NCBI GenBank assembly: GCA_004322535.1
Contig: SCUZ01000062.1
Location: 1-64,000 of the forward strand
Direction: 5' to 3'
DNA length: 64,000 bases
Origin: Rugosibacter sp.
Lineage (GTDB): Bacteria > Pseudomonadota > Gammaproteobacteria > Burkholderiales > Rhodocyclaceae
In this document: positions 1 to 64,000 of the stretch, in pieces
How the letters are laid out: the number at the start of each line of letters is the position of its first letter
Position numbering within the stretch: position 1 is the stretch's first letter
Position numbers and translations under genes: made by a program
Notes under the pieces: model-generated
Databases searched by the model: none
Told to the model about the DNA's origin: nothing
What the model saw: only the letters and a program-made list of their open reading frames with translations

Positions 1-58
1 GTTGCGCTCTTGTCGCGTCAGGTCTTGCAGGCTTCTCTACATCCAGCAGAGAGGCGAG

Positions 59-87
59 ATTATAGGTGCACTTCTGATCCTTGTAAA
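59..87 (-). promoter_or_regulatory. Strong sigma70 promoter firing off the left edge (rRNA-operon type?)
   Basis: On the minus strand a -35 box TTTACA (82-87) and a perfect -10 box TATAAT (59-64) are separated by exactly 17 bases. The stretch upstream of the -35 is A/T rich like an UP element, and the bases after the -10 are C/G rich (CTCGCCTC), like a discriminator under stringent control. No ORF follows before the window edge. By inference this is the promoter of an rRNA operon or another highly expressed RNA gene lying to the left; only the promoter itself is visible. Confidence 0.6.
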
Positions 88-142
88 GCATTTTTGAACT
101 TTTCTTTAGCGATTTCTTTTTTATCTAAATAACCCTCAGATT

Positions 143-1330
143 TTAAACAAGAGTTACTTTCACAAACTTTCGCTTACCCACCTGCAGCACGACTGTTTGA
201 CCGGGGGTTAATACCAAGGTTCTGTCATTAACCTTCTCGCCATTAAGCCTTACGCCACCACCATCAATCATTCGGAGTGCGTCGGACGTGCTCTGTGTAA
301 GGCCCGCACCTTTAAGCACTTGCGCTATAGGTCCGCTCACAATACTGACTTCCAGCATATTGTCTGGCAGGTCCCCTTTTTGAAAGCGGGCCTCGAAATC
401 TTCTAATGCTTTTTCTGCATCCTTGGCTGAATGAAACCGAGTTACGATTTCCTGCGCAAGAGCGACTTTGGCATCACGCGGATTTCGCCCATCATCGACT
501 TCTCTTTTTAATCGAGTAATCGCTTCGCTTCCCGTAAATGAAAGTAAAGTAAAGTACTTCCACATCAAAGTATCTGATATCGACATGAGTTTGCCAAATA
601 TTTCTTGCGGAGACTCAGTGATACCTATGTAGTTATTCAATGACTTAGACATTTTATTTGCGCCGTCTAAACCCTCTAATAAGGGCATCATCAAAACACA
701 CTGGGGAGATTGCCCATAGTGCCGTTGAAGCTCACGGCCTACCAGCAAATTAAACTTCTGATCTACCCCACCAAGCTCAACGTCAGCCTGCATTGCAACG
801 GAGTCATAGCCTTGGCAGAGCGGATAGAGAAATTCGTGGACGGCGATAGGCTGCCCAGTAGCATATCGCTTTGAAAAATCATCACGCTCCAGCATGCGAG
901 CGACTGTATGCCTTGCGGCCAACTGAATAATTCCGCTTGCGCCGAGAGAATCAAACCATTTTGAGTTAAAGCAAACTTCAGTTTTCTCGGGATCCAGTAT
1001 TTTGAAAACCTGTTCACGATAAGTTTGCGCATTGACTAAGATTTGGTCGCGAGTTAACGGGGGGCGCGTGGCATTTTTTCCTGTTGGATCACCAATCATG
1101 CCGGTAAAATCGCCAATGAGAAACATCACGTGATGACCCATTTCCTGAAAATGGCGCAACTTGTTGATTAGCACTGTATGACCCAAATGAAGATCTGCGG
1201 CTGTCGGATCAAAGCCAGCCTTGATACGCAAAGGGCGGCTGCCTTTGAGTTTCTCTACAAGCTCAGACTCAATCAATAGCTCATGGGCACCACGTTTGAT
1301 GTACGCAAGTTGGGTTTCAATATCAATCAT
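143..1330 (-). CDS. tyrS: Tyrosyl-tRNA synthetase
   Basis: Charges tRNA-Tyr with tyrosine in the cytoplasm. The 395-residue product has the class I signature HLGH at residues 48-51 inside the block [14 protein letters not shown], the KMSKS loop at about 226-230, and a C-terminal S4-like RNA-binding domain (about 325-395, around [18 protein letters not shown]). It is full length for the longer bacterial TyrRS subgroup. It is divergent from the M23 peptidase gene at 1390, and its 3' end faces the strong leftward promoter at 59-87. Start ATG at 1330. Confidence 0.97.
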
Positions 1331-1389
1331 GAAATAGGCTTAATAGGCGAATTGGAAAGTCACTTTTAATAAAGTGGTAAGATTGCTTT

Positions 1390-2745
1390 TTGCTGCAACT
1401 ATTTCATTTAACAGTGCAAAAAATAGATCTTGAAATTCTATCGCAACTTACCCTTGGCTTAACTACTCGTGTTCGACTGCCTATCGCTGTTGTCGGCGGT
1501 TTGGTTTGTTTTTTTAGTGTGGCTTTCGCTTTTGCGACAATCAGTCCCCCTTCATCAAGCAACTTCAGCCAGCAACAGACGACTGAAAATCTCGCCCCTG
1601 TATTAACCTCTTTGGGTTTACCAAAAAATCATCTGCTTTATGAAACTCGAATTCAGCGGGGTGATACGCTAAATTCCATGCTGCAGCGTTTAATGGTTCA
1701 TGATGCTTCGGCCTTGAGTTTCCTACATACCAATCAATCGGCCCTACTTATTGCAAAACAGTTGGACTCCCGCAAAAGTGTAGTAGCGAGCATTTCATCT
1801 TTGGGCGATTTACAATCGCTAGCATTTCCCTTGGCTTCTGACCATGATCTATTTCTTGTTATTGAGCGCCAAGGTAATCGCTTTATTGCCAGTAAAAAAT
1901 CATTGTCATTAGAAAAACAGATTGTGACGAAAGCAGCTGAAATAAGTCACTCACTTTTTGGCGCCAGCGATGAAATGGAAATTCCTGAAAAAATTACACT
2001 CCAGCTAACCGAGATATTCAGCAACGATATCGATTTTCAGCGCGGTCTGCACAAAGGCGATCGATTTTCAGTCGTTTATGAGGTATTCACATACCTAGGT
2101 CGCCCTGTTAAAACCGGACGAATTCTAGCTGCCGAGTTTCTAAATAATGGAGAAGCTTATCGAGCCGCCTGGTTTTCATCCTTGACAGATGGGGGTCACG
2201 GCGATTACTACACTGCAGAGGGAAAAAGTATCCATAAAGATTTTTTGCGCTCACCCTTGAAGTTCTCCCGAATTACCTCTGGATTTACAGAGTCACGCCT
2301 TCATCCTGTCTTAAATAAATGGAGGGCCCACACAGGAGTTGATTATGGCGCTCCGGTAGGAACGCAGGTCAAAAGTACAGCGGACGGCATCATTGATTTT
2401 GTGGGGAGCAAAGGAAGCTATGGCAATGCTATTATTGTTCGCCACAAAGATAATTGTACAACGCTCTATGGGCATCTTTCAGCTTTTGCTTCAGGAATGC
2501 GCCAAGGTCGCCGAGTAAATCAAGGTGATGTCATCGCGTACGTTGGTGCTACCGGCTTAGCAAGTGGTCCTCATCTGCACTACGAGCTCCGCATTAATGG
2601 CATTTATAAAGATCCCTTAGAAGTCGTTCTTCCCAATGCGCAACCGTTAAGTGCAATACAAAAAGCTAATTTTAAAAAATCAACTGCAGACTATTTTGCC
2701 AGCCTAAACATGCTTCAAAAATTTAATCTTGCGCAGTCTGAATGA
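1390..2745 (+). CDS. M23 family murein endopeptidase (MepM/OapA-like)
   Basis: Envelope peptidase predicted to cut peptide cross-links in peptidoglycan. A single hydrophobic segment at residues about 31-50 anchors it; an OapA/LysM-like module (around RIQRGDTLNSMLQRL, about 87-105) precedes the C-terminal M23 domain. Zinc ligands are visible as H314 and D318 (HTGVDYG) and the HLH motif at 395-397 (GPHLHYEL). The start shown is a TTG with no good ribosome-binding site, so the N-terminus is uncertain; an in-frame GTG follows eight codons later. It overlaps or abuts anmK, giving a cell-wall remodelling and recycling pair, and the nearby bactofilin (a usual partner of M23 peptidases) is broken. 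Confidence 0.9.
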   Translation: MLQLFHLTVQKIDLEILSQLTLGLTTRVRLPIAVVGGLVCFFSVAFAFATISPPSSSNFSQQQTTENLAPVLTSLGLPKNHLLYETRIQRGDTLNSMLQRLMVHDASALSFLHTNQSALLIAKQLDSRKSVVASISSLGDLQSLAFPLASDHDLFLVIERQGNRFIASKKSLSLEKQIVTKAAEISHSLFGASDEMEIPEKITLQLTEIFSNDIDFQRGLHKGDRFSVVYEVFTYLGRPVKTGRILAAEFLNNGEAYRAAWFSSLTDGGHGDYYTAEGKSIHKDFLRSPLKFSRITSGFTESRLHPVLNKWRAHTGVDYGAPVGTQVKSTADGIIDFVGSKGSYGNAIIVRHKDNCTTLYGHLSAFASGMRQGRRVNQGDVIAYVGATGLASGPHLHYELRINGIYKDPLEVVLPNAQPLSAIQKANFKKSTADYFASLNMLQKFNLAQSE

Positions 2746-2758
2746 AAAATCACAAATT

Positions 2759-3847
2759 GTGCGGCTTTTTATTGGGCTGATGTCGGGCACGAGCCTTGAT
2801 GGCGTCGATGCCGTGCTGGTTGACTTTTCTTCTGGCCAACCACAAACACTCGCCACAGCCTGGCTACCCTATTCCGTCGCATTGCGCGACCAAGCATTAC
2901 TACTTCAGTCAGCCGGCAATAATGAGCTGCATACAGCAGCGCTATTGGCTAACGATTTAGCGCGACTTTATGCGCAAGTGGTTGAATGCGTACTTGCAAA
3001 GACAAATATAACTGCCGATCAAGTAATCGCCATTGGCTGTCACGGCCAAACCGTTAGGCATCAACCCAACGTCGGGTATAGCTTACAGATCAACAACCCT
3101 GCCCTACTCGCCGAATTAACTAAAATTACCGTTGTCGCTGATTTTCGTAGCCGCGATATCGCCGCCGGGGGGCAGGGTGCCCCTTTAGTGCCCGCTTTTC
3201 ATGCCGAAGTTTTTAGTTCACCTACTCAACATCGCTTGATTTTAAACATCGGTGGATTTGCTAATCTGACCGATCTCAACCCTGCAAGCCCAATTCGAGG
3301 CTTTGACTGCGGGCCTGGCAATATATTGATGGATGCATGGATTGATACCATACAGGGTGTTCAATACGACAAAGGGGGCCATTGGGCCAGTGAGGGAGTG
3401 ATTTCCATGGCCCTTCTTGAGAGATTGATGTCGGATCAGTTTTTTCATGCACCACCACCCAAAAGCTGTGGGCGAGATGGCTTTAATATGTCTTGGCTTT
3501 CTCAGTTCCTGAGCGGGAATGAACGTCCAGAGGATATTCAAGCCACTTTAGCGGAACTTACAGCCCTTACATCGGCACAAGCTATTCGACGGTGGTGCGG
3601 CCTTCCGGATGAGATTTTCGTCTGTGGTGGCGGAGTTCATAACACGATGCTAATGACCCGCCTACAGCACCATCTCCCGAGTTGCCGTATCACCAGCACC
3701 GACTTTCTGGGGCAACCATCCGATTGGGTCGAAGCGGTCGCTTTCGCTTGGCTAGCATGGCGTACTACTACAGGATGCGCAGGAAACTTACCCACTGTTA
3801 CCGGGGCCCGTGGACCCCGCATTCTTGGTGCGATCTACCCCGCCTAA
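2759..3847 (+). CDS. anmK: Anhydro-N-acetylmuramic acid kinase
   Basis: Phosphorylates and opens 1,6-anhydro-MurNAc released during peptidoglycan turnover, giving MurNAc-6-phosphate for recycling. The N-terminal ATPase-fold signature GLMSGTSLDGVD is present, followed by the phosphate loops GCHGQTVRH and GFDCGPGNILMDAW and the C-terminal VCGGGVHN. I place the start at GTG 2759, which gives the family-typical beginning just before GLMSGTS; an in-frame TTG at 2729, overlapping the M23 gene, is the alternative and would add ten residues. Translation is probably coupled to the upstream M23 peptidase gene. Confidence 0.93.
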   Translation: MRLFIGLMSGTSLDGVDAVLVDFSSGQPQTLATAWLPYSVALRDQALLLQSAGNNELHTAALLANDLARLYAQVVECVLAKTNITADQVIAIGCHGQTVRHQPNVGYSLQINNPALLAELTKITVVADFRSRDIAAGGQGAPLVPAFHAEVFSSPTQHRLILNIGGFANLTDLNPASPIRGFDCGPGNILMDAWIDTIQGVQYDKGGHWASEGVISMALLERLMSDQFFHAPPPKSCGRDGFNMSWLSQFLSGNERPEDIQATLAELTALTSAQAIRRWCGLPDEIFVCGGGVHNTMLMTRLQHHLPSCRITSTDFLGQPSDWVEAVAFAWLAWRTTTGCAGNLPTVTGARGPRILGAIYPA

Positions 3848-3880
3848 GCTTCAATTCAGCTATAGCTCGCCATGCACTCG

Positions 3881-3905
3881 TCGGGCAGATAGCCTATCTG
3901 CCCGA
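3881..3905. terminator. Perfect 11-bp hairpin between convergent anmK and erpA
   Basis: TCGGGCAGATA (3881-3891) pairs perfectly with TATCTGCCCGA (3895-3905) around a three-base loop. It sits in the 66-base gap between the converging ends of anmK and erpA. No T-tract follows on either strand, so it is not a textbook intrinsic terminator, but position and stability suggest it ends or protects both transcripts. Confidence 0.5.
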
Positions 3906-3913
3906 TAAGTTAA

Positions 3914-4264
3914 CTAAAGCGAGAATGAAGACCCGCAACCACATGTACTAGTTGCATTGGGATTTTTGATCACAAACTGCGAACCTTCCAACCCTTCGCT
4001 GTAATCAATTTCAGCACCCACTAAATATTGATAACTCATCGGATCAATAAGAAGTGTCACGCCATCTTTATTCAGCGCGGTATCGTCGTCATTAACAACC
4101 TCATCGAAGGTAAAACCGTATTGAAACCCTGAGCAACCGCCACCAGAGACAAAAACACGCAACTTCAACTCTGGATTGCCTTCCTCATTAATCAACTCTT
4201 TGACTTTTTTCGCCGCATTATCCGTAAAGTTAAATGGCGCGGGCATTTCTGTCACTGCATTCAT
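3914..4264 (-). CDS. erpA: A-type iron-sulfur cluster carrier/insertion protein
   Basis: Carries Fe-S clusters to apoproteins, including isoprenoid-pathway and respiratory enzymes. The 116-residue product has the HesB/IscA fold signature: first ligand Cys in the block [13 protein letters not shown] and the paired C-terminal cysteines in [10 protein letters not shown]. The linker [18 protein letters not shown] and the phrase [11 protein letters not shown] are typical of the ErpA branch. A good ribosome-binding site (AGGAG) precedes ATG 4264. It lies downstream of argC and the broken bactofilin gene, all on the minus strand. An inverted repeat just upstream (4282-4303) may be an operator. Confidence 0.95.
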
Positions 4265-4281
4265 GGTGTTCTCCTATAAAA

Positions 4282-4303
4282 CATATGCCAAGAATAGCAT
4301 ATG
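4282..4303 (-). promoter_or_regulatory. Inverted repeat upstream of erpA (candidate operator)
   Basis: CATATGC (4282-4288) and GCATATG (4297-4303) form a perfect 7-bp inverted repeat with an 8-base spacer, 18 to 39 bases upstream of the erpA start codon. A possible -35 (TTGAAA) lies further upstream on the minus strand. erpA genes are commonly controlled by iron or Fe-S sensors, but the repeat does not obviously match an IscR type-2 site, so the binding protein is unknown. Confidence 0.35.
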
Positions 4304-4331
4304 CGTGCATAGTTAATAATTTCAAGTAACA

Positions 4332-4700
4332 CTATTTTGCCCCTGAAGCCAATTTTAATTCAACCGTCTTGCCAATCGACTCCTGATGAATCAGGCGACC
4401 TTGAACAATAGCGCCAAGATGAATTTCAATCATCCCATAGTCAACATCACCCATGACCCGCACTTTTGGCTGAAGTTCCACAGAAGCAGTAACGTTCACT
4501 AGACCAATGATGGTTCCGTTAGTCACTCAACGGGAGACGACCACCTATCCTTCAACATGTGCTTACTCACTGATGACTGGTATTGCTGCATGACTTGGTG
4601 TTGCGTAAATATTTCCCTTAACTGTTCCATCTATCCGTAGCCCGCCTGTAAAAACAATGTCTCCCATAATGGTTTTTCTACACCAATTAGCATATCAATA
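4332..4700 (-). pseudogene. Bactofilin (polymer-forming cytoskeletal protein), decayed
   Basis: Remnant of a bactofilin, a beta-helical scaffold protein often paired with M23 peptidases in cell-shape control. On the minus strand one frame reads GDIVFTGGLRIDGTVKGN (around 4610-4665), continues to VISE, and resumes through VTNGTIIGLVNVTASV to VQGRLIHQ, in normal bactofilin order. The middle is interrupted in the same frame by TAA (about 4564-4566), TAG (about 4549-4551) and TGA (4527-4529). Further upstream the IDMLIGVEK segment lies in another frame, consistent with loss of one A from a poly-A run near 4678. The last 64 codons (4332-4526, GTG start) remain open. Gene order argC-bactofilin-erpA is usual for betaproteobacteria, supporting the identification. 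Confidence 0.85.
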
Positions 4701-4784
4701 CGCCATCGCAATGGTCAATGCGTTTATTGCTACTCGATGGGCCGTAATCCCAAACTGGGTACGTGAGTACCCATCTTCGGATCC

Positions 4785-5825
4785 TTACGGCAATAAGGGA
4801 ATATGTGACAGGCCTGCGCATTCATCAAATCCAAACATGATATTCATATTTTGTACTGCTTGGCCTGCAGCACCCTTGACTAGGTTATCAATGACCGAAA
4901 GCACAACGAGCACATTGCCTCCTTGTGGGCGATGAATTGCAATTCGACAAATATTCGCTGCGCGTACAGACCGTGTTTCCGGATGTGAGTTTGGTGGCAA
5001 CACATCAACGAAAGGCTCCCCAGCGTAACGGCCTTCAAATAATTGCTGAAAATCAACTTCCCGGGTAATTCGCGCATAAAGTGTTGCATGAATCCCTCGA
5101 ATCATAGGCGTTAAGTGAGGAACAAAAGTGAGTCCAATAGCCGCACCGGGTGACCCAGATGCCGCACACGCAAGACCTTGCTGAATTTCAGGCAAATGAC
5201 GGTGCCCAGAAACACCATAAGCTTTAAAGTTATCTGCCGCCTCAGAAAATAGCGACGAAGTTTCAGCTTTTCGGCCGGCACCAGAAACACCCGATTTGAC
5301 ATCAGCAATCAAGGAGGTCAACTCGACACATCCCGACTCAACTAAAGGTAAAAATCCTAGCTGTGTTGCCGTTGGGTAGCAACCAGGATTTGCAACCAAT
5401 CTGGCTTGCCGAATAGCCGATCGATTCACCTCAGGCAGCCCGTAAACTGCCTCTGCAACCAAATCAGGGCTAGCGTGTTTCATGCCATACCACTTCTCCC
5501 AATCAGCAATATTTTGAATGCGAAAATCCGCTGCCAGATCAATTACCCTGACACCGGCATCGAGTAATTGTACGGCCTGCTGCATGGCAATCCCACTGGG
5601 CGTGGCAAAGAAAACAATGTCACACTCTACCAGTGGCGCCTCCTTCGGGTCACTAAATTTCAGATCAACTGAGCCACGCAGGCTAGGGAACATCTCTGCT
5701 ACAGGAGTATCCGCTTCACCTCGCGAAGTAATTGCCAACAACTCAACCTCTGGGTGCTGCGCAAGCAGCCGCAAAAGCTCAACCCCTGTGTAACCTGTAC
5801 CACCCACAATACCTACCTTGATCAT
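4785..5825 (-). CDS. argC: N-acetyl-gamma-glutamyl-phosphate reductase
   Basis: Third step of arginine synthesis: NADPH-dependent reduction of N-acetylglutamyl phosphate to the semialdehyde. The 346-residue product opens with the Rossmann dinucleotide motif [17 protein letters not shown] and carries the catalytic cysteine in [13 protein letters not shown] (about residue 150), followed by the substrate-binding SGVSGAGRK block. Length and ends fit the family. It follows rpsI on the same strand, separated by a terminator (5891-5914), and precedes the bactofilin remnant and erpA. Start ATG 5825. Confidence 0.96.
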
Positions 5826-5890
5826 ACCTGGCTCCCAAAATTCATAAAAGAAGGATGGTAACTCGTAAGCAAACTAGCCGTTAGAAACAA

Positions 5891-5914
5891 AAAAGCCGCC
5901 CGAAGGCGGCTTTT
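5891..5914 (-). terminator. Intrinsic terminator after rplM-rpsI
   Basis: On the minus strand AAAAGCCGCC, a four-base loop and GGCGGCTTTT form a perfect 10-bp stem that runs straight into more T residues. It lies 16 bases past the rpsI stop codon and separates the ribosomal-protein operon from argC. Confidence 0.9.
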
Positions 5915-5929
5915 CCCATCTCAAGAAGC

Positions 5930-6322
5930 TTAACGCTTCGAGAACTGCTTGCGGCGGCGCGCCTTGCGGAAACCAACTTTTTTCCGCTCAACTTCACGGG
6001 CATCACGGGTAACAAAACCAGCATTAGACAACGCAGGCTTAAGGGTTGCGTCATATTCAATCAAAGCACGTGTAATACCATGCCGCACCGCACCTGCTTG
6101 ACCAGACTCACCACCACCTGTGACATTCACTAGAATGTCGAAAGTTGTCGCATGCTGTGTCAGCTCGAGTGGCTGGCGAACAACCATGCGGCCTGTTTCA
6201 CGCGAAAAAAATACATCGACTGGTTTATCATTTACGACAAATTTACCACTTCCAGCACGGAGGAAAACGCGCGCAATAGCTGTCTTTCGACGACCAGTAC
6301 CATAATATTGAGTAACTGCCAT
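5930..6322 (-). CDS. rpsI: 30S ribosomal protein S9
   Basis: Component of the small ribosomal subunit head whose C-terminal tail reaches the P-site tRNA. The product is 130 residues when started at ATG 6322 ([18 protein letters not shown]), with an AGGAG site upstream; a longer reading to 6406 exists but adds non-homologous sequence. The tail ends in the expected basic KRRKQFSKR, and the [19 protein letters not shown] S9 core is present. It is cotranscribed with rplM, 25 bases upstream, the usual L13-S9 pair. Confidence 0.97.
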
Positions 6323-6347
6323 AGGGGACTCCTTGATTTTCCAGAGC

Positions 6348-6779
6348 TTAAATAATATCAAGCGACTTAGGTTGTTGCGCGGTATGCGGATGTTCTGCCC
6401 CCGCATAACATTTCATCTTCTTCAGCATGGCATAGCCTAATGGGCCTTTGGGTAGCATACCCTTGACAGCTTTTTCAAGCACGCGGTCAGGAAAACGTTG
6501 TTGCAGCTTGTTGAAGTTTGTCTCATAAATTCCGCCCGGATACCCGGTATGCCGAAAATACTTTTTATCCTGCGCCTTATTACCCGTCACGCGAAGCTTC
6601 TCAACATTGACGACAATAATGTAATCACCCGTATCAACGTGAGGGGTATAAATTGCCTTGTGCTTGCCACGCAAGCGGCGTGCGATTTCCGCAGCTAAGC
6701 GGCCAAGCACCTTATCCGCCGCATCAACGACGAACCAGTCATGCTGTACCTCATGCGGTTTGGCAGAAAATGTTTTCAT
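6348..6779 (-). CDS. rplM: 50S ribosomal protein L13
   Basis: Early-assembly protein of the large ribosomal subunit. The 143-residue product starts [20 protein letters not shown] and contains the L13 signature blocks [16 protein letters not shown] and [12 protein letters not shown]. First gene of the rplM-rpsI operon. Both the start and the length agree with the family. Confidence 0.97.
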
Positions 6780-6975
6780 TCTTTTCCCTTACTTGCTCTT
6801 TACTTGCATTAATAAGCCAGCGAGCACTCAATGGGTTAACCCAACTAAACAAGCGCTTTACGGACAGCCATGCATTCTAATCAATCCGCAGGGGAAGTGT
6901 CAAACGAGTTTTATCTAAAGTACAGATCGCACAGACGCTTCCCGCTCAATCGCTAGCTGGCACAATGCCGGGCAC

Positions 6976-7659
6976 TCAAGGTTTATTTTCGGAATACCGT
7001 GTAGGATCAACCAAATGAGCGGAAGAGAAGCCTTCTTTTCTTAGCCGGCAGGCATCACACACACCGCATGCGCCTCCGTTTTCATCAGCCTGGTAACACG
7101 ATACGGTTAGTCCGTAATCGACCCCCAACTGCATGCCTGTAGTAATAATTTGCGCTTTACTCATAGAAATCAGCGGTGCATGAACCGTGAGCACGGCCCC
7201 CTCTACCGCCGCTTTGGTCGCCAAATTTGCTAATGCTTCAAATGCGCGAATAAACTCGGGACGACAATCAGGATAACCAGAGTAATCAATCGCATTAACC
7301 CCAACGAAAAGATCTCGAGAGACTAAAATCTCGGCCCATGCCAGTGCAAGCGAAAGCATGATGGTGTTACGCGCTGGAACATACGTAATGGGCACACCAG
7401 GCTGCACGCCAGCGATAGGCACAGCAATCGAAGTGTCAGTCAACGCCGAGCCACCCAGCTGCCCCAAATCCAGCTTGAGCACTCGATGTGCTACGGCACC
7501 AAAAGCCTTTGCCACACGCCCCGCAGCAAGCAACTCAGATCTGCTGCGTTGCCCATAGTCGAGCGATAAACAATGGCATGCGAAACCTTGCTGCCTAGCC
7601 AAAGCCAGCACCGTTGCCGAATCCAAGCCACCGGAAAGAAGAATAACTGCATTTTTCAT
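6976..7659 (-). CDS. queC: 7-cyano-7-deazaguanine synthase
   Basis: Makes preQ0 from 7-carboxy-7-deazaguanine and ammonia using ATP, on the route to queuosine in tRNA anticodons. The N-terminal PP-loop [11 protein letters not shown] (about residues 9-19) binds ATP; the C-terminal zinc site is visible as [18 protein letters not shown]. Length (227) is normal. It is divergent from miaB, another tRNA-modification gene, across 74 bases. queD is in the window at 58010, but queE was not found, so the pathway genes are dispersed. Confidence 0.96.
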
Positions 7660-7733
7660 GGGCGCAATTTTAGCAAAGGAGTACGGTTATGGCTGCTCTA
7701 TAATCCACAATCTTTTTATTTGGCCCTTAAGCA

Positions 7734-9059
7734 ATGATCAAAAAAGTGTTCATACGTACCTTCGGCTGCCAGATGAATGAATATGATTCCGACAAAATGG
7801 CCGATGTTCTTGCGGGGACAGAAGGCTCCATTCGAACGGACACTCCTGAAGACGCCGATATTTTGCTTTTTAATACATGCTCAGTGCGCGAGAGAGCGCA
7901 AGAGAAAGTATTTCACGATCTAGGCCGCATCCAGCATCTGAAAAGGCTCAATCCAAATCTCATTATTGGCGTGGGTGGCTGCGTCGCCAGCCAGGAAGGC
8001 GAGACGATTGTCAAGCGCGCACCATATGTTGACCTTGTCTTTGGGCCACAAACACTGCATCGTTTGCCACAAATGATCGCTGCACGTCGCGCAACGGGAA
8101 TGCCGCAAGTTGACATCTCATTCCCCGAAATTGAAAAATTTGATCGCTTGCCTGCGGCCCAGACCGATGGCGCTTCTGCTTTGGTTTCGATCATGGAAGG
8201 CTGCTCGAAATACTGCACTTTTTGTGTCGTACCTTACACCCGGGGAGAAGAAATTTCGCGGCCATTTGCCGATGTGTTAGCGGAAATCTCCGGTCTCGTC
8301 GCTCAGGGTGTCAGCGAGATCACCTTGCTAGGACAAAATGTTAACGCGTACCGTGGCCCCATGAATGATGGTGATACGGCCGACTTGGCGTTTCTTATTG
8401 AAACCATCGCTGAAATTGACGCGCTTCATCGCATTCGCTTCACAACGTCGCATCCACGCGAAGTCACACAACGCTTGATTGACGTTTACCATACTGTACC
8501 CAAACTAGTATCACACTTGCATTTGCCCGTCCAATCGGGGTCAGACCGCATATTGTCAGCAATGAAGCGGGGTTACACCGCACTGGAATATAAATCACTG
8601 GCACGAAAATTAAAGTCTGCACGCCCTAACCTGTCGCTCTCATCCGATTTCATCGTCGGCTTCCCTGGGGAAACCGACGATGACTTTGAGGAGACAATGC
8701 AGCTAGTTGAGGATCTCAACTTCGACAACAGCTTCTCCTTTCTATACAGCGCACGTCCAGGAACACCGGCTGCTGGAATGAGTGATCTCACGCCTCCAGA
8801 TATAAAAGCAAACCGACTGAAGCGCCTGCAAGAAAAGATCGCGCTGCAAGGTATGGCGCGAAGCGAGGCAATGGTCGGCAGTGTGCAGCGGATTCTGGTA
8901 GAGAGGCACGCTCGCAAAGATGCACGAGAACTCGCAGGACGCACTGAAAATAATCGTGTCGTTAATTTCGCTGGCGATGACAGATTTTTAGGGCAACTGA
9001 TTGATGTCCGCATCACTGCAACCTGCCCAAACAGCCTGCGCGGTGAAATGATCGTCTAG
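7734..9059 (+). CDS. miaB: tRNA-2-methylthio-N6-dimethylallyladenosine synthase
   Basis: Radical SAM methylthiotransferase that adds a methylthio group to i6A37 of tRNAs reading UNN codons. The 441-residue product has the N-terminal UPF0004 domain with its cluster cysteines ([29 protein letters not shown]), the radical SAM CxxxCxxC motif in [18 protein letters not shown] (about 155-172), and a C-terminal TRAM domain. Start ATG 7734; a TATAAT box at 7699-7704 may be its -10. In many relatives phoH and ybeY follow; here the next gene is icd. Confidence 0.96.
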
Positions 9060-9105
9060 ACAAAACATTGCTAGCCACTCTCGGCTAACCATATCGCCGT
9101 GTAAT

Positions 9106-9130
9106 CACCGTATCCCCAGCGCCGACTTTT
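9106..9130 (+). repeat. Dispersed 25-bp repeat, copy A (intergenic, miaB-icd)
   Basis: Matches the consensus at 58531-58555 at 23 of 25 positions and keeps the invariant 14-bp core CCAGCGCCGACTTT. It lies in the 209-base gap between miaB and icd, about 50 bases upstream of the likely icd promoter. A partly complementary AAGTCCGGC about 25 bases downstream could fold back on it. Confidence 0.75.
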
Positions 9131-9178
9131 GCGAACATCGCGAAAGAGCCGAAGTCCGGCATGCCTTACCTTCTTCCG

Positions 9179-9208
9179 TTGAAGACGAACCCCTTTTTAG
9201 TGGATAAT
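9179..9208 (+). promoter_or_regulatory. Probable icd promoter
   Basis: TTGAAG (9179-9184) and GATAAT (9203-9208) are separated by 18 bases and lie about 60 bases before the icd start codon, which has a GGAG ribosome-binding site. Match to sigma70 consensus is moderate. Confidence 0.45.
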
Positions 9209-9268
9209 TGCAAAGGATCGCCTTAAGCGGTTGATACCATCCCTCGTAGGAAAACAATTGGAGCCAGC

Positions 9269-10498
9269 ATGAGTACCTCTTTTATTAAAGTCCCCACACA
9301 AGGCCAAAAAATAATCCCAGGTCAGACAATTCCTGACAATCCCATCATCCCATTTATCGAAGGTGATGGGATTGGCGTTGATATCACGCCTGTAATGCAA
9401 AAAGTAGTCGATGCCGCAGTTCAAAAAGCCTACGCAGGCAAGCGCAAAATCTCATGGATGGAAGTTTACGCAGGCGAAAAAGCCACTCGCGTCTATGGTC
9501 CTGATGTATGGCTTCCGGAAGAAACCATTACCGCCTGCAAGGACTACTCCATATCGATTAAGGGCCCGCTAACCACCCCAGTCGGTGGCGGCATCCGCTC
9601 ACTCAACGTCGCTCTGCGGCAAGAAATGGATCTCTTTCAGTGCGTACGCCCCGTGCGCTACTTCAAAGGCATTCCCTCACCGCTTAAAGACCCCTCCAAG
9701 ACAGACATGGTTATTTTCCGTGAGAACACTGAAGATATTTATGCTGGTATCGAGTGGCAAGCAGAATCTGCCCAAGCAAAAAAAGTCATCAAATTTCTGC
9801 AGGAAGAAATGGGTGTAACCAAAATTCGCTTTCCTGATACATCCGGCATCGGCATCAAACCTGTTTCACGCGAAGGCTCTGAACGTCTGATGCGGGCCGC
9901 AATCCAGTACGCCATCGACAACAAGCGTAAATCGGTCACCATTGTGCACAAAGGCAACATCATGAAATACACCGAAGGTGGCTTCCGTGACTGGGCCTAT
10001 GGTTTAGCTGTAAAAGAATTCGGTGGTGTTGAAATTGACGGCGGTCCCTGGCTCAAGCTGTCTAACGGCATCATAATCAAAGACGCCATTGCTGACGCTT
10101 TTTTGCAGCAGATTCTGCTTCGCCCAGCCGAGTATGACGTCATCGCGTGTTGCAATCTCAATGGCGACTACATCTCTGACGCCCTAGCTGCACAAGTAGG
10201 TGGCATTGGTATTGCGCCAGGCGCGAACATCTCCAATGATTACGCTGTTTTTGAAGCCACCCACGGAACAGCTCCGAAATACGCCGGAAAAGATTATGTC
10301 AATCCGGGCTCATTGATTCTGTCTGCTGAAATGATGCTGCGCCATATGGGCTGGACAGAGGCTGCAGATCTCATCATTCACTCAATGGAGGCTGCCATTG
10401 GCGATAAAGTGGTCACCTACGACTTTGCTCGTCTGATGGAAGGCGCAACAGAAGTAAAGTGCTCTGCCTTTGGGCAAGCAATGATAGACCGCATGTAA
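9269..10498 (+). CDS. icd: Isocitrate dehydrogenase, NADP-dependent
   Basis: TCA-cycle enzyme converting isocitrate to 2-oxoglutarate with NADPH and CO2. The 409-residue product shows the N-terminal [13 protein letters not shown], the phosphorylatable-serine/substrate block [27 protein letters not shown], and the C-terminal cofactor region [13 protein letters not shown]. The sequence fits the E. coli-type homodimer. It competes with isocitrate lyase (aceA, 14168) for isocitrate; I see no aceK kinase/phosphatase in the window. Start ATG 9269 with GGAG upstream; ends at a strong terminator (10535-10568). Confidence 0.97.
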
Positions 10499-10534
10499 GC
10501 CTGAAAAACCGTAACCAAAAGAAAAAAGAAAGAA

Positions 10535-10568
10535 AAAGCCCGTCCCTGATCAGTCAGGGACGGGCTTT
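10535..10568 (+). terminator. Intrinsic terminator after icd
   Basis: AAAGCCCGTCCCTGA and TCAGGGACGGGCTTT form a 15-bp stem around a four-base loop, starting 36 bases past the icd stop. A/T-rich flanks on both sides mean it could also serve the convergent cold-shock gene. Confidence 0.88.
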
Positions 10569-10663
10569 AAATATTTATATTTTCAGGATCAAAAATAGCG
10601 ATTCTGATAATACTTTGACTGTCTATTAGACGGTCGGCATCTCAAACAAAAAACATTAAGCGA

Positions 10664-10867
10664 TTAAGCGCGCTGAATGTTTGAAGCTTGCTTGCCTTTA
10701 GGGCCTTGGACCACGTCGAAAGACACTTTGTCGCCTTCTTTCAGCGACTTGAATCCTGCCATATTGATAGCGGAGAAATGAGCGAAAAGGTCTTCGCTGC
10801 CATCATCAGGGGTAATAAAGCCAAAACCTTTGGCGTCGTTGAACCATTTTACTGTACCAGTTGCCAT
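10664..10867 (-). CDS. cspA: Cold-shock domain protein (CspA family)
   Basis: Small single-stranded nucleic-acid-binding protein acting as an RNA chaperone. The 67-residue product is a single cold-shock domain with both RNA-binding motifs: [11 protein letters not shown] (RNP1) and DLFAHFSAI (RNP2). It has the long leader typical of the family: the only good upstream promoter (11021-11049) is about 150 bases away. It converges with icd. Which of several possible Csp paralogues it corresponds to cannot be told from this window. Confidence 0.95.
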
Positions 10868-11020
10868 GTAACTATTCCTTAATCAAAACGAACAAATCGG
10901 CCACCGCTGCGGGCTACAAGAGAAACCGCACCCCGGCCGGGGCATGTTTAACACTTAAGTTCAAAAGCGCTGAAAGAACTTTGCAAGACTTCAACAAAAC
11001 ATAAGCTAAACACGGTGTGC

Positions 11021-11049
11021 GTTTTACCTGCTAAATTTATCCACGTCAA
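11021..11049 (-). promoter_or_regulatory. Probable cspA promoter with long 5' leader
   Basis: On the minus strand TTGACG (11044-11049) and TAAAAC (11021-11026) are spaced by 17 bases. Transcription from here would give a leader of roughly 145 bases before the cspA start, similar in size to the temperature-sensing leader of E. coli cspA. Confidence 0.45.
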
Positions 11050-11160
11050 CAACTATTTATGCTTTACCTTGCCTAGCTCCCCGCCTGCCCCATTCCCTAG
11101 CATGTAAAACCCCTTGAATTACGCTTTTTATCCCCCATATAAACCCTGCTTTTTATTGAG

Positions 11161-11188
11161 TTGAAACCCTCATAATTAACATTAGAAT
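11161..11188 (+). promoter_or_regulatory. clpS-clpA promoter, almost touching the start codon
   Basis: TTGAAA (11161-11166) and TAGAAT (11183-11188) are spaced by 16 bases. The expected transcription start is at or next to the clpS ATG (11195), and no ribosome-binding site precedes that ATG. A weaker alternative -10, CATAAT (11171-11176), would still leave only about a dozen leader bases. Confidence 0.55.
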
Positions 11189-11194
11189 GTATTT

Positions 11195-11515
11195 ATGGTT
11201 ACACGCAGAGAAACTGATAGAGGGGGAGATGCTGCACTTGCCCCGGAAAAAAGTAAAGCAAGCTTACCGCCGATGTACAAGGTATTGCTGCTGAATGATG
11301 ATTTCACGCCAATGGATTTCGTCGTGATGGTTTTGGAAAAATTTTTTACTTTATCACGAGAACAAGCAATGCAAGTTATGTTGAAGGTGCATCGTGAAGG
11401 AAAAGGTGTTTGCGGCGTTTATCCCATGGATATTGCCGCAACGAAAGTTGAACTGGTTAGTGCATTTGCACGGCAACACCAGCACCCGCTGGCCTGCGTT
11501 ATGGAGGAAAACTGA
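11195..11515 (+). CDS. clpS: ATP-dependent Clp protease adaptor ClpS
   Basis: Adaptor that delivers N-end-rule substrates to ClpAP. The 106-residue product has a flexible N-terminal 25 residues, then the ClpS core: [20 protein letters not shown] with the conserved Asn-Asp pair of the N-degron pocket, and [17 protein letters not shown]. The start is ATG 11195; an in-frame stop (TAG 11183) rules out an upstream start and there is no Shine-Dalgarno sequence, which with the promoter position suggests a leaderless mRNA. Its stop codon overlaps the clpA start by one base (TGATG), so the pair is translationally coupled. Confidence 0.95.
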
Positions 11516-13791
11516 TGATTGCCCAAGAACTTGAAGTTAGCTTGCATATGGCTTTCGTAGATGCGCGTCAGAAGCGCCACGAATTCATTACAGTGGAACA
11601 TTTACTGTTAGCCCTGCTTGACAACCCATCTGCCGCTGAAGTCTTGCGTGCGTGCGCCGTTGATATGGATGGGTTGCGCAAAGAGCTAACCGCTTTTATT
11701 AGCGACCATACGCCCACGGTTAGTGGCACTGATGAAATCGACACGCAGCCTACCCTGGGGTTCCAACGAGTTATTCAACGTGCTATTTTGCATGTGCAGT
11801 CATCCGGCAAAAAAGAAGTGACTGGTGCCAATGTTCTCGTTGCGATATTTGGCGAAAAAGATTCGCACGCAGTGTACTTCCTTCAGCGGCAGAATATTTC
11901 GCGTCTTGATGTAGTGAACTTTATATCTCATGGCATCGCTAAGGTTCCGCCCCCTCACAGCAAAGATGAAACGGCTGAAACTGAGGCAGAATCACAAGAA
12001 AAAGCAGGGGCGCTTGAGAGCTTTGCACAAAATCTGAATCAGCAAGCGCTAATTGGCAAGATAGATCCGTTGATCGGGCGAGACAAAGAGCTCGAGCGCG
12101 TCATCCAAACACTTTGCCGACGTCGCAAAAACAACCCCCTTCTCGTTGGCGAAGCAGGGGTTGGCAAAACCGCTATTGCAGAAGGCCTTGCCCGTCGCAT
12201 CACTGAAGGCCGTGTGCCGGATATTCTTGCCAATGCTGTTGTTTACTCACTTGACATGGGTTCCCTTTTGGCAGGAACAAAGTATCGAGGTGACTTTGAG
12301 CAACGCCTGAAGGCTGTGCTAAAACAATTGGCGGACACACCCAATTCAATTTTATTCATTGATGAAATTCACACTTTAATCGGTGCTGGTGCTGCCTCAG
12401 GCGGAACACTTGATGCATCCAATTTACTCAAGCCAGCGCTATCCTCTGGCGCACTCAAATGTATTGGTGCAACGACTTATAACGAATATCGCGGTGTATT
12501 CGAGAAAGATCACGCGTTATCCCGACGCTTCCAGAAAGTCGATGTCAATGAGCCATCGGTTGATGAAACCGTCTCCATTTTACGTGGCCTTAAGTCGCGC
12601 TTTGAAGAACACCACAGCGTTAAGTATTCGTCTGCTGCCATCTCCAGTGCAGCCGAGCTATCAGCCAAATATATTAATGATCGGCATCTACCCGATAAAG
12701 CCATTGACGTGATTGACGAAGCGGGTGCCGCGCAACGTATTTTGCCGAAATCGAAACAAAAAAAGCTGATTGGCAAAACTGAAATCGAAGAGATTGTTGC
12801 CAAAATTGCGCGGATTCCGCCTAAACATGTCTCTTCAGATGATCGCTCAGCACTAAAGAATCTCGACCGTGACCTGATGAATATGGTCTATGGCCAAAAT
12901 GCGGCAATTGAAGCGTTGGTTAGAGCCATCAAAATGTCCCGCTCCGGTCTGGGCGACCCGCAAAAGCCCATTGGTAGTTTTCTTTTCTCTGGCCCTACGG
13001 GCGTAGGAAAGACCGAAGTGGCCAGGCAACTGGCTTACTGCATGGGCATTGACCTCATACGCTTTGACATGTCTGAATATATGGAGCGTCATGCCGTCAG
13101 CCGCCTCATAGGTGCTCCGCCGGGTTATGTTGGATTTGATCAAGGCGGCTTACTCACTGAAGCCATCACAAAAAAACCGCATGCAGTGCTCTTGCTTGAT
13201 GAAATAGAAAAAGCCCACCCTGAAATTTTCAATATCCTGCTACAAGTAATGGATCATGGCTCGTTAACTGACAACAACGGCCGCAAGGCGGACTTCCGCA
13301 ATGTGATCATTGTCATGACCACCAATGCTGGTGCAGAATCTTTACAAAAAACCAGCATCGGCTTTACGACAAATAAAGCACAGGGCGATGAAATGGTTGA
13401 TATCAAGCGCATGTTCACGCCAGAGTTCCGGAATCGGCTGGACGCCATCATTTCCTTCCGTGCCTTGGATGCACAGATTATTCTGCGTGTCGTTGATAAA
13501 TTTCTCATGCAGCTGGAAGGGCAGTTACATGAGAAAAAAGTCGAGGCTATTTTCACTGATGCTCTTCGTGCATGGTTGGGTGAAAAAGGCTTTGACCCCT
13601 TGATGGGTGCCCGTCCCATGGCGCGCCTGATCCAAGACACGATCCGTTCCGCTTTGGCGGATGAATTGTTGTTTGGCCGATTGATTCATGGTGGCCGAGT
13701 AATTATTGATCTCGACGAAAATGAGAAAGTTAAACTGAAATTTGAGGATGCGGAGACCAACCCAACGATCCCATCATCTACCGTCGGTTAA
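11515..13791 (+). CDS. clpA: ATP-dependent Clp protease, unfoldase subunit ClpA
   Basis: Hexameric AAA+ unfoldase that feeds proteins to ClpP. The 758-residue product has the double Clp N-domain (1-140), first AAA module with Walker [10 protein letters not shown] and Walker B LFIDEIH, and second module with GPTGVGKTE and [14 protein letters not shown]. The IGL/IGF loop needed for ClpP docking is present as IGFTT near residue 618. Immediately downstream of clpS, ending at an intrinsic terminator. The protease subunit ClpP is not in this window. Confidence 0.96.
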
Positions 13792-13821
13792 GTAATCCCG
13801 CTCACAATCGTACCCACATAA

Positions 13822-13853
13822 AACTCGGCGCCTCATCAGCGCCGAGTTTTTTT
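13822..13853 (+). terminator. Intrinsic terminator after clpA
   Basis: AACTCGGCGC and GCGCCGAGTT form a 10-bp stem with a seven-base loop, followed by a run of seven or more T. It starts 31 bases after the clpA stop. Confidence 0.92.
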
Positions 13854-14073
13854 GTTTTGGCCACCCGCTTTACTGCTTTGACTCTTTGACTCCTAGTCTC
13901 GTGGATGATATTGCCATAGTCAACCTAATAATCGAACGCTTACCCATGCAAAAATAGCGCATGGCGTAGTAAGCCACGGCTCATATTTTTATTTTTTTAT
14001 CATTAAAACATTAAGTTAATAAATACTTAACTGAAACTGAAACAAAATTTAGGCCGTTTAAAATCTTAATAAG

Positions 14074-14085
14074 TCTTATATAAGA
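14074..14085. promoter_or_regulatory. Palindrome upstream of the aceA -35 box
   Basis: TCTTATATAAGA is a perfect 12-base palindrome ending four bases before the TTGACA box of the aceA promoter. That is a normal place for an activator, or for a repressor acting by exclusion. The cognate regulator is unknown. Confidence 0.35.
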
Positions 14086-14088
14086 TGA

Positions 14089-14117
14089 TTGACATAAGAT
14101 TATTTTTATTTGATAAT
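14089..14117 (+). promoter_or_regulatory. aceA: aceA promoter, near consensus
   Basis: Perfect TTGACA (14089-14094), 17-base spacer, GATAAT (14112-14117). Transcription would start near 14124, about 44 bases before the aceA ATG. A near-consensus promoter suggests that control is mainly negative or that basal expression is high. Confidence 0.65.
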
Positions 14118-14133
14118 TCGTCTGCAATTTTAT

Positions 14134-14147
14134 TTGCATCCATGCAA
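14134..14147. promoter_or_regulatory. Inverted repeat in the aceA leader
   Basis: TTGCAT and ATGCAA flank two bases, forming a perfect inverted repeat about 10 to 24 bases after the predicted transcription start and just before the AAGGA ribosome-binding site. It could be an operator for a repressor blocking elongation or initiation. Confidence 0.35.
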
Positions 14148-14167
14148 CCTTCTTTTAAGGAACAAAA

Positions 14168-15466
14168 ATGACTAATCGCAAAGAAGCTGCTGCCACCCTA
14201 GCAAAGGATTGGGCAAACAATCCACGTTGGAAAGGTATTAAACGGGGCTACTCGGCCGAAGATGTCATTCGCCTGCGTGGCTCCTTTCCTATTGAGCACA
14301 CCTTGGCACGTCGAGGTGCAGAAAAATTATGGGATTTATTGCACAGCCAGCCATATGTCAATTGTCTCGGCGCGCTCACTGGTGGTCAGGCAATGCAACA
14401 AGTCAAAGCAGGCATTAAAGCTATTTATCTCAGCGGCTGGCAAGTTGCGGCAGACAATAACAGCTATGCATCCATGTACCCTGATCAATCACTTTATCCC
14501 GTTGATTCCGTGCCTAAGGTTGTCGAGAGAATCAATAACTCATTCCGCCGTGCGGATGAAATCCAATACGCAAAAGAGATAGAAGCGGGTGATAAAAGTT
14601 ACATCGACTACTTTGCCCCTATCGTTGCCGATGCTGAAGCCGGATTTGGCGGCGTATTGAATGCCTTTGAATTGATGAAAGCGATGATTGCAGCTGGCGC
14701 AAGTGGTGTTCATTGGGAAGATCAACTGGCTTCAGTTAAAAAATGTGGCCATATGGGTGGCAAAGTACTTGTACCAACCAAAGAAGCCATACAGAAACTA
14801 ATTGCCGCACGTATGGCGGCTGACGTATGCGGTGTGCCCACACTTGTCATTGCCCGAACAGATGCTGAAGCGGCCGATCTTTTGACATCCAATTACGACG
14901 AAAATGACGTGGCCTTTTGTACAGGAGAGCGCACAAGTGAAGGCTTCTATAAAACGCGCAGTGGCATAGATCAAGCCATATCCCGCGCAATCGCCTATGC
15001 ATCTTATGCTGACCTAGTCTGGTGCGAAACAGGGACTCCTGACTTAAACTTTGCGCGTCAGTTTGCTGACGCCGTACATGCCAAACATCCGGGAAAAATG
15101 TTGGCATACAACTGCTCTCCCTCGTTCAACTGGAAAAAGAATCTTGACGATGCTACTATCGCTAAATTTCAGCGCGAGCTAGGTGCCATGGGCTACAAGT
15201 ACCAGTTCATCACTCTCGCCGGCATTCACTCTATGTGGTACAACATGTTTGACTTGGCACAAGACTATGTCGCGCGTGGCATGACGGCCTATGTCGAAAA
15301 AGTGCAAGAACCGGAATTTTCAGCACGTGATCGTGGATATAGTTTTGTCTCTCATCAGCAAGAAGTAGGTACTGGATACTTCGATGACGTCACGACGGTT
15401 ATTCAAGGCGGCACCTCTTCCGTTACCGCGCTGACAGGGTCGACTGAAGAAGCACAGTTTCACTAA
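14168..15466 (+). CDS. aceA: Isocitrate lyase
   Basis: First enzyme of the glyoxylate shunt: isocitrate to glyoxylate plus succinate, allowing growth on acetate or fatty acids. The 432-residue product contains the catalytic signature KKCGHMGGK (about 190-198), the magnesium-binding [11 protein letters not shown] block and [11 protein letters not shown]. Start ATG 14168 has an AAGGA site. aceB follows after 72 bases and completes the shunt. Confidence 0.97.
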
Positions 15467-15538
15467 AAACTCCGCAGTGACTAGAGATTACAGGCCACTG
15501 CGAAAATATCATTACTATCAATCGCAAAGAATTATTTT

Positions 15539-17152
15539 ATGAGCCAGGCAAAGACAACACCTCTACTACCCCAGGGCGTTCAAATCATTACCCCCCTGAG
15601 TGACGACTTTTCACAGATCCTTACTCACGATGCGCTTGAGTTCGTTGCAAAGCTTCATCGCTCCTTCGAGCCCCGGCGTCAGCAGCTTCTTGCAGCTCGA
15701 ACCCTGCGGCAACAACGAATTGACGCAGGGGAAATGCCTGACCTTCTGCCAGAAACAAAACACATTCGTGAGGGTGACTGGAAAATTGCTCCGCTACCCA
15801 AAGCGCTCGAACGTCGCCGCACAGAGATTACCGGACCCGTTGAAGCCAAGATGATTATCAACGCATTTAATTCAGGCGCTGATAGTTATATGGCTGATTT
15901 CGAGGATTCCAACAGCCCTAAATGGGATAACCAGATCCAGGGACAAATCAACTTATATAAAGCGATCCGCCGTGAGTTGACATTCAAGAACGCCGCGGGA
16001 AAAGAATACAAACTCAACGATAAAATCGCCACCTTGCAAATTCGTCCACGCGGCTGGCACCTCGATGAAAAACATGTACTGGTTGACGGACAGCGTGTCT
16101 CGGGTGGCGTTTTCGACTTTGCATTAGTGTTCTTTCACAACGCCAAAGAGCAAATAGCGCGCGGCGCCGGGCCCTTCTATTATTTGCCGAAGATGGAAAG
16201 CCATCTCGAAGCCCGGCTATGGAACGACATTTTCATCATGGCTCAACATGAAATCGGCCTGCCTCAGGGGTCAATTAAGGCGACGGTACTCATAGAAACC
16301 ATACTCGCCACCTTCGAGATGGAAGAAATTCTTTATGAACTGCGCGAGCATAGCGCCGGACTTAATGCGGGCCGCTGGGATTACATCTTTAGCTGCATTA
16401 AAAAGTTCAAACGCAATACGGATTTCTGTCTTGCCAATCGTGGCGCCATCACGATGGAAGTACCTTTTATGCGGAGTTATGCCTTAGCTCTGGTAAAAGC
16501 CTGCCACAAACGTGGTGCCCCTGCCATCGGTGGCATGAGCGCACTGATCCCGATCAAAAACGATCCTGTTGCAAATGAAAAAGCGTTAGCAGGAATTCGC
16601 CACGATAAAACACGAGATGCAGCAGATGGTTTCGATGGCGGATGGGTAGCGCATCCGGGGCTTGTGGCAATTGCTGCAGAAGAATTTCAGAAAGTACTTG
16701 GCGACCGCCCCCATCAACGGGAAAAACAGCGCGATGAAAACTTTGGTCCACGCGACTGGCTCAACTTTCAACTCGAGCAACCGATTACCGAAGCGGGTGT
16801 GCGCAATAACATCAATGTCGGCATTCATTATTTGGGCAGCTGGCTCACCGGGAATGGTTGTGTGCCCATTCACAACCTCATGGAAGATGCGGCGACTGCT
16901 GAAATCAGTCGTTCACAGATTTGGCAATGGGTTGTCTCGCCCAAAGGCAAACTCGATGATGGGCGTAAAGTGACTGCCGATATGGTACGCGGATTGATTG
17001 GCGAAGAGTTGACAAAGGTAAAAGTCACGGTAGCCGAAAGTGGTGATGAAACAGCCACCTACGATCAAGCCGCAAAAATTTTCGAGGAAATGTCGCTGGC
17101 GGATAACTACCCTGAGTTCCTTACCTTACCGTTGTATGAGGCCATGGCTTAA
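15539..17152 (+). CDS. aceB: Malate synthase A
   Basis: Condenses glyoxylate with acetyl-CoA to malate. The 537-residue length is that of the A isoform rather than the roughly 720-residue G isoform. Family blocks are visible: YMADFEDSNSPKWDN, LQIRPRGWHLDEKH, GPFYYLPKMESHLEARLW and AGRWDYIFSCIKKF. The catalytic arginine lies in QIRPRGWH and the catalytic base in the C-terminal NLMEDAATAEISR region. Same direction as aceA, 72 bases apart, probably one transcript. The 3' end meets a hairpin containing the dispersed repeat. Confidence 0.96.
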   Translation: MSQAKTTPLLPQGVQIITPLSDDFSQILTHDALEFVAKLHRSFEPRRQQLLAARTLRQQRIDAGEMPDLLPETKHIREGDWKIAPLPKALERRRTEITGPVEAKMIINAFNSGADSYMADFEDSNSPKWDNQIQGQINLYKAIRRELTFKNAAGKEYKLNDKIATLQIRPRGWHLDEKHVLVDGQRVSGGVFDFALVFFHNAKEQIARGAGPFYYLPKMESHLEARLWNDIFIMAQHEIGLPQGSIKATVLIETILATFEMEEILYELREHSAGLNAGRWDYIFSCIKKFKRNTDFCLANRGAITMEVPFMRSYALALVKACHKRGAPAIGGMSALIPIKNDPVANEKALAGIRHDKTRDAADGFDGGWVAHPGLVAIAAEEFQKVLGDRPHQREKQRDENFGPRDWLNFQLEQPITEAGVRNNINVGIHYLGSWLTGNGCVPIHNLMEDAATAEISRSQIWQWVVSPKGKLDDGRKVTADMVRGLIGEELTKVKVTVAESGDETATYDQAAKIFEEMSLADNYPEFLTLPLYEAMA

Positions 17153-17160
17153 GCTAAAAA

Positions 17161-17190
17161 CCAACGCTGACTTCAGAAAGTCGGCGCTGG
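17161..17190. terminator. Hairpin between aceB and dut built from inverted repeat cores
   Basis: CCAACGCTGACTT (17161-17173) pairs with AAGTCGGCGCTGG (17178-17190): twelve pairs including one G-U wobble, one mismatch and a four-base loop. The right arm is part of dispersed repeat copy B and the left arm is a diverged half-copy of the same core in opposite orientation. It lies between the convergent ends of aceB and dut, where a terminator is expected; no strong T-tract follows. Confidence 0.5.
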
Positions 17191-17200
17191 CGATACGGCG
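17176..17200 (-). repeat. Dispersed 25-bp repeat, copy B (intergenic, aceB-dut)
   Basis: On the minus strand this matches the consensus at 24 of 25 positions, differing only at the last base. It is the only copy with an adjacent inverted half-copy (17161-17174), so it forms a hairpin. Confidence 0.8.
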
Positions 17201-17221
17201 AATAACGATTTATAAGGCTTT

Positions 17222-17695
17222 TTACGCCTTGCCAGTACTACCAAAACCGCCAGCTCCACGTTCGCTAACCACAAACTCATCGACTATATTAAAACTCACT
17301 TGCACCACAGGCACGATCACCAACTGCGCCAAGCGATCGAGCGGATTAATCGTGAAGGTTTCATGGCCGCGATTCCAGGTTGAAACAAACAATTCACCCT
17401 GATAGTCGGAATCAATCAAGCCCACAAGATTCCCCAGTACAATACCATGCTTATGCCCCAAACCCGAACGGGGCAGAATCATGGCGGCCAGCGAAGGGTC
17501 GGCAATATGAATCGCAATGCCTGTCGGGATCAGAATAGTCTCCCCCGAGTGGATTTTCATAGCCACATCGATACATGCGCGCAAATCAACTCCCGCTGAG
17601 CCAGGCGTTGCATAGTGCGGTGCGTAATGGCCGAAAGCATCTTTCAATCGCGCGTCCAGTAGTTTCAAATCAATGGTTGGCACAGGATTTGCCAT
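17222..17695 (-). CDS. dut: Deoxyuridine 5'-triphosphate nucleotidohydrolase
   Basis: Hydrolyses dUTP to dUMP, keeping uracil out of DNA and supplying dTMP synthesis. The 157-residue product shows the trimeric dUTPase motifs in order: [12 protein letters not shown] (motif 1), [11 protein letters not shown] (motif 3 region), [11 protein letters not shown], and the C-terminal glycine-rich arm [11 protein letters not shown] that closes the active site. Start taken as ATG 17695 (a GTG at 17698 precedes it). The start overlaps the coaBC 3' end by 26 bases, indicating coupled translation, the usual coaBC-dut order. Confidence 0.96.
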
Positions 17696-18884
17696 CACAT
17701 TTCTCCATTAAAGAAGCCAAATGCGCGACTATGCCACGCGCCACGATTATTTTTTTCGCCGGAGGCAAGGGGTGAGCACCGGTTGCATCAAACAGAGTAA
17801 CTCGATTAGTCTCCCTACCCAACCCGTCTTGCACCAGGTTTCCGACAACAAGTGCAAGATTTTTTGCCTTCCGCTTGGATTCTGCATAAGTTTCCAGGTT
17901 TTGACTTTCCGCGGCAAAACCCACGCAAAGTGGCGCATCCAGTCGCGCGGCGATTTCTCCGAGAATATCGCTTGTGGCTTCAAGCACCAAAGTTAGCAGT
18001 TCACCGCTTTTCTTTATTTTTTCAGAAGACACCGTCTTCGGCCGGTAATCCGCCACGGCTGCAACACCAATAAACACATCCTGACCCGACAAATTTTGTA
18101 ATACGGCCTCATGCATCTGGGCGCTTGTCTGCACATCTATTCTCCTTACACTACGCGGCGTAGGGAGTGTCACTGGGCCAGCAATCATCGTCACCGTTGC
18201 GCCTGCCTCAACACACGCCTGTGCAAGCGCGAATCCCATTTTACCGGAACTCGAATTCGTTAATCCGCGTACGGGATCAATAGGTTCAAATGTCGGCCCT
18301 GCCGTTAACAAAACATACTTCCCCGCCAGTGGCTTAGGCTGCAAAAACGCGTAAAGTTCATCAAAAATCGCCTCTGCTTCGAGCATGCGGCCTTCACCCA
18401 CTTCGCCACAGGCTTGGTGTCCACTGGCGGGGCCGAGGACTTTTACGCCATCACGACATAACAAGGTCATATTCCGTTGCGTGGCCGGGCTCTCCCACAT
18501 TTGCCGATTCATCGCAGGGACAACCAGCAGAGGGCAATCACGCGCCAGGCATAATGTGGACAACAAATCATCACAAACACCATGCGCCAATTTAGCCAGA
18601 ATGTTGGCTGTTGCCGGAGCAATCAGCACCGCATCAGTACCACGTGTTAGATCAATATGTGCCATGCCATTACTCATTCGGCCATCCCATAACGACTGCC
18701 ACACAGGGCGTCCTGTCAGTGCCTGAAATGTCATGGCCCCAACAAATTCACTGCCTGCCTGCGTGAGCACAACGTCAACGGTAGCGCCAGCCTTAACCAA
18801 CAACCGCGAAAGCTCAGCCGCCTTGTAGGCCGCTATTCCCCCGGTGACTCCCAACACGATACGCTTACCCGCAAAAGCATCCAT
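17670..18884 (-). CDS. coaBC: Bifunctional phosphopantothenoylcysteine decarboxylase / phosphopantothenate-cysteine ligase
   Basis: Two consecutive steps of coenzyme A synthesis in one 404-residue protein. The N-terminal CoaC flavoprotein half (1-190) has [18 protein letters not shown] and the conserved PAMNRQMW. The C-terminal CoaB half begins near residue 190 with [19 protein letters not shown], the nucleotide-binding region, followed by [11 protein letters not shown]. It is divergent from radC across 45 bases and overlaps dut downstream. Confidence 0.96.
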
Positions 18885-18929
18885 GACATTACAATCTATA
18901 ATTAGGCCGTAAATGAGGGATTGTAAACC

Positions 18930-19610
18930 ATGGCCATACGTGATTGGCCCGTTGCCGAACGTCCGCGCGAACGATTATTGGCAAAAGGTGCGGCAGCGCT
19001 TTCTGATGCCGAACTTCTCGCCATATTTCTGCGCGTGGGTATCCGCGGGAAAAGCGCTGTAGATCTAGCCCGTGATTTATTAGCCCAATTTAATGACGAG
19101 CTAGCGGAGTTAGCAGCAGCGAGTACTGCAAGTCTCGCCAAGCTGCCTGGCATTGGCCCGGCAAAGGCCGCCCAACTCAGTGCCGCGCTTGAATTAGCTC
19201 GTCGCTCCCTCATCAATCCTCTCAAGGAGCGCGATGCACTCACATCGCCTCAAGCTGTGCGTGACTGGTTGCGTTTATCCTTGGGAGGATTACAGCACGA
19301 GGTATTTGTCGCCCTGTGGCTTGACGCACAAAATCGCCTCATTTCCACTGAGGAACTTTTTCGTGGCACACTCACCCAGACCAGCGTATATCCTCGTGAA
19401 GTGGTGAAACGCGCACTCGCCAATAATGCGGGTGCCGTCATCTTGGCGCACAACCATCCCTCCGGAGTCACTGAACCGTCGTCGACCGATATAGCACTCA
19501 CTTCTACGCTGAAGCAGGCACTCGCTTTAATTGAGGTTAAAGTACTCGATCATTTCGTCGTCGCATCGGGCACCACACCGCTCTCCTTTGCCGAGCGTGG
19601 ATTAATCTGA
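18930..19610 (+). CDS. radC: RadC family protein (JAB/MPN domain)
   Basis: The 226-residue product has an N-terminal helix-hairpin-helix-like region ([20 protein letters not shown], about 70-90) and a C-terminal JAB1/MPN-type metal site in [15 protein letters not shown] (about 173-187). The family was named for DNA repair, but its real function is unsettled. Start ATG 18930, full length. Located between coaBC and rpmB, a common betaproteobacterial arrangement. Confidence 0.93.
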
Positions 19611-19617
19611 AAATGAG

Positions 19618-19646
19618 TGGGCATCCAGCGCATTATTTGGTATACT
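19618..19646 (+). promoter_or_regulatory. Probable rpmB-rpmG promoter
   Basis: TGGGCA (19618-19623), 17-base spacer, TATACT (19641-19646), lying just after the radC stop and 38 bases before the rpmB start. This would let the two ribosomal-protein genes be expressed apart from radC. Confidence 0.5.
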
Positions 19647-19684
19647 GTTCAGCTTTGCAGAATCAGCATTCAGGAGCACTAAAC

Positions 19685-19921
19685 ATGTCGCGCGTATGCC
19701 AAGTGACGGGCAAAGCCCCAATGGTGGGAAATAACGTTTCCCACGCTAACAATAAAACCAAACGCCGCTTTCTACCCAATCTACATAATCGTCGGTTTTG
19801 GGTTGAAGCTGAAAATCGTTTTGTCAGCTTGCGTGTTTCAAACGCAGGTTTGCGTACGATTGATAAAAAAGGCATCGACGTGATTCTCGCCGAGTTACGT
19901 GAACGTGGCGAACGCGCCTAA
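19685..19921 (+). CDS. rpmB: 50S ribosomal protein L28
   Basis: Large-subunit protein of 78 residues starting [24 protein letters not shown] after an AGGAG site; the open frame extends further upstream to 19613 but without homology. The typical L28 blocks [16 protein letters not shown] and [15 protein letters not shown] are present. Followed 14 bases later by rpmG, the standard L28-L33 pair. Confidence 0.96.
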
Positions 19922-19935
19922 TCAGGAGAAAAATC

Positions 19936-20103
19936 ATGGCCAAAGGCGGACGCGAAAAAATTAAATTGGAATCAACAGCAGGCACAGGTCATTTTTACAC
20001 GACCTCAAAAAACAAAAAAACAACTCCAGGCAAGCTAGAGTTCATTAAGTATGACCCAAAGGTGCGCAAGCACGTGGCTTACAAAGAAGTAAAGCTTAAA
20101 TAA
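19936..20103 (+). CDS. rpmG: 50S ribosomal protein L33
   Basis: A 55-residue large-subunit protein beginning [20 protein letters not shown] and ending [11 protein letters not shown], preceded by AGGAG. It lacks the zinc-binding cysteine pairs, so it is the zinc-free (C-minus) form. Second gene of the rpmB-rpmG operon and directly followed by an intrinsic terminator. Confidence 0.95.
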
Positions 20104-20150
20104 GACTTATAGACTCGATTATTTATATTGATTATTTATTCTTGAGCGAT

Positions 20151-20178
20151 AAAAAAGCCCGCTTTTAGCGGGCTTTTT
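20151..20178 (+). terminator. Intrinsic terminator after rpmG
   Basis: AAAAAAGCCCGC and GCGGGCTTTTTT pair perfectly around a short TTTTA loop. It lies between rpmG and the convergent desaturase gene and, with A runs on one side and T runs on the other, can work in both directions. Confidence 0.93.
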
Positions 20179-20200
20179 TATTGGAAATTTTCTCTTTACG

Positions 20201-21364
20201 TTATACCGCGTAGGTTCTTAACCTTGAAGAAAACTCTTCCATTTGCCTAATACCACTTTGCTCAGCACTTGTAATCCAATCCTCTAGCTGCTTAACTAGC
20301 TGATCATGTGTAGCGGTTGATCGTCCCCACAAAGCTTCAAGATCTTTTCGCATGGCATAGACCCGCGCCAGACGCTCACTCTGCCTTAGCAAGGCTGCCA
20401 GTCTCGCATGCTGTGCAATGGGGAGACTGCTTTCTTCTCTGCCCAACAAGTGCTTCATCAAACGCCCCTCTTTGGCATCGATGCTCAGTTGCGTAAATTC
20501 CTCAGATGCCAAATGATGCAAGCTCTTCAAGTATTTGGCCAATACGTCATACCGATGGGTAACTACCGCCTGTAACAGATCAAGATCAATGGTCGGCCTT
20601 GCCAGGTGAAAGCGAGGTGTCGGAGCAATTTTTTTAACTTTTGCTAGACCAACAATCTCAAGCAATCGGATATAAAACCAACCAATATCAAATTCATACC
20701 ACTTGTTGGAAAGCTTTGCCGAAGAAGCAAACGTGTGATGGTTATTGTGCAACTCTTCCCCGCCAATCAGAATGCCAAGAGGAAAAATATTCGTCGATGC
20801 ATCAAAGCAAGCAAAGTTTCGATATCCCCAATAGTGGCCTATCCCATTAATCACTCCGGCAGCCCAAAAGGGAATCCAGATCATTTGAATAACCCAAATC
20901 AAACCTCCTATCCAGGGACCAAACAAAACAAGATTGATCCCCAGCATGATAAACACGCCTAGCTTATTTAGTGGGGTATAGATCACACGCTCAAGCCAGT
21001 CATCAGGTGTTCCGTGCCCATAATGCGCCATGGTTTCAGCATTGCGGGATTCTTTTACATAGAAGAAGACGCCTGTCCATAACACCGGCTGAATACCCAA
21101 AATCTGCGGGCTGTGTGGATCCTCGACTGTTTCACATTTTGCATGATGTTTCCGATGGATTGCAGCCCATTCTTTGGTAACCATACCTGTTGTTAGCCAA
21201 AGCCAAAATCGAAAAAAATGGCTAGGTAGCGGCGATAAATCCAACGCACGGTGTGCTTGGTGTCGATGAAGATATATCGTGACACCAACAATGCTGATAT
21301 GGGTCAGCCCCAAGGTTAAAACAAAATATCCCCACCAAGACAACTCAATAATTCCAAAATACAT
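20201..21364 (-). CDS. Acyl-lipid/acyl-CoA delta-9 fatty acid desaturase with C-terminal extension
   Basis: Membrane di-iron enzyme introducing a double bond into fatty acyl chains, adjusting membrane fluidity. The three histidine boxes are present: HRHQAH (about 33-38), HRKHHA (about 70) and HNNHH (about 207), among several hydrophobic segments. After about residue 265 the protein continues for about 120 residues of soluble, charged, helical sequence (KDLEALWGRSTATHDQLVKQ and QLEDWITSAEQSGIRQMEEF) that is not part of the desaturase fold and resembles the tail of ISL3-family transposases. Such extensions occur in DesA-type proteobacterial desaturases as I remember them. Monocistronic. Confidence 0.9.
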   Translation of the reverse strand: MYFGIIELSWWGYFVLTLGLTHISIVGVTIYLHRHQAHRALDLSPLPSHFFRFWLWLTTGMVTKEWAAIHRKHHAKCETVEDPHSPQILGIQPVLWTGVFFYVKESRNAETMAHYGHGTPDDWLERVIYTPLNKLGVFIMLGINLVLFGPWIGGLIWVIQMIWIPFWAAGVINGIGHYWGYRNFACFDASTNIFPLGILIGGEELHNNHHTFASSAKLSNKWYEFDIGWFYIRLLEIVGLAKVKKIAPTPRFHLARPTIDLDLLQAVVTHRYDVLAKYLKSLHHLASEEFTQLSIDAKEGRLMKHLLGREESSLPIAQHARLAALLRQSERLARVYAMRKDLEALWGRSTATHDQLVKQLEDWITSAEQSGIRQMEEFSSRLRTYAV

Positions 21365-21428
21365 GCAAATGATTCCTTGATAGAAATTTATAGGGGGTGG
21401 ATATTTCTTAACATTCTACCTGAGCAAA

Positions 21429-22541
21429 TCAACCACAATTGTTCAGATAACCACTCATGAGACGTCTGTAATACTCGTGGAAGTGTTGCATTCCATCTTC
21501 CATTGGCGATTGATAAGGGCCCATCTCGCTTTGACCTCGCTTCATCAAGGCATATCGACCTCGATCCATGCGCGTGGCGATATCGTCATCTTCTAGCGCT
21601 GTTTCCATATAGGCCGCCTGCTCAGCTTGAATGAATTCTGGTTCAAAGAGCGCAATATCCTCAGGATAATAAAACTCAACGACATTAAGCGTTTTATTCA
21701 CATCCTGTGGGATTAACCTGGAAACAACGAGTACTTGCGGGTACCACTCCACCATAATATTGGGGTAGTAAGTTAACCAAATTGCCCCACTCTTTGGCAA
21801 CTCGCCGTTATGGTAGTCAAGAACGACTTTATGCCAGCGCTGATAAATTGCTGAGCCCGGCTTTGCAAGTGATTGGATGCCCACTTGCTGTACTGAGTAC
21901 CAATCAGCAAATTGCCAGCTGAGATCATCACACGTTACGAAGCCCCCTAGCCCGGGATGATAGGGGGTGACATGATAATCTTCTAGGTAGACCTCAATAA
22001 ACGTCTTCCAATTGTAGTTGCATTCATGCAACTCAACACGATCTAGCCTGTAGCCCTTAAAATCAAACATGTTTGTAAATCGCATCCCTGCTAAATCCGC
22101 ATCGGCGGAGCGTGGGCCCTTGAATAACAAACCTTGCCAATTTTCAAGCTTTTGTTTCTTCAAGCTTAATGCGGGGTTAGTGACAAAATGCGGCGCACCG
22201 ACTAACGTACCACCGCAATCGTAAGTCCACCGATGAATAGGGCAAACAATATTTTTTGCATTTCCTGAGCCTTCGAGCATAATGGCTTGCCGATGACGGC
22301 AGACATTTGACATTTCATACATACCATCGGGCTGCTGAATGATCATCCGTCCGTGGTCATTCCATTCTTGTGAGCGATAGTCATTCACGTTTGGTACCAT
22401 CAACTCATGGCCAACGTAATTCGCCCCTGCCTCAAAAATTACTTTTTGCTCTAATTCGAAAAGTTTTTCATCAAAATACCATTCCACCGGCAATTGTGAA
22501 GCACTAGGTGACAAAAGAGAATATGGAAGAGTGTCAGACAT
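21429..22541 (-). CDS. Rieske aromatic ring-hydroxylating oxygenase, alpha subunit family
   Basis: The N-terminal Rieske [2Fe-2S] motif is visible as CRHRQAIM followed by CPIHRW (CxH-x16-CxxH, about residues 87-108). The catalytic-domain iron ligands lie in VYLEDYHVTPYHPGL. The start is taken at ATG 22541 (SDTLPYSLLSPSASQLP), giving 370 residues; an upstream extension to 22631 looks non-coding. No reductase, ferredoxin or beta-subunit gene lies nearby, so the substrate cannot be named. It is divergent from xseB-ispA-dxs, a fixed neighbourhood in many betaproteobacteria, which hints at a housekeeping (lipid or isoprenoid) role rather than xenobiotic breakdown. Confidence 0.87.
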   Translation of the reverse strand: MSDTLPYSLLSPSASQLPVEWYFDEKLFELEQKVIFEAGANYVGHELMVPNVNDYRSQEWNDHGRMIIQQPDGMYEMSNVCRHRQAIMLEGSGNAKNIVCPIHRWTYDCGGTLVGAPHFVTNPALSLKKQKLENWQGLLFKGPRSADADLAGMRFTNMFDFKGYRLDRVELHECNYNWKTFIEVYLEDYHVTPYHPGLGGFVTCDDLSWQFADWYSVQQVGIQSLAKPGSAIYQRWHKVVLDYHNGELPKSGAIWLTYYPNIMVEWYPQVLVVSRLIPQDVNKTLNVVEFYYPEDIALFEPEFIQAEQAAYMETALEDDDIATRMDRGRYALMKRGQSEMGPYQSPMEDGMQHFHEYYRRLMSGYLNNCG

Positions 22542-22746
22542 AGTTTCCAACCACCAAGAAAAGTTTACGAGGAAACTGGAAACAATTGAGGTAGGTCGAA
22601 GTGATTTAATAGCAAAAGAAAACCGGCTCAACGCCGACTATCGTATTGTAGCGCGTAACGAATTTGACCGAAAGCCGCCCCTAAGCTATTTTTATAACCT
22701 TTTTTTATTATCGACTATTGTCTTTGACTAACATAGCACCCTCATC

Positions 22747-23013
22747 ATGAAAACTACCCCGAAAAAATCCTCTACACTGATAGAATCACAATCCTTTGAA
22801 GATGTTCTCACCGAATTGGAAAGCATCATTAGCGCCATGGAAGTTGGTCAGATGCCGCTTCAAGAAACATTGGATGTCTACAAACGTGGAATGATTTTGC
22901 TTCGCCAGTGTCAAAAGACCCTCAATGCAGCTGAGCAGCAAATACGCATCCTTGAAAACAACACTCTGCGCCCATTCAAACCAGACACCTTTAGTGAACT
23001 GGAAGACAAATAA
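22747..23013 (+). CDS. xseB: Exodeoxyribonuclease VII small subunit
   Basis: Small subunit that coats the large subunit XseA to make the single-strand exonuclease VII. The 88-residue product has the family core SFEDVLTELESIISAMEVGQMPLQETLDVYKRGMILLRQCQ (shown here in summary by its ends) and a predicted two-helix coiled coil. Six bases before ispA, with which it forms the usual xseB-ispA-dxs operon. xseA is not in the window. Confidence 0.93.
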   Translation: MKTTPKKSSTLIESQSFEDVLTELESIISAMEVGQMPLQETLDVYKRGMILLRQCQKTLNAAEQQIRILENNTLRPFKPDTFSELEDK

Positions 23014-23019
23014 ATAACC

Positions 23020-23904
23020 ATGAATTTTCTCGGCTGGGCCGCTAGCATTCAGCAAAGGACAGAGGTTGCGCTCGAGTTAGCCCTACCCCCATCACACATT
23101 TCACCCACTCGCTTGCACGACGCAATGCGCTATGCCGTACTTGGTGGAGGAAAACGAGTCAGGCCATTGCTTTGCCATGCTACAGGCGATCTTTTTAAAG
23201 CAACATCACATTCTTTGGATATGGCAGCGATTGCCACTGAACTCATTCATGCGTATTCACTCGTGCACGATGACTTACCCTGTATGGACAATGACGTGCT
23301 CCGACGTGGCAAACCAACATGCCATATTGAGTTTGATGAAGTAACCGCCCTGCTTGCTGGTGATGCGCTTCAAACGCTTGCATTTCAAGTACTGTCATCC
23401 CACTCACTAGATGTCGATTTATCACATCAGCTTGATATGCTTAACCTTCTGGCCACTGCGTCGGGATCACGCGGAATGGCTGGCGGTCAAGCGCTTGACA
23501 TTGCCGCGACGAATCAACAGCTAACCATTGCGGAACTTGAATTGATGCACATTCACAAAACGGGGGCATTGATTCGTGCCGCTGTTCTTCTTGGAGCACA
23601 TTGCGGTAAAGCAACATCAAGCGAATTAGACCAACTCAGCCACTTTGCCACCCGGCTCGGCTTGTTGTTTCAAATTGTCGATGATATTCTTGATACAGAA
23701 AGTGATACAGCCACGCTTGGGAAAACTGCAGGTAAGGATGCAGCGCAAAACAAATCAACCTATGTCAGCTTATTGGGAAAAACTCAAGCCAAAGAGCTTG
23801 CCGTAAGCCTGTTGCATGAATCGCATGCTGCGCTATCCTCATTCGGAGATCGCGCATTACGTCTGCATGAATTAACTGACTTCATCGCAGAGCGAAATTT
23901 CTAA
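23020..23904 (+). CDS. ispA: Farnesyl diphosphate synthase (geranyltranstransferase)
   Basis: Prenyltransferase extending DMAPP with IPP to farnesyl diphosphate for quinones and undecaprenyl lipid. The first aspartate-rich motif is DDLPCMDND (about 86-94) and the second is QIVDDILD (about 220-227); [13 protein letters not shown] near residue 45 binds IPP. At 294 residues it is full length. Its TAA stop overlaps the dxs ATG by one base. Confidence 0.95.
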
Positions 23905-25757
23905 TGACACCTCTGCTTGATACGATTCAGTCCCCCACGGACCTTCGATTACTTTCACCACATCAACTACCGCAGTTAGCCGATGAATTACGTCAATTTT
24001 TACTTGAGTCTGTCGCAAAAACAGGCGGTCACTTATCTTCCAATCTTGGCACCATCGAACTAACGATCGCACTCCACTATGTCTTCAATACACCGGAAGA
24101 CCGACTAGTCTGGGATGTGGGACATCAAACATACGCCCATAAAGTGCTTACTGGCCGAAGAGAAGGCATGGCGAGTTTGCGTATGCATAAGGGAATGTCC
24201 GGCTTCCCTAAACGGACTGAAAGTATTTACGACTCCTTTGGAGTTGGCCATTCTTCAACATCTATCTCTGCTGCGCTTGGTATGGCTGTCGCGGCACGCA
24301 ATAAGGGGGAGGAGCGCCGGGTCGCTGCCATCATTGGTGATGGTGCCATGTCTGCCGGCCAGGCATTCGAGGCTCTAAATAATGGCGGCACGCTTGATGC
24401 GAACTTACTCGTCATACTAAACGACAATGACATGTCCATCTCGCCACCTGTTGGAGCACTGAACAAATACCTGGCCCGATTACTCTCTGGTAGAACCTTC
24501 AATGCAGCGCGCCGAGCAGGTGGAAAAGTGCTATCGGCTGTGCCTAGTATGCGTGAGTTTGCTAGTCGAGTTGAAGAGCATGTCAAAGGAATGATTTCGC
24601 CAGGCACTTTATTCGAAGAGTTAGGTTTTAACTACATCGGTCCCATCGATGGTCATGATCTAGACGCATTGATTCCCACTCTACAGAATTTACGTCGGCT
24701 CCAAGGGCCTCAGTTTCTACATGTGATCACTAAAAAAGGGCAAGGCTATAAACTTGCAGAAACTGATCCAGTTCTATATCACGGAGTCAGTAAATTCGAT
24801 ACTACCTGCGGAATCAAGCCCGCAAAAAGCAGCAGCAAGCTAACCTACACGCAGGTATTTAGCGACTGGTTATGCGATCAAGCTGCTAGCGACTCCCGCC
24901 TCATCGGCATTACCCCTGCCATGCGTGAAGGCTCAGGCTTGCTACGCTTTTCACAAGTTTTTCCCGATCGCTACTTTGACGTAGGCATTGCTGAGCAACA
25001 TGCACTGACATTTGCTGCCGGATTGGCATGTGAAGGTATGAAACCAGTCGTTGCAATTTACTCGACGTTTTTACAGCGGGCCTATGACCAACTCATCCAC
25101 GATATTGCCTTGCAAAATTTACCTGTTGTATTTGCGATTGATCGTGGTGGCCTTGTGGGAGCGGACGGCGCAACACATAATGGAGCTTTTGACCTTTCTT
25201 ACCTCACCTGTATCCCCAACATGGTGGTAATGACGCCGAGTGATGAAGATGAATGTCGCAAAATGCTCTCTACCGCTTTTTCTGCTGATGGCCCAGTAGC
25301 CGTTCGATATCCGCGTGGTAGTGGATCCGGAATAACGGTACAGTCTGATTTATCAACGCTCGCCATAGGTAAAGGCGAAGTAAAGCGCCAAGGCAAGCAC
25401 ACAGCTCTATTGGCATTTGGCTCCATGCTGACGTCAGCTCTAGCTGCGGGTGAATTACTTGATGCCACCGTAGTCAACATGCGATTTGTGAAACCTATTG
25501 ACCACGAACTTATTTCTACACTGGCCCTAAGTCACGAGCTATTAATATCGATTGAAGAAAATACCATTATCGGTGGTGCCGGGGCTGAAGTAGCCCGCGC
25601 CCTTGAAGAGTCAGGAAACAGAGTGCCTCTTTTACGGCTTGGATTACCGGATCATTTCATCGATCAGGGGGATAGTGCCACGCTATTATCTGAGGTCGGG
25701 CTTGATCCTGCAGGTATTGTCAGCGCGGTGTATAAAAAGCTAGCCACCAATAGTTGA
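23904..25757 (+). CDS. dxs: 1-deoxy-D-xylulose-5-phosphate synthase
   Basis: Thiamine-diphosphate enzyme that condenses pyruvate and glyceraldehyde-3-phosphate, the entry and main control point of the MEP isoprenoid pathway. The 617-residue product has the ThDP motif [16 protein letters not shown] (about 151-166), the transketolase-type central domain with [16 protein letters not shown], and the C-terminal domain ([14 protein letters not shown]). Directly coupled to ispA. FolE2 follows after about 60 bases. Confidence 0.97.
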
Positions 25758-25837
25758 CTAATTTTGTCGGAAAATATACAGTTCATTACACACTTTTTTA
25801 TGCTAGATGCTAACAAATTATGAATTCTAGGATACCT

Positions 25838-26644
25838 ATGCCTGATCAAAATACGGCTGTCATACCTGACGTACAGGCAAGCGAAGATTTACGCCATTTA
25901 CCAATCAACCGTGTTGGTATTAAATCAATTCGTCACCCATTCAAAATTCTTGATAAAAGCGGTGGTGTAAGACACACGGTCGCTGACTTCAATATGTACG
26001 TGGGGCTACCGCATAACTTCAAGGGTACGCATATGTCGCGTTTCGTTGAAATTCTTAACTCACACGAAGATGAAATTTCGGTTGAAAGTTTTGAAACTAT
26101 GTTGCGTGAAATGGTAATCCGTTTAGAAGCTCAAATGGGTTATCTTGAAATGCGCTTCCCTTACTTCGTTAACAAAACAGCCCCTGTTTCTGGCGTCAAA
26201 AGCCTTATGGACTATGACATAACGTTTATTGGTGAAATTCTCTCCAACGGCGAGTACCGACAAACCATCAAGGTGTTGGTGCCGGTTACCAGCTTATGTC
26301 CTTGCTCCAAGAAAATTTCAGAGCGTGGCGCACACAATCAACGCTCACATGTGACTATCACGGCCACAACCAACACCCTTGTGTGGATTGAGGATTTGAT
26401 TAATATCGCTGAAAGCCAAGCCTCTTGCGAACTTTACGGTCTGCTTAAACGACCTGACGAGAAATTTGTCACCGAACGCGCATATGATAATCCCAAGTTT
26501 GTTGAAGATCTTGTTCGTGACGTTGCCAGCGTATTGAATGCCGATCAGCGCATTGATGCTTACAGCGTTGAAAGCGAGAACTTCGAATCAATTCACAATC
26601 ATTCTGCTTATGCGATGATTGAGAAAGATAAAAAAGCTCACTAA
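25838..26644 (+). CDS. folE2: GTP cyclohydrolase FolE2 (type IB)
   Basis: Converts GTP to 7,8-dihydroneopterin triphosphate, first step of folate synthesis and also the feed into QueD for queuosine. The metal-binding cysteine region is [21 protein letters not shown], and the family block [18 protein letters not shown] is present. Two starts are possible: ATG 25838 (MPDQNTAV) or 25820, six codons upstream; I prefer 25838. Type IB enzymes can use metals other than zinc and often serve under zinc shortage; no FolE (type IA) gene is seen here. Ends at a bidirectional terminator. Confidence 0.94.
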
Positions 26645-26694
26645 TCCACACCAAGTGCAAACTAAAACCTATTTTCACAAAGAATAAAAATATA

Positions 26695-26731
26695 AAAAGG
26701 GCCGCGCATCAAATGATGCACGGCCCTTTTT
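26695..26731. terminator. Bidirectional intrinsic terminator between folE2 and rplS
   Basis: AAAAAGGGCCG and CGGCCCTTTTT enclose a second paired segment (GCATCA/TGATGC) with one internal mismatch, giving a long stem ending in A and T runs. It lies between convergent folE2 and rplS and can stop transcription from both sides. Confidence 0.92.
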
Positions 26732-26784
26732 AGCTAATCAATAAAATAATTAACTCAGAATCAGCTATAACGCTTTAAAAAACT

Positions 26785-27153
26785 TTAAACGCGTGTCTTT
26801 CTCGTCAGTTTTTCCTTAATACGCGCAGACTTCCCTGAGCGATCACGCAAATAATAAAGCTTGGCACGACGTACATCGCCACGACGCTTGATCTCAACGC
26901 TGGCAATCACTGGGGAGTAGGTTTGAAACGTACGCTCAACGCCTTCGCCTGAAGAAATTTTACGTACAATGAAATTTGAATTTAAGCCACGGTTACGCTT
27001 AGCAACAACCACGCCTTCAAAAGCCTGAGTACGCTTTCGATCACCCTCAAATACATTGACATTAACAATGACCGTATCGCCCGGAGCAAAATCAGGAACA
27101 ACTTTTGCCAACCGCGCAATTTCTTCTTTTTCCAACTGTTCAATCAGATTCAT
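26785..27153 (-). CDS. rplS: 50S ribosomal protein L19
   Basis: Large-subunit protein at the interface with the small subunit. The 122-residue product has the L19 signature [20 protein letters not shown] and [16 protein letters not shown]. Last gene of the rpsP-rimM-trmD-rplS operon, the conserved bacterial order; a gap of 84 bases separates it from trmD. Confidence 0.97.
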
Positions 27154-27237
27154 TGATTACTCCATTCAATTAATTATGGCTGCAGATCTAGCCTGCCAAC
27201 CGTTTACAAAGAGCAGAGTCGCCTCTGGTATGTAGTT

Positions 27238-27981
27238 TTATTTACCATTTCGCTGGAACTCTCCCAGCAATTTGGCCTCTTCTTGGCTCAAAAACCGTTC
27301 CTGCAAAAGATCCGGCCGTCTCTGCCATGTTCGTCCTAGCGCCTGTTTCAGTCGCCAAAGACGAATTTTTTCATGATTCCCTGATAACAAAACATCAGGA
27401 ACCTCGCACCCCTCGTACACTTCTGGCCGCGTGTAATGTGGCCAGTCTAACAAACCTGAAGAAAAAGAGTCCTCAACTACCGACGACTCATCACTCAAGG
27501 CTTCCGGCAAGTAACGAATACAGGCATCCATCAAGGCCATTGCCGCAATTTCACCACCAGATAAAACAAAATCGCCGAGTGATAACTCTTCATCAACACA
27601 TCGGTCAATGAGCCGCTCATCAATCCCTTCATAGCGGCCACACAAAAGAATCGCACCCGGGCCTGCTGCTAGTTCAATCACTCGTTGCTGCTTGATCGGC
27701 GCACCCTGCGGAGAAAGATAAATTACTTTCGCCGCATCACCAGCGCCGACTTTTGCCGCCTGAATTGCACATTCCAATGGACCAGCCATCATCACCATAC
27801 CGGGCCCGCCGCCATAAGGGCGATCATCTACTGTTCGATGAATATCATTCGCCCACTGCCGAGGATTCCAGCACTCTAACTGCCAGAGCTTGCGATTCAG
27901 CGCCCTCCGCGTGATTCCTGATTCGGTAATTGCCGAAAACATTTCAGGGAACAGGGTTATGACATCAAATCGCAAGGTCAC
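27238..27981 (-). CDS. trmD: tRNA (guanine-N1-)-methyltransferase
   Basis: Methylates G37 of tRNAs to prevent +1 frameshifting; essential SPOUT-family enzyme. The 247-residue protein has the knot-forming [15 protein letters not shown] and [20 protein letters not shown] regions and starts [15 protein letters not shown]. Its codons at 27730-27754 contain copy C of the dispersed repeat, read as [10 protein letters not shown] just before VIYLSPQG; protein length does not seem changed. Overlaps rimM by four bases (ATGA). Confidence 0.96.
27730..27754 (+). repeat. Dispersed 25-bp repeat, copy C (inside trmD)
   Basis: Matches the consensus at 23 of 25 positions with an intact 14-bp core. It lies on the strand opposite to trmD coding; in the trmD frame it reads [10 protein letters not shown], the same frame as copy E in gcvP. 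Confidence 0.75.
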
Positions 27982-28484
27982 CAGTCAACATCCCAATCGA
28001 CGTGAATCATTTTTCCGGGAACATCAACCCACTTTACTACATGCTCAACAAACGGCAACAATCTTTCATTTTTCTCGGATGCAACAACTAAAACATTGTG
28101 TGCACCCGTTTCCAGCAGAGACTTCACGTTACCCAGCAACTCCCCCTGCAGGTTTACAACACTTAGGTCCGTCAGATCATCCCAATAATATTCACCGAGC
28201 TTAACTGGCGGTAACTCATCACGCAGCACACCAATAAAACAACCATCGATTGACTCCGACGTATCGCGGTCATCAACACCGGCAAGCTTGGCAACAAGGC
28301 TATTAGCATGGGCTTTAATAGCCTCCGGCACATAAGCCTTCCACTGATCAGGCGGAGCATCCGCTGCCAGGGACAACCACCAATGCGAAATCGTTCCCCA
28401 TGACAAGGGGTCGTCACCAAATGGGTGTATGCGCAACCAACCCCGAACACCAAACGGGGCAATAATCCGCCCCAACACAATCAT
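27978..28484 (-). CDS. rimM: 16S rRNA processing protein RimM
   Basis: Assembly factor for the 30S head that binds ribosomal protein S19. The 168-residue protein starts [25 protein letters not shown], the family's N-terminal beta-barrel signature, and has a C-terminal PRC-barrel around [20 protein letters not shown]. Third-from-last gene of the rpsP operon; overlaps trmD by four bases and lies seven bases after rpsP. Confidence 0.95.
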
Positions 28485-28490
28485 GGTGTA

Positions 28491-28745
28491 TCAGGCAGCT
28501 TTTTTCACGCCAGCCTGCTTCACTAGGCGAGCAGCAGTAGGCGAAAGCTGGGCACCATGCTGCTGCCAGTAAGCCAAGCGTTCAGCATTGATGACTAAAC
28601 CTTGCTCCGTTGCCGCAGCAATCGGGTTGTAAAAACCAATGCGCTCAATAAAGCGGCCATCGCGGCGATTGCGCGAATCAGTAACCACCATATTGAAAAA
28701 CGGACGGTTCTTTGCACCACCTCGGGCTAAACGAATAACTACCAT
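28491..28745 (-). CDS. rpsP: 30S ribosomal protein S16
   Basis: Small-subunit assembly protein. The 84-residue product begins [20 protein letters not shown] and includes [14 protein letters not shown], both diagnostic of S16. First gene of the rpsP-rimM-trmD-rplS operon. Confidence 0.97.
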
Positions 28746-28845
28746 AGTGTTCTCTTCAAGTACAGGAAAGCAAAAAATTATAATTCAAACAAGAGGATAA
28801 AACAAGGTGCTTTCCTTATCACTCCATCTATATCCTGTCGCGTTC

Positions 28846-29601
28846 TTAAGAACTCGGCCTAGCCTGATATTCACCGAAGTGACTGAATAAATGTTGAATA
28901 GTCTGCTGAATCTCAATTGCCGCCAAGCGTGGATTGCTAGCCTGACGAATAGGCCGTCCAACAACAATGTAATCAGCACCATTTCGAAACGCTTGCGCGA
29001 CATCGACAGTTCGCTTTTGGTCATCAACCGATTTATTTTCAACAGGTCGGATACCTGGCGTGACCACAAGTAATCTATCACCAAGCTCAGCACGTATTGA
29101 CGCTGCTTCCATACCTGAAGATACGACTCCATCGACGCCAGCCTCTAAGGCCCGACGCGCCCGAGACAACACCAAACTTTCAACATCACATGAAAACCCC
29201 AAGTCATCCAGATCCCCGCGATCAAGACTCGTCAAGGCAGTTACAGCAAGAATTTTAAGCGGGCCCTTGTCTTTCACGGCAGCTTCCATAATTGATTGGT
29301 TGCCATGAACCGTTGCCAAGGTTGCCCCACTTCCGGCCAATGCACGCACAGCTGAACGCACAGTCTCTGGAACATCAAAAAACTTAAGATCAACAAATAC
29401 TTTTTTTTCCTGTGAAACGAGCCACTTCAGAAAGTCAAAATAGCCCTCTGCCATGAAAAGCTCCAAGCCGATTTTATAAAAACTAACCACGTCACCCAAT
29501 GTGGTTACTAGAGCACGTGCCGCACTGACACTTGGAAAATCTAACGCGACAATCAGTCGATCACGAGAGTCAATGGCTTTGGTGGAAAGGAAATTTTGCA
29601 T
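28846..29601 (-). CDS. pyrF: Orotidine 5'-phosphate decarboxylase
   Basis: Last step of UMP synthesis. The 251-residue barrel protein has RLIVALDFPS near the N-terminus, the catalytic Lys/Asp array in VFVDLKFFDVPETV (about 66-79), and the phosphate-binding VTPGIRP and DYIVVGRPI blocks. Here the usual His of the DLKxHD motif is Phe (DLKFFD); the catalytic Lys and Asp residues are kept. Appears to be transcribed alone, about 100 bases upstream of rpsP on the same strand. Confidence 0.94.
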   Translation of the reverse strand: MQNFLSTKAIDSRDRLIVALDFPSVSAARALVTTLGDVVSFYKIGLELFMAEGYFDFLKWLVSQEKKVFVDLKFFDVPETVRSAVRALAGSGATLATVHGNQSIMEAAVKDKGPLKILAVTALTSLDRGDLDDLGFSCDVESLVLSRARRALEAGVDGVVSSGMEAASIRAELGDRLLVVTPGIRPVENKSVDDQKRTVDVAQAFRNGADYIVVGRPIRQASNPRLAAIEIQQTIQHLFSHFGEYQARPSS

Positions 29602-29681
29602 AAAGACCAGAGGAAAAGTAATTTATCAGTGGAAGCAGGTTATTTTACTCAAGAAAAAATCTTCTCGATCAGATCGATTGC

Positions 29682-30500
29682 CTACTTGTGTACATAACCA
29701 GGAAGCTCCGCGACGATGAGCGCCGACGTTAAAACAATGATCCATGATGTATAAAGCCATACCAAAAACACAGGAATAGCAGAAAACACTCCGTAAATTG
29801 TAGTATTAGACACAAGGCCGGTAATAAACAACGTAAAGAGCTTTTGAACACCCATGAGGCCGAGTGCTGCAAAAGTTCCTCCAACCACCGCATGTAAAGG
29901 CGTCACAGGCTTATTTGGAACGGCCCAGTAAAGCAAACTGAACAACGTCGCCATAAACATCAATGGCAGTAAACTGCGGGTAACAAACAAATGCACCCAA
30001 AGGGGCTCATTGATCAAGCCAAAAGATAGGCTGGTGACCAAAGCCACCACAATAAGGCTCCCACCTAACAGCAGCGGCCCGACGGTAATTGCAAGGCCAT
30101 GCATAGCCAGGCGTCGAAAAATCGGCCGGACTTTTTTGACGTGCCATATCTGATTGAAAATATGCTCAATAGTGAGCATTTGCATTACCGCCGTAACGCC
30201 CAGTGCAAGCGCGCCAAAAAAAGTTACCCGGCCAACTCGCCCTGCAAACTGGCTCACGTACTTAGCGATAACAATACCCGCTTTATCTGGTAAAAGATTT
30301 GCAAGTAAAAACCTCTCAATGGCATGACCAAGTCCAACACTGGCAGGTATTATGGAAACAATTGCGAAGCCAACCGCAATCATTGGAACCAGCCCAAGCA
30401 GACTGACAAAAGATAAAGCAGCTGCGGTTTGCGTGCATCGCTCTCTGCGAAAACGTTGTGCAACGCGAAAAAGCAGTCGAAAAGGTAAAGGCAGCCACAT
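29682..30500 (-). CDS. YihY/RNase BN-family inner-membrane protein
   Basis: A 272-residue integral membrane protein of the YihY family, with about six hydrophobic segments and the family signature TAAALSFVSLLGLVPMIAV near the N-terminus and GVFSAIPVFLVWLYTSWIIVL near the C-terminus. The family was once called RNase BN in error; the function is unknown. It is divergent from wrbA and shares that neighbourhood in many betaproteobacteria. Confidence 0.88.
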   Translation of the reverse strand: MWLPLPFRLLFRVAQRFRRERCTQTAAALSFVSLLGLVPMIAVGFAIVSIIPASVGLGHAIERFLLANLLPDKAGIVIAKYVSQFAGRVGRVTFFGALALGVTAVMQMLTIEHIFNQIWHVKKVRPIFRRLAMHGLAITVGPLLLGGSLIVVALVTSLSFGLINEPLWVHLFVTRSLLPLMFMATLFSLLYWAVPNKPVTPLHAVVGGTFAALGLMGVQKLFTLFITGLVSNTTIYGVFSAIPVFLVWLYTSWIIVLTSALIVAELPGYVHK

Positions 30501-30559
30501 ATGTTTTATATTCTAGCGACGGTAACGATTTTAAATAATGAAAAATGAAGGCATCTTAA

Positions 30560-31504
<945 letters not shown>

Positions 31505-31521
<17 letters not shown>

Positions 31522-33043
31522 GTTTCTCCTTCTTTGAACTCAGCGTATTCAAAGCATGGATATAGGCTTTTGCCGAAGCAACAACAATGTCAGTATCGGC
31601 GCCTTGCCCATTGACGATTCGACCATCTTTGGCAAGCCGGACGGTCACTTCGCCTTGCGCATCCGTCCCGGTCGTAATCGCAGTTACCGAGTACAACAAG
31701 AGTTCAGATCCGCTCGCGACGATGCTTTCAATCGCCTTGAATGTCGCGTCAACAGGGCCGCTACCACTAGCCTCAGCCCCTTTTTCAATACCTTCTGTTG
31801 AGATAATAAGCCGCGCCAAGGGCACCTCACCTGTTTCAGAATGAAACATGGATGAAACAAGTCGATAGCGCTCATTCTCTGGCGTAACAGCCTCATCACT
31901 CATCAATGCATGTAAGTCCTCATCGAAAATTTCATGTTTCTTATCAGCGAGTTCTTTAAATCGCATAAATGCCGTATTCAATACCTGTTCGCTCTCTACC
32001 TCAATGCCGAGTTCCTTTAAGCGCGCCCGAAATGCGGTTCGGCCCGAAAGCTTTCCCAAAACAAGCTTATTGGCATTCCAGCCAACATCTTCAGCTCGCA
32101 TGATTTCGTACGTTTCGCGATGCTTCAATACGCCATCTTGATGAATACCTGATTCATGAGCGAAGGCATTGGCACCAACAATTGCTTTATTGGGTTGAAC
32201 CGGAAACCCGGTAATGCTGGAAACCATTTTAGAGGCCGGAACAATTTGCGTTGCATCAATGCGAGTCTCACACGGGAAAATATCTTGCCTTGTGCGAACT
32301 GCCATAACAATTTCTTCAAGTGAGGCGTTCCCTGCACGCTCACCCAATCCATTGATCGTGCACTCGACTTGACGCGCACCAGCCATTACCGCAGCAAGGC
32401 TATTGGCGACTGCCAACCCAAGGTCATTGTGACAATGGACTGACCAAACAACTTTATCTGAATTGGGAATACGCGCACGTAATTGCTTTATGCGCTCAGC
32501 AAATTGCTCAGGTACGTTATAGCCCACAGTGTCGGGAATATTGATCGTTGTTGCACCTTCTTTGATCACTGCCTCAATTACTCGACAGAGAAAGTCCAAT
32601 TCAGAACGACCGGCGTCTTCACATGAAAACTCCACATCATCAATGCCGTTACGTGCAAAACGAACGGCGCTTTTTGCAGCCGCAATCACGTCATCTGGCG
32701 ACATACGCAACTTCTTCTCCATATGGATGGGACTTGTCGCCAAAAATGTGTGGATACGGCCTGACGCTGCTGGCTTGATAGCCTCTAAAGCCCGCGATAT
32801 ATCCTTATCAAAGGCGCGACTAAGGGCAGCAACGGTTGAGTCCTTAATTGCTTCAGCAACCGCTTTAACCGCCGCAAAATCTCCGTTGGAAGCGGCAGGA
32901 AATCCAGCCTCAATAACATTCACATGCATACGCTCAAGCTGCCGTGCAATTCTCAACTTCTCTTCCTTAGTCATCGAGGCGCCAGGGCTTTGCTCACCAT
33001 CGCGTAATGTAGTATCAAAAATAATCAATTGTTCTTTAGACAT
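31505..33043 (-). CDS. leuA: 2-isopropylmalate synthase
   Basis: First committed step of leucine synthesis: acetyl-CoA plus 2-oxoisovalerate. The 512-residue product has the DRE-TIM barrel with [16 protein letters not shown] (about 10-25), the metal-ligand region [16 protein letters not shown] and [14 protein letters not shown], and the C-terminal leucine-feedback domain (390-512). It lies near the ilvBHC genes on the same strand. A short hydrophobic ORF occupies its upstream leader. Confidence 0.96.
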
Positions 33044-33135
33044 GCTGATCTCCTTTGGGAATTCAAAATAGGCACACGTAATAACGCCTCTCCATTTTGG
33101 AGTTGCTTCAAACTAACCGAATTTGGGGGATGGGT

Positions 33136-33261
33136 TTATTTATGCGCGTTGCGCAGTAGCGGCAAAGGCTTGGCGCGCAACGAACGGCGCAAGATAAGCG
33201 CGCCGAATAAGGCGGAAATTAGCGCAAAAAATGCAAACCGAGAAAATATCGTCAAGACCAT
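33136..33261 (-). CDS. Possible 41-residue membrane peptide upstream of leuA
   Basis: In the 266-base gap between pssA and leuA an ATG-started frame encodes 41 residues: a hydrophobic stretch (IFSRFAFFALISALFGALIL, residues 5-24) followed by a strongly basic tail (RRSLRAKPLPLLRNAHK). That looks like a single-pass small membrane protein. The ribosome-binding site is poor (AGG two bases before the ATG). It contains nine leucines, three of them in the PLPLL cluster near its end, so a leucine-sensing leader is possible but not a classical one. Not recognised from any family. Confidence 0.35.
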   Translation of the reverse strand: MVLTIFSRFAFFALISALFGALILRRSLRAKPLPLLRNAHK

Positions 33262-33309
33262 TGCCTGACTATAAATGCTTTATTCTTTTGTTGCAATATG
33301 TTTGATATC

Positions 33310-34077
33310 TTACTTTTGGTTATTTTTCCAACGCAGTGCAAACACAATATAACCGGACACGGCATAACTCAAAAATAACGTAAACAAAACCCCGGGAGGG
33401 TAAAAGGATACGAAGGCAAAACCTAGTGCAATCACAGCAACCATCATGAATGGCACGCTTTTTTTAAGATTGATCTCCTTGCCAGACCAATACGGAATAT
33501 TGCTGACCATTGTGATACCTGAGAAGATGGTCAAAATACAGGTAAACCAGCGGGCATCTTCTCCCGTGACTTCAAGGTCGAGCAATACCCAAACTAAACC
33601 AGCAATTAAAGCCGCCGCCGCAGGGCTTGGCAGACCTTGGAAATATCGTTTATCGGTTGTCCCCAGATTGGTATTGAATCTGGCTAAACGCAATGCAGCG
33701 CCAACGCAGTAAATAAAAGCAGCAATCCACCCCAATTTGCCTAAGCCTTTTAATGACCATTCGTACACTACTAATGCTGGAGCGACGCCAAAGGAAACCA
33801 TGTCAGAAAGTGAATCGTACTCAGCCCCAAATGCACTTTGGGTGTTCGTCATCCGGGCAACGCGTCCATCCAGCCCATCCAAAACCATGGCAATAAAAAT
33901 TGCTATGGCAGAGTGTTCAAAACGACCATTCATGGCTTGCACAATGGCATAAAAGCCCGCAAACAAAGCCGCAGTCGTTAAGAGATTAGGCAGCAAATAG
34001 ATACCCCGTCGTCGAAGATCAGGACTCATCGGCATTTTTTCTGGTCGTATGGGCGGTGTTGGAGGTAATGCACTCAT
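33310..34077 (-). CDS. pssA: CDP-diacylglycerol-serine O-phosphatidyltransferase
   Basis: Makes phosphatidylserine at the inner membrane, first dedicated step to phosphatidylethanolamine. The CDP-alcohol phosphotransferase motif DGLDGRVARMTNTQSAFGAEYDSLSD is present in shortened form as DG-DGRVAR plus GAEYDSLSD, supplying the metal-binding aspartates. The 255-residue protein has about six to eight membrane segments and a short hydrophilic N-terminus. psd, the next enzyme, lies 30 bases upstream on the same strand. Confidence 0.94.
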   Translation of the reverse strand: MSALPPTPPIRPEKMPMSPDLRRRGIYLLPNLLTTAALFAGFYAIVQAMNGRFEHSAIAIFIAMVLDGLDGRVARMTNTQSAFGAEYDSLSDMVSFGVAPALVVYEWSLKGLGKLGWIAAFIYCVGAALRLARFNTNLGTTDKRYFQGLPSPAAAALIAGLVWVLLDLEVTGEDARWFTCILTIFSGITMVSNIPYWSGKEINLKKSVPFMMVAVIALGFAFVSFYPPGVLFTLFLSYAVSGYIVFALRWKNNQK

Positions 34078-34107
34078 AATTTTTGCGGGAGCAATTTTTT
34101 AGACAAG

Positions 34108-34752
34108 TTATGGCAACTCGGCAAGAACAGTCGACGATGCTTTTACCGTCTCACCAACGCCGACTTTTATGTGGGTTTCAGGAGGCAGGTAAAGATCAAC
34201 GCGCGAACCAAAGCGAATAAATCCATAACGCTGACCACGGGTCATTTTTTCTCCCCTATCAACATAACAAAGTATCCGTCTTGCAATTAATCCTGCAACC
34301 TGGACGCACGTGATATCAAACCCGTCACGCGTCCGAAGGTGTAACGCATTGCGTTCATTTTCAAGCGAAGCCTTATCCAGGGAGGCATTTAGGAACTTAC
34401 CCGGATGGTACCAGCGATTCATAATTTCACCATCAACCGGACTGCGATTTGAATGGACGTTAAAAACATTCATGAAAATGCTTACTTTCACGCACTCTCG
34501 ATCAAGCCAGGGATCGCGCGCTGGCTCAATGACAACAATACGGCCATCCGCCGGCGCTAGAACACTTTTTTCCCCTTGTGGAATCGGGCGCGCAGGATCA
34601 CGAAAAAATTGCACGCAAAACACGAAAAAAATCCAGGCCGGAATACTCCATGTCCAACCCCAAAAATACAAACTCGCTATTGCTGCAACAAGCGCAAAGA
34701 AGATAAAAGGCCAGCCTTCGCGAGCAAGAATGGGATGTGGGTAATGATTCAT
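34108..34752 (-). CDS. psd: Phosphatidylserine decarboxylase, short form
   Basis: Converts phosphatidylserine to phosphatidylethanolamine using a pyruvoyl group formed by self-cleavage. The 214-residue protein has N-terminal hydrophobic segments ([20 protein letters not shown]) and the cleavage site Gly-Ser in [15 protein letters not shown] near residue 180. Its short length matches the archaeal/short Psd branch. The final strand [15 protein letters not shown], coded by 34144-34168, resembles the dispersed repeat at DNA level. Upstream of pssA, same operon. Confidence 0.94.
34144..34168 (+). repeat. Degenerate match to the dispersed repeat (inside psd)
   Basis: Differs from the 25-bp consensus at five positions, one of them inside the core. 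In the psd frame it reads KVGVGETVK, which is close to the normal sequence of this strand in the family, so the likeness may be coincidence. Listed so that it can be tested with the others. Confidence 0.3.
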
Positions 34753-34820
34753 AAGCGTTGTTGAGTTGTCGACTGAAGTCGATATATTAAATGTTTATCA
34801 AGCTTCACCAAACCACAGAA

Positions 34821-34853
34821 GAAAAAAAGCACAGCATGGCTGTGCTTTTTTTC
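34821..34853 (-). terminator. Intrinsic terminator after ilvC
   Basis: GAAAAAAAGCACAGC and GCTGTGCTTTTTTTC pair perfectly around a three-base loop, with a T run on the minus strand. It lies 22 bases past the ilvC stop and separates ilvBHC from psd-pssA-leuA. Confidence 0.93.
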
Positions 34854-34875
34854 TTTTCTTATCTTTCCAATAAAC

Positions 34876-35895
<1,020 letters not shown>

Positions 35896-35919
35896 TTATT
35901 GTTCCTTAGTTTCAAAAAA

Positions 35920-36417
35920 TTAAACCTTGAGAATACGGTCACCACGACCAATACCACAGACGCCTGTACGCACTGTTTCCAAAACAAGTGAATGCTCTAT
36001 GACTTCAAGAAAAGCATCCAGTTTAGAACAGTCCCCAGTTAGTTCGATCACGTACGACGACTCCGTTACATCGACTATTCGTCCCCTGAAAATATCTGCG
36101 ATACGCTTCATTTCTTCGCGGTCTTTTCCGGTAGCACGAACCTTAACTAACATCAGCTCACGCTCAATATGCGGGGCTTCTGATAGATCAACCACTTTAA
36201 CGACATCGATAAGCTTATTCAGCTGCTTCGTGATTTGCTCAATGACACTATCAGAACCGCTACTAACAATGGTCATCCGCGACAACGAGGGGTCTTCCGT
36301 TGCTGCAACAGTGAGTGATTCAATATTGAAAGCCCGCGCAGAAAAAAGACCCGATACACGTGACAAGGCACCCGCTTCATTTTCAAGAAGAATGGAAATG
36401 ATATGTCTCATGCTCAC
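35920..36417 (-). CDS. ilvH: Acetolactate synthase small (regulatory) subunit
   Basis: Regulatory subunit giving valine sensitivity and full activity to acetohydroxyacid synthase. The 165-residue product starts with the ACT domain MRHIISILLENEAGALSRVSGLFSARAFNIESL (given here as its first half, residues 3-22, RHIISILLENEAGALSRVSG) and ends in a second regulatory domain with VRTGVCGIGRGDRIL. Overlaps the ilvB stop by four bases. Normal size for the ilvH/ilvN-long type. Confidence 0.95.
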   Translation of the reverse strand: MSMRHIISILLENEAGALSRVSGLFSARAFNIESLTVAATEDPSLSRMTIVSSGSDSVIEQITKQLNKLIDVVKVVDLSEAPHIERELMLVKVRATGKDREEMKRIADIFRGRIVDVTESSYVIELTGDCSKLDAFLEVIEHSLVLETVRTGVCGIGRGDRILKV

Positions 36418-38123
36418 AGATCCTCAGCCAAAATCATGTCTGACAAACCTTTACCGGCTGCAATCATTGGATAAACATTCGCTGTTTGATCCGTTATAAA
36501 GTCCATGAAAACTAGATCATTCTTGTGCTTAGTAAATGCCTCGCGTAATGCAGGCTCGACATCGGCTGGACGCTCTATCAGCATACCCACATGCCCATAA
36601 GCCTCAGCCAACTTCACAAAGTCAGGTAAGGCGTTCACGTAGGACTCAGCATGCCGATCACCATGAAACATCTGTTGCCATTGGCGAACCATTCCGAGAT
36701 AACGGTTATTTAAATTAATAATTTTTATGGGCAAACGAAATTGTTTAGCTGTTGACAACTCTTGAATATTCATCTGAATTGAGGCTTCGCCAGTAACACA
36801 AGCAACCGTTGCCTCCGGGTTGGCAAATCGCACGCCCATGGCGTAAGGCAAACCAACACCCATGGTTCCCAAGCCCCCCGAGTTAATCCAGCGCCGAGGT
36901 TTGTCAAATTTATAATATTGGGCTGCCCACATTTGATGCTGACCAACATCAGACGTAACAAATGCATCGCCACCTGTCACTTCATAGAGCTTCTCAATGA
37001 CGTACTGCGGCATGATGATCTCTTTGCCTTGCTTGTACTTCAGCGAATCCTTGCCTCGCCACGCATCAATCTGCTTCCACCAAGCAGCTAATGTCTTAGC
37101 ATCAGGCTTACTTTTCTGTTCATCGAATAACGCCTGCAACTCGCCAAGAACCTCTGGTAAATGGCCAACGATAGGCACATCCACATCAACCCGTTTGGCA
37201 ATCGAAGAAGGATCAATGTCGATATGGATAATCTTACGAGGTACTGAACCAAAATCGGCTGGATTACCAATCACGCGATCATCAAATCGCGCACCGATGG
37301 CCACCAGCACATCACAATGGTGCATTGCCATGTTGGCTTCGTAAGTGCCATGCATACCCAGCATGCCGACAAACTGCTTGTCTGTTGCAGGATATCCACC
37401 CAGCCCCATTAGCGTATTAGTCACGGGAAAGCCGAGTGAATGAGCCAGCTTGACTAATTGGCTTGAAGCGTCGGAAAGGATAACGCCACCACCAGTGTAA
37501 AGCATCGGGCGCTTCGCCTCTAGCATCAGTTGCAGCGCTTTTCTTGCCTGGCCACTATGGCACTTCACATTGGGCGCATAAGAGCGCATCGTGATTGTTT
37601 TTGGATATTCAAACCCGCAAACATGCGTCGTTATATCTTTTGGAATATCAACAAGTACAGGACCCGGCCGACCCGACTGAGCAATATAAAACGCTTTCTT
37701 AAGCGTTATTGCCAGATCTTTTACGTCCTTGACAAGGAAATTATGTTTCACGCAAGGACGTGTAATACCCACGGTATCACACTCCTGAAATGCATCCTGA
37801 CCAATGTAATGCGTCGGCACTTGTCCACTGATGATGACTAACGGGATTGAATCCATATGCGCTGTAGCAATACCCGTCACCGCATTGGTGACACCAGGGC
37901 CGGATGTCACCATACAAACACCCACCTTGTTTGACGAACGGGAATAAGCATCCGCAGCATGAACTGCGGCCTGTTCATGCCTAACTAGAACGTGTTTAAA
38001 CTTGTCTTGTTTAAAGAATTCATCATAGATATAGAGAACGGATCCCCCAGGATAGCCGAACACATATTCGACCTTTTCTTCCTGGAGACACTTAACTACA
38101 ATTTCAGCGCCGGTTAGCTGCAT
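36414..38123 (-). CDS. ilvB: Acetolactate synthase large (catalytic) subunit
   Basis: ThDP- and FAD-dependent enzyme making acetolactate or acetohydroxybutyrate. The 569-residue product has the N-terminal FGYPGGSVLYIYDE, the ThDP-activating glutamate in VRHEQAAVHAADAYSR, the FAD domain VAIGARFDDRVIG and the ThDP domain ending with the family NNRYLGMVRQWQQMFH. First gene of ilvB-ilvH-ilvC. Whether it is the IlvB or IlvI isozyme cannot be decided. The 124-base gap to the divergent sigma factor must hold both promoters. Confidence 0.96.
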   Translation of the reverse strand: MQLTGAEIVVKCLQEEKVEYVFGYPGGSVLYIYDEFFKQDKFKHVLVRHEQAAVHAADAYSRSSNKVGVCMVTSGPGVTNAVTGIATAHMDSIPLVIISGQVPTHYIGQDAFQECDTVGITRPCVKHNFLVKDVKDLAITLKKAFYIAQSGRPGPVLVDIPKDITTHVCGFEYPKTITMRSYAPNVKCHSGQARKALQLMLEAKRPMLYTGGGVILSDASSQLVKLAHSLGFPVTNTLMGLGGYPATDKQFVGMLGMHGTYEANMAMHHCDVLVAIGARFDDRVIGNPADFGSVPRKIIHIDIDPSSIAKRVDVDVPIVGHLPEVLGELQALFDEQKSKPDAKTLAAWWKQIDAWRGKDSLKYKQGKEIIMPQYVIEKLYEVTGGDAFVTSDVGQHQMWAAQYYKFDKPRRWINSGGLGTMGVGLPYAMGVRFANPEATVACVTGEASIQMNIQELSTAKQFRLPIKIINLNNRYLGMVRQWQQMFHGDRHAESYVNALPDFVKLAEAYGHVGMLIERPADVEPALREAFTKHKNDLVFMDFITDQTANVYPMIAAGKGLSDMILAEDL

Positions 38124-38247
38124 CGATTACACCTGTTGTCACTTTTTTGAGGTAAACGTGTAACCTTACTGTTTTGCTGGGAAATGGTCAAGATTTAAAG
38201 TAAATTCTAACCACCGCTTTAATGCCTCACGCTCCTATTTTTCTTGC

Positions 38248-38823
38248 ATGAACCCAGTACTCAACTCGAGAATTGATCTTTCGGATTTTCTTGCCAGCAT
38301 TGAGCGGCGTGCCTTCAAACAAGCCATGTTTGCAGTGAAAAATAGAGAAGTAGCACTAGATGTCGTGCAAGACGCCATGATGAAATTGTCTGAGAAATAC
38401 AGCGCTCGCCCTGCAAATGAATGGCCGATGCTGTTTCAAAGAATTTTACAAAACACGATTCGAGATAGCTTTCGTCGCTCAAACGTACGCTCCCTCTGGA
38501 TGAGCTTATTTTCATCTTTTTTAAGTGATAACGATGATGAAACTGACCCTCTGGACATTATTTCAGCTACTAGTGAACACAAGGAGTTATCTTCTCCTCA
38601 ACAGCAAATTGAGCAAACCCAGTTGCTAGGGATTATCGAAGCAGAAATTGAAAAACTGCCTGCACGTCAACGCGAAGCCTTCCTGATGCGTTATTGGGAA
38701 GAGCTGGATATCAGCGAAACAGCGCTAGCGATGGGCTGTTCAGAAGGCAGCGTCAAAACTCACTGCTCACGGGCGACGCATACATTGGCCGCAGCACTAA
38801 AAGCTAAAGGCATCGCACTATGA
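38248..38823 (+). CDS. RNA polymerase sigma factor, ECF-like
   Basis: The 191-residue product has a sigma region 2 (VKNREVALDVVQDAMMKLSE, about 30-50; WPMLFQRILQNTIRDSFRR, promoter melting) and a C-terminal region 4 helix-turn-helix (LPARQREAFLMRYWEELDIS and ALAMGCSEGSVKTHCSRATH). The acidic linker NDDETDPLDI separates them. It overlaps the DUF3619 gene by four bases, and the four-gene run sigma-DUF3619-DUF3106-RDD has overlaps at every junction, so the downstream membrane proteins may act with or on the factor. Target promoters are unknown. Confidence 0.9.
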   Translation: MNPVLNSRIDLSDFLASIERRAFKQAMFAVKNREVALDVVQDAMMKLSEKYSARPANEWPMLFQRILQNTIRDSFRRSNVRSLWMSLFSSFLSDNDDETDPLDIISATSEHKELSSPQQQIEQTQLLGIIEAEIEKLPARQREAFLMRYWEELDISETALAMGCSEGSVKTHCSRATHTLAAALKAKGIAL

Positions 38824-39200
38824 ATGAAGAGACGGAATTCGCATCTAAAATTTGTAACCAACTTGAAGCGGGGATGTCAGCACTTGATCCTGCTGTGTTG
38901 ATGCGCCTGCACAAGGCGCGGGGTCTTGCGTTGAATGCTCAAAATGTTCGCGGTCTTAAGTTCGCAGGTATCGTTGCGGCGGCAGAACAAGAGATTTTAA
39001 GTCATGCTAAAACGCTGCTAATCGTTTTAGCCTTGAGTGTTGGCACCATAGGTACTTACTACTGGAATGGTGACGAACAAGCTCATGAACACGACGAAAT
39101 TGATAGTGCTCTACTGACTGATGAGCTCCCACCTACTGCATACCTTGATCTGGGCTTTCAAGCATGGCTCAAACCTTCCGTCGACTTATCCTCGCAATAA
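38820..39200 (+). CDS. DUF3619 membrane protein, possible anti-sigma partner
   Basis: 126 residues: a cytoplasmic N-terminal part with FASKICNQLEAGMSALDP, one membrane helix (TLLIVLALSVGTIGTYYW, about 63-80), and a short acidic periplasmic tail. This topology, coupled directly to a sigma-factor gene, is like single-pass anti-sigma factors, but it has no recognisable anti-sigma domain; the role is inference from position. Its 3' end overlaps the next gene by 37 bases. Confidence 0.8.
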   Translation: MNEETEFASKICNQLEAGMSALDPAVLMRLHKARGLALNAQNVRGLKFAGIVAAAEQEILSHAKTLLIVLALSVGTIGTYYWNGDEQAHEHDEIDSALLTDELPPTAYLDLGFQAWLKPSVDLSSQ

Positions 39201-39706
39201 CCCTGGCGCTAGCCTCAATACCGGGCTACTCGCTTGACTCATTAAACACTCAGAACACTCAGCCAACATGGTCCGAGTTGAATAGTCAGCAAAGGGTCAT
39301 CCTCACCCCTTTCTCAAGCTCATGGAATAACATGGACAATTACAGCCGAAAAAAATGGCTGGCCATTGCCAAACGATATCCATCCATGGAGACCGAAGAA
39401 AAAGTGCGTACCCAAAACCATATGAAGGAATGGGTAAAGCTCACCCCCGAAGAACGCAAGCGCGCACGAGAAAAGTATAAATCCTTGAAACGCTCATCGC
39501 CAAACCAAAAGACAACCCTTAAGAATAAATGGCAGGAGTACCAAGCGCTCCCGGAAAGCGAAAAAAATCGATTGAAATCTGCGGCCAAACACCAAGACAA
39601 GACTCGTCCCGTGCCAAAGTCATCGGCCCTGTCCTTAAAGAAGAAAGCGTTCTCGCATCCAACTCGTCCACTAACCAGTCCGCCCCATTTTGTTGCCACC
39701 CCTTAA
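39164..39706 (+). CDS. DUF3106 exported protein
   Basis: 180 residues with a clear signal peptide (RRLILAITLALASIPGYSL, about 6-24). The mature part is made of repeated short helical units with Trp/Leu-rich phrases (WSELNSQQRVILTPFSSSWN, KWLAIAKRYPSM, WVKLTPEERKRAREKYKSL, WQEYQALPESEKNRL), the pattern that defines DUF3106. Periplasmic, function unknown. Start ATG 39164 lies inside the DUF3619 gene. It overlaps the RDD gene by 17 bases. Confidence 0.82.
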   Translation: MAQTFRRLILAITLALASIPGYSLDSLNTQNTQPTWSELNSQQRVILTPFSSSWNNMDNYSRKKWLAIAKRYPSMETEEKVRTQNHMKEWVKLTPEERKRAREKYKSLKRSSPNQKTTLKNKWQEYQALPESEKNRLKSAAKHQDKTRPVPKSSALSLKKKAFSHPTRPLTSPPHFVATP

Positions 39707-40172
39707 TCCAGAGTCCCTATTAGAAGTAGAAGCAGATCGTGCGCATACTCAAAAGATCGTGATGCCAGGCTTGCGACGTCGATTTGCAAGCATGGCATAT
39801 GAATGTTTACTTCTACTCGGTGTTCTTTCCATCACGTTTCTCATTCCCCATCTGCTTCTAGGAATGGCGGCATCCATAGTGCTCCCAGGCTGGGCACTTT
39901 TACTGCATGTTTTTGTAGTTCTTGGAGCTTACTTTATTGGATATTGGCATTTTGGCGGCCAAACTCTTGCAATGCAAACTTGGCAGCTACAAATTGTCAC
40001 CGAAAACTACGCCCGTCCGCCACCTGCGCGGCTCGTGTTGCGCTACCTTTTGGCGTGGCCTAGCATCATTTATTTTTGTGCAGGGCTTTTATGGGCGTTA
40101 TTAGATCGTGATCGTCAATTCTTGCATGACCGGCTAGCAAAAACACGGATCATGTTTAAACCAAAAACATAA
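39690..40172 (+). CDS. RDD family membrane protein
   Basis: 160 residues with three to four hydrophobic segments and the RDD-domain hallmarks: RRRFASMAYECLLL near residue 30, GGQTLAMQTWQLQIV near 95, and the terminal DRDRQFLHDRLAKTRI. Function unknown, possibly transport. The start is uncertain: TTG 39690 as shown, or an ATG at 39762 that would give a shorter N-terminus. Last gene of the sigma-factor cluster, converging with lptG after 19 bases. Confidence 0.82.
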   Translation: MLPPLNPESLLEVEADRAHTQKIVMPGLRRRFASMAYECLLLLGVLSITFLIPHLLLGMAASIVLPGWALLLHVFVVLGAYFIGYWHFGGQTLAMQTWQLQIVTENYARPPPARLVLRYLLAWPSIIYFCAGLLWALLDRDRQFLHDRLAKTRIMFKPKT

Positions 40173-40191
40173 CGGGCACCTGAACCATCAA

Positions 40192-41271
40192 CTACCGACG
40201 TTCAACCCACCACAGCATGCCTGTGGCTGCCAACAAAAACAACAAACTAGGTGTCATGGCAGAAAGAAATGGCGGCCAGCTATTAATGGCGCCCAAGCTT
40301 GAAAATAGCCCGTTAAGCATATGAAAGCCAATGCCCAACATGACTCCAGAAAATATGCGGATGCTGGTAATACCCGCACGGTCTTGCAAATAAGCAAACG
40401 GTAACGCCAGAGCCATCATGACCAACGGCGCAAAAGGGTAGGTCAGCTTTTTCCACAAGGCAATCTCGTAACGCCCCGTCTTTTGCTGATTACTTCGCAA
40501 ATGACGAATATAGCGCGTCAAGTTAAGAAGTGACATACGTCCTGGATCGACCATTAAAACCACCAATAGATCTGGATTTAAAGCAGACTTCCATTGAAAG
40601 CTCGCCATTCGCTCGACATAGGCAGAATCACCCGAAAAAATGGTACGCACAACATCATCAAGCTTCCACTCGCCTTCAGAAATGAACCGTCCTTTTTTTG
40701 CCTCACTGATAGAGCTTAACTGGAAATTTGTATCGAATTCAAAAATTCTCAAATCTTTAAGCGAGGCATCTGGAAAAACTTCATTTACATTGATAAACGA
40801 AGTTTCATCCTTAACCCATAGACCGGAGCGAAATTCTTTTGCGACGAGCTTACCCATCGCTTTAAGCCGCATCTGCTGTGCCGATTGCTCTGCAGGGGGT
40901 ACTAAAAACTCACCCACCGCCAAAGTAAGCATAGTAAAAATAAGACCAATACGGCCTAAAGAAAACAAAAACTCACGTGTTGATAAGCCAGACGACCTGA
41001 GAACTGCAATTTCAGAATGCCGTGCAAGCATCACAAGCGCGTATAACGTACCGATCAAGATCCCGATTGGGAATAACTCATACAGTCTGCCCGGCAAGGT
41101 CAATCCGATATAAATCAAGGCATCCTGAAGGCGGTATCCCCCTTTGCCAATACTCTCCAGCTCATGAATTAAATCAAAAAAGGCAAATAGCATTAGAAAA
41201 GCAAGTAGAACCAACGCCGTTGAAGCATAAATTTCTTTCGCTAAATGACGTTCATAAATTTTTAACGCCAT
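40192..41271 (-). CDS. lptG: LPS export ABC transporter permease LptG
   Basis: Inner-membrane permease that, with LptF and the LptB ATPase, lifts lipopolysaccharide out of the membrane. Six membrane helices flank a large periplasmic beta-jellyroll domain (about 130-250). Start taken as ATG 41271 (MALKIYERHLAKEIYAS), giving 359 residues and a 10-base overlap with lptF; longer readings to 41355 add unrelated sequence. The features RLYELFPIGILIGTLYAL and LARHSEIAVLRSSGLS are typical. Confidence 0.93.
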   Translation of the reverse strand: MALKIYERHLAKEIYASTALVLLAFLMLFAFFDLIHELESIGKGGYRLQDALIYIGLTLPGRLYELFPIGILIGTLYALVMLARHSEIAVLRSSGLSTREFLFSLGRIGLIFTMLTLAVGEFLVPPAEQSAQQMRLKAMGKLVAKEFRSGLWVKDETSFINVNEVFPDASLKDLRIFEFDTNFQLSSISEAKKGRFISEGEWKLDDVVRTIFSGDSAYVERMASFQWKSALNPDLLVVLMVDPGRMSLLNLTRYIRHLRSNQQKTGRYEIALWKKLTYPFAPLVMMALALPFAYLQDRAGITSIRIFSGVMLGIGFHMLNGLFSSLGAINSWPPFLSAMTPSLLFLLAATGMLWWVERR

Positions 41272-42344
41272 CGCATTTTTACCCATGAAAATGGATTCTG
41301 CCGATAGTAAAAAAGTACCAAAAGCAGTACCAGCATGATCCCATGTATTGCCCACAACCCAATCTCAAAAGGCAACCTTCCCTGGGCAACCCAAGCTTGA
41401 CTAATACTCAATAAATTGCTGTACAACATGTATGCAAGCAATGCAAAGAAAAGGTTATTAGTTCGGCCTGCCCGCGCATTAACAAAAGAAAGGGGGATCG
41501 CTAAGAGCACAAGATTGAGTGCTGCCAGAGGCAGGCCCAATCGCCACAATAACTCCGCTTTGTATATAGATTCAGATTCTTTGAGCAAATCAAAAAACGG
41601 CTTGATGCGTGGAGATGCTTCAAGGCTGTGCGTTTCTTTGGTTTCAATCCGTATCGCATAGCGATCAAACTCCATGACGCGGTACTCTGGCGTACCTGCA
41701 GCGCCTTCATAGCGCCGTCCATTATCAAGCACAAGAAACTTGTCCCCATTCGGCGCATTCTCGGTATGTCCCCTGGCTGTTGCCATCACGCCCGTACGTC
41801 CCTGCTGCACAGAGCTAATGAAAACATGTTTCACGATACCTTCTTGACCTGCAATGCTCTCGACAAAAAACACGCGGTCACCAGCCCCAGATTCATTAAA
41901 CTCACCTGGTGAGACGCGCGCCACGTCGCCACGATCATCTATTTTTTGGCGGTAAAGCTCACCTTGCTGCATCGCCCAGGGCGCAAGCATTAATGAAAGA
42001 AGAGCGATGCCCAGCACCAGCGGAAAAGAAAATTTCAATACAGGCTTGATCCACACCGACAATGGCAAACCCGAAGCTTGCCAGATGACCATCTCAGAGT
42101 CGCGATACCACCGTGACAATGTTAATAAAACCGAAACGAAAATGGTCAGTGAAAGCAATACGGGAAGATAGCTAATCGCCCCAAATACCAGGAGTGCCAT
42201 CACCGCTTCGGAGGCTAACTTTCCGCCTGCGGCTTGAGCCAGAAGTCGGATCAGTTGCGTCGTCAGTAGAATCGCAAGTAGCGCAGTAAAAATCGCCGCC
42301 GCTGTTTGGGTGAATTCCCTGATTGCGGCGCGTTGATAAATCAT
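41262..42344 (-). CDS. lptF: LPS export ABC transporter permease LptF
   Basis: Partner permease of LptG. The 360-residue product begins MIYQRAAIREFTQTAAAIF and has LSRWYRDSEMVIWQASGLPL, the coupling-helix region equivalent to that in LptG, with a periplasmic domain at about 120-260 and six membrane segments. Divergent from pepA across about 107 bases, the usual arrangement of these genes. Confidence 0.94.
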   Translation of the reverse strand: MIYQRAAIREFTQTAAAIFTALLAILLTTQLIRLLAQAAGGKLASEAVMALLVFGAISYLPVLLSLTIFVSVLLTLSRWYRDSEMVIWQASGLPLSVWIKPVLKFSFPLVLGIALLSLMLAPWAMQQGELYRQKIDDRGDVARVSPGEFNESGAGDRVFFVESIAGQEGIVKHVFISSVQQGRTGVMATARGHTENAPNGDKFLVLDNGRRYEGAAGTPEYRVMEFDRYAIRIETKETHSLEASPRIKPFFDLLKESESIYKAELLWRLGLPLAALNLVLLAIPLSFVNARAGRTNNLFFALLAYMLYSNLLSISQAWVAQGRLPFEIGLWAIHGIMLVLLLVLFYYRQNPFSWVKMRWR

Positions 42345-42451
42345 TGTAGGTGAAGGGTATGTTTTGACTTCTTATGGAAAGTTAAGGAGAATCGAACCTT
42401 GCACTTTTTTATACGTCAAGTGCCATCCACAGCACATAAGGAGAATCTTTT

Positions 42452-44011
42452 TTGGAATTTAGCATAAAAATCGAAGGGCCGGAAAAAAGGCGCAGCGCAT
42501 GCGTGGTCGTGGGTGTTTATCAATCCGGAAAACTCTCCATAAGCGCCAAATTGCTTGATCAAGCGGTTAAACATGTGCTCAGTGACGTAATCGGCCGAGG
42601 AGATATGCAAGGCAAGCTAGGCACAACGCTTTTACTGCAGAAATTACCTGGTGCCCTGGCCGAGCGCGTGCTACTCGTGGGTTGCGGCAAAGAAGATGAA
42701 GTGAACGAAAAGAACTATCTATCGGCCATTACCGCCGCGATCAAGCATCTGAATGGAACGGGGACAACTGACGCCACCTTGTACCTGACAGAACTCGACG
42801 TTGCCAAGCAGTCTTTAGCATGGAAAATTCGTCAAGCAACGATTGCGATCCAGGACACAATATACAAATTTGATCATCTCAAATCCAAGCCAGAAGATAA
42901 CCCTCAGGCACTACGAAAAGTCGCCTACGCCCTACCTGACCGTAACGAGTTGGCAACGGCAGAATTAGCCTTAATCGAAGGCTTGGCAATTGCCGAAGGC
43001 ATGACGCTGGCCAAGAATCTTGGCAATCTTCCGGGCAACATTTGCACACCAACCTATCTGGCCAATGAAGCTAAAAAATTAGCTAGAACCCACCAGCTTG
43101 CAATTGAAGTGCTTGACAAAAGCGCCATGGAAAAGCTCGGGATGAACACTCTTCTCTCCGTATCACGCGGCTCGCGCGAACCACCTAAATTCATTATCGC
43201 TCGCTATCAAGGTGGCGCTAAAAAAGAAAATCCTATCGTACTGGTTGGCAAAGGAATCACCTTTGATAGCGGTGGTATCTCACTCAAGCCCGGTGCTGAA
43301 ATGGACGAAATGAAGTACGACATGTCTGGCGCAGCCAGCGTCCTGGGAACACTCAAGGCAGTTGCCCTGCTAAAGCTACCGCTCAATCTGATTGTCGTCA
43401 TTCCCGCCAGCGAAAACTTACCTGACGGTGCTGCCTCGAAACCCGGGGATATTGTCACCTCCATGTCGGGGCAAACGGTCGAAATTCTAAATACTGATGC
43501 CGAAGGCAGGCTCGTTTTGTGTGACGCCCTGACCTACGTTGAACGATTTAATCCAGAATGCGTAATCGATGTCGCTACGTTAACTGGCGCCTGCGTCATT
43601 GCCCTCGGCCATGTGGCATCAGGACTTTTAGCGAACCATGAGGGCCTGGCCCAGGAGTTGCTGGATGCAGGGCAAGCATCCTGCGATCGCGCCTGGCAGC
43701 TCCCCTTGTGGGACGACTATCAAGAGCAATTAAAGAGTAACTTTGCTGACATGGCCAATATCGGCGGGCGTGCAGCCGGTTCGATTACAGCCGCATGCTT
43801 TCTTGCCCGCTTTACAAAAAAATACCGTTGGGCACACCTTGATATTGCGGGTACCGCATGGCGTTCAGGCAAAGAAAAAGGTTCCACCGGTCGGCCGGTG
43901 CCTTTACTTACCCAGTTTTTGCTTGGGCGTGCAAATCAGGCACCCAAGGTTATCGTCAAATCCAAAGTTGCGATCAAACCCAAACCGACAGCCAGACTCA
44001 AGAAAAAATGA
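42452..44011 (+). CDS. pepA: Leucyl aminopeptidase (cytosol aminopeptidase PepA)
   Basis: Hexameric two-metal aminopeptidase; in relatives also a DNA-binding architectural factor. The M17 active-site signature NTDAEGRLVLCDALTY (about 347-362) and the metal/substrate block GKGITFDSGGISLKPG are present. The start is TTG 42452, supported by AAGGAG eight bases upstream and by the expected N-terminal sequence EFSIKIE. A lysine-rich tail (KSKVAIKPKPTARLKKK) extends beyond the normal end. The TGA stop overlaps the holC ATG. Confidence 0.95.
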   Translation: MEFSIKIEGPEKRRSACVVVGVYQSGKLSISAKLLDQAVKHVLSDVIGRGDMQGKLGTTLLLQKLPGALAERVLLVGCGKEDEVNEKNYLSAITAAIKHLNGTGTTDATLYLTELDVAKQSLAWKIRQATIAIQDTIYKFDHLKSKPEDNPQALRKVAYALPDRNELATAELALIEGLAIAEGMTLAKNLGNLPGNICTPTYLANEAKKLARTHQLAIEVLDKSAMEKLGMNTLLSVSRGSREPPKFIIARYQGGAKKENPIVLVGKGITFDSGGISLKPGAEMDEMKYDMSGAASVLGTLKAVALLKLPLNLIVVIPASENLPDGAASKPGDIVTSMSGQTVEILNTDAEGRLVLCDALTYVERFNPECVIDVATLTGACVIALGHVASGLLANHEGLAQELLDAGQASCDRAWQLPLWDDYQEQLKSNFADMANIGGRAAGSITAACFLARFTKKYRWAHLDIAGTAWRSGKEKGSTGRPVPLLTQFLLGRANQAPKVIVKSKVAIKPKPTARLKKK

Positions 44012-44445
44012 CACGTATCAGCTTTTTTCATGGGGCCAATGATCGGTTGCATGCCGCCGCGCAGTGGGTTGCCGAGGCCTATCGCAAAAGCACGCCTGTG
44101 TTGATCTACACCCCGCAGGAAAAGCACGCAGAAACGCTGGATCGTTTGTTATGGACACAGACGGCGCTTGGATTTACACCTCACTGTCGCGCCAGCGCTG
44201 CGCTTGCCGCTGAAACGCCGGTGCTTATCGCCACTCAGCTCGATGATGTTCCAACTGTTCCATCGGATGCACGGGCGCTCCTCAATCTGTCAGACGAGAT
44301 TCCTAGGGGATTTGAGCGCTTTTCACATATCGTCGAAATTATTAGCTCGAATAATGAGGTTCGTCTGCCTGGACGCGATCGTTTTCGGTTTTATCGCGAC
44401 CGCGGTTGCTCAATCGAGAGCCATGACATTTCAAAAAATGCCTGA
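44008..44445 (+). CDS. holC: DNA polymerase III chi subunit
   Basis: Clamp-loader accessory subunit that binds SSB. The 145-residue product starts MTRISFFHGANDRLHAAAQW and carries VLIYTPQEKHAETLDRLLWT and the conserved FERFSHIVEIISSNNE block. It overlaps pepA (ATGA) and the following gene. valS, a common next neighbour of holC, is not here. Confidence 0.92.
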   Translation: MTRISFFHGANDRLHAAAQWVAEAYRKSTPVLIYTPQEKHAETLDRLLWTQTALGFTPHCRASAALAAETPVLIATQLDDVPTVPSDARALLNLSDEIPRGFERFSHIVEIISSNNEVRLPGRDRFRFYRDRGCSIESHDISKNA

Positions 44446-44905
44446 CTTTATTCCTCCTGACGACACAGCCAAGTTGCTAGCAGATGCGGATAAGCTAATC
44501 CAGCGACGGCGTGTATTTATCGCATCTCCATCGCCCCGCGCTTCACCGCCCATGCCTGCCCATTTTTTTGGGGCCGCATCTGAAGCTGCAGTTGAACGCA
44601 CCATTGAAACCGCACCCATCGCGCCAGCAGCGCATCTCGCAGAGGACGATGCTGACCATGATCTCCCTCTACTCACAGAAAAAGTAACATCTCTGGCGCC
44701 TTCTTTAGCCGACATTCAAGCATCGCAGCGCGATGCCGTACAAAAAGAATTAACGTGCTGGCTGGAGCAAGAGCTGCCATTAGCTATACTGAAAATAACT
44801 GACGGCATTGCTGATCAGCTGTTGGGCGAACTCACTCGCAAGGCGGAAGAACATTTATTGCCGAACCTTATGACGCATCTGGGTGACCTGCCGCCTGATA
44901 CCTGA
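44438..44905 (+). CDS. Conserved hypothetical protein downstream of holC (DUF2486-like)
   Basis: 155 residues starting at ATG 44438 inside the end of holC. The N-terminal MPDFIPPDDTAKLLADADKL is followed by a proline/alanine-rich low-complexity stretch (about 30-85) and a C-terminal helical part (QRDAVQKELTCWLEQELPLA and GIADQLLGELTRKAEEHLLP). It resembles DUF2486 proteins that follow holC in Burkholderiales; this naming is from memory of context and moderate in certainty. Function unknown. Confidence 0.7.
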   Translation: MPDFIPPDDTAKLLADADKLIQRRRVFIASPSPRASPPMPAHFFGAASEAAVERTIETAPIAPAAHLAEDDADHDLPLLTEKVTSLAPSLADIQASQRDAVQKELTCWLEQELPLAILKITDGIADQLLGELTRKAEEHLLPNLMTHLGDLPPDT

Positions 44906-44910
44906 CGTAC

Positions 44911-47184
44911 CTAACGTTGCGCTTTTGACGGCTTTTTCAACGCCGCTTTGAATGGCGCTTTAGGCATCGTTTTGGACAACACTACTGGCGAATCTGCCAA
45001 CCGAAAATCAATCTTGCTGGCTTCCATATCGACGCGCACCAATTGCACTCGAACCCGGTCTGATAAACGAAAGCGTCGGCCGCTACGCTCACCCACCATG
45101 GTGTGCGTGTTTTCATCAAAGTGGAAGTAGTCCTGCCCGAGTTCTGAAACATGCACCAGGCCTTCGACGAACACGCCATCCAGTGCGATGAAAATACCGA
45201 ACGGAACAACGGAAGAAATGCTGCCCTCAAAGATTTCACCAATCCGATCGCGCATGTAATAACACTTAAGCCACGACTCCACATCGCGCGTGGCTTCGTC
45301 AGCACGGCGCTCGGTTGTTGAGCAGTGCAGGCCGATTTCTTCCCAGTTACCCGGCTCATATCGCCGTCTCGCCAGCGCCGACTTTATGGCACGATGCACG
45401 AGCAAATCAGGATAGCGACGAATCGGCGACGTGAAGTGGGTATAGCTGTCATATGCCAAACCAAAATGGCCCACATTATCCGGGCTATAAATCGCCTGCC
45501 GCAGTGAACGAAGCATCACGGTTTGGAGTAACTGCCGATCTGGCCGTCCGCCGATTTTGTCTATCAGCGCTGCATAATCTTTTGCGCCAGGGTCATTTCC
45601 ACCACTCAATTGCAACCCAAAAGTTCCCAAAAAATCGCGCAGCTTTTCCAGCCGCTCCGGTGTCGGTCCTTCGTGCACGCGATACAGCGTCGGATGCTCT
45701 TGCTCATGCAAAAATTCTGAGGCACATACATTAGCTGCCAGCATGCACTCTTCAATCAACCGATGCGCATCATTGCGCTCATAGGGCTCGATGCGATCAA
45801 TCTTGCCGTTCTCATCGAACAGCATCCGGGTCTCAACGGTTTCAAAATCAATCGCACCGCGTTTTTCGCGCGCCTTGGCGAGCTGTCGATAAAGTGCCTC
45901 CAATGCTTCAAGATGAGGCAGCACAGGAGCCAGTTTCTCGCAGGCACTGGCATCTTTGTCATAGAGTGCTGCGGCCACCTCGGTATATGTCAAGCGCGCG
46001 TGAGAGAACATCACCGCAGAATAAAACCGATAGCGCGTAATCGTACCTGCCCCATTGATGGCCATGTCACACACCATGCACAGCCGCTCAACTTGCGGAT
46101 TAAGGGAACACAAGCCATTCGACAATTTCTCAGGCAGCATCGGAATCACGCGGCGCGGAAAATACACCGAGTTTCCACGCTCATAGGCATCCTGATCTAA
46201 CGCCCCCTTTTCTGCGACGTAATGCGAAACATCCGCAATGGCAACGACCAGCCGAAACCCCTTGCCTTGTCGCTCGCAATAAACTGCGTCATCAAAGTCT
46301 CTTGCTGTCTCGCTATCAATGGTTACCAGTGGCAAACCCGTAATATCCTCGCGGCCCTTCCAATCCGACTTGCGTACAGCATCGGACAATTTCTTTGTTT
46401 CAGCTAACGCCGCATTTGAAAACTCAAAAGGAAGCTCATGTTTTCTCAGTGCAATTTCAATTTCCATACCGGGGTCAGCATAATTGCCGAGCACTTCGAT
46501 AATGCGGCCTATTGGCTGCGAATTCTTGCTGGGCTGCTCGATCAGCTCGACCATCACAATCTGGCCCGCACCCGGTTTAGGTAATTTCCTTGCTCCCTTT
46601 TCAGCCGGTGCCAGAAAGATATCCTGACTAATGCGCCGGTTTTCAGGCACCACAAACAACACACCATGTTCTTCGAGCACGCGCCCAACCAGGGTTTTAT
46701 TGGCGCGCTCGGTAACCTCGACAATCTTTCCCTCGGGACGCCCTTTGCGATCAACACCGATGACGCGAGCGATCACTCGGTCGCCATGCAGCACTTTGTC
46801 CATTTCCTTGGGCGAAAGGAAAATGTCATCCGAGCCATCTTCTGGCGACAAAAAACCAAAACCATCGGGATGCCCAATGATGCGGCCACGAACCAAATCC
46901 GCCTTATCTGGAATCAGCCAATCGCCCCGACGATTCTGCATGAGCTGCGCATCGCGCGCCATCGCGCCCAAGCGCCGCCGGAATGGCTCCATTTCGTCTG
47001 CATGAATATCCAGCAATTCAACCAGCCGATCAGTACTCAGCGGCGCGCCTTCGGTCACCAGAGTTTGCAGTATGTACTCGCGGCTGGGGAGTGGATGTTC
47101 ATATTGCGCCTGCTCGCGTGCGAACTCAGGATCAGCCCGGCGAATTTTAGAAAGCTTAGCAAGTGGTTTGGGTTTGTTTGACAA
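44911..47184 (-). CDS. rnr: Ribonuclease R
   Basis: Processive 3'-5' exoribonuclease for structured RNA. The 757-residue protein has an N-terminal winged helix, a cold-shock domain (GRIIGHPDGFGFLSPEDGSD), the RNB catalytic domain with the acidic cluster TIDSETARDFDDAVYCE, and a C-terminal S1 domain (FEGSISSVVPFGIFIALDGV) with a basic tail. Start is TTG 47184 preceded by AGGA; no ATG fits. Codons at 45362-45386 carry copy D of the dispersed repeat, read as KSALARRRY in the RNB domain. The tRNA-Leu promoter overlaps its start region. Confidence 0.96.
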   Translation of the reverse strand: MSNKPKPLAKLSKIRRADPEFAREQAQYEHPLPSREYILQTLVTEGAPLSTDRLVELLDIHADEMEPFRRRLGAMARDAQLMQNRRGDWLIPDKADLVRGRIIGHPDGFGFLSPEDGSDDIFLSPKEMDKVLHGDRVIARVIGVDRKGRPEGKIVEVTERANKTLVGRVLEEHGVLFVVPENRRISQDIFLAPAEKGARKLPKPGAGQIVMVELIEQPSKNSQPIGRIIEVLGNYADPGMEIEIALRKHELPFEFSNAALAETKKLSDAVRKSDWKGREDITGLPLVTIDSETARDFDDAVYCERQGKGFRLVVAIADVSHYVAEKGALDQDAYERGNSVYFPRRVIPMLPEKLSNGLCSLNPQVERLCMVCDMAINGAGTITRYRFYSAVMFSHARLTYTEVAAALYDKDASACEKLAPVLPHLEALEALYRQLAKAREKRGAIDFETVETRMLFDENGKIDRIEPYERNDAHRLIEECMLAANVCASEFLHEQEHPTLYRVHEGPTPERLEKLRDFLGTFGLQLSGGNDPGAKDYAALIDKIGGRPDRQLLQTVMLRSLRQAIYSPDNVGHFGLAYDSYTHFTSPIRRYPDLLVHRAIKSALARRRYEPGNWEEIGLHCSTTERRADEATRDVESWLKCYYMRDRIGEIFEGSISSVVPFGIFIALDGVFVEGLVHVSELGQDYFHFDENTHTMVGERSGRRFRLSDRVRVQLVRVDMEASKIDFRLADSPVVLSKTMPKAPFKAALKKPSKAQR
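45362..45386 (+). repeat. Dispersed 25-bp repeat, copy D (inside rnr)
   Basis: Matches the consensus at 23 of 25 positions, core intact. In the rnr frame it reads KSALARRR, a frame different from copies C and E, so the likeness is at DNA level, not at protein level. Confidence 0.75.
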
Positions 47185-47205
47185 TCTGACTTTTTCCTAT
47201 AGAAT
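47178..47205 (+). promoter_or_regulatory. tRNA-Leu promoter
   Basis: Perfect TTGACA (47178-47183), 16-base spacer, TAGAAT (47200-47205). The tRNA begins 22 bases after the -10. The -35 box overlaps the TTG start codon of divergent rnr. Confidence 0.7.
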
Positions 47206-47226
47206 CCGCGCCTCGTTTTGAGTATT

Positions 47227-47313
47227 GCCCAGGTGGCGGAATTGGTAGACGCACTAGGTTCAGGTCCTAGCGGTGGCAACACTGTGGAGGTTCGAGTCCT
47301 CTCCTGGGCACCA
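47227..47313 (+). tRNA. tRNA-Leu (anticodon CAG)
   Basis: An 87-base cloverleaf with an encoded CCA end. The acceptor stem GCCCAGG pairs with CCTGGGC; the anticodon stem CTAGG/CCTAG holds the loop TTCAGGT with anticodon CAG, reading CUG. The long variable arm and GGTTCGAGTCC T-arm are typical of a class II leucine tRNA. Confidence 0.95.
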
Positions 47314-47454
47314 ACAGTAAATAACGCGATGCAGGCAGTTCTTTGCTTCTGGTACGCCATTGGTATGTAATAGTACGCGAAACGATCCAATCAAAGAAGC
47401 ATTTTTCAAAAAAGCCAACAGAAGTTGTGTTGTGCGGTTACAATCTTTCTTGAT

Positions 47455-47660
47455 CGTCGGGAGAGAGTGACGCAAGTGTCAGATTCAAGACACATTATTG
47501 CTGCCACCGCCGAAGGCGCAACCCCCAGGAACCGCTCAGGCAAAAGGGCCGACGACGCAACAAAAATCTGGAGAGTGGCAGCGCATCGCTCATATAACCG
47601 AAACGGTGAGCGCGCAGTTGCCCACCGACGGAGTAAATCTCTCAGGTGCCAAGGACAGAT
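47455..47660 (+). ncRNA. Tandem glycine riboswitch (gcvT element)
   Basis: Two consecutive glycine aptamers upstream of gcvT. Aptamer 1 (47455-47556): closing stem GTCGG/CCGAC, conserved GGAGAG-type start, CCGAAGGCGCAA and CGCTCAGGCAAAAGGG. Aptamer 2 (47567-47660): stem TCTG/CAGA, GGAGAGTGGCAGCG, CCGACGGAGTAAA and TCTCTCAGGTGCCAAGGACA. The linker is about ten bases. Known function: glycine binding turns on the glycine-cleavage genes. A terminator follows directly, giving the expression platform. Confidence 0.95.
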
Positions 47661-47662
47661 GG

Positions 47663-47696
47663 GGTGTAGCGGATGTGCCGTTACGCCTTTTTTTTT
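47663..47696 (+). terminator. Riboswitch expression platform: intrinsic terminator
   Basis: GGTGTAGCGG (47663-47672) pairs with CCGTTACGCC (47678-47687), ten pairs including two G-U wobbles with a five-base loop, followed by nine T. It lies between the second aptamer and gcvT, 16 bases before the start codon. This implies control by transcription termination, with glycine favouring read-through. Confidence 0.85.
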
Positions 47697-47711
47697 GTCC
47701 AGGAATAGCCC

Positions 47712-48842
47712 ATGCTACAGCGCACCCCGCTTTACGCCGCCCATGTTGCCGCTGGTGCCCGCATCGTCGATTTCGCCGGCTGGGAAATGCCAATTCATTA
47801 TGGTTCGCAGATTGAAGAACATCATGCCGTGCGCCGCAATGCCGGTCTGTTCGATGTTTCCCACATGTGCGCGTTGGATTTGATCGGGCCGGACGCCACA
47901 CGATTTCTGCGCCGCTTGCTTGCGAATGACGTGGCCAAGCTCACCACCGCAGGGCGGGCGCTGTATTCTTGCATGCTCAATGCAGCCGGTGGCGTCATTG
48001 ATGATCTGATCGTCTATTTTTTCACGCCAACGCGCTACCGTATTGTTGTGAATGCAGGCACTGCAGAAAAAGATGTGGCCTGGATGCAAACGCAACTGGC
48101 AGGATTTGATGCAAGGATCACTCCCCGCTGCGATGGCAAAGACGAGAGTCAGACAAAAAACGCCCTCGCCATGCTCGCCGTACAAGGTCCGCAGGCGCGT
48201 GAGCTTTTCTGTGCGGCCTTCCCCGCCAGTCGCGCCGCCACTGAATCACTAGCGCCGTTTCATGCCCGCGAATGGCCAACGAATAAAGGTATTTGGCTGA
48301 TTGCACGGACCGGCTACACCGGCGAAGATGGCTTTGAAATCAGCCTGCCTGCCAGCGCCGTAGCAGAAGTTTGGCAGACGCTGATTGATATCGGTATCAA
48401 ACCCTGCGGCCTGGGTGCACGCGATACCTTGCGTCTTGAGGCCGGCATGAATCTCTATGGTCAGGACATGGATGAAACCACTTCGCCGCTCGACACAGGG
48501 CTTACCTGGACAGTCGATCTGCGCGACACCAACCGCGACTTCATCGGAAAGTCGGCACTGGTGACACGGCGACAAGAACACCAGTTCGTTGGCTTGTTGC
48601 TGCTCGAGCGTGGCATTTTGCGCGCACACCAGAAAGTGTTCAGTCCGCTGGGTGAAGGTGAGATCACCAGCGGTACATTTTCGCCTACACTCAACCAATC
48701 CATCGCTTTCGCACGTCTGCCTATTGGCATTATTTTGGGCAGCGAAGTCGGGGTCGACATCCGTGACAAACGCCTCAAAGCCAAGATCGTCAAACCAGTT
48801 TTTGTTCGCAACGGAAAATCTTTACTCGAATTTTCAACCTAA
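47712..48842 (+). CDS. gcvT: Glycine cleavage system T protein (aminomethyltransferase)
   Basis: Transfers the methylene group from aminomethyl-lipoyl-GcvH to tetrahydrofolate, releasing ammonia. The 376-residue product has [20 protein letters not shown] and FDVSHM at the N-terminus, the folate-site phrase [14 protein letters not shown] (about 197-210) and [19 protein letters not shown]. First gene of gcvT-gcvH-gcvP under the glycine riboswitch. Visibly richer in G+C than the genes before 44000. Confidence 0.96.
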
Positions 48843-48864
48843 TTTTCAACTCAGGAAACCCACC

Positions 48865-49239
48865 ATGAACACCCCCACCCATTTGAAATACGCCGCATCA
48901 CACGAATGGAGCAAAACAGAATCAGACGGCACGATTACCGTCGGCATTACTGATCATGCCCAAGAGGCGCTGGGCGACATCGTTTTCATTGAACTGCCTG
49001 CCATTGGTCGCATGCTCAAGGCAGGCGAGGAATGCGCGGTAGTCGAATCAGTCAAAGCCGCCTCCGATATTTATGCGCCGATATCCGGCGAAGTTATCGC
49101 CATCAATCAGATGGTGATCGATGCACCAGAGTCGGTAAATAGCGCGCCTTATGACAACTGGCTGTTCCGCATCAAATCCGCCAACCCTGATGAATTGTCT
49201 GCTCTGCTCGACGCAGACGGTTACGCTGCCACGCTATGA
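48865..49239 (+). CDS. gcvH: Glycine cleavage system H protein
   Basis: Lipoyl carrier shuttling the aminomethyl group between GcvP and GcvT. The 124-residue protein, ATG 48865 with AGGAAA upstream, has the lipoylation lysine in [19 protein letters not shown] (about residue 64) and [18 protein letters not shown]. Longer upstream reading is a shadow within gcvT. Its TGA overlaps the gcvP ATG by four bases. Confidence 0.96.
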
Positions 49240-52085
49240 ATCTTTTGCTTCGCCCGCTTGCCGAGCTCGAACAGCGCGATGAATTTGTCGCCCGCCACAT
49301 CGGACCGGATGAGGATGAAATCCGGCGGATGCTTGCCGTTATCGGCGTCGATTCACTGACCGCATTGATTGACGCCACTGTGCCCGCAGCCATCCGGCTG
49401 AATCGTCCTTTGGACTTGCCCGCACCCATGCCCGAGCAGGCGGCACTGGCAAAATTACGCACGATTGCCGAAAAGAACAGTGTCAAGAAATCCTATATCG
49501 GCCTCGGCTATTACGGCACGCACACGCCACCGGTGATTCTGCGCAACCTGTTTGAAAATCCCGGCTGGTACACCGCCTACACGCCCTATCAAGCAGAAAT
49601 TTCACAAGGCCGGCTAGAGGCGCTAATCAACTTTCAGCAGATGGTGATTGATCTGACCGGCATGGAAATCAGCAACGCCTCGCTGCTCGATGAAGCCACC
49701 GCAGCGGCTGAAGCCATGGCCATGGCGCGGCGCATTGCCAAGGTGGAGAGCAATGCGTTTTTTGTCGATGAAGGCTGCTTTCCGCAAACCATTGCCGTGC
49801 TCAAAACCCGCGCCGCCGGTTTTGGTTTCGATCTGATCTTCGGCCGCCCGGAAGATGCTGGCCAGCACAAAGTATTTGGCGCGCTGCTGCAATATCCGAA
49901 TGTGCATGGCGCAATCGCCGATCTTTCCGCACCCATCGCCGCGATAAAGAATGCCGGTGGCATCGTGGCCGTTTCCTCCGATTTGATGGCGCTGGTGCTG
50001 CTCAAGCCACCAGGGGAAATGGGCGCGGACATTGTGCTCGGCTCATCCCAGCGGTTTGGCGTACCGATGGGTTACGGTGGCCCGCATGCCGCGTTTTTCG
50101 CCACACGCGAGAACTACGTTCGCGCCATGCCAGGCCGCATCATCGGCGTCTCGAAAGATGCCCGCGGAAAACCTGCCTATCGCATGGCGCTGCAAACCCG
50201 TGAGCAGCATATCCGCCGCGAGAAAGCGAATTCCAACATCTGCACGTCGCAAGTCTTGCTCGCCAACATGGCCGGCATGTATGCGGTATGGCACGGACCG
50301 CAGGGGTTACGCGCGATTGCCGGCCGTATTCATCGACTGGCTGCATTACTGGCGCAGGCATTGGGCACCGAGGGTGCATTTTTTGACACGCTCACTGTAA
50401 AAGTCGGCGCTGGTGATACGGCGAAGATACATGCTGCAGCGGTAGCAGCGGGCTACAACCTGCGTGCAGTCGATGCGACGACACTCGCCATCAGCATCGA
50501 CGAGACCGCCACGCGCGAAGACATCACCTGCCTGTTGGCAATTTTCGGCAAATCGGCCGACCTCGATGCCGTCACGCCATGCGCCATTCCCGCTGCACTG
50601 CAGCGGACCTCCACCTTCCTCACCCATCCCGTATTTAATTCGCATCACACCGAGCATGGTCTGCTGCGCTATCTCAAGAGCCTACAAAATCGCGATCTCG
50701 CGCTCGATCATTCGATGATCCCGCTCGGTTCCTGCACCATGAAGCTGAATGCCGCTGCCGAAATGATTCCCGTGTCATGGCCGGAATTCGCGCAGATGCA
50801 TCCCTTTGCCCCGCAATACCAGGCACAAGGTTATGCGCAACTGTTTCATGAGCTTGCAGCGCAACTCATGGCCATCACCGGTTTTGATGCCATCTCGCTC
50901 CAGCCGAATTCCGGCGCGCAGGGCGAGTATGCGGGCCTCACCGCAATCCGCCGCTATCAGGCCAGTTGCGGTGAGGCGCACCGCGCAATCTGCCTGATCC
51001 CCAAATCGGCGCATGGCACCAACCCAGCCACGGCGCAGATGTGTGGCCTCGAGGTAATCGCCGTAGCTTGTGATGCGCAAGGCAATATCGATCTTGCCGA
51101 TCTTGAGGCTAAAGCGGCTCAGCACGCAACAAAACTTTCCTGCCTGATGCTCACCTACCCTTCTACGCACGGCGTATTCGAAGAAGCGGTCAAAGATATC
51201 TGTGCCATCATTCACGCGCACGGCGGCCAGGTGTATATGGACGGCGCCAATCTCAATGCCCAGGTCGGTCTCACGCGCCCGGCTGATATTGGCGCCGACG
51301 TTGCCCACATCAATCTGCACAAGACCTTCGCCATCCCGCACGGCGGCGGCGGGCCGGGCATGGGGCCGATAGGGGTCAAGGCCCATCTTGCATTTTTTTT
51401 GCCGGGGCATGACTTTTCGCAAAACAATTTTCTGGAAACCAGTACGCAAGGCGCTGTTTCTGCTGCACCATGGGGCTCGGCGGCCATTCTGCCCATTTCA
51501 TGGATGTACATCACGCTACTGGGCGCCGCAGGTGTGCAGCGCGCCAGCGAAATCGCCATTCTCAACGCCAACTATATTGCTGCACGCCTAGCCGAACACT
51601 ACCCGGTGCTCTATACCGGCACACAGGGTTGTGTGGCGCATGAATGCATTCTGGATATTCGCACGATCAAGAGCAGTACCGGCGTGACTGAAAGCGATAT
51701 TGCCAAACGCCTGATGGACTATGGCTTTCATGCGCCGACAGTGAGCTTCCCGGTAGCCGGTACGCTGATGGTGGAACCCACCGAATCGGAAAATCGGGCT
51801 GAGCTAGATCGTTTTTGCGACGCAATGCTATCGATCCGCGAAGAAATTCTCTGCATCGAACGTGGTGAATGGCCGCTGGAAAACTCGCCACTCAAGCACG
51901 CACCGCATACCAGTACCGATCTGGTTGCCGAATGGACGCGGCCTTATACGCGCGAAACGGCAGTCTTTCCACTGCCCTGGGTAGCGACAAATAAATTCTG
52001 GCCGTCGGTAAATCGGATTGACGATGTACATGGGGATCGCGCTTTGTTTTGCGCCTGCGTTCCCCTTGAAGAAAGTATCGGATAA
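49236..52085 (+). CDS. gcvP: Glycine dehydrogenase (decarboxylating), P protein
   Basis: PLP enzyme decarboxylating glycine and loading the remainder on GcvH lipoate. The 949-residue fused form has [17 protein letters not shown] at the start, [18 protein letters not shown] in the N half, and the PLP lysine in [20 protein letters not shown] (about residue 694). Codons at 50399-50423 hold copy E of the dispersed repeat, read KVGAGDTAK between FDTLTV and [11 protein letters not shown], a variable stretch of the family. Last gene of the operon. Confidence 0.96.
50399..50423 (-). repeat. Dispersed 25-bp repeat, copy E (inside gcvP)
   Basis: On the minus strand this matches the consensus at 24 of 25 positions. 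In the gcvP frame it reads KVGAGDTA, the same frame and orientation relative to coding as copy C in trmD, although the two proteins are unrelated. Confidence 0.8.
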
Positions 52086-52168
52086 TCGCGGTTGCTGCCC
52101 TTGCACGGAACCCTGTCATACAATTCTCGTCCAATCGCTTGTTCAATCCCATTTAACGGAGCCACACC

Positions 52169-52819
52169 ATGATGTCATTGATGCGCCTTTTATCCAGCTT
52201 GCTGTTTGTCGCATTTATCGGCAGCACCGCCAGTTGTGCTGACGAACTTCAATCCGGACGTGATTACAGCATCATTGACAAGCCGCTCGTCACACCAAAA
52301 GACAAAATTGAAATAATCGAATTTTTCTCTTATGGCTGCCCTCATTGCAATGACTTTCATCCTGTACTCGATGCATGGGCGGCTAAATTGCCCAGTGACG
52401 TCACCTTGCGTCGTATCCCGGTCAGTTTCAATCGCCCGCCTTGGGCGCGGCTGTCGCGTCTGTATTTCGCTCTGGAAGCCATGGGCGAGTTGTCGCGCTT
52501 GAATGGCGCTGTTTTTAAGGCATTGCACGAAGATCGCGTCAATTTCAACAGCGACAAAGTTATTATTGAATGGGCGGTTAGCCATGGGCTGGATGGCAAG
52601 AAATTCGAGGATATGCTGAATTCTTTCAGCATTCAAAGCATGGTACCGCGCGCAGATCAAGATGCCGCAGCAGCAGGCATCAAAGGGGTTCCCAGTTTAG
52701 TGGTTGATGGAAAATACTTGCTAAATAATGACGCAACAACATCTTTTGGCGGCTTATTGCTCAATGTGGACAAACTTGTTGCCAAAGTGCGGGCCGAGCG
52801 CAAGAGAAAAACCAAGTGA
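52169..52819 (+). CDS. dsbA: Thiol:disulfide interchange protein DsbA
   Basis: Periplasmic oxidase that introduces disulfide bonds. The 216-residue precursor has a signal peptide (LMRLLSSLLFVAFIGSTASC, about 4-23), then the thioredoxin-fold active site FFSYGCPHCNDFHP with the CPHC motif, and the cis-Pro loop KGVPSLVVDGKYLL. An extra cysteine sits at the probable signal cleavage site (TASCADEL). It is followed by dsbB, which reoxidises it; the two overlap. Confidence 0.93.
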   Translation: MMSLMRLLSSLLFVAFIGSTASCADELQSGRDYSIIDKPLVTPKDKIEIIEFFSYGCPHCNDFHPVLDAWAAKLPSDVTLRRIPVSFNRPPWARLSRLYFALEAMGELSRLNGAVFKALHEDRVNFNSDKVIIEWAVSHGLDGKKFEDMLNSFSIQSMVPRADQDAAAAGIKGVPSLVVDGKYLLNNDATTSFGGLLLNVDKLVAKVRAERKRKTK

Positions 52820-53313
52820 CGCTACAGCTCATAGTCTCTCGCCGCTGGCTGTTGGCCGCCATTGGATTGGCGGCTTTCGGGCTGGTAGCTACGGGCTTGG
52901 TCTTAGCACGCACACTTAATCTGGCTGCATGTCCGTTGTGCATTCTGCAACGCATGCTTTATCTGGCATTAGCAGTAGAATCGATAGCTGCCTTTTTTCT
53001 TGCTCACCGACCTATCGCGGGCCGCTTAACAACAGTACTCATGAGTCTCACTGCGCTTACGGGCGGAGGCATTGCGGCATATCAAGCCTGGCTACAGCAT
53101 TTCGCCAAAGACGTCAGCTGCACCGCTGATCAACCATGGTGGGAACGCTTCGTATACTGGTCTGGTGAGCAATGTCCGTGGCTATTTGAGGCGACAGGAC
53201 TCTGCTCTGAGGCAGGATGGAGATTTTTGGGCTTATCAATTGCCGAGTGGTCGCTTATTGCATTTGCCACATTCACTATTGCTACCTTAACCGCCGTAAG
53301 AAGCAAAAACTGA
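52816..53313 (+). CDS. dsbB: Disulfide bond formation protein DsbB
   Basis: Inner-membrane protein that reoxidises DsbA and passes electrons to quinone. The 165-residue product has four membrane helices, the first cysteine pair in LAACPLCILQRMLYL and the second region with cysteines in KDVSCTADQPWWERF and QCPWLFEATGLC. Start is GTG 52816, overlapping the dsbA stop (GTGA), consistent with translational coupling. Confidence 0.92.
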   Translation: MTLQLIVSRRWLLAAIGLAAFGLVATGLVLARTLNLAACPLCILQRMLYLALAVESIAAFFLAHRPIAGRLTTVLMSLTALTGGGIAAYQAWLQHFAKDVSCTADQPWWERFVYWSGEQCPWLFEATGLCSEAGWRFLGLSIAEWSLIAFATFTIATLTAVRSKN

Positions 53314-53349
53314 CATTGATCTGCTAAGGCTCGAGACTGAAATTTGGTG

Positions 53350-54834
53350 CTACGACTTAGCGTCGATCCTCAATTCGCCACCCACAGCTAACCACTGCTT
53401 TGCCTCTTCCATCAAAGCCGCTGCTGTCAGAGGCAATAGATCGAGCCCGCCATCAGCTACTCTCAAATGAAAACCGACTTTGGTGAACCCAACACTCAAC
53501 GACGGTAATACCTGATCATCACGTACCCGATGAAGCAGCACCGCAATCCGCAAGCAGAAAATCAATGTCCATTCCGGTGCACTTTTTTCCAGCAAATTCA
53601 CACGTTCCAGCTTGCCTCGATGCGCCAGCACAAGGCGCGATAGCCACGCCTGATCACGCCGCGAAAAACCAGGCATGTCAGCATTCGAAAGAATATAGGC
53701 ACTATGCTTGTGATAACTCGAATGCGCAACCGAAATACCCACTTCATGCAGCCTTGCCGCCCACACTAAAAACTGCGCATCGGAATTATCGGCTTCGCGC
53801 GTTGCGGGCACTAGTTGCTGCAACAAGCTTAATGCAGTTTGCGCCACTCTTGCTGCCTGACGCCGATCAACTTCATAACGCTGCATGAAGCGATTCACCG
53901 TTACCTCACGTGTATCGTGGTGATGGTAGCGGCCAAGCTGATCGTACAGCACCCCGAGCCGTAACGCGCCTTCAGAAAACACCATGCGCTCCAGATCAAA
54001 CGTATTGAAAATAGCCGACATAATAGCCAAGCCCCCCGGTAGCACGGGGCATCGATCTGCCCGTAACCCTTGCAACCGCATGCGCGAGGCACTTCCTGCG
54101 CGTATCAATTCGGCACACAGGCTATTCAATCCCGTCTGGGTGATGCCATGATCCGATAACTTATTTTGTTCCAGCAAATCCATAATCGCTTTGGCCGTGC
54201 CTGAGGAGCCAATCACTTCATCCCATCCCTTTTCACGGTAAGCGTGAACAATACTTTGCAACTCCTGACGAGCAGATAGCTCTGCTGCCCGAAAGTTGTT
54301 TTTATCTACACGTCCATCGGGGAAAAACCGCAAACTATAACTAACACAACCCATGTAGAGCGATTCAAGCTCAATGGGTTCGCCGTTCTGACCAATAATC
54401 AGCTCTGTTGAACCTCCGCCAATATCGACTACCAACTGCCGCTGACTAGGGTTAGGCAAAGTATGCGCAACCCCGAGATAAATAAGCCGCGCTTCTTCTC
54501 GACCGGAAATAATCTCAATCGGGAAACCAAGCACTGCTTCGGCCTTTTGCAAAAATACTCTGGCATTTTTTGCCACACGAAACGTGTTGGTGGCCACAGC
54601 ACGCACTGCTGTGGCATCAAAATCCCGCAACCGTTCAGCAAAAATAGCCAGAGCCTTAAGGCCTCGCTGCTGCGCCGCGTTATCCAGCAGCCTGTCCGGG
54701 GTCAACCCAGCCGCTAGACGAACCGTCTCTTTTAGCCCATCCAAAGGATAAATCTGGTTATCGACTATGCGTCCAATTTGCAATCGAAAACTGTTGGACC
54801 CAAGATCAACGGCAGCGGTAAATTTGCTTATCAT
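53350..54834 (-). CDS. ppx: Exopolyphosphatase / pppGpp phosphohydrolase family
   Basis: Degrades polyphosphate and possibly pppGpp. The 494-residue product has the ASKHA phosphate loops AAVDLGSNSFRLQIGRI (about 6-22) and VVDIGGGSTELIIGQ (about 138-152), and a C-terminal HD-like helical domain (about 310-494). Divergent from ppk, its opposing enzyme, across 110 bases, so synthesis and breakdown of polyphosphate can be jointly controlled. The Ppx versus GppA assignment rests on this neighbourhood. Confidence 0.92.
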   Translation of the reverse strand: MISKFTAAVDLGSNSFRLQIGRIVDNQIYPLDGLKETVRLAAGLTPDRLLDNAAQQRGLKALAIFAERLRDFDATAVRAVATNTFRVAKNARVFLQKAEAVLGFPIEIISGREEARLIYLGVAHTLPNPSQRQLVVDIGGGSTELIIGQNGEPIELESLYMGCVSYSLRFFPDGRVDKNNFRAAELSARQELQSIVHAYREKGWDEVIGSSGTAKAIMDLLEQNKLSDHGITQTGLNSLCAELIRAGSASRMRLQGLRADRCPVLPGGLAIMSAIFNTFDLERMVFSEGALRLGVLYDQLGRYHHHDTREVTVNRFMQRYEVDRRQAARVAQTALSLLQQLVPATREADNSDAQFLVWAARLHEVGISVAHSSYHKHSAYILSNADMPGFSRRDQAWLSRLVLAHRGKLERVNLLEKSAPEWTLIFCLRIAVLLHRVRDDQVLPSLSVGFTKVGFHLRVADGGLDLLPLTAAALMEEAKQWLAVGGELRIDAKS

Positions 54835-54944
54835 GGCGCGATTTTAGCAACGATACAGGCAGGAACACGGGAAAAACACGAGAACTGCTGTCACACAACA
54901 GAAACAAAAATGGCACATAATCAAACATCTTTATAAATAGCTGC

Positions 54945-57011
54945 ATGATGAATTTATTACCCCCTACCGAGAGTAATTTCCTGAATCGCGAACTCTCGCT
55001 TCTCGCTTTTAATCGGCGAGTTCTGGCCCAAGCGGCCGATCAGCGTATTCCGTTGCTTGAGCGCTTACGCTTCCTGTGCATTTTTTCTTCGAATCTCGAC
55101 GAGTTTTTTGAAGTTCGAGTCGCTAGCATACGAGCGAAGATCAAACTGGATAGCCAAGCGACCGAAGCCGATGGCCTGCGGCCCCAAGAAGTATTTCGCC
55201 GTATCACGAGCCAGGCGCACGCATTGATTGCTCAGCAATATGCGCTGCTGAATGACGAGATTCTTCCCACATTGCAGAATGAAGGTATCGCGTTTATTCG
55301 ACGCAACCAATGGACAGAAGCGCAACGTCAGTGGATACAGCATTTTTTTCGCAGCGAAGTCATGCCGTTGCTAACACCCATCGGACTCGACCCTTCGCAC
55401 CCCTTTCCTCGTGTGCTAAACAAAAGTCTTAACTTTGCCGTTGAACTCGTCGGCACTGATGCCTTTGGCAGAAACTCCGGGACAGCGATTGTTCAAGCAC
55501 CACGCGCCCTGCCACGAGTTATTCGCTTTCCGCCAGACCTTTGCAGCGCAACCGATAGCTTTGTCTTTTTGTCATCCATTGTGCACCAGCATGTGGGCGA
55601 ACTTTTTTCAGGCATGGAAGTACTAGGCTGTTATCAATTCCGGGTAACGCGCAATTCCGATCTTTTTGTTGATGATGAGGAAATAAAAAATCTGCGCCTC
55701 GCCTTGCAAGGGGAGTTGCCGCAGCGACATTTTGGTGACGCTGTTCGCCTGGAAGTTGCAGACAATTGCTCAGAAAACATGACCGACTTTTTGCTACACC
55801 AGTTTGAACTGGAACCTGGCGATCTCTATCGCGTTCCGGGTATTGTTAATCTGGTACGATTAATGTCGGTGCCGAATGAGGTTAACCGACCTGATCTCAA
55901 GTACTCTTCTTTTCAACCAGGTATCCCAAAAACACTGGTCAAGCGTGCTGATATCTTCAGCAGTATTCGAAAACAAGATATTCTTTTGCACCATCCCTAC
56001 CAGTCTTTTTCGCCAGTAATCACGCTGCTGCAACAGGCGGCGGATGACCCTCAGGTGGTTGCCGTCAAAATGACGGTTTATCGGACGGGTACAAATTCCG
56101 TACTGATGGAACACCTTTTGCGTGCTGCCCAGAAAGGCAAGGAAGTCACCGTCGTGGTCGAGCTCATGGCGCGGTTTGATGAAGAAGCCAACCTGTCTAT
56201 TGCATCACGACTGGAAGAAGTAGGCGTGCATGTGGTGTATGGCGTTGTTGGCTTTAAGACACACGCCAAGATGCTCATGATTTTGCGTCGGGAAGAACAG
56301 GGTTATCGCCGCTATATCCATCTGGGCACCGGCAATTATCATCCCGGTACTACGCGCATTTATACCGACTTTGGCTTACTCACCTGTAACCCGGAAATTG
56401 GCGAAGATGTTAATGAGGTTTTTAAACAACTCACCGGATTAGGCAAAGCCAACGCACTAAAGCACTTGTGGCAGGCACCCTTTTCATTGCACACCAATAT
56501 GCTCGCCGCCATACATGCGGAAACCGCTGCAGCGCGTGACCAGCAACCGGCACGCATCATCGCCAAGATGAACTCATTGTTAGAGCCTAAGATTATCGAA
56601 GCGCTGTACGAAGCAAGCCAGGCAGGCGTGACGATCGACTTGATTGTGCGTGGTGTCTGCTCTTTACGCCCGGGAGTAAAGGGCTTGTCGGAAAATATTC
56701 GAGTGCGGTCTATCATCGGCCGCTTTCTGGAACACCACCGGATTTTTTATTTCCATGCGCAGGGTGCGCAACATATCTACCTCTCCAGCGCTGACTGGAT
56801 GGAGCGTAATTTCTTTCGCCGCATAGAAATCAGCTTTCCGGCATTGGATCCCAAGCTCAAGCGCCGGATATTCAAAGAAGGATTGCAGCCCTACCTTGCT
56901 GACAATACCCAAGCTTGGGAAATGAACGGCCAAGGCGATTACTTTATCAAACCAACCAAGCGTGCCCGCATCTGTGCTCAAGAGCGTCTGTTAAGCACCC
57001 TGCAAGCCTAG
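54945..57011 (+). CDS. ppk: Polyphosphate kinase 1
   Basis: Makes inorganic polyphosphate from ATP at the inner membrane. The 688-residue product has FLNRELSLLAFNRRVL at the N-terminus, the autophosphorylated histidine in HLGTGNYHPGTTRIYTD (about residue 447) and the second active-site histidine region HHRIFYFHAQGAQHIYLSSA. Full length. Converges with sppA with only a four-base gap and no terminator in it. Confidence 0.96.
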   Translation: MMNLLPPTESNFLNRELSLLAFNRRVLAQAADQRIPLLERLRFLCIFSSNLDEFFEVRVASIRAKIKLDSQATEADGLRPQEVFRRITSQAHALIAQQYALLNDEILPTLQNEGIAFIRRNQWTEAQRQWIQHFFRSEVMPLLTPIGLDPSHPFPRVLNKSLNFAVELVGTDAFGRNSGTAIVQAPRALPRVIRFPPDLCSATDSFVFLSSIVHQHVGELFSGMEVLGCYQFRVTRNSDLFVDDEEIKNLRLALQGELPQRHFGDAVRLEVADNCSENMTDFLLHQFELEPGDLYRVPGIVNLVRLMSVPNEVNRPDLKYSSFQPGIPKTLVKRADIFSSIRKQDILLHHPYQSFSPVITLLQQAADDPQVVAVKMTVYRTGTNSVLMEHLLRAAQKGKEVTVVVELMARFDEEANLSIASRLEEVGVHVVYGVVGFKTHAKMLMILRREEQGYRRYIHLGTGNYHPGTTRIYTDFGLLTCNPEIGEDVNEVFKQLTGLGKANALKHLWQAPFSLHTNMLAAIHAETAAARDQQPARIIAKMNSLLEPKIIEALYEASQAGVTIDLIVRGVCSLRPGVKGLSENIRVRSIIGRFLEHHRIFYFHAQGAQHIYLSSADWMERNFFRRIEISFPALDPKLKRRIFKEGLQPYLADNTQAWEMNGQGDYFIKPTKRARICAQERLLSTLQA

Positions 57012-57015
57012 CCAA

Positions 57016-57987
57016 TCAATGGAGTGTAACTCGTGACACTGCATTGGCCATTCCTTCAGCCATATCCGCACCAAATCGTTTAGCAAATTTTTCGGCAATA
57101 TTAGGCTTCACGGTAAAATCGTGAATCACTTCAGCTTTGATCACATCACGCGCTACACTTTCTACTGTGCCGTAGCCATCAGCCAAACCCATCTCGATAC
57201 TTTTGGCTCCGCTCCACATCAAACCGGAAAAAATTTCTGGCGTTTCTTTCAAACGCTGGCCTCGTCCACGCCTTACAACATCAATAAACTGGGCATGAAT
57301 TTCGCCCAGCATCTTGAGTGCATATTCTTTATGTTGCGGCGTCTGAGGCGAGAAAGGATCAAGAAATCCCTTGTTTTCTCCAGCCGTGAGCAAACGTCGC
57401 TCCACGCCCAGCTTGTCCATGGTGCCGGTAAATCCAAATCCATCCATCAGCACGCCGATCGAGCCCACGATGCTGGCTTTATCAACAAAAATCTTGTCAG
57501 CAGCAACGGCGACATAATAGCCACCAGACGCGCACACATCTTCAACCACCACATAAACCGGAATAGTCGGATGCAAGCGCCGCATCCGATGAATTTCGTC
57601 GTTCATCATGCCGGCCTGTACAGGGCTACCACCAGGGCTATTAATGCGCAAAATAACACCTGCCGTATGCTTGTCTTCATACACCTCTTTTAAAGCGCTA
57701 CTCAGGTTTTCCGCACTCGCATCACTGCTATCAATAACGCCGGTCACATTGACTAATGCAGTAATTTTCTGGCCATCGGCAAAACGTTCGGTTTGTCCCC
57801 AATCAATGACAAAAGCAAGAATCAAGGAGAGGTAAGCCAGACCCAGAAACTTAAAGAAAATACCCCAGCGTCGACTGCGTTGCTGTTCAGTAATCGCCGC
57901 TAAGGCGACATTTTCAAGCGCTTTGCGCTCCCACCGATCATCCTCGGGGGTGTTTCCGGAATCATTATCGATTTGCTGCATTCTCAA
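57016..57987 (-). CDS. sppA: Signal peptide peptidase SppA (S49 family)
   Basis: Membrane-anchored serine protease degrading cleaved signal peptides. The 323-residue product is the short single-domain form with an N-terminal anchor (FFKFLGLAYLSLILAFVIDW, about 45-64). The catalytic serine lies in VCASGGYYVAVAADKIF and the catalytic lysine downstream in the DKASIVGSIGVL block region; the substrate-binding RINSPGGSPVQAG precedes it. Start ATG 57987 (another Met follows two codons later). Confidence 0.93.
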   Translation of the reverse strand: MRMQQIDNDSGNTPEDDRWERKALENVALAAITEQQRSRRWGIFFKFLGLAYLSLILAFVIDWGQTERFADGQKITALVNVTGVIDSSDASAENLSSALKEVYEDKHTAGVILRINSPGGSPVQAGMMNDEIHRMRRLHPTIPVYVVVEDVCASGGYYVAVAADKIFVDKASIVGSIGVLMDGFGFTGTMDKLGVERRLLTAGENKGFLDPFSPQTPQHKEYALKMLGEIHAQFIDVVRRGRGQRLKETPEIFSGLMWSGAKSIEMGLADGYGTVESVARDVIKAEVIHDFTVKPNIAEKFAKRFGADMAEGMANAVSRVTLH

Positions 57988-58009
57988 ACTCCCTCAGCTA
58001 AAACATTTT

Positions 58010-58468
58010 TCAAGACTCGATACCTTCTTCACGCAATGCATCCGCCCAACAGTTTGGCGTCTCAAACAAGCGTATCCGCTCCAGACGGATGTGGTTGCCA
58101 AACATGCTGCGGTAAATCGGATCAAGTATGGCAAACGCAGTTCGAGCAAGATTTTCAGCCGTTGGCACGGCATCCATCACCACCGTTTTATGGTTAGGTA
58201 GCGTGGCTAAAAACGCAGCGACGGCATGATCTTCTCGCCACACCAAAAACGCATGATCCCATGCATCCACCACATGCACTTTAGCCAGCGTTTTGACATC
58301 GGAAAAGTCCATCACCATGCCATTATCAGATCGTCCAGGTACATTAATCACTTGCCCAGCCAAGGTAATCTCAATAGCATACCGATGCCCATGCAGGTGG
58401 CGACATTGACTTTTGTGGTCAGGAATCCGATGGCCTGCATCAAATTCTAAGCGGCGAGTAATTTGCAT
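58010..58468 (-). CDS. queD: 6-carboxy-5,6,7,8-tetrahydropterin synthase
   Basis: Converts dihydroneopterin triphosphate to 6-carboxytetrahydropterin in queuosine synthesis. The 152-residue product has the zinc-binding histidines in FDAGHRI and CRHLHGHRYAIEITL, the catalytic cysteine just before, and WDHAFLVWRED typical of the QueD branch. Close to sppA (22 bases) and divergent from the radical SAM gene. Confidence 0.94.
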   Translation of the reverse strand: MQITRRLEFDAGHRIPDHKSQCRHLHGHRYAIEITLAGQVINVPGRSDNGMVMDFSDVKTLAKVHVVDAWDHAFLVWREDHAVAAFLATLPNHKTVVMDAVPTAENLARTAFAILDPIYRSMFGNHIRLERIRLFETPNCWADALREEGIES

Positions 58469-58530
58469 GGGGAAAGGTAACGAAGAAAGTACGCGACATG
58501 TGGCAAAGGCTGCATTATAGTGACCCTCGT

Positions 58531-58555
58531 CGCCGTATCGCCAGCGCCGACTTTT
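58531..58555 (+). repeat. Dispersed 25-bp repeat, copy F (consensus copy, upstream of radical SAM gene)
   Basis: CGCCGTATCGCCAGCGCCGA plus CTTTT: this copy equals the majority sequence of the whole set. It lies between queD and the most likely start of the radical SAM gene (58567). If the upstream in-frame ATG 58498 is used, it is read as RRRIASADF in the protein, a third reading frame. Confidence 0.85.
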
Positions 58556-58566
58556 TAAATCACGCC

Positions 58567-59418
58567 ATGCATAGAGTTTTACTCAAGACAGATGATCACG
58601 CTCGTGACAGCACAGGCATGCGCTATGTGTACCCTGTGCTCTCGCGCCGGGCAGGCGGCATATCCCTGGGCATTAATCTCAACCCCAATAACGCCTGTAA
58701 TTGGCGTTGCATCTACTGTCAGGTGCCCAATCTCACTCGCGGTGGGCCACCGCCTATTGATCTGGCTTTGCTTGAGCAAGAACTGACAACACTCCTGGGC
58801 TCCATTGCAGACGGAAGTTTGATCATTGATCATGACGCCAAGTCTCATGGCTTACCCGTATTACGTGACATCGCTTTTTCCGGCAATGGCGAACCCACCA
58901 GTGCAGTAGAATTCCCCTTGGCGGTTTCACTCGTGCGCAACGTGTTGCATGCCCATGGGCTGGATCAGCGGGTCATGCTGCGCCTGATAACCAATGGTAG
59001 CCTGCTGGATCGCCGCAGCGTTCAAGCCGGGATAAAAGACATTGGCAACGCATCAGGCGAAGTGTGGTTCAAGGTGGATAGCGCGAGCACCGCCGGACTG
59101 GCACTGATCAATGGCATTCACATCAAGATTGAAACTGTCTCGCGACGGCTTGCACGTTGCGCAGCCTTGGCGCCCACCTGGGTACAAACCTGCCTGTTTA
59201 GGCTGGATAATACCTTACCTGCGGAAGATGAAATCACGCGTTATCTTGCTTTACTCGCACCTGTCGCAAAACAACTCAAAGGCATTCATTTGTACAGCTT
59301 GGCTAGGCCTTCACTACAAAAAGAAGCGCCTAGATTGCGACGTCTTGATACGGAGTATCTCGAAAACATCGGGCAGAGAATTCGGCACCTTGGACTTATT
59401 GTCCAAGTAAACTCTTAA
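58567..59418 (+). CDS. Radical SAM protein next to queD
   Basis: The cluster motif CNWRCIYCQ (CxxxCxxC, about residues 45-53 from ATG 58567) is preceded by GINLNPNNACNW and followed by the SAM-binding GNGEPTSAVEF. The 283-residue form starts MHRVLLKTDDHARDS, the usual family beginning; an in-frame ATG at 58498 would add 23 residues, including the repeat-encoded RRRIASADF, and I judge it less likely. Domain pattern is COG0731-like Fe-S oxidoreductase. It is not a canonical QueE by sequence; its reaction is unknown. Confidence 0.85.
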   Translation: MHRVLLKTDDHARDSTGMRYVYPVLSRRAGGISLGINLNPNNACNWRCIYCQVPNLTRGGPPPIDLALLEQELTTLLGSIADGSLIIDHDAKSHGLPVLRDIAFSGNGEPTSAVEFPLAVSLVRNVLHAHGLDQRVMLRLITNGSLLDRRSVQAGIKDIGNASGEVWFKVDSASTAGLALINGIHIKIETVSRRLARCAALAPTWVQTCLFRLDNTLPAEDEITRYLALLAPVAKQLKGIHLYSLARPSLQKEAPRLRRLDTEYLENIGQRIRHLGLIVQVNS

Positions 59419-59506
59419 CCTAAACTTTTAATCTGAATACTTCACCTGACCTCTGCGCCTACCCTCTAGCCACATCAGGCCAAGCACCTTGCCTCAGCGG
59501 TCTATC

Positions 59507-59815
59507 TTAGCCGCCTTTTTTCGCGGCAGCCGCGGCAGCTTTAGCTTCTTTTTTTAGCTCTTTCAAAAAAGCAGGCTTATTGGTACGCAAATACTCGATA
59601 ACTTCAAAATCTTCACGTTTAATTTTTTGGATATCAATATTCTCGACATACATCAAGTGTACGAGTTGCTGAACCGGGCGCGGCATTCTGCGTCCATTCT
59701 CGTAGCGGGAACCACCGCTCTGAGTAACGCCCAGCCGGGCCCAAAATTGCTGCTGGTTTAAACCCAGTTTCTGGCGGATGGCGGAAGTATCTATTGATGT
59801 GCTTTTTTCTTTCAT
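59507..59815 (-). CDS. Small HTH (XRE-like) DNA-binding protein
   Basis: 102 residues with a central helix-turn-helix: IRQKLGLNQQQFWARLGVTQ followed by SGGSRYENGRRMPRPVQQL, typical of Cro/CI-like regulators (antitoxin HigA/MqsA-like fold). The C-terminus is an alanine/lysine tail (KELKKEAKAAAAAAKKGG). It is a monocistronic gene with no toxin-like partner on either side, so a stand-alone regulator is more likely than an antitoxin. Similar small proteins occur widely in betaproteobacteria. Target unknown. Confidence 0.85.
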   Translation of the reverse strand: MKEKSTSIDTSAIRQKLGLNQQQFWARLGVTQSGGSRYENGRRMPRPVQQLVHLMYVENIDIQKIKREDFEVIEYLRTNKPAFLKELKKEAKAAAAAAKKGG

Positions 59816-60003
59816 TTTCGAACTCCTTAGAAAAAATGATCAACTGGTTGTTAAAACAACCCTTTAATTTGTACAGCATACACCTGAGAATACTCAAACG
59901 TGTTACGCTCGAAAAATTTATCAACGGAGTCTCCAGACAGGTAATGATTAATCTCAAGCGGTGCGTCCTTGCTTCCTTGTCTGGTAGAATGCGACCCCTC
60001 GTC

Positions 60004-60091
60004 GGAAGCGTGGCAGAGTGGTCGATTGCACTAGTCTTGAAAACTAGCAAAGGGAAACCTTTCGTGAGTTCGAATCTCACCGCTTCCGCCA
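60004..60091 (+). tRNA. tRNA-Ser (anticodon TGA)
   Basis: An 88-base class II tRNA with encoded CCA. Acceptor stem GGAAGCG/CGCTTCC with discriminator G; anticodon stem CTAGT/ACTAG with loop CTTGAAA, anticodon UGA; long variable arm (AAAGGGAAACCTTT) and T-arm GTTCGAATC. A TAGAAT -10 box lies at 59985-59990 without a clear -35. Confidence 0.95.
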
Positions 60092-60186
60092 GTTTTCATT
60101 CGAGTGTCCAGTTTCCGGGTACGTTTGATCGGCACTCTTGACTTCTCGGGCCATAATGAGCCCGACAAACCCCTTCCAAAACAATC

Positions 60187-61017
60187 ATGACCTTAACCAA
60201 AAAGGAACGACTGGTGATCACACCTGAAATCGGCTTCGCTGAAATCAACGGCACCCGCTTCCACTTTGAGCAAGCAGGATCAGGTATTCCGCTCATCCTC
60301 CTCCATGGGCTCGGCTTGAATCTGCACATGTGGGATGATCAATTCACCCCGTTTGCCGCACATTATCGCGTCATTCGTTATGATCTTCGTGGATTTGGGC
60401 TGTCGCTCCCGGCCACCCCGGCCGCTTTCTCGCATGCAGAAGACCTCAAGGGTTTGCTTGACTATTTCAACATTGAACGCGCTCATGTTCTGGGTTTGTC
60501 CCTTGGTGGAAGAGTTGCGCTCGACTTCTCGCTGATGTACCCAGATTTTCTCGATCGCTTGGTGCTTGTTGATCCAGCACTGGGAGGCTACCGTTTTTCT
60601 GAAGAGTGGCTTGGATTGATGTCGTCCATACTGCAACACGGAAAAAACGGCGACATTGTGGCAGCAAAGCACTTATGGCTGTCTCATCCGTTGTTCGCGC
60701 CGATCAGATCGCAAGCGCAAAGCCGACAGCGATTTGAGCATATTGCAGCCAGTGACCCCGGCTGGCATTGGCTGAATCAGGGTTTTGAGCAATCACTCAG
60801 CCCATCTGCCGCGAAACGGTTGCAAGACATTAATTCGCCCACCCTGGTCGTTATTGGCGAACATGATCTGCCTGACCTGCACGAGATTGCGGATCTTTTA
60901 CACGGAAATATTCCGCACGCCGAAAAAATTGATCTTATGGGTGTGGGTCACATGGCGAACATGGAAGCGCCCGAACAATTTAATGAGATCGTTTTAAAAT
61001 TTCTCGAAGGAAAATAA
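60187..61017 (+). CDS. Alpha/beta hydrolase (3-oxoadipate enol-lactonase-like)
   Basis: 276-residue alpha/beta-hydrolase with the oxyanion-hole HGLGLNLHMWDDQ near residue 39, nucleophile elbow GLSLGGR (Ser about 103), acid residue in VVIGEHDLPD and catalytic His in MGVGHMANMEAPEQF. The overall pattern is closest to PcaD/BioH-type lactonases and esterases, but there are no aromatic-degradation genes nearby, so the substrate is open. Start ATG 60187; an in-frame GTG ten codons later is an alternative. Confidence 0.85.
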   Translation: MTLTKKERLVITPEIGFAEINGTRFHFEQAGSGIPLILLHGLGLNLHMWDDQFTPFAAHYRVIRYDLRGFGLSLPATPAAFSHAEDLKGLLDYFNIERAHVLGLSLGGRVALDFSLMYPDFLDRLVLVDPALGGYRFSEEWLGLMSSILQHGKNGDIVAAKHLWLSHPLFAPIRSQAQSRQRFEHIAASDPGWHWLNQGFEQSLSPSAAKRLQDINSPTLVVIGEHDLPDLHEIADLLHGNIPHAEKIDLMGVGHMANMEAPEQFNEIVLKFLEGK

Positions 61018-61060
61018 TACGGCTTGCATTTCCCGTATTGGTGGTGCCTTCTTAAGGCTT

Positions 61061-62425
61061 TTAGCCCACCTTAGGCAGGTGTTGCAAAGATGTCCGGATA
61101 GCATCCTCTGCATACACATGGTCTTCCAGTTCGCCGTCAAAATAGCGATCATAGGCCGCCATATCAAAATGGCCGTGCCCCGTCAGATTCACAAAAATTG
61201 TCTTCGTTTCGCCGCTGGCTTTGCACAGGAGCGCTTCATCAATCGCGGCTCGGATAGCATGATTTGATTCCGGTGCCGGAATAATGCCTTCGGCTCGGGC
61301 AAACATCACCCCCGCTTCAAAGGTTGCCAATTGTGGCACAGCGACGGCCTCGATGAGGCCCTCATGAAAAAGCTGTGAAACCAAGGGCGAGTCACCGTGA
61401 TAACGCAAGCCACCGGCGTGAATGCCGGGAGGAATGAAATCGTGGCCCAGCGTGTACATCTTCATGATCGGCGTAAAGCCAGAGGCATCGCCATAATCAT
61501 AGGCATAAGTGCCCTTGGTCAACGTGGGACACGAAGCGGGCTCAACCGCCACTAGACGCACCGGCTTGCCATTGTGTCCGCCAGCCGCATTATCAGCAAA
61601 AAACGGAAACGCAGCGCCAGCAAATGATGAGCCGCCACCACAAGGCGCAAAAACCACATCCGGCCAGTCGCCGGTGAGTGCAAATTGTTTTTTCGCTTCC
61701 AGGCCGATGATGGTTTGATGCAATGCGACGTGATTCAGCACCGAGCCTAGTGCATAGTTGGTATCCGCGCGCGAGGCCGCTTCTTCGACCGCCTCAGAGA
61801 TCGCGATCCCCAGCGAACCCGGATTTTCCGGATCTTTCGCTAAATAGTCACGGCCCGTTTGCGTTAGATTCGAAGGACTCGCAATCACTTCCGCACCCCA
61901 AGTACGCATCATCGAGCGACGAAAAGGCTTTTGCTGATAACTGACCTTGACCATGAAAACGCGCACTTCAATGCCAAACATCTGGCCTGCAAATGCAATG
62001 GAAGATCCCCATTGACCTGCACCTGTCTCGGTTGTCAGCCGGCGAATACCCGCTTCACGGTTGTAATAGGCCTGTGCTACGGCAGTATTCGGCTTATGCG
62101 ATCCAGCGGACGATACGCCTTCGTTCTTGTAATAAATTTTTGCCGGCGTACCTAGCATTTCTTCGAGCCGCTTCGCCCTGATCAACGGCGTGGGGCGCCA
62201 CAAGCGATAAATTTCGCGCACGGGTTCCGGTATCGGAATCCATCGCTCGGAAGACATCTCTTGCTCAAGTAGCGCCATCGGGAAAATAGCCGCCATTTTC
62301 TCCAGGGGAACTGGCTTGTTATCCGGCCCCAGCGTCGGTGCCGGGGGATGCGGCATATCCGCAACGACGTTGTACCAATGGGTAGGTATTTCGGATTGGT
62401 CCAACATGAAGCGTAGCGGTTCCAT
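61061..62425 (-). CDS. trpB2: TrpB2-type tryptophan synthase beta-like PLP enzyme
   Basis: 454 residues, longer than ordinary TrpB (about 400) and with the TrpB2 N-terminal extension ([19 protein letters not shown]). The PLP lysine lies in [20 protein letters not shown]; the phosphate-binding [10 protein letters not shown] and [11 protein letters not shown] loops are present. TrpB2 enzymes can make tryptophan from indole and serine without a TrpA partner; no trpA is next to it. It lies downstream of a tartrate/D-malate dehydrogenase gene on the same strand, separated by a large hairpin. Confidence 0.9.
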
Positions 62426-62488
62426 ACATTCTCCTCACTATTGATGGGAAAAGTCAAAAAGACTCGAGGGTGGTTTCACCCCAGTGGC

Positions 62489-62530
62489 AAATGCGCCTGT
62501 GGCGTGCAAGAGCACGCCACAGGCGCATTT
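62489..62530. terminator. Perfect 19-bp hairpin between ttuC-like gene and trpB2
   Basis: AAATGCGCCTGTGGCGTGC (62489-62507) and GCACGCCACAGGCGCATTT (62512-62530) pair without mismatch around a four-base loop. It lies 30 bases past the stop of the minus-strand dehydrogenase gene and about 64 bases upstream of trpB2. On the minus strand only three T follow, so termination may be incomplete; it may instead be an mRNA-stabilising hairpin. Confidence 0.65.
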
Positions 62531-62559
62531 CTTTCCCAGGATTATCCAGTAAAACAGAA

Positions 62560-63621
62560 TTAACTAATAGCCTCAGCAATCGCACGCCCGACATCCTGCG
62601 TTGATGCTTTTCCACCTAAGTCTGGGGTTTTCGGACCTTCTTGAAGTACGGTTTCGATCGCCCGAACAACAGACTCAGCCGCTTCAATGTGACCCAGGTG
62701 ATCAAGCATCATCGCACCGGACCAAATCATGCCAATGGGGTTGGCAATGTTCTGACCGTAAATATCAGGTGCAGAACCATGGACGGGCTCAAACATCGAT
62801 GGGTAAAGCCGCTCAGGATTCAGATTGGCTGAAGGCGCAATGGCGATCGTGCCGGTACAGGCAGGACCCAAATCAGACAAAATATCGCCAAAAAGATTGG
62901 AACCAACAACGACATCAAAGCGATCCGGAAAGCGAACAAAATGCGCCGTCAAGATATCAATATGGTATTGATCCGTCTTCACATCAGGATAATCTGCCGC
63001 CACTGCGCGAAAGCGCTCATCCCAAAACGGCATGGTGATTGAAATACCATTTGATTTAGTAGCCGAGGTGAGATGTTTGCGCGCACGCCGACGAGCCAGA
63101 TCAAAGGCATAGCGCATGATGCGGTCCGTTCCATGGCGAGAAAATATACTTTCCTGCACCGCAATTTCCCGCTCAGTGCCCTCATACATCCGCCCGCCAG
63201 CTGAAGAATATTCGCCTTCCGAGTTTTCACGCACGATGATGAAGTCAATATCACCCACTTTGCGATTTGCCAGCGGAGAAGTTACACCGGGCATGAGTCG
63301 CACCGGCCGTATGTTGGCGTATTGATCAAATTCACGACGAATCTTGATCAATAAACCCCAGAGCGAAATGTGATCCGGCACAAGAGATGGCAACCCCACG
63401 GCACCAAGATAAACCGCATCATGATTGCGAATTTTTTCCAACCCATCCCCAGGCATCATGCTGCCATGCTGCACATAGTAATCACAACTCCAGGGAAGCT
63501 CATCATAGTCAAGTGCAAAGCCATAGTGCGAAGCTACGGCATCCAGCACGCGCTGCCCTTCCGGCATGACCTCCTTGCCGATACCATCACCTGCGATCAC
63601 CGCAATCTTGTACTTTTTCAT
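62560..63621 (-). CDS. Tartrate / D-malate dehydrogenase (decarboxylating)
   Basis: NAD-dependent beta-decarboxylating dehydrogenase of the isocitrate/isopropylmalate family. The 353-residue product begins KIAVIAGDGIGKEVMPEG, has the IRREFDQYANIRPVRLMPGV substrate block and IVRENSEGEYSSAGGRMYEG, and the cofactor region EPVHGSAPDIYGQNIANPIG. The phrase YANIRPVRLMPGV and the SxxLWGL region separate it from LeuB and Icd and fit TtuC/DmlA. It is next to a ketopantoate-reductase-like gene. Exact substrate (tartrate, D-malate or 3-isopropylmalate) cannot be read from sequence. Confidence 0.9.
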   Translation of the reverse strand: MKKYKIAVIAGDGIGKEVMPEGQRVLDAVASHYGFALDYDELPWSCDYYVQHGSMMPGDGLEKIRNHDAVYLGAVGLPSLVPDHISLWGLLIKIRREFDQYANIRPVRLMPGVTSPLANRKVGDIDFIIVRENSEGEYSSAGGRMYEGTEREIAVQESIFSRHGTDRIMRYAFDLARRRARKHLTSATKSNGISITMPFWDERFRAVAADYPDVKTDQYHIDILTAHFVRFPDRFDVVVGSNLFGDILSDLGPACTGTIAIAPSANLNPERLYPSMFEPVHGSAPDIYGQNIANPIGMIWSGAMMLDHLGHIEAAESVVRAIETVLQEGPKTPDLGGKASTQDVGRAIAEAIS

Positions 63622-63642
63622 CTATTTCATCTATCCAAAACG

Positions 63643-64000
63643 TTACTTGGCGTAAGCATCCAAAACAGCCATGATGCGGTCAATCGCAACGAGTGTAGGT
63701 ACCTGGATACCAAACTCATCGGCCTTGGCGATGACAGGCTTTAGAATCCAAGCGGCTTCAGTCTTGCGTTTGTTCAATACATCATCATGCATCGATGTGC
63801 GACTGCGAATGCCCCTATCAACAAGCTGTTGGGCCATGGTCATTATCCCCTGACAGGCTTCATCAAAACTTTTCGCCTCGTAAATATCCTTTAACCGAGA
63901 CAAGGGAGCATAGAAGTTTTGCGGGGTATATCCCATACGCGTATAGACCGAGAGTATTTCCTGCGCTATGGTGACGCAATGCTCTGCTCCGGGGCGCAAC
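63643..64000 (-). CDS. Ketopantoate reductase-like protein, C-terminal part (runs off the window)
   Basis: The last about 119 codons of a gene whose beginning lies beyond the right edge. The segment SRTSMHDDVLNKRKTEAAWI followed by PVIAKADEFGIQVPTLVAID matches the C-terminal domain (ApbA_C) of 2-dehydropantoate 2-reductases, in which a conserved Ser-Met-x-x-Asp and the Glu in KTEAAWI contact substrate. Same strand as the dehydrogenase, 21 bases away. True PanE or a paralogue cannot be decided without the N-terminus. Confidence 0.7.
   Translation of the reverse strand, partial: LRPGAEHCVTIAQEILSVYTRMGYTPQNFYAPLSRLKDIYEAKSFDEACQGIMTMAQQLVDRGIRSRTSMHDDVLNKRKTEAAWILKPVIAKADEFGIQVPTLVAIDRIMAVLDAYAK

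Follow-up and report, generated by a model that had tools for sequence, protein, structure and literature searches.

Self-specific DNA uptake has been described for two bacterial families, the Pasteurellaceae and the Neisseriaceae (PMC7811141, PMC3630211), and a connection with life on mucosae, amid host DNA, has been drawn (PMC7811141). The features reported for the uptake sequences concerned are abundance, the existence of dialects, conservation above that of the surroundings, location in the core genome and not in recently acquired DNA (PMC3630211, PMC2397512). A third, independently evolved system, with a signal of unusual length (25 bp), at least four dialects within the one family and a receptor of new specificity, is probably present in environmental Betaproteobacteria of the family Rhodocyclaceae. 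The signal was noticed in 64,000 nucleotides of Rugosibacter sp. DNA, here termed the window.

The neisserial DUS is 10–12 bp in length as against 25 bp for the present motif, requires a CTG core (GCCGTCTGAA family; PMC3630211) the context of which the present motif lacks, and is present in ~2000–3600 copies where the present motif has hundreds. The 5′ GCCGTCT of the present motif coincides with the start of GCCGTCTGAA, which is a lead only. The Neisseriaceae are a different family, and the present receptor is putative. The Pasteurellaceae USS, with its two subtypes AAGTGCGGT and ACAAGCGGT (PMC3630211), is likewise dispersed, of the uptake type and on both strands. However, the present motif has neither USS core, the AAAGT start that it shares with the USS is at chance level, and its copies are ~5 times sparser than those in Haemophilus, where the average spacing is ~1 kb (PMC7811141). 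Judged from its sequence, the motif belongs to neither of the two known uptake sequence families, and no published report of it, or of uptake sequences in Rhodocyclaceae, was found in the open-access literature.

Copies in the window and in the genome

Ten copies of the repeat are present in the window; an earlier note was right that the repeat is real, and its number of six or seven was too low. The six copies with an exact 14-bp core, CCAGCGCCGACTTT, are where that note placed them and are, as it stated, identical in the core. The one with the exact consensus, CGCCGTATCGCCAGCGCCGACTTTT, is at 58531–58555 on the plus strand, at the 5′ end of a predicted radical-SAM gene (58498–59418, start uncertain). 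The others are at 9106–9130 (plus), which is intergenic; 17176–17200 (minus), between convergent genes; 27730–27754 (plus), inside trmD; 45362–45386 (plus), inside the RNase R gene (rnr); and 50399–50423 (minus), inside gcvP, the last three being antisense. Two copies absent from the earlier list have one core mismatch each, one within an anmK-like gene at 3683–3707 (plus; core CCAGCACCGACTTT) and the other antisense inside gcvT at 48547–48571 (minus; core CCAGTGCCGACTTT). A further copy, at 34144–34168 (plus), antisense inside a psd-like gene, had been described as a five-mismatch relative, but in the core the mismatch is of one base only. Finally, a weak copy at 13826–13850 (plus) overlaps a terminator-like hairpin (AAAACTCGGCGC...GCGCCGAGTTTTTTT), an overlap that may be coincidental; within 13790–13865, downstream of the gene at 11515–13791, this weak copy coincides with a strong hairpin that has a T run after it. 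With seven copies in predicted genes that are unrelated (their names are a reading of the translations) and three intergenic, and with both orientations represented, the earlier description of the placement holds. So does the contention that chance is far exceeded, the window having 11 matches with at most two core mismatches where shuffled versions have a mean of 0.56 and a largest value of 4.

The genome-wide count proposed earlier as a check gives 178 exact cores (82 forward and 96 reverse) in the window's genome, G000 (2.57 Mb in 115 contigs), with none on either strand for a reversed-pattern control. A weight matrix built iteratively on 460 kb of this genome yields a 25-bp asymmetric motif, CGCCGTmTCrCCAGCGCCGACTTTT, the layout of which is CGCCGT, a nearly free base, TC, a purine, CCAGCGCCGACTTT and then mostly T; information is restricted to 25 positions, from −10 to +14, and is flat beyond. 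An identical motif is obtained from G007, of the same genus, and from G046, of a different genus, and in all three genomes it is the dominant over-represented oligomer. In the 460 kb, a 12-mer is observed 38 times versus 0.2 expected from a third-order model, and there are 91 matrix sites, which by scaling corresponds to ~500 per genome; over the 860 kb scanned, strong sites occur at one per 4.8 kb. By a simple gene caller 67 of the 91 G000 copies are genic and 24 intergenic, and as 10.6% of the DNA is non-coding (89% coding) the motif is ~2.4-fold enriched in intergenic DNA. The genic copies occupy five of the six frame/strand classes, the vacant class being the one in which an A at the variable base creates an in-frame TGA. 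Strong genome-wide over-representation of an asymmetric motif on both strands is as for established uptake sequences.

Inverted pairs and hairpins are frequent in Neisseria genomes, and neisserial DUS form inverted-pair terminators. The present motif is not so arranged: inverted motif pairs are not enriched in the 860 kb (one within 150 bp versus ~8 expected), and hairpins at motif copies are near chance frequency. One copy does take part in a terminator-like hairpin, at 17154–17190 on the minus strand, which consists of the core of the 17176–17200 copy, an imperfect inverted copy (AAGTCAGCGTTGG) and TTTTT, and which escaped the hairpin pattern scan. Terminator pairing apart, the motif appears to match DUS and USS by every genomic test applied.

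Origin, conservation and spacing

Genomes of the same genus, and those of genera g2 and g9, have the motif at the same position in the RNase R gene, and it is missing there from other genera. As the protein is of equal length in most orthologues with and without it (VHRAIKSALA versus VHRAIKAVLA), the motif arose there by substitutions, and the choice between insertion and point change that the earlier note left to orthologous comparison falls, for this copy, to point change without change of length. The TrmD site is also common to the three bearing genera, but it is in a loop of variable length and is therefore less informative on origin.

At orthologous sites the motif is conserved above its surroundings, in pairs whose subjects were unbiased, several of which share one locus so that not all are independent. 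In ungapped comparison, motif identity is 0.880 versus 0.794 for control windows where the flanks are 75–80% identical, and 0.812 versus 0.738 where they are 70–75% identical. At 80–98% flank identity the motif is kept in 25 of 26 pairs, and the sole loss is by an insertion inside it. At flank identities below 80% the motif region is gapped oftener than control windows, and no clean 25-bp empty site is present in any pair with flanks at least 80% identical.

The interruptions of motif copies are at three positions, and the commonest insert is exactly 27 bp (CACCCCAAGGGTACTTSCTKCGSGGCG); inserts of 24, 45 and 66 bp also occur. The 27-bp unit is a hairpin with the consensus CACCCCAAGGGTACTT(C/G)CT(T/G)CG(G/C)GGCG. 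It is dispersed in 27 of 151 genomes of the family, motif-free ones included, and also separates the two arms of some other inverted repeats. In G006 it interrupts the motif copy of trmD and keeps the reading frame, and same-genus relatives are without it. This hairpin repeat is distinct from the 25-mer and behaves as an insertion. Tandem units exactly 27 bp apart occur in three genomes (G024, G025 and G101).

Spacing of the copies is more even than random. Gaps between copies of less than 500 bp make up 1.9% versus 10.7% expected, with none of 5000 simulations giving so low a value, those of less than 1 kb 9.9% versus 20.3% (p 0.0002), and the variance/mean of counts per 20 kb is 0.51. In G007, which is a single contig of 2,934,611 bp (C1), there are four motif-free gaps of 80–127 kb (regions 56–142, 533–609, 940–1066 and 1855–1944 kb), every other gap being 41 kb or less. 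Together they have three strong sites in 377 kb versus ~78 expected (1, 1, 1 and 0 versus 26, 18, 16 and 18), a contrast inflated by their having been picked as the largest without exact cores. Their gene content was not picked. One has a tyrosine integrase with TraC, TraG and TraI, another a gpA-type terminase and a tail protein of phage type, a third TrbE/VirB-type and T2SSE ATPases with an integrase, and the fourth, whose mobile-element content was predicted beforehand and then borne out, an integrase-like protein with VirB-like and relaxase-like genes (from translations). On this gene content the gaps are three ICE-like elements and one prophage-bearing region, so that the motif is concentrated in the core genome and absent from recently acquired DNA. 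One of the ICE-like elements has metal-efflux genes and another aromatic/steroid-type catabolic genes.

The window's own genome has a 38-kb motif-free stretch (contig C8, ~0.8–40 kb) with an integrase remnant and accessory genes. From translations, this stretch also includes HipA/HipB-like and RelE/DinJ-like pairs, a second ATP synthase operon and polyphosphate/trehalose genes. Motif-bearing stretches are present in viral contigs, with 102 in IMG/VR, usually of one copy each, which may be borders between prophage and host DNA or phages that have the motif.

Dialects, distribution and receptor candidates

The exact 14-mer is present in 147–250 copies in seven same-genus genomes and in 181 copies in another that is 60% complete. 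High numbers are seen in every one of the nine genomes of the genus, as in the same-family genera g2, g9, g20, g39 and g47, whereas most other genera are near background. Named records with the 24-mer carry the labels Sulfuritalea, Rugosibacter, Sulfurisoma and Rhodocyclaceae/Rhodocyclales MAG, and a small number are designated Burkholderiaceae, beta- or gammaproteobacterial. Among 399 genomes of the order, those of other families have 0–6 copies each, mostly of the standard dialect; genomes with one to six such copies include G284, G094, G071 and G379, and these stray copies are possibly transferred genes or contamination.

A de novo k-mer search of G018, a supposed negative, returned AAAGTCAGTCCC, the 3′ half of CGCCGTGTCGCCGGGACTGACTTTT. 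When only the ends of the motif are fixed (GCCGTNNCNCCNNNNNNGACTTT), a pattern that detects only dialects with those ends, genus g11 has the centre CCGGGACTGACTTT (58, 41 and 26 copies), genus g46 has CCAGCGTCGACTTT (49 copies) and genus g106 has CCACGGCYGACTTT (30, 12 and 7 copies), the reversed control giving 0–2 per genome. A GCACC variant is found in genus g9. Related lineages thus have four centres between constant ends, related dialects being a feature of known uptake sequences also. Samples of 56–100 kb from G010, G011, G012 and G013 had no evident overall dialect, and G014 and G015 had weak repeats in the same survey.

With regard to competence machinery, ComEC is present in 23 of the 24 genomes searched, the window's own included. 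It is in 12 of 13 bearers, the exception (G195) being an 85% complete assembly, and in all 11 non-bearers; bearers therefore have at least this part of the machinery, but being common to both groups it does not discriminate between them. Bearers also have a minor pilin operon encoding FimT- and PilE-like proteins, but a PilE-like/FimT/PilW-type operon is likewise present in motif-free relatives. No gene tested among the PF12019 pilins and ComEC follows motif occurrence in the comparison of bearers with non-bearers, and as receptor candidates by co-occurrence these fail to separate the two. Three pilins compared with PDB and NCBIfam gave general pilin matches only, mainly at the N-terminus. Several bearers, and the non-bearer G010, have another pilin cluster, which resembles MSHA minor pilins and is a possible source of the receptor.

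Alternative readings and significance

The repeat is most likely a DNA uptake sequence, uptake itself being something that we infer. The earlier note had listed an uptake signal among several possibilities, and abundance, occurrence on both strands, even spacing, origin in place, conservation between orthologous sites, a lack of copies in mobile elements, and dialects all favor it. Its mention of a nucleoid-protein site belongs with a broader alternative, that the motif is bound by a chromosomal protein, whether nucleoid organiser, segregation or repair factor, the specificity of which has drifted between genera. Even spacing, orthologous retention and absence from recent DNA would fit a slowly evolving chromosome-wide site of this sort, and the nucleoid-protein idea accordingly retains some standing, but several sharp dialects within one family fit it less well. 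Given also the length (25 bp) and asymmetry of the motif, and its presence in housekeeping genes regardless of reading frame, the explanation is an unlikely one, and we know of no candidate protein. An origin of the motif as a side effect of coding constraint or codon bias has next to nothing to recommend it: the majority of copies are genic, but they are in several frames, on both strands and encode different peptides, intergenic copies have the same sequence, and the 12-mer excess over expectation refutes it.

Likeness to REP, MITE or small dispersed repeats is confined to the nested 27-bp hairpin element, which truly inserts, including within the motif. That the 25-mer itself inserts as a small mobile repeat, as the earlier note had also considered, might be suggested by its dispersal and ~2.4-fold intergenic enrichment, but is highly improbable. 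The 25-mer arises in place, RNase R orthologues with and without it being equally long, there is no clean 25-bp empty site at 80% or greater flank identity, where pairs are gapped the cause is mostly an insertion inside the motif, and the copies avoid mutual proximity. A strand-polar recombination or segregation signal, the remaining suggestion, would share with the motif a dispersed, asymmetric, chromosome-wide character, Chi and KOPS also being over-represented asymmetric oligomers. Both of these, however, are 8 bp long and strongly strand-polar. The strand-bias check that had been recommended was run on the 2.93-Mb chromosome of G007, by halves and by sliding arcs with the origin not mapped, and no strong polarity was seen: the first half has 51 plus and 62 minus copies and the second 71 plus and 52 minus (p 0.07), and the largest imbalance among the half-chromosome arcs examined is 48 versus 66. 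This result and the length of the motif largely refute such a signal, which is scarcely tenable.

For the uptake-sequence reading, a route can be proposed. A component of the type IV pilus, probably a minor pilin as ComP is in Neisseria, would bind the motif in double-stranded DNA outside the cell, the pilus would draw the bound DNA inward, ComEC would move one strand through the inner membrane, and homologous recombination would fix the incoming strand. As motif-bearing DNA would enter more often, transformation would be biased, and through it chance matches to the motif would spread and persist. ICEs and phages would arrive without the motif, and a change in the specificity of the receptor would move the dialect.

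If the reading is correct, there is a third case beyond the two known families, which would serve as a natural replicate in environmental bacteria, and the origin, spacing and dialect evolution of uptake signals would become testable outside a host. Stray copies in other families would mark genes derived from bearers, and the motif sequence would be a handle for finding the receptor. For the clade itself, it would mean that natural transformation is, or formerly was, active.
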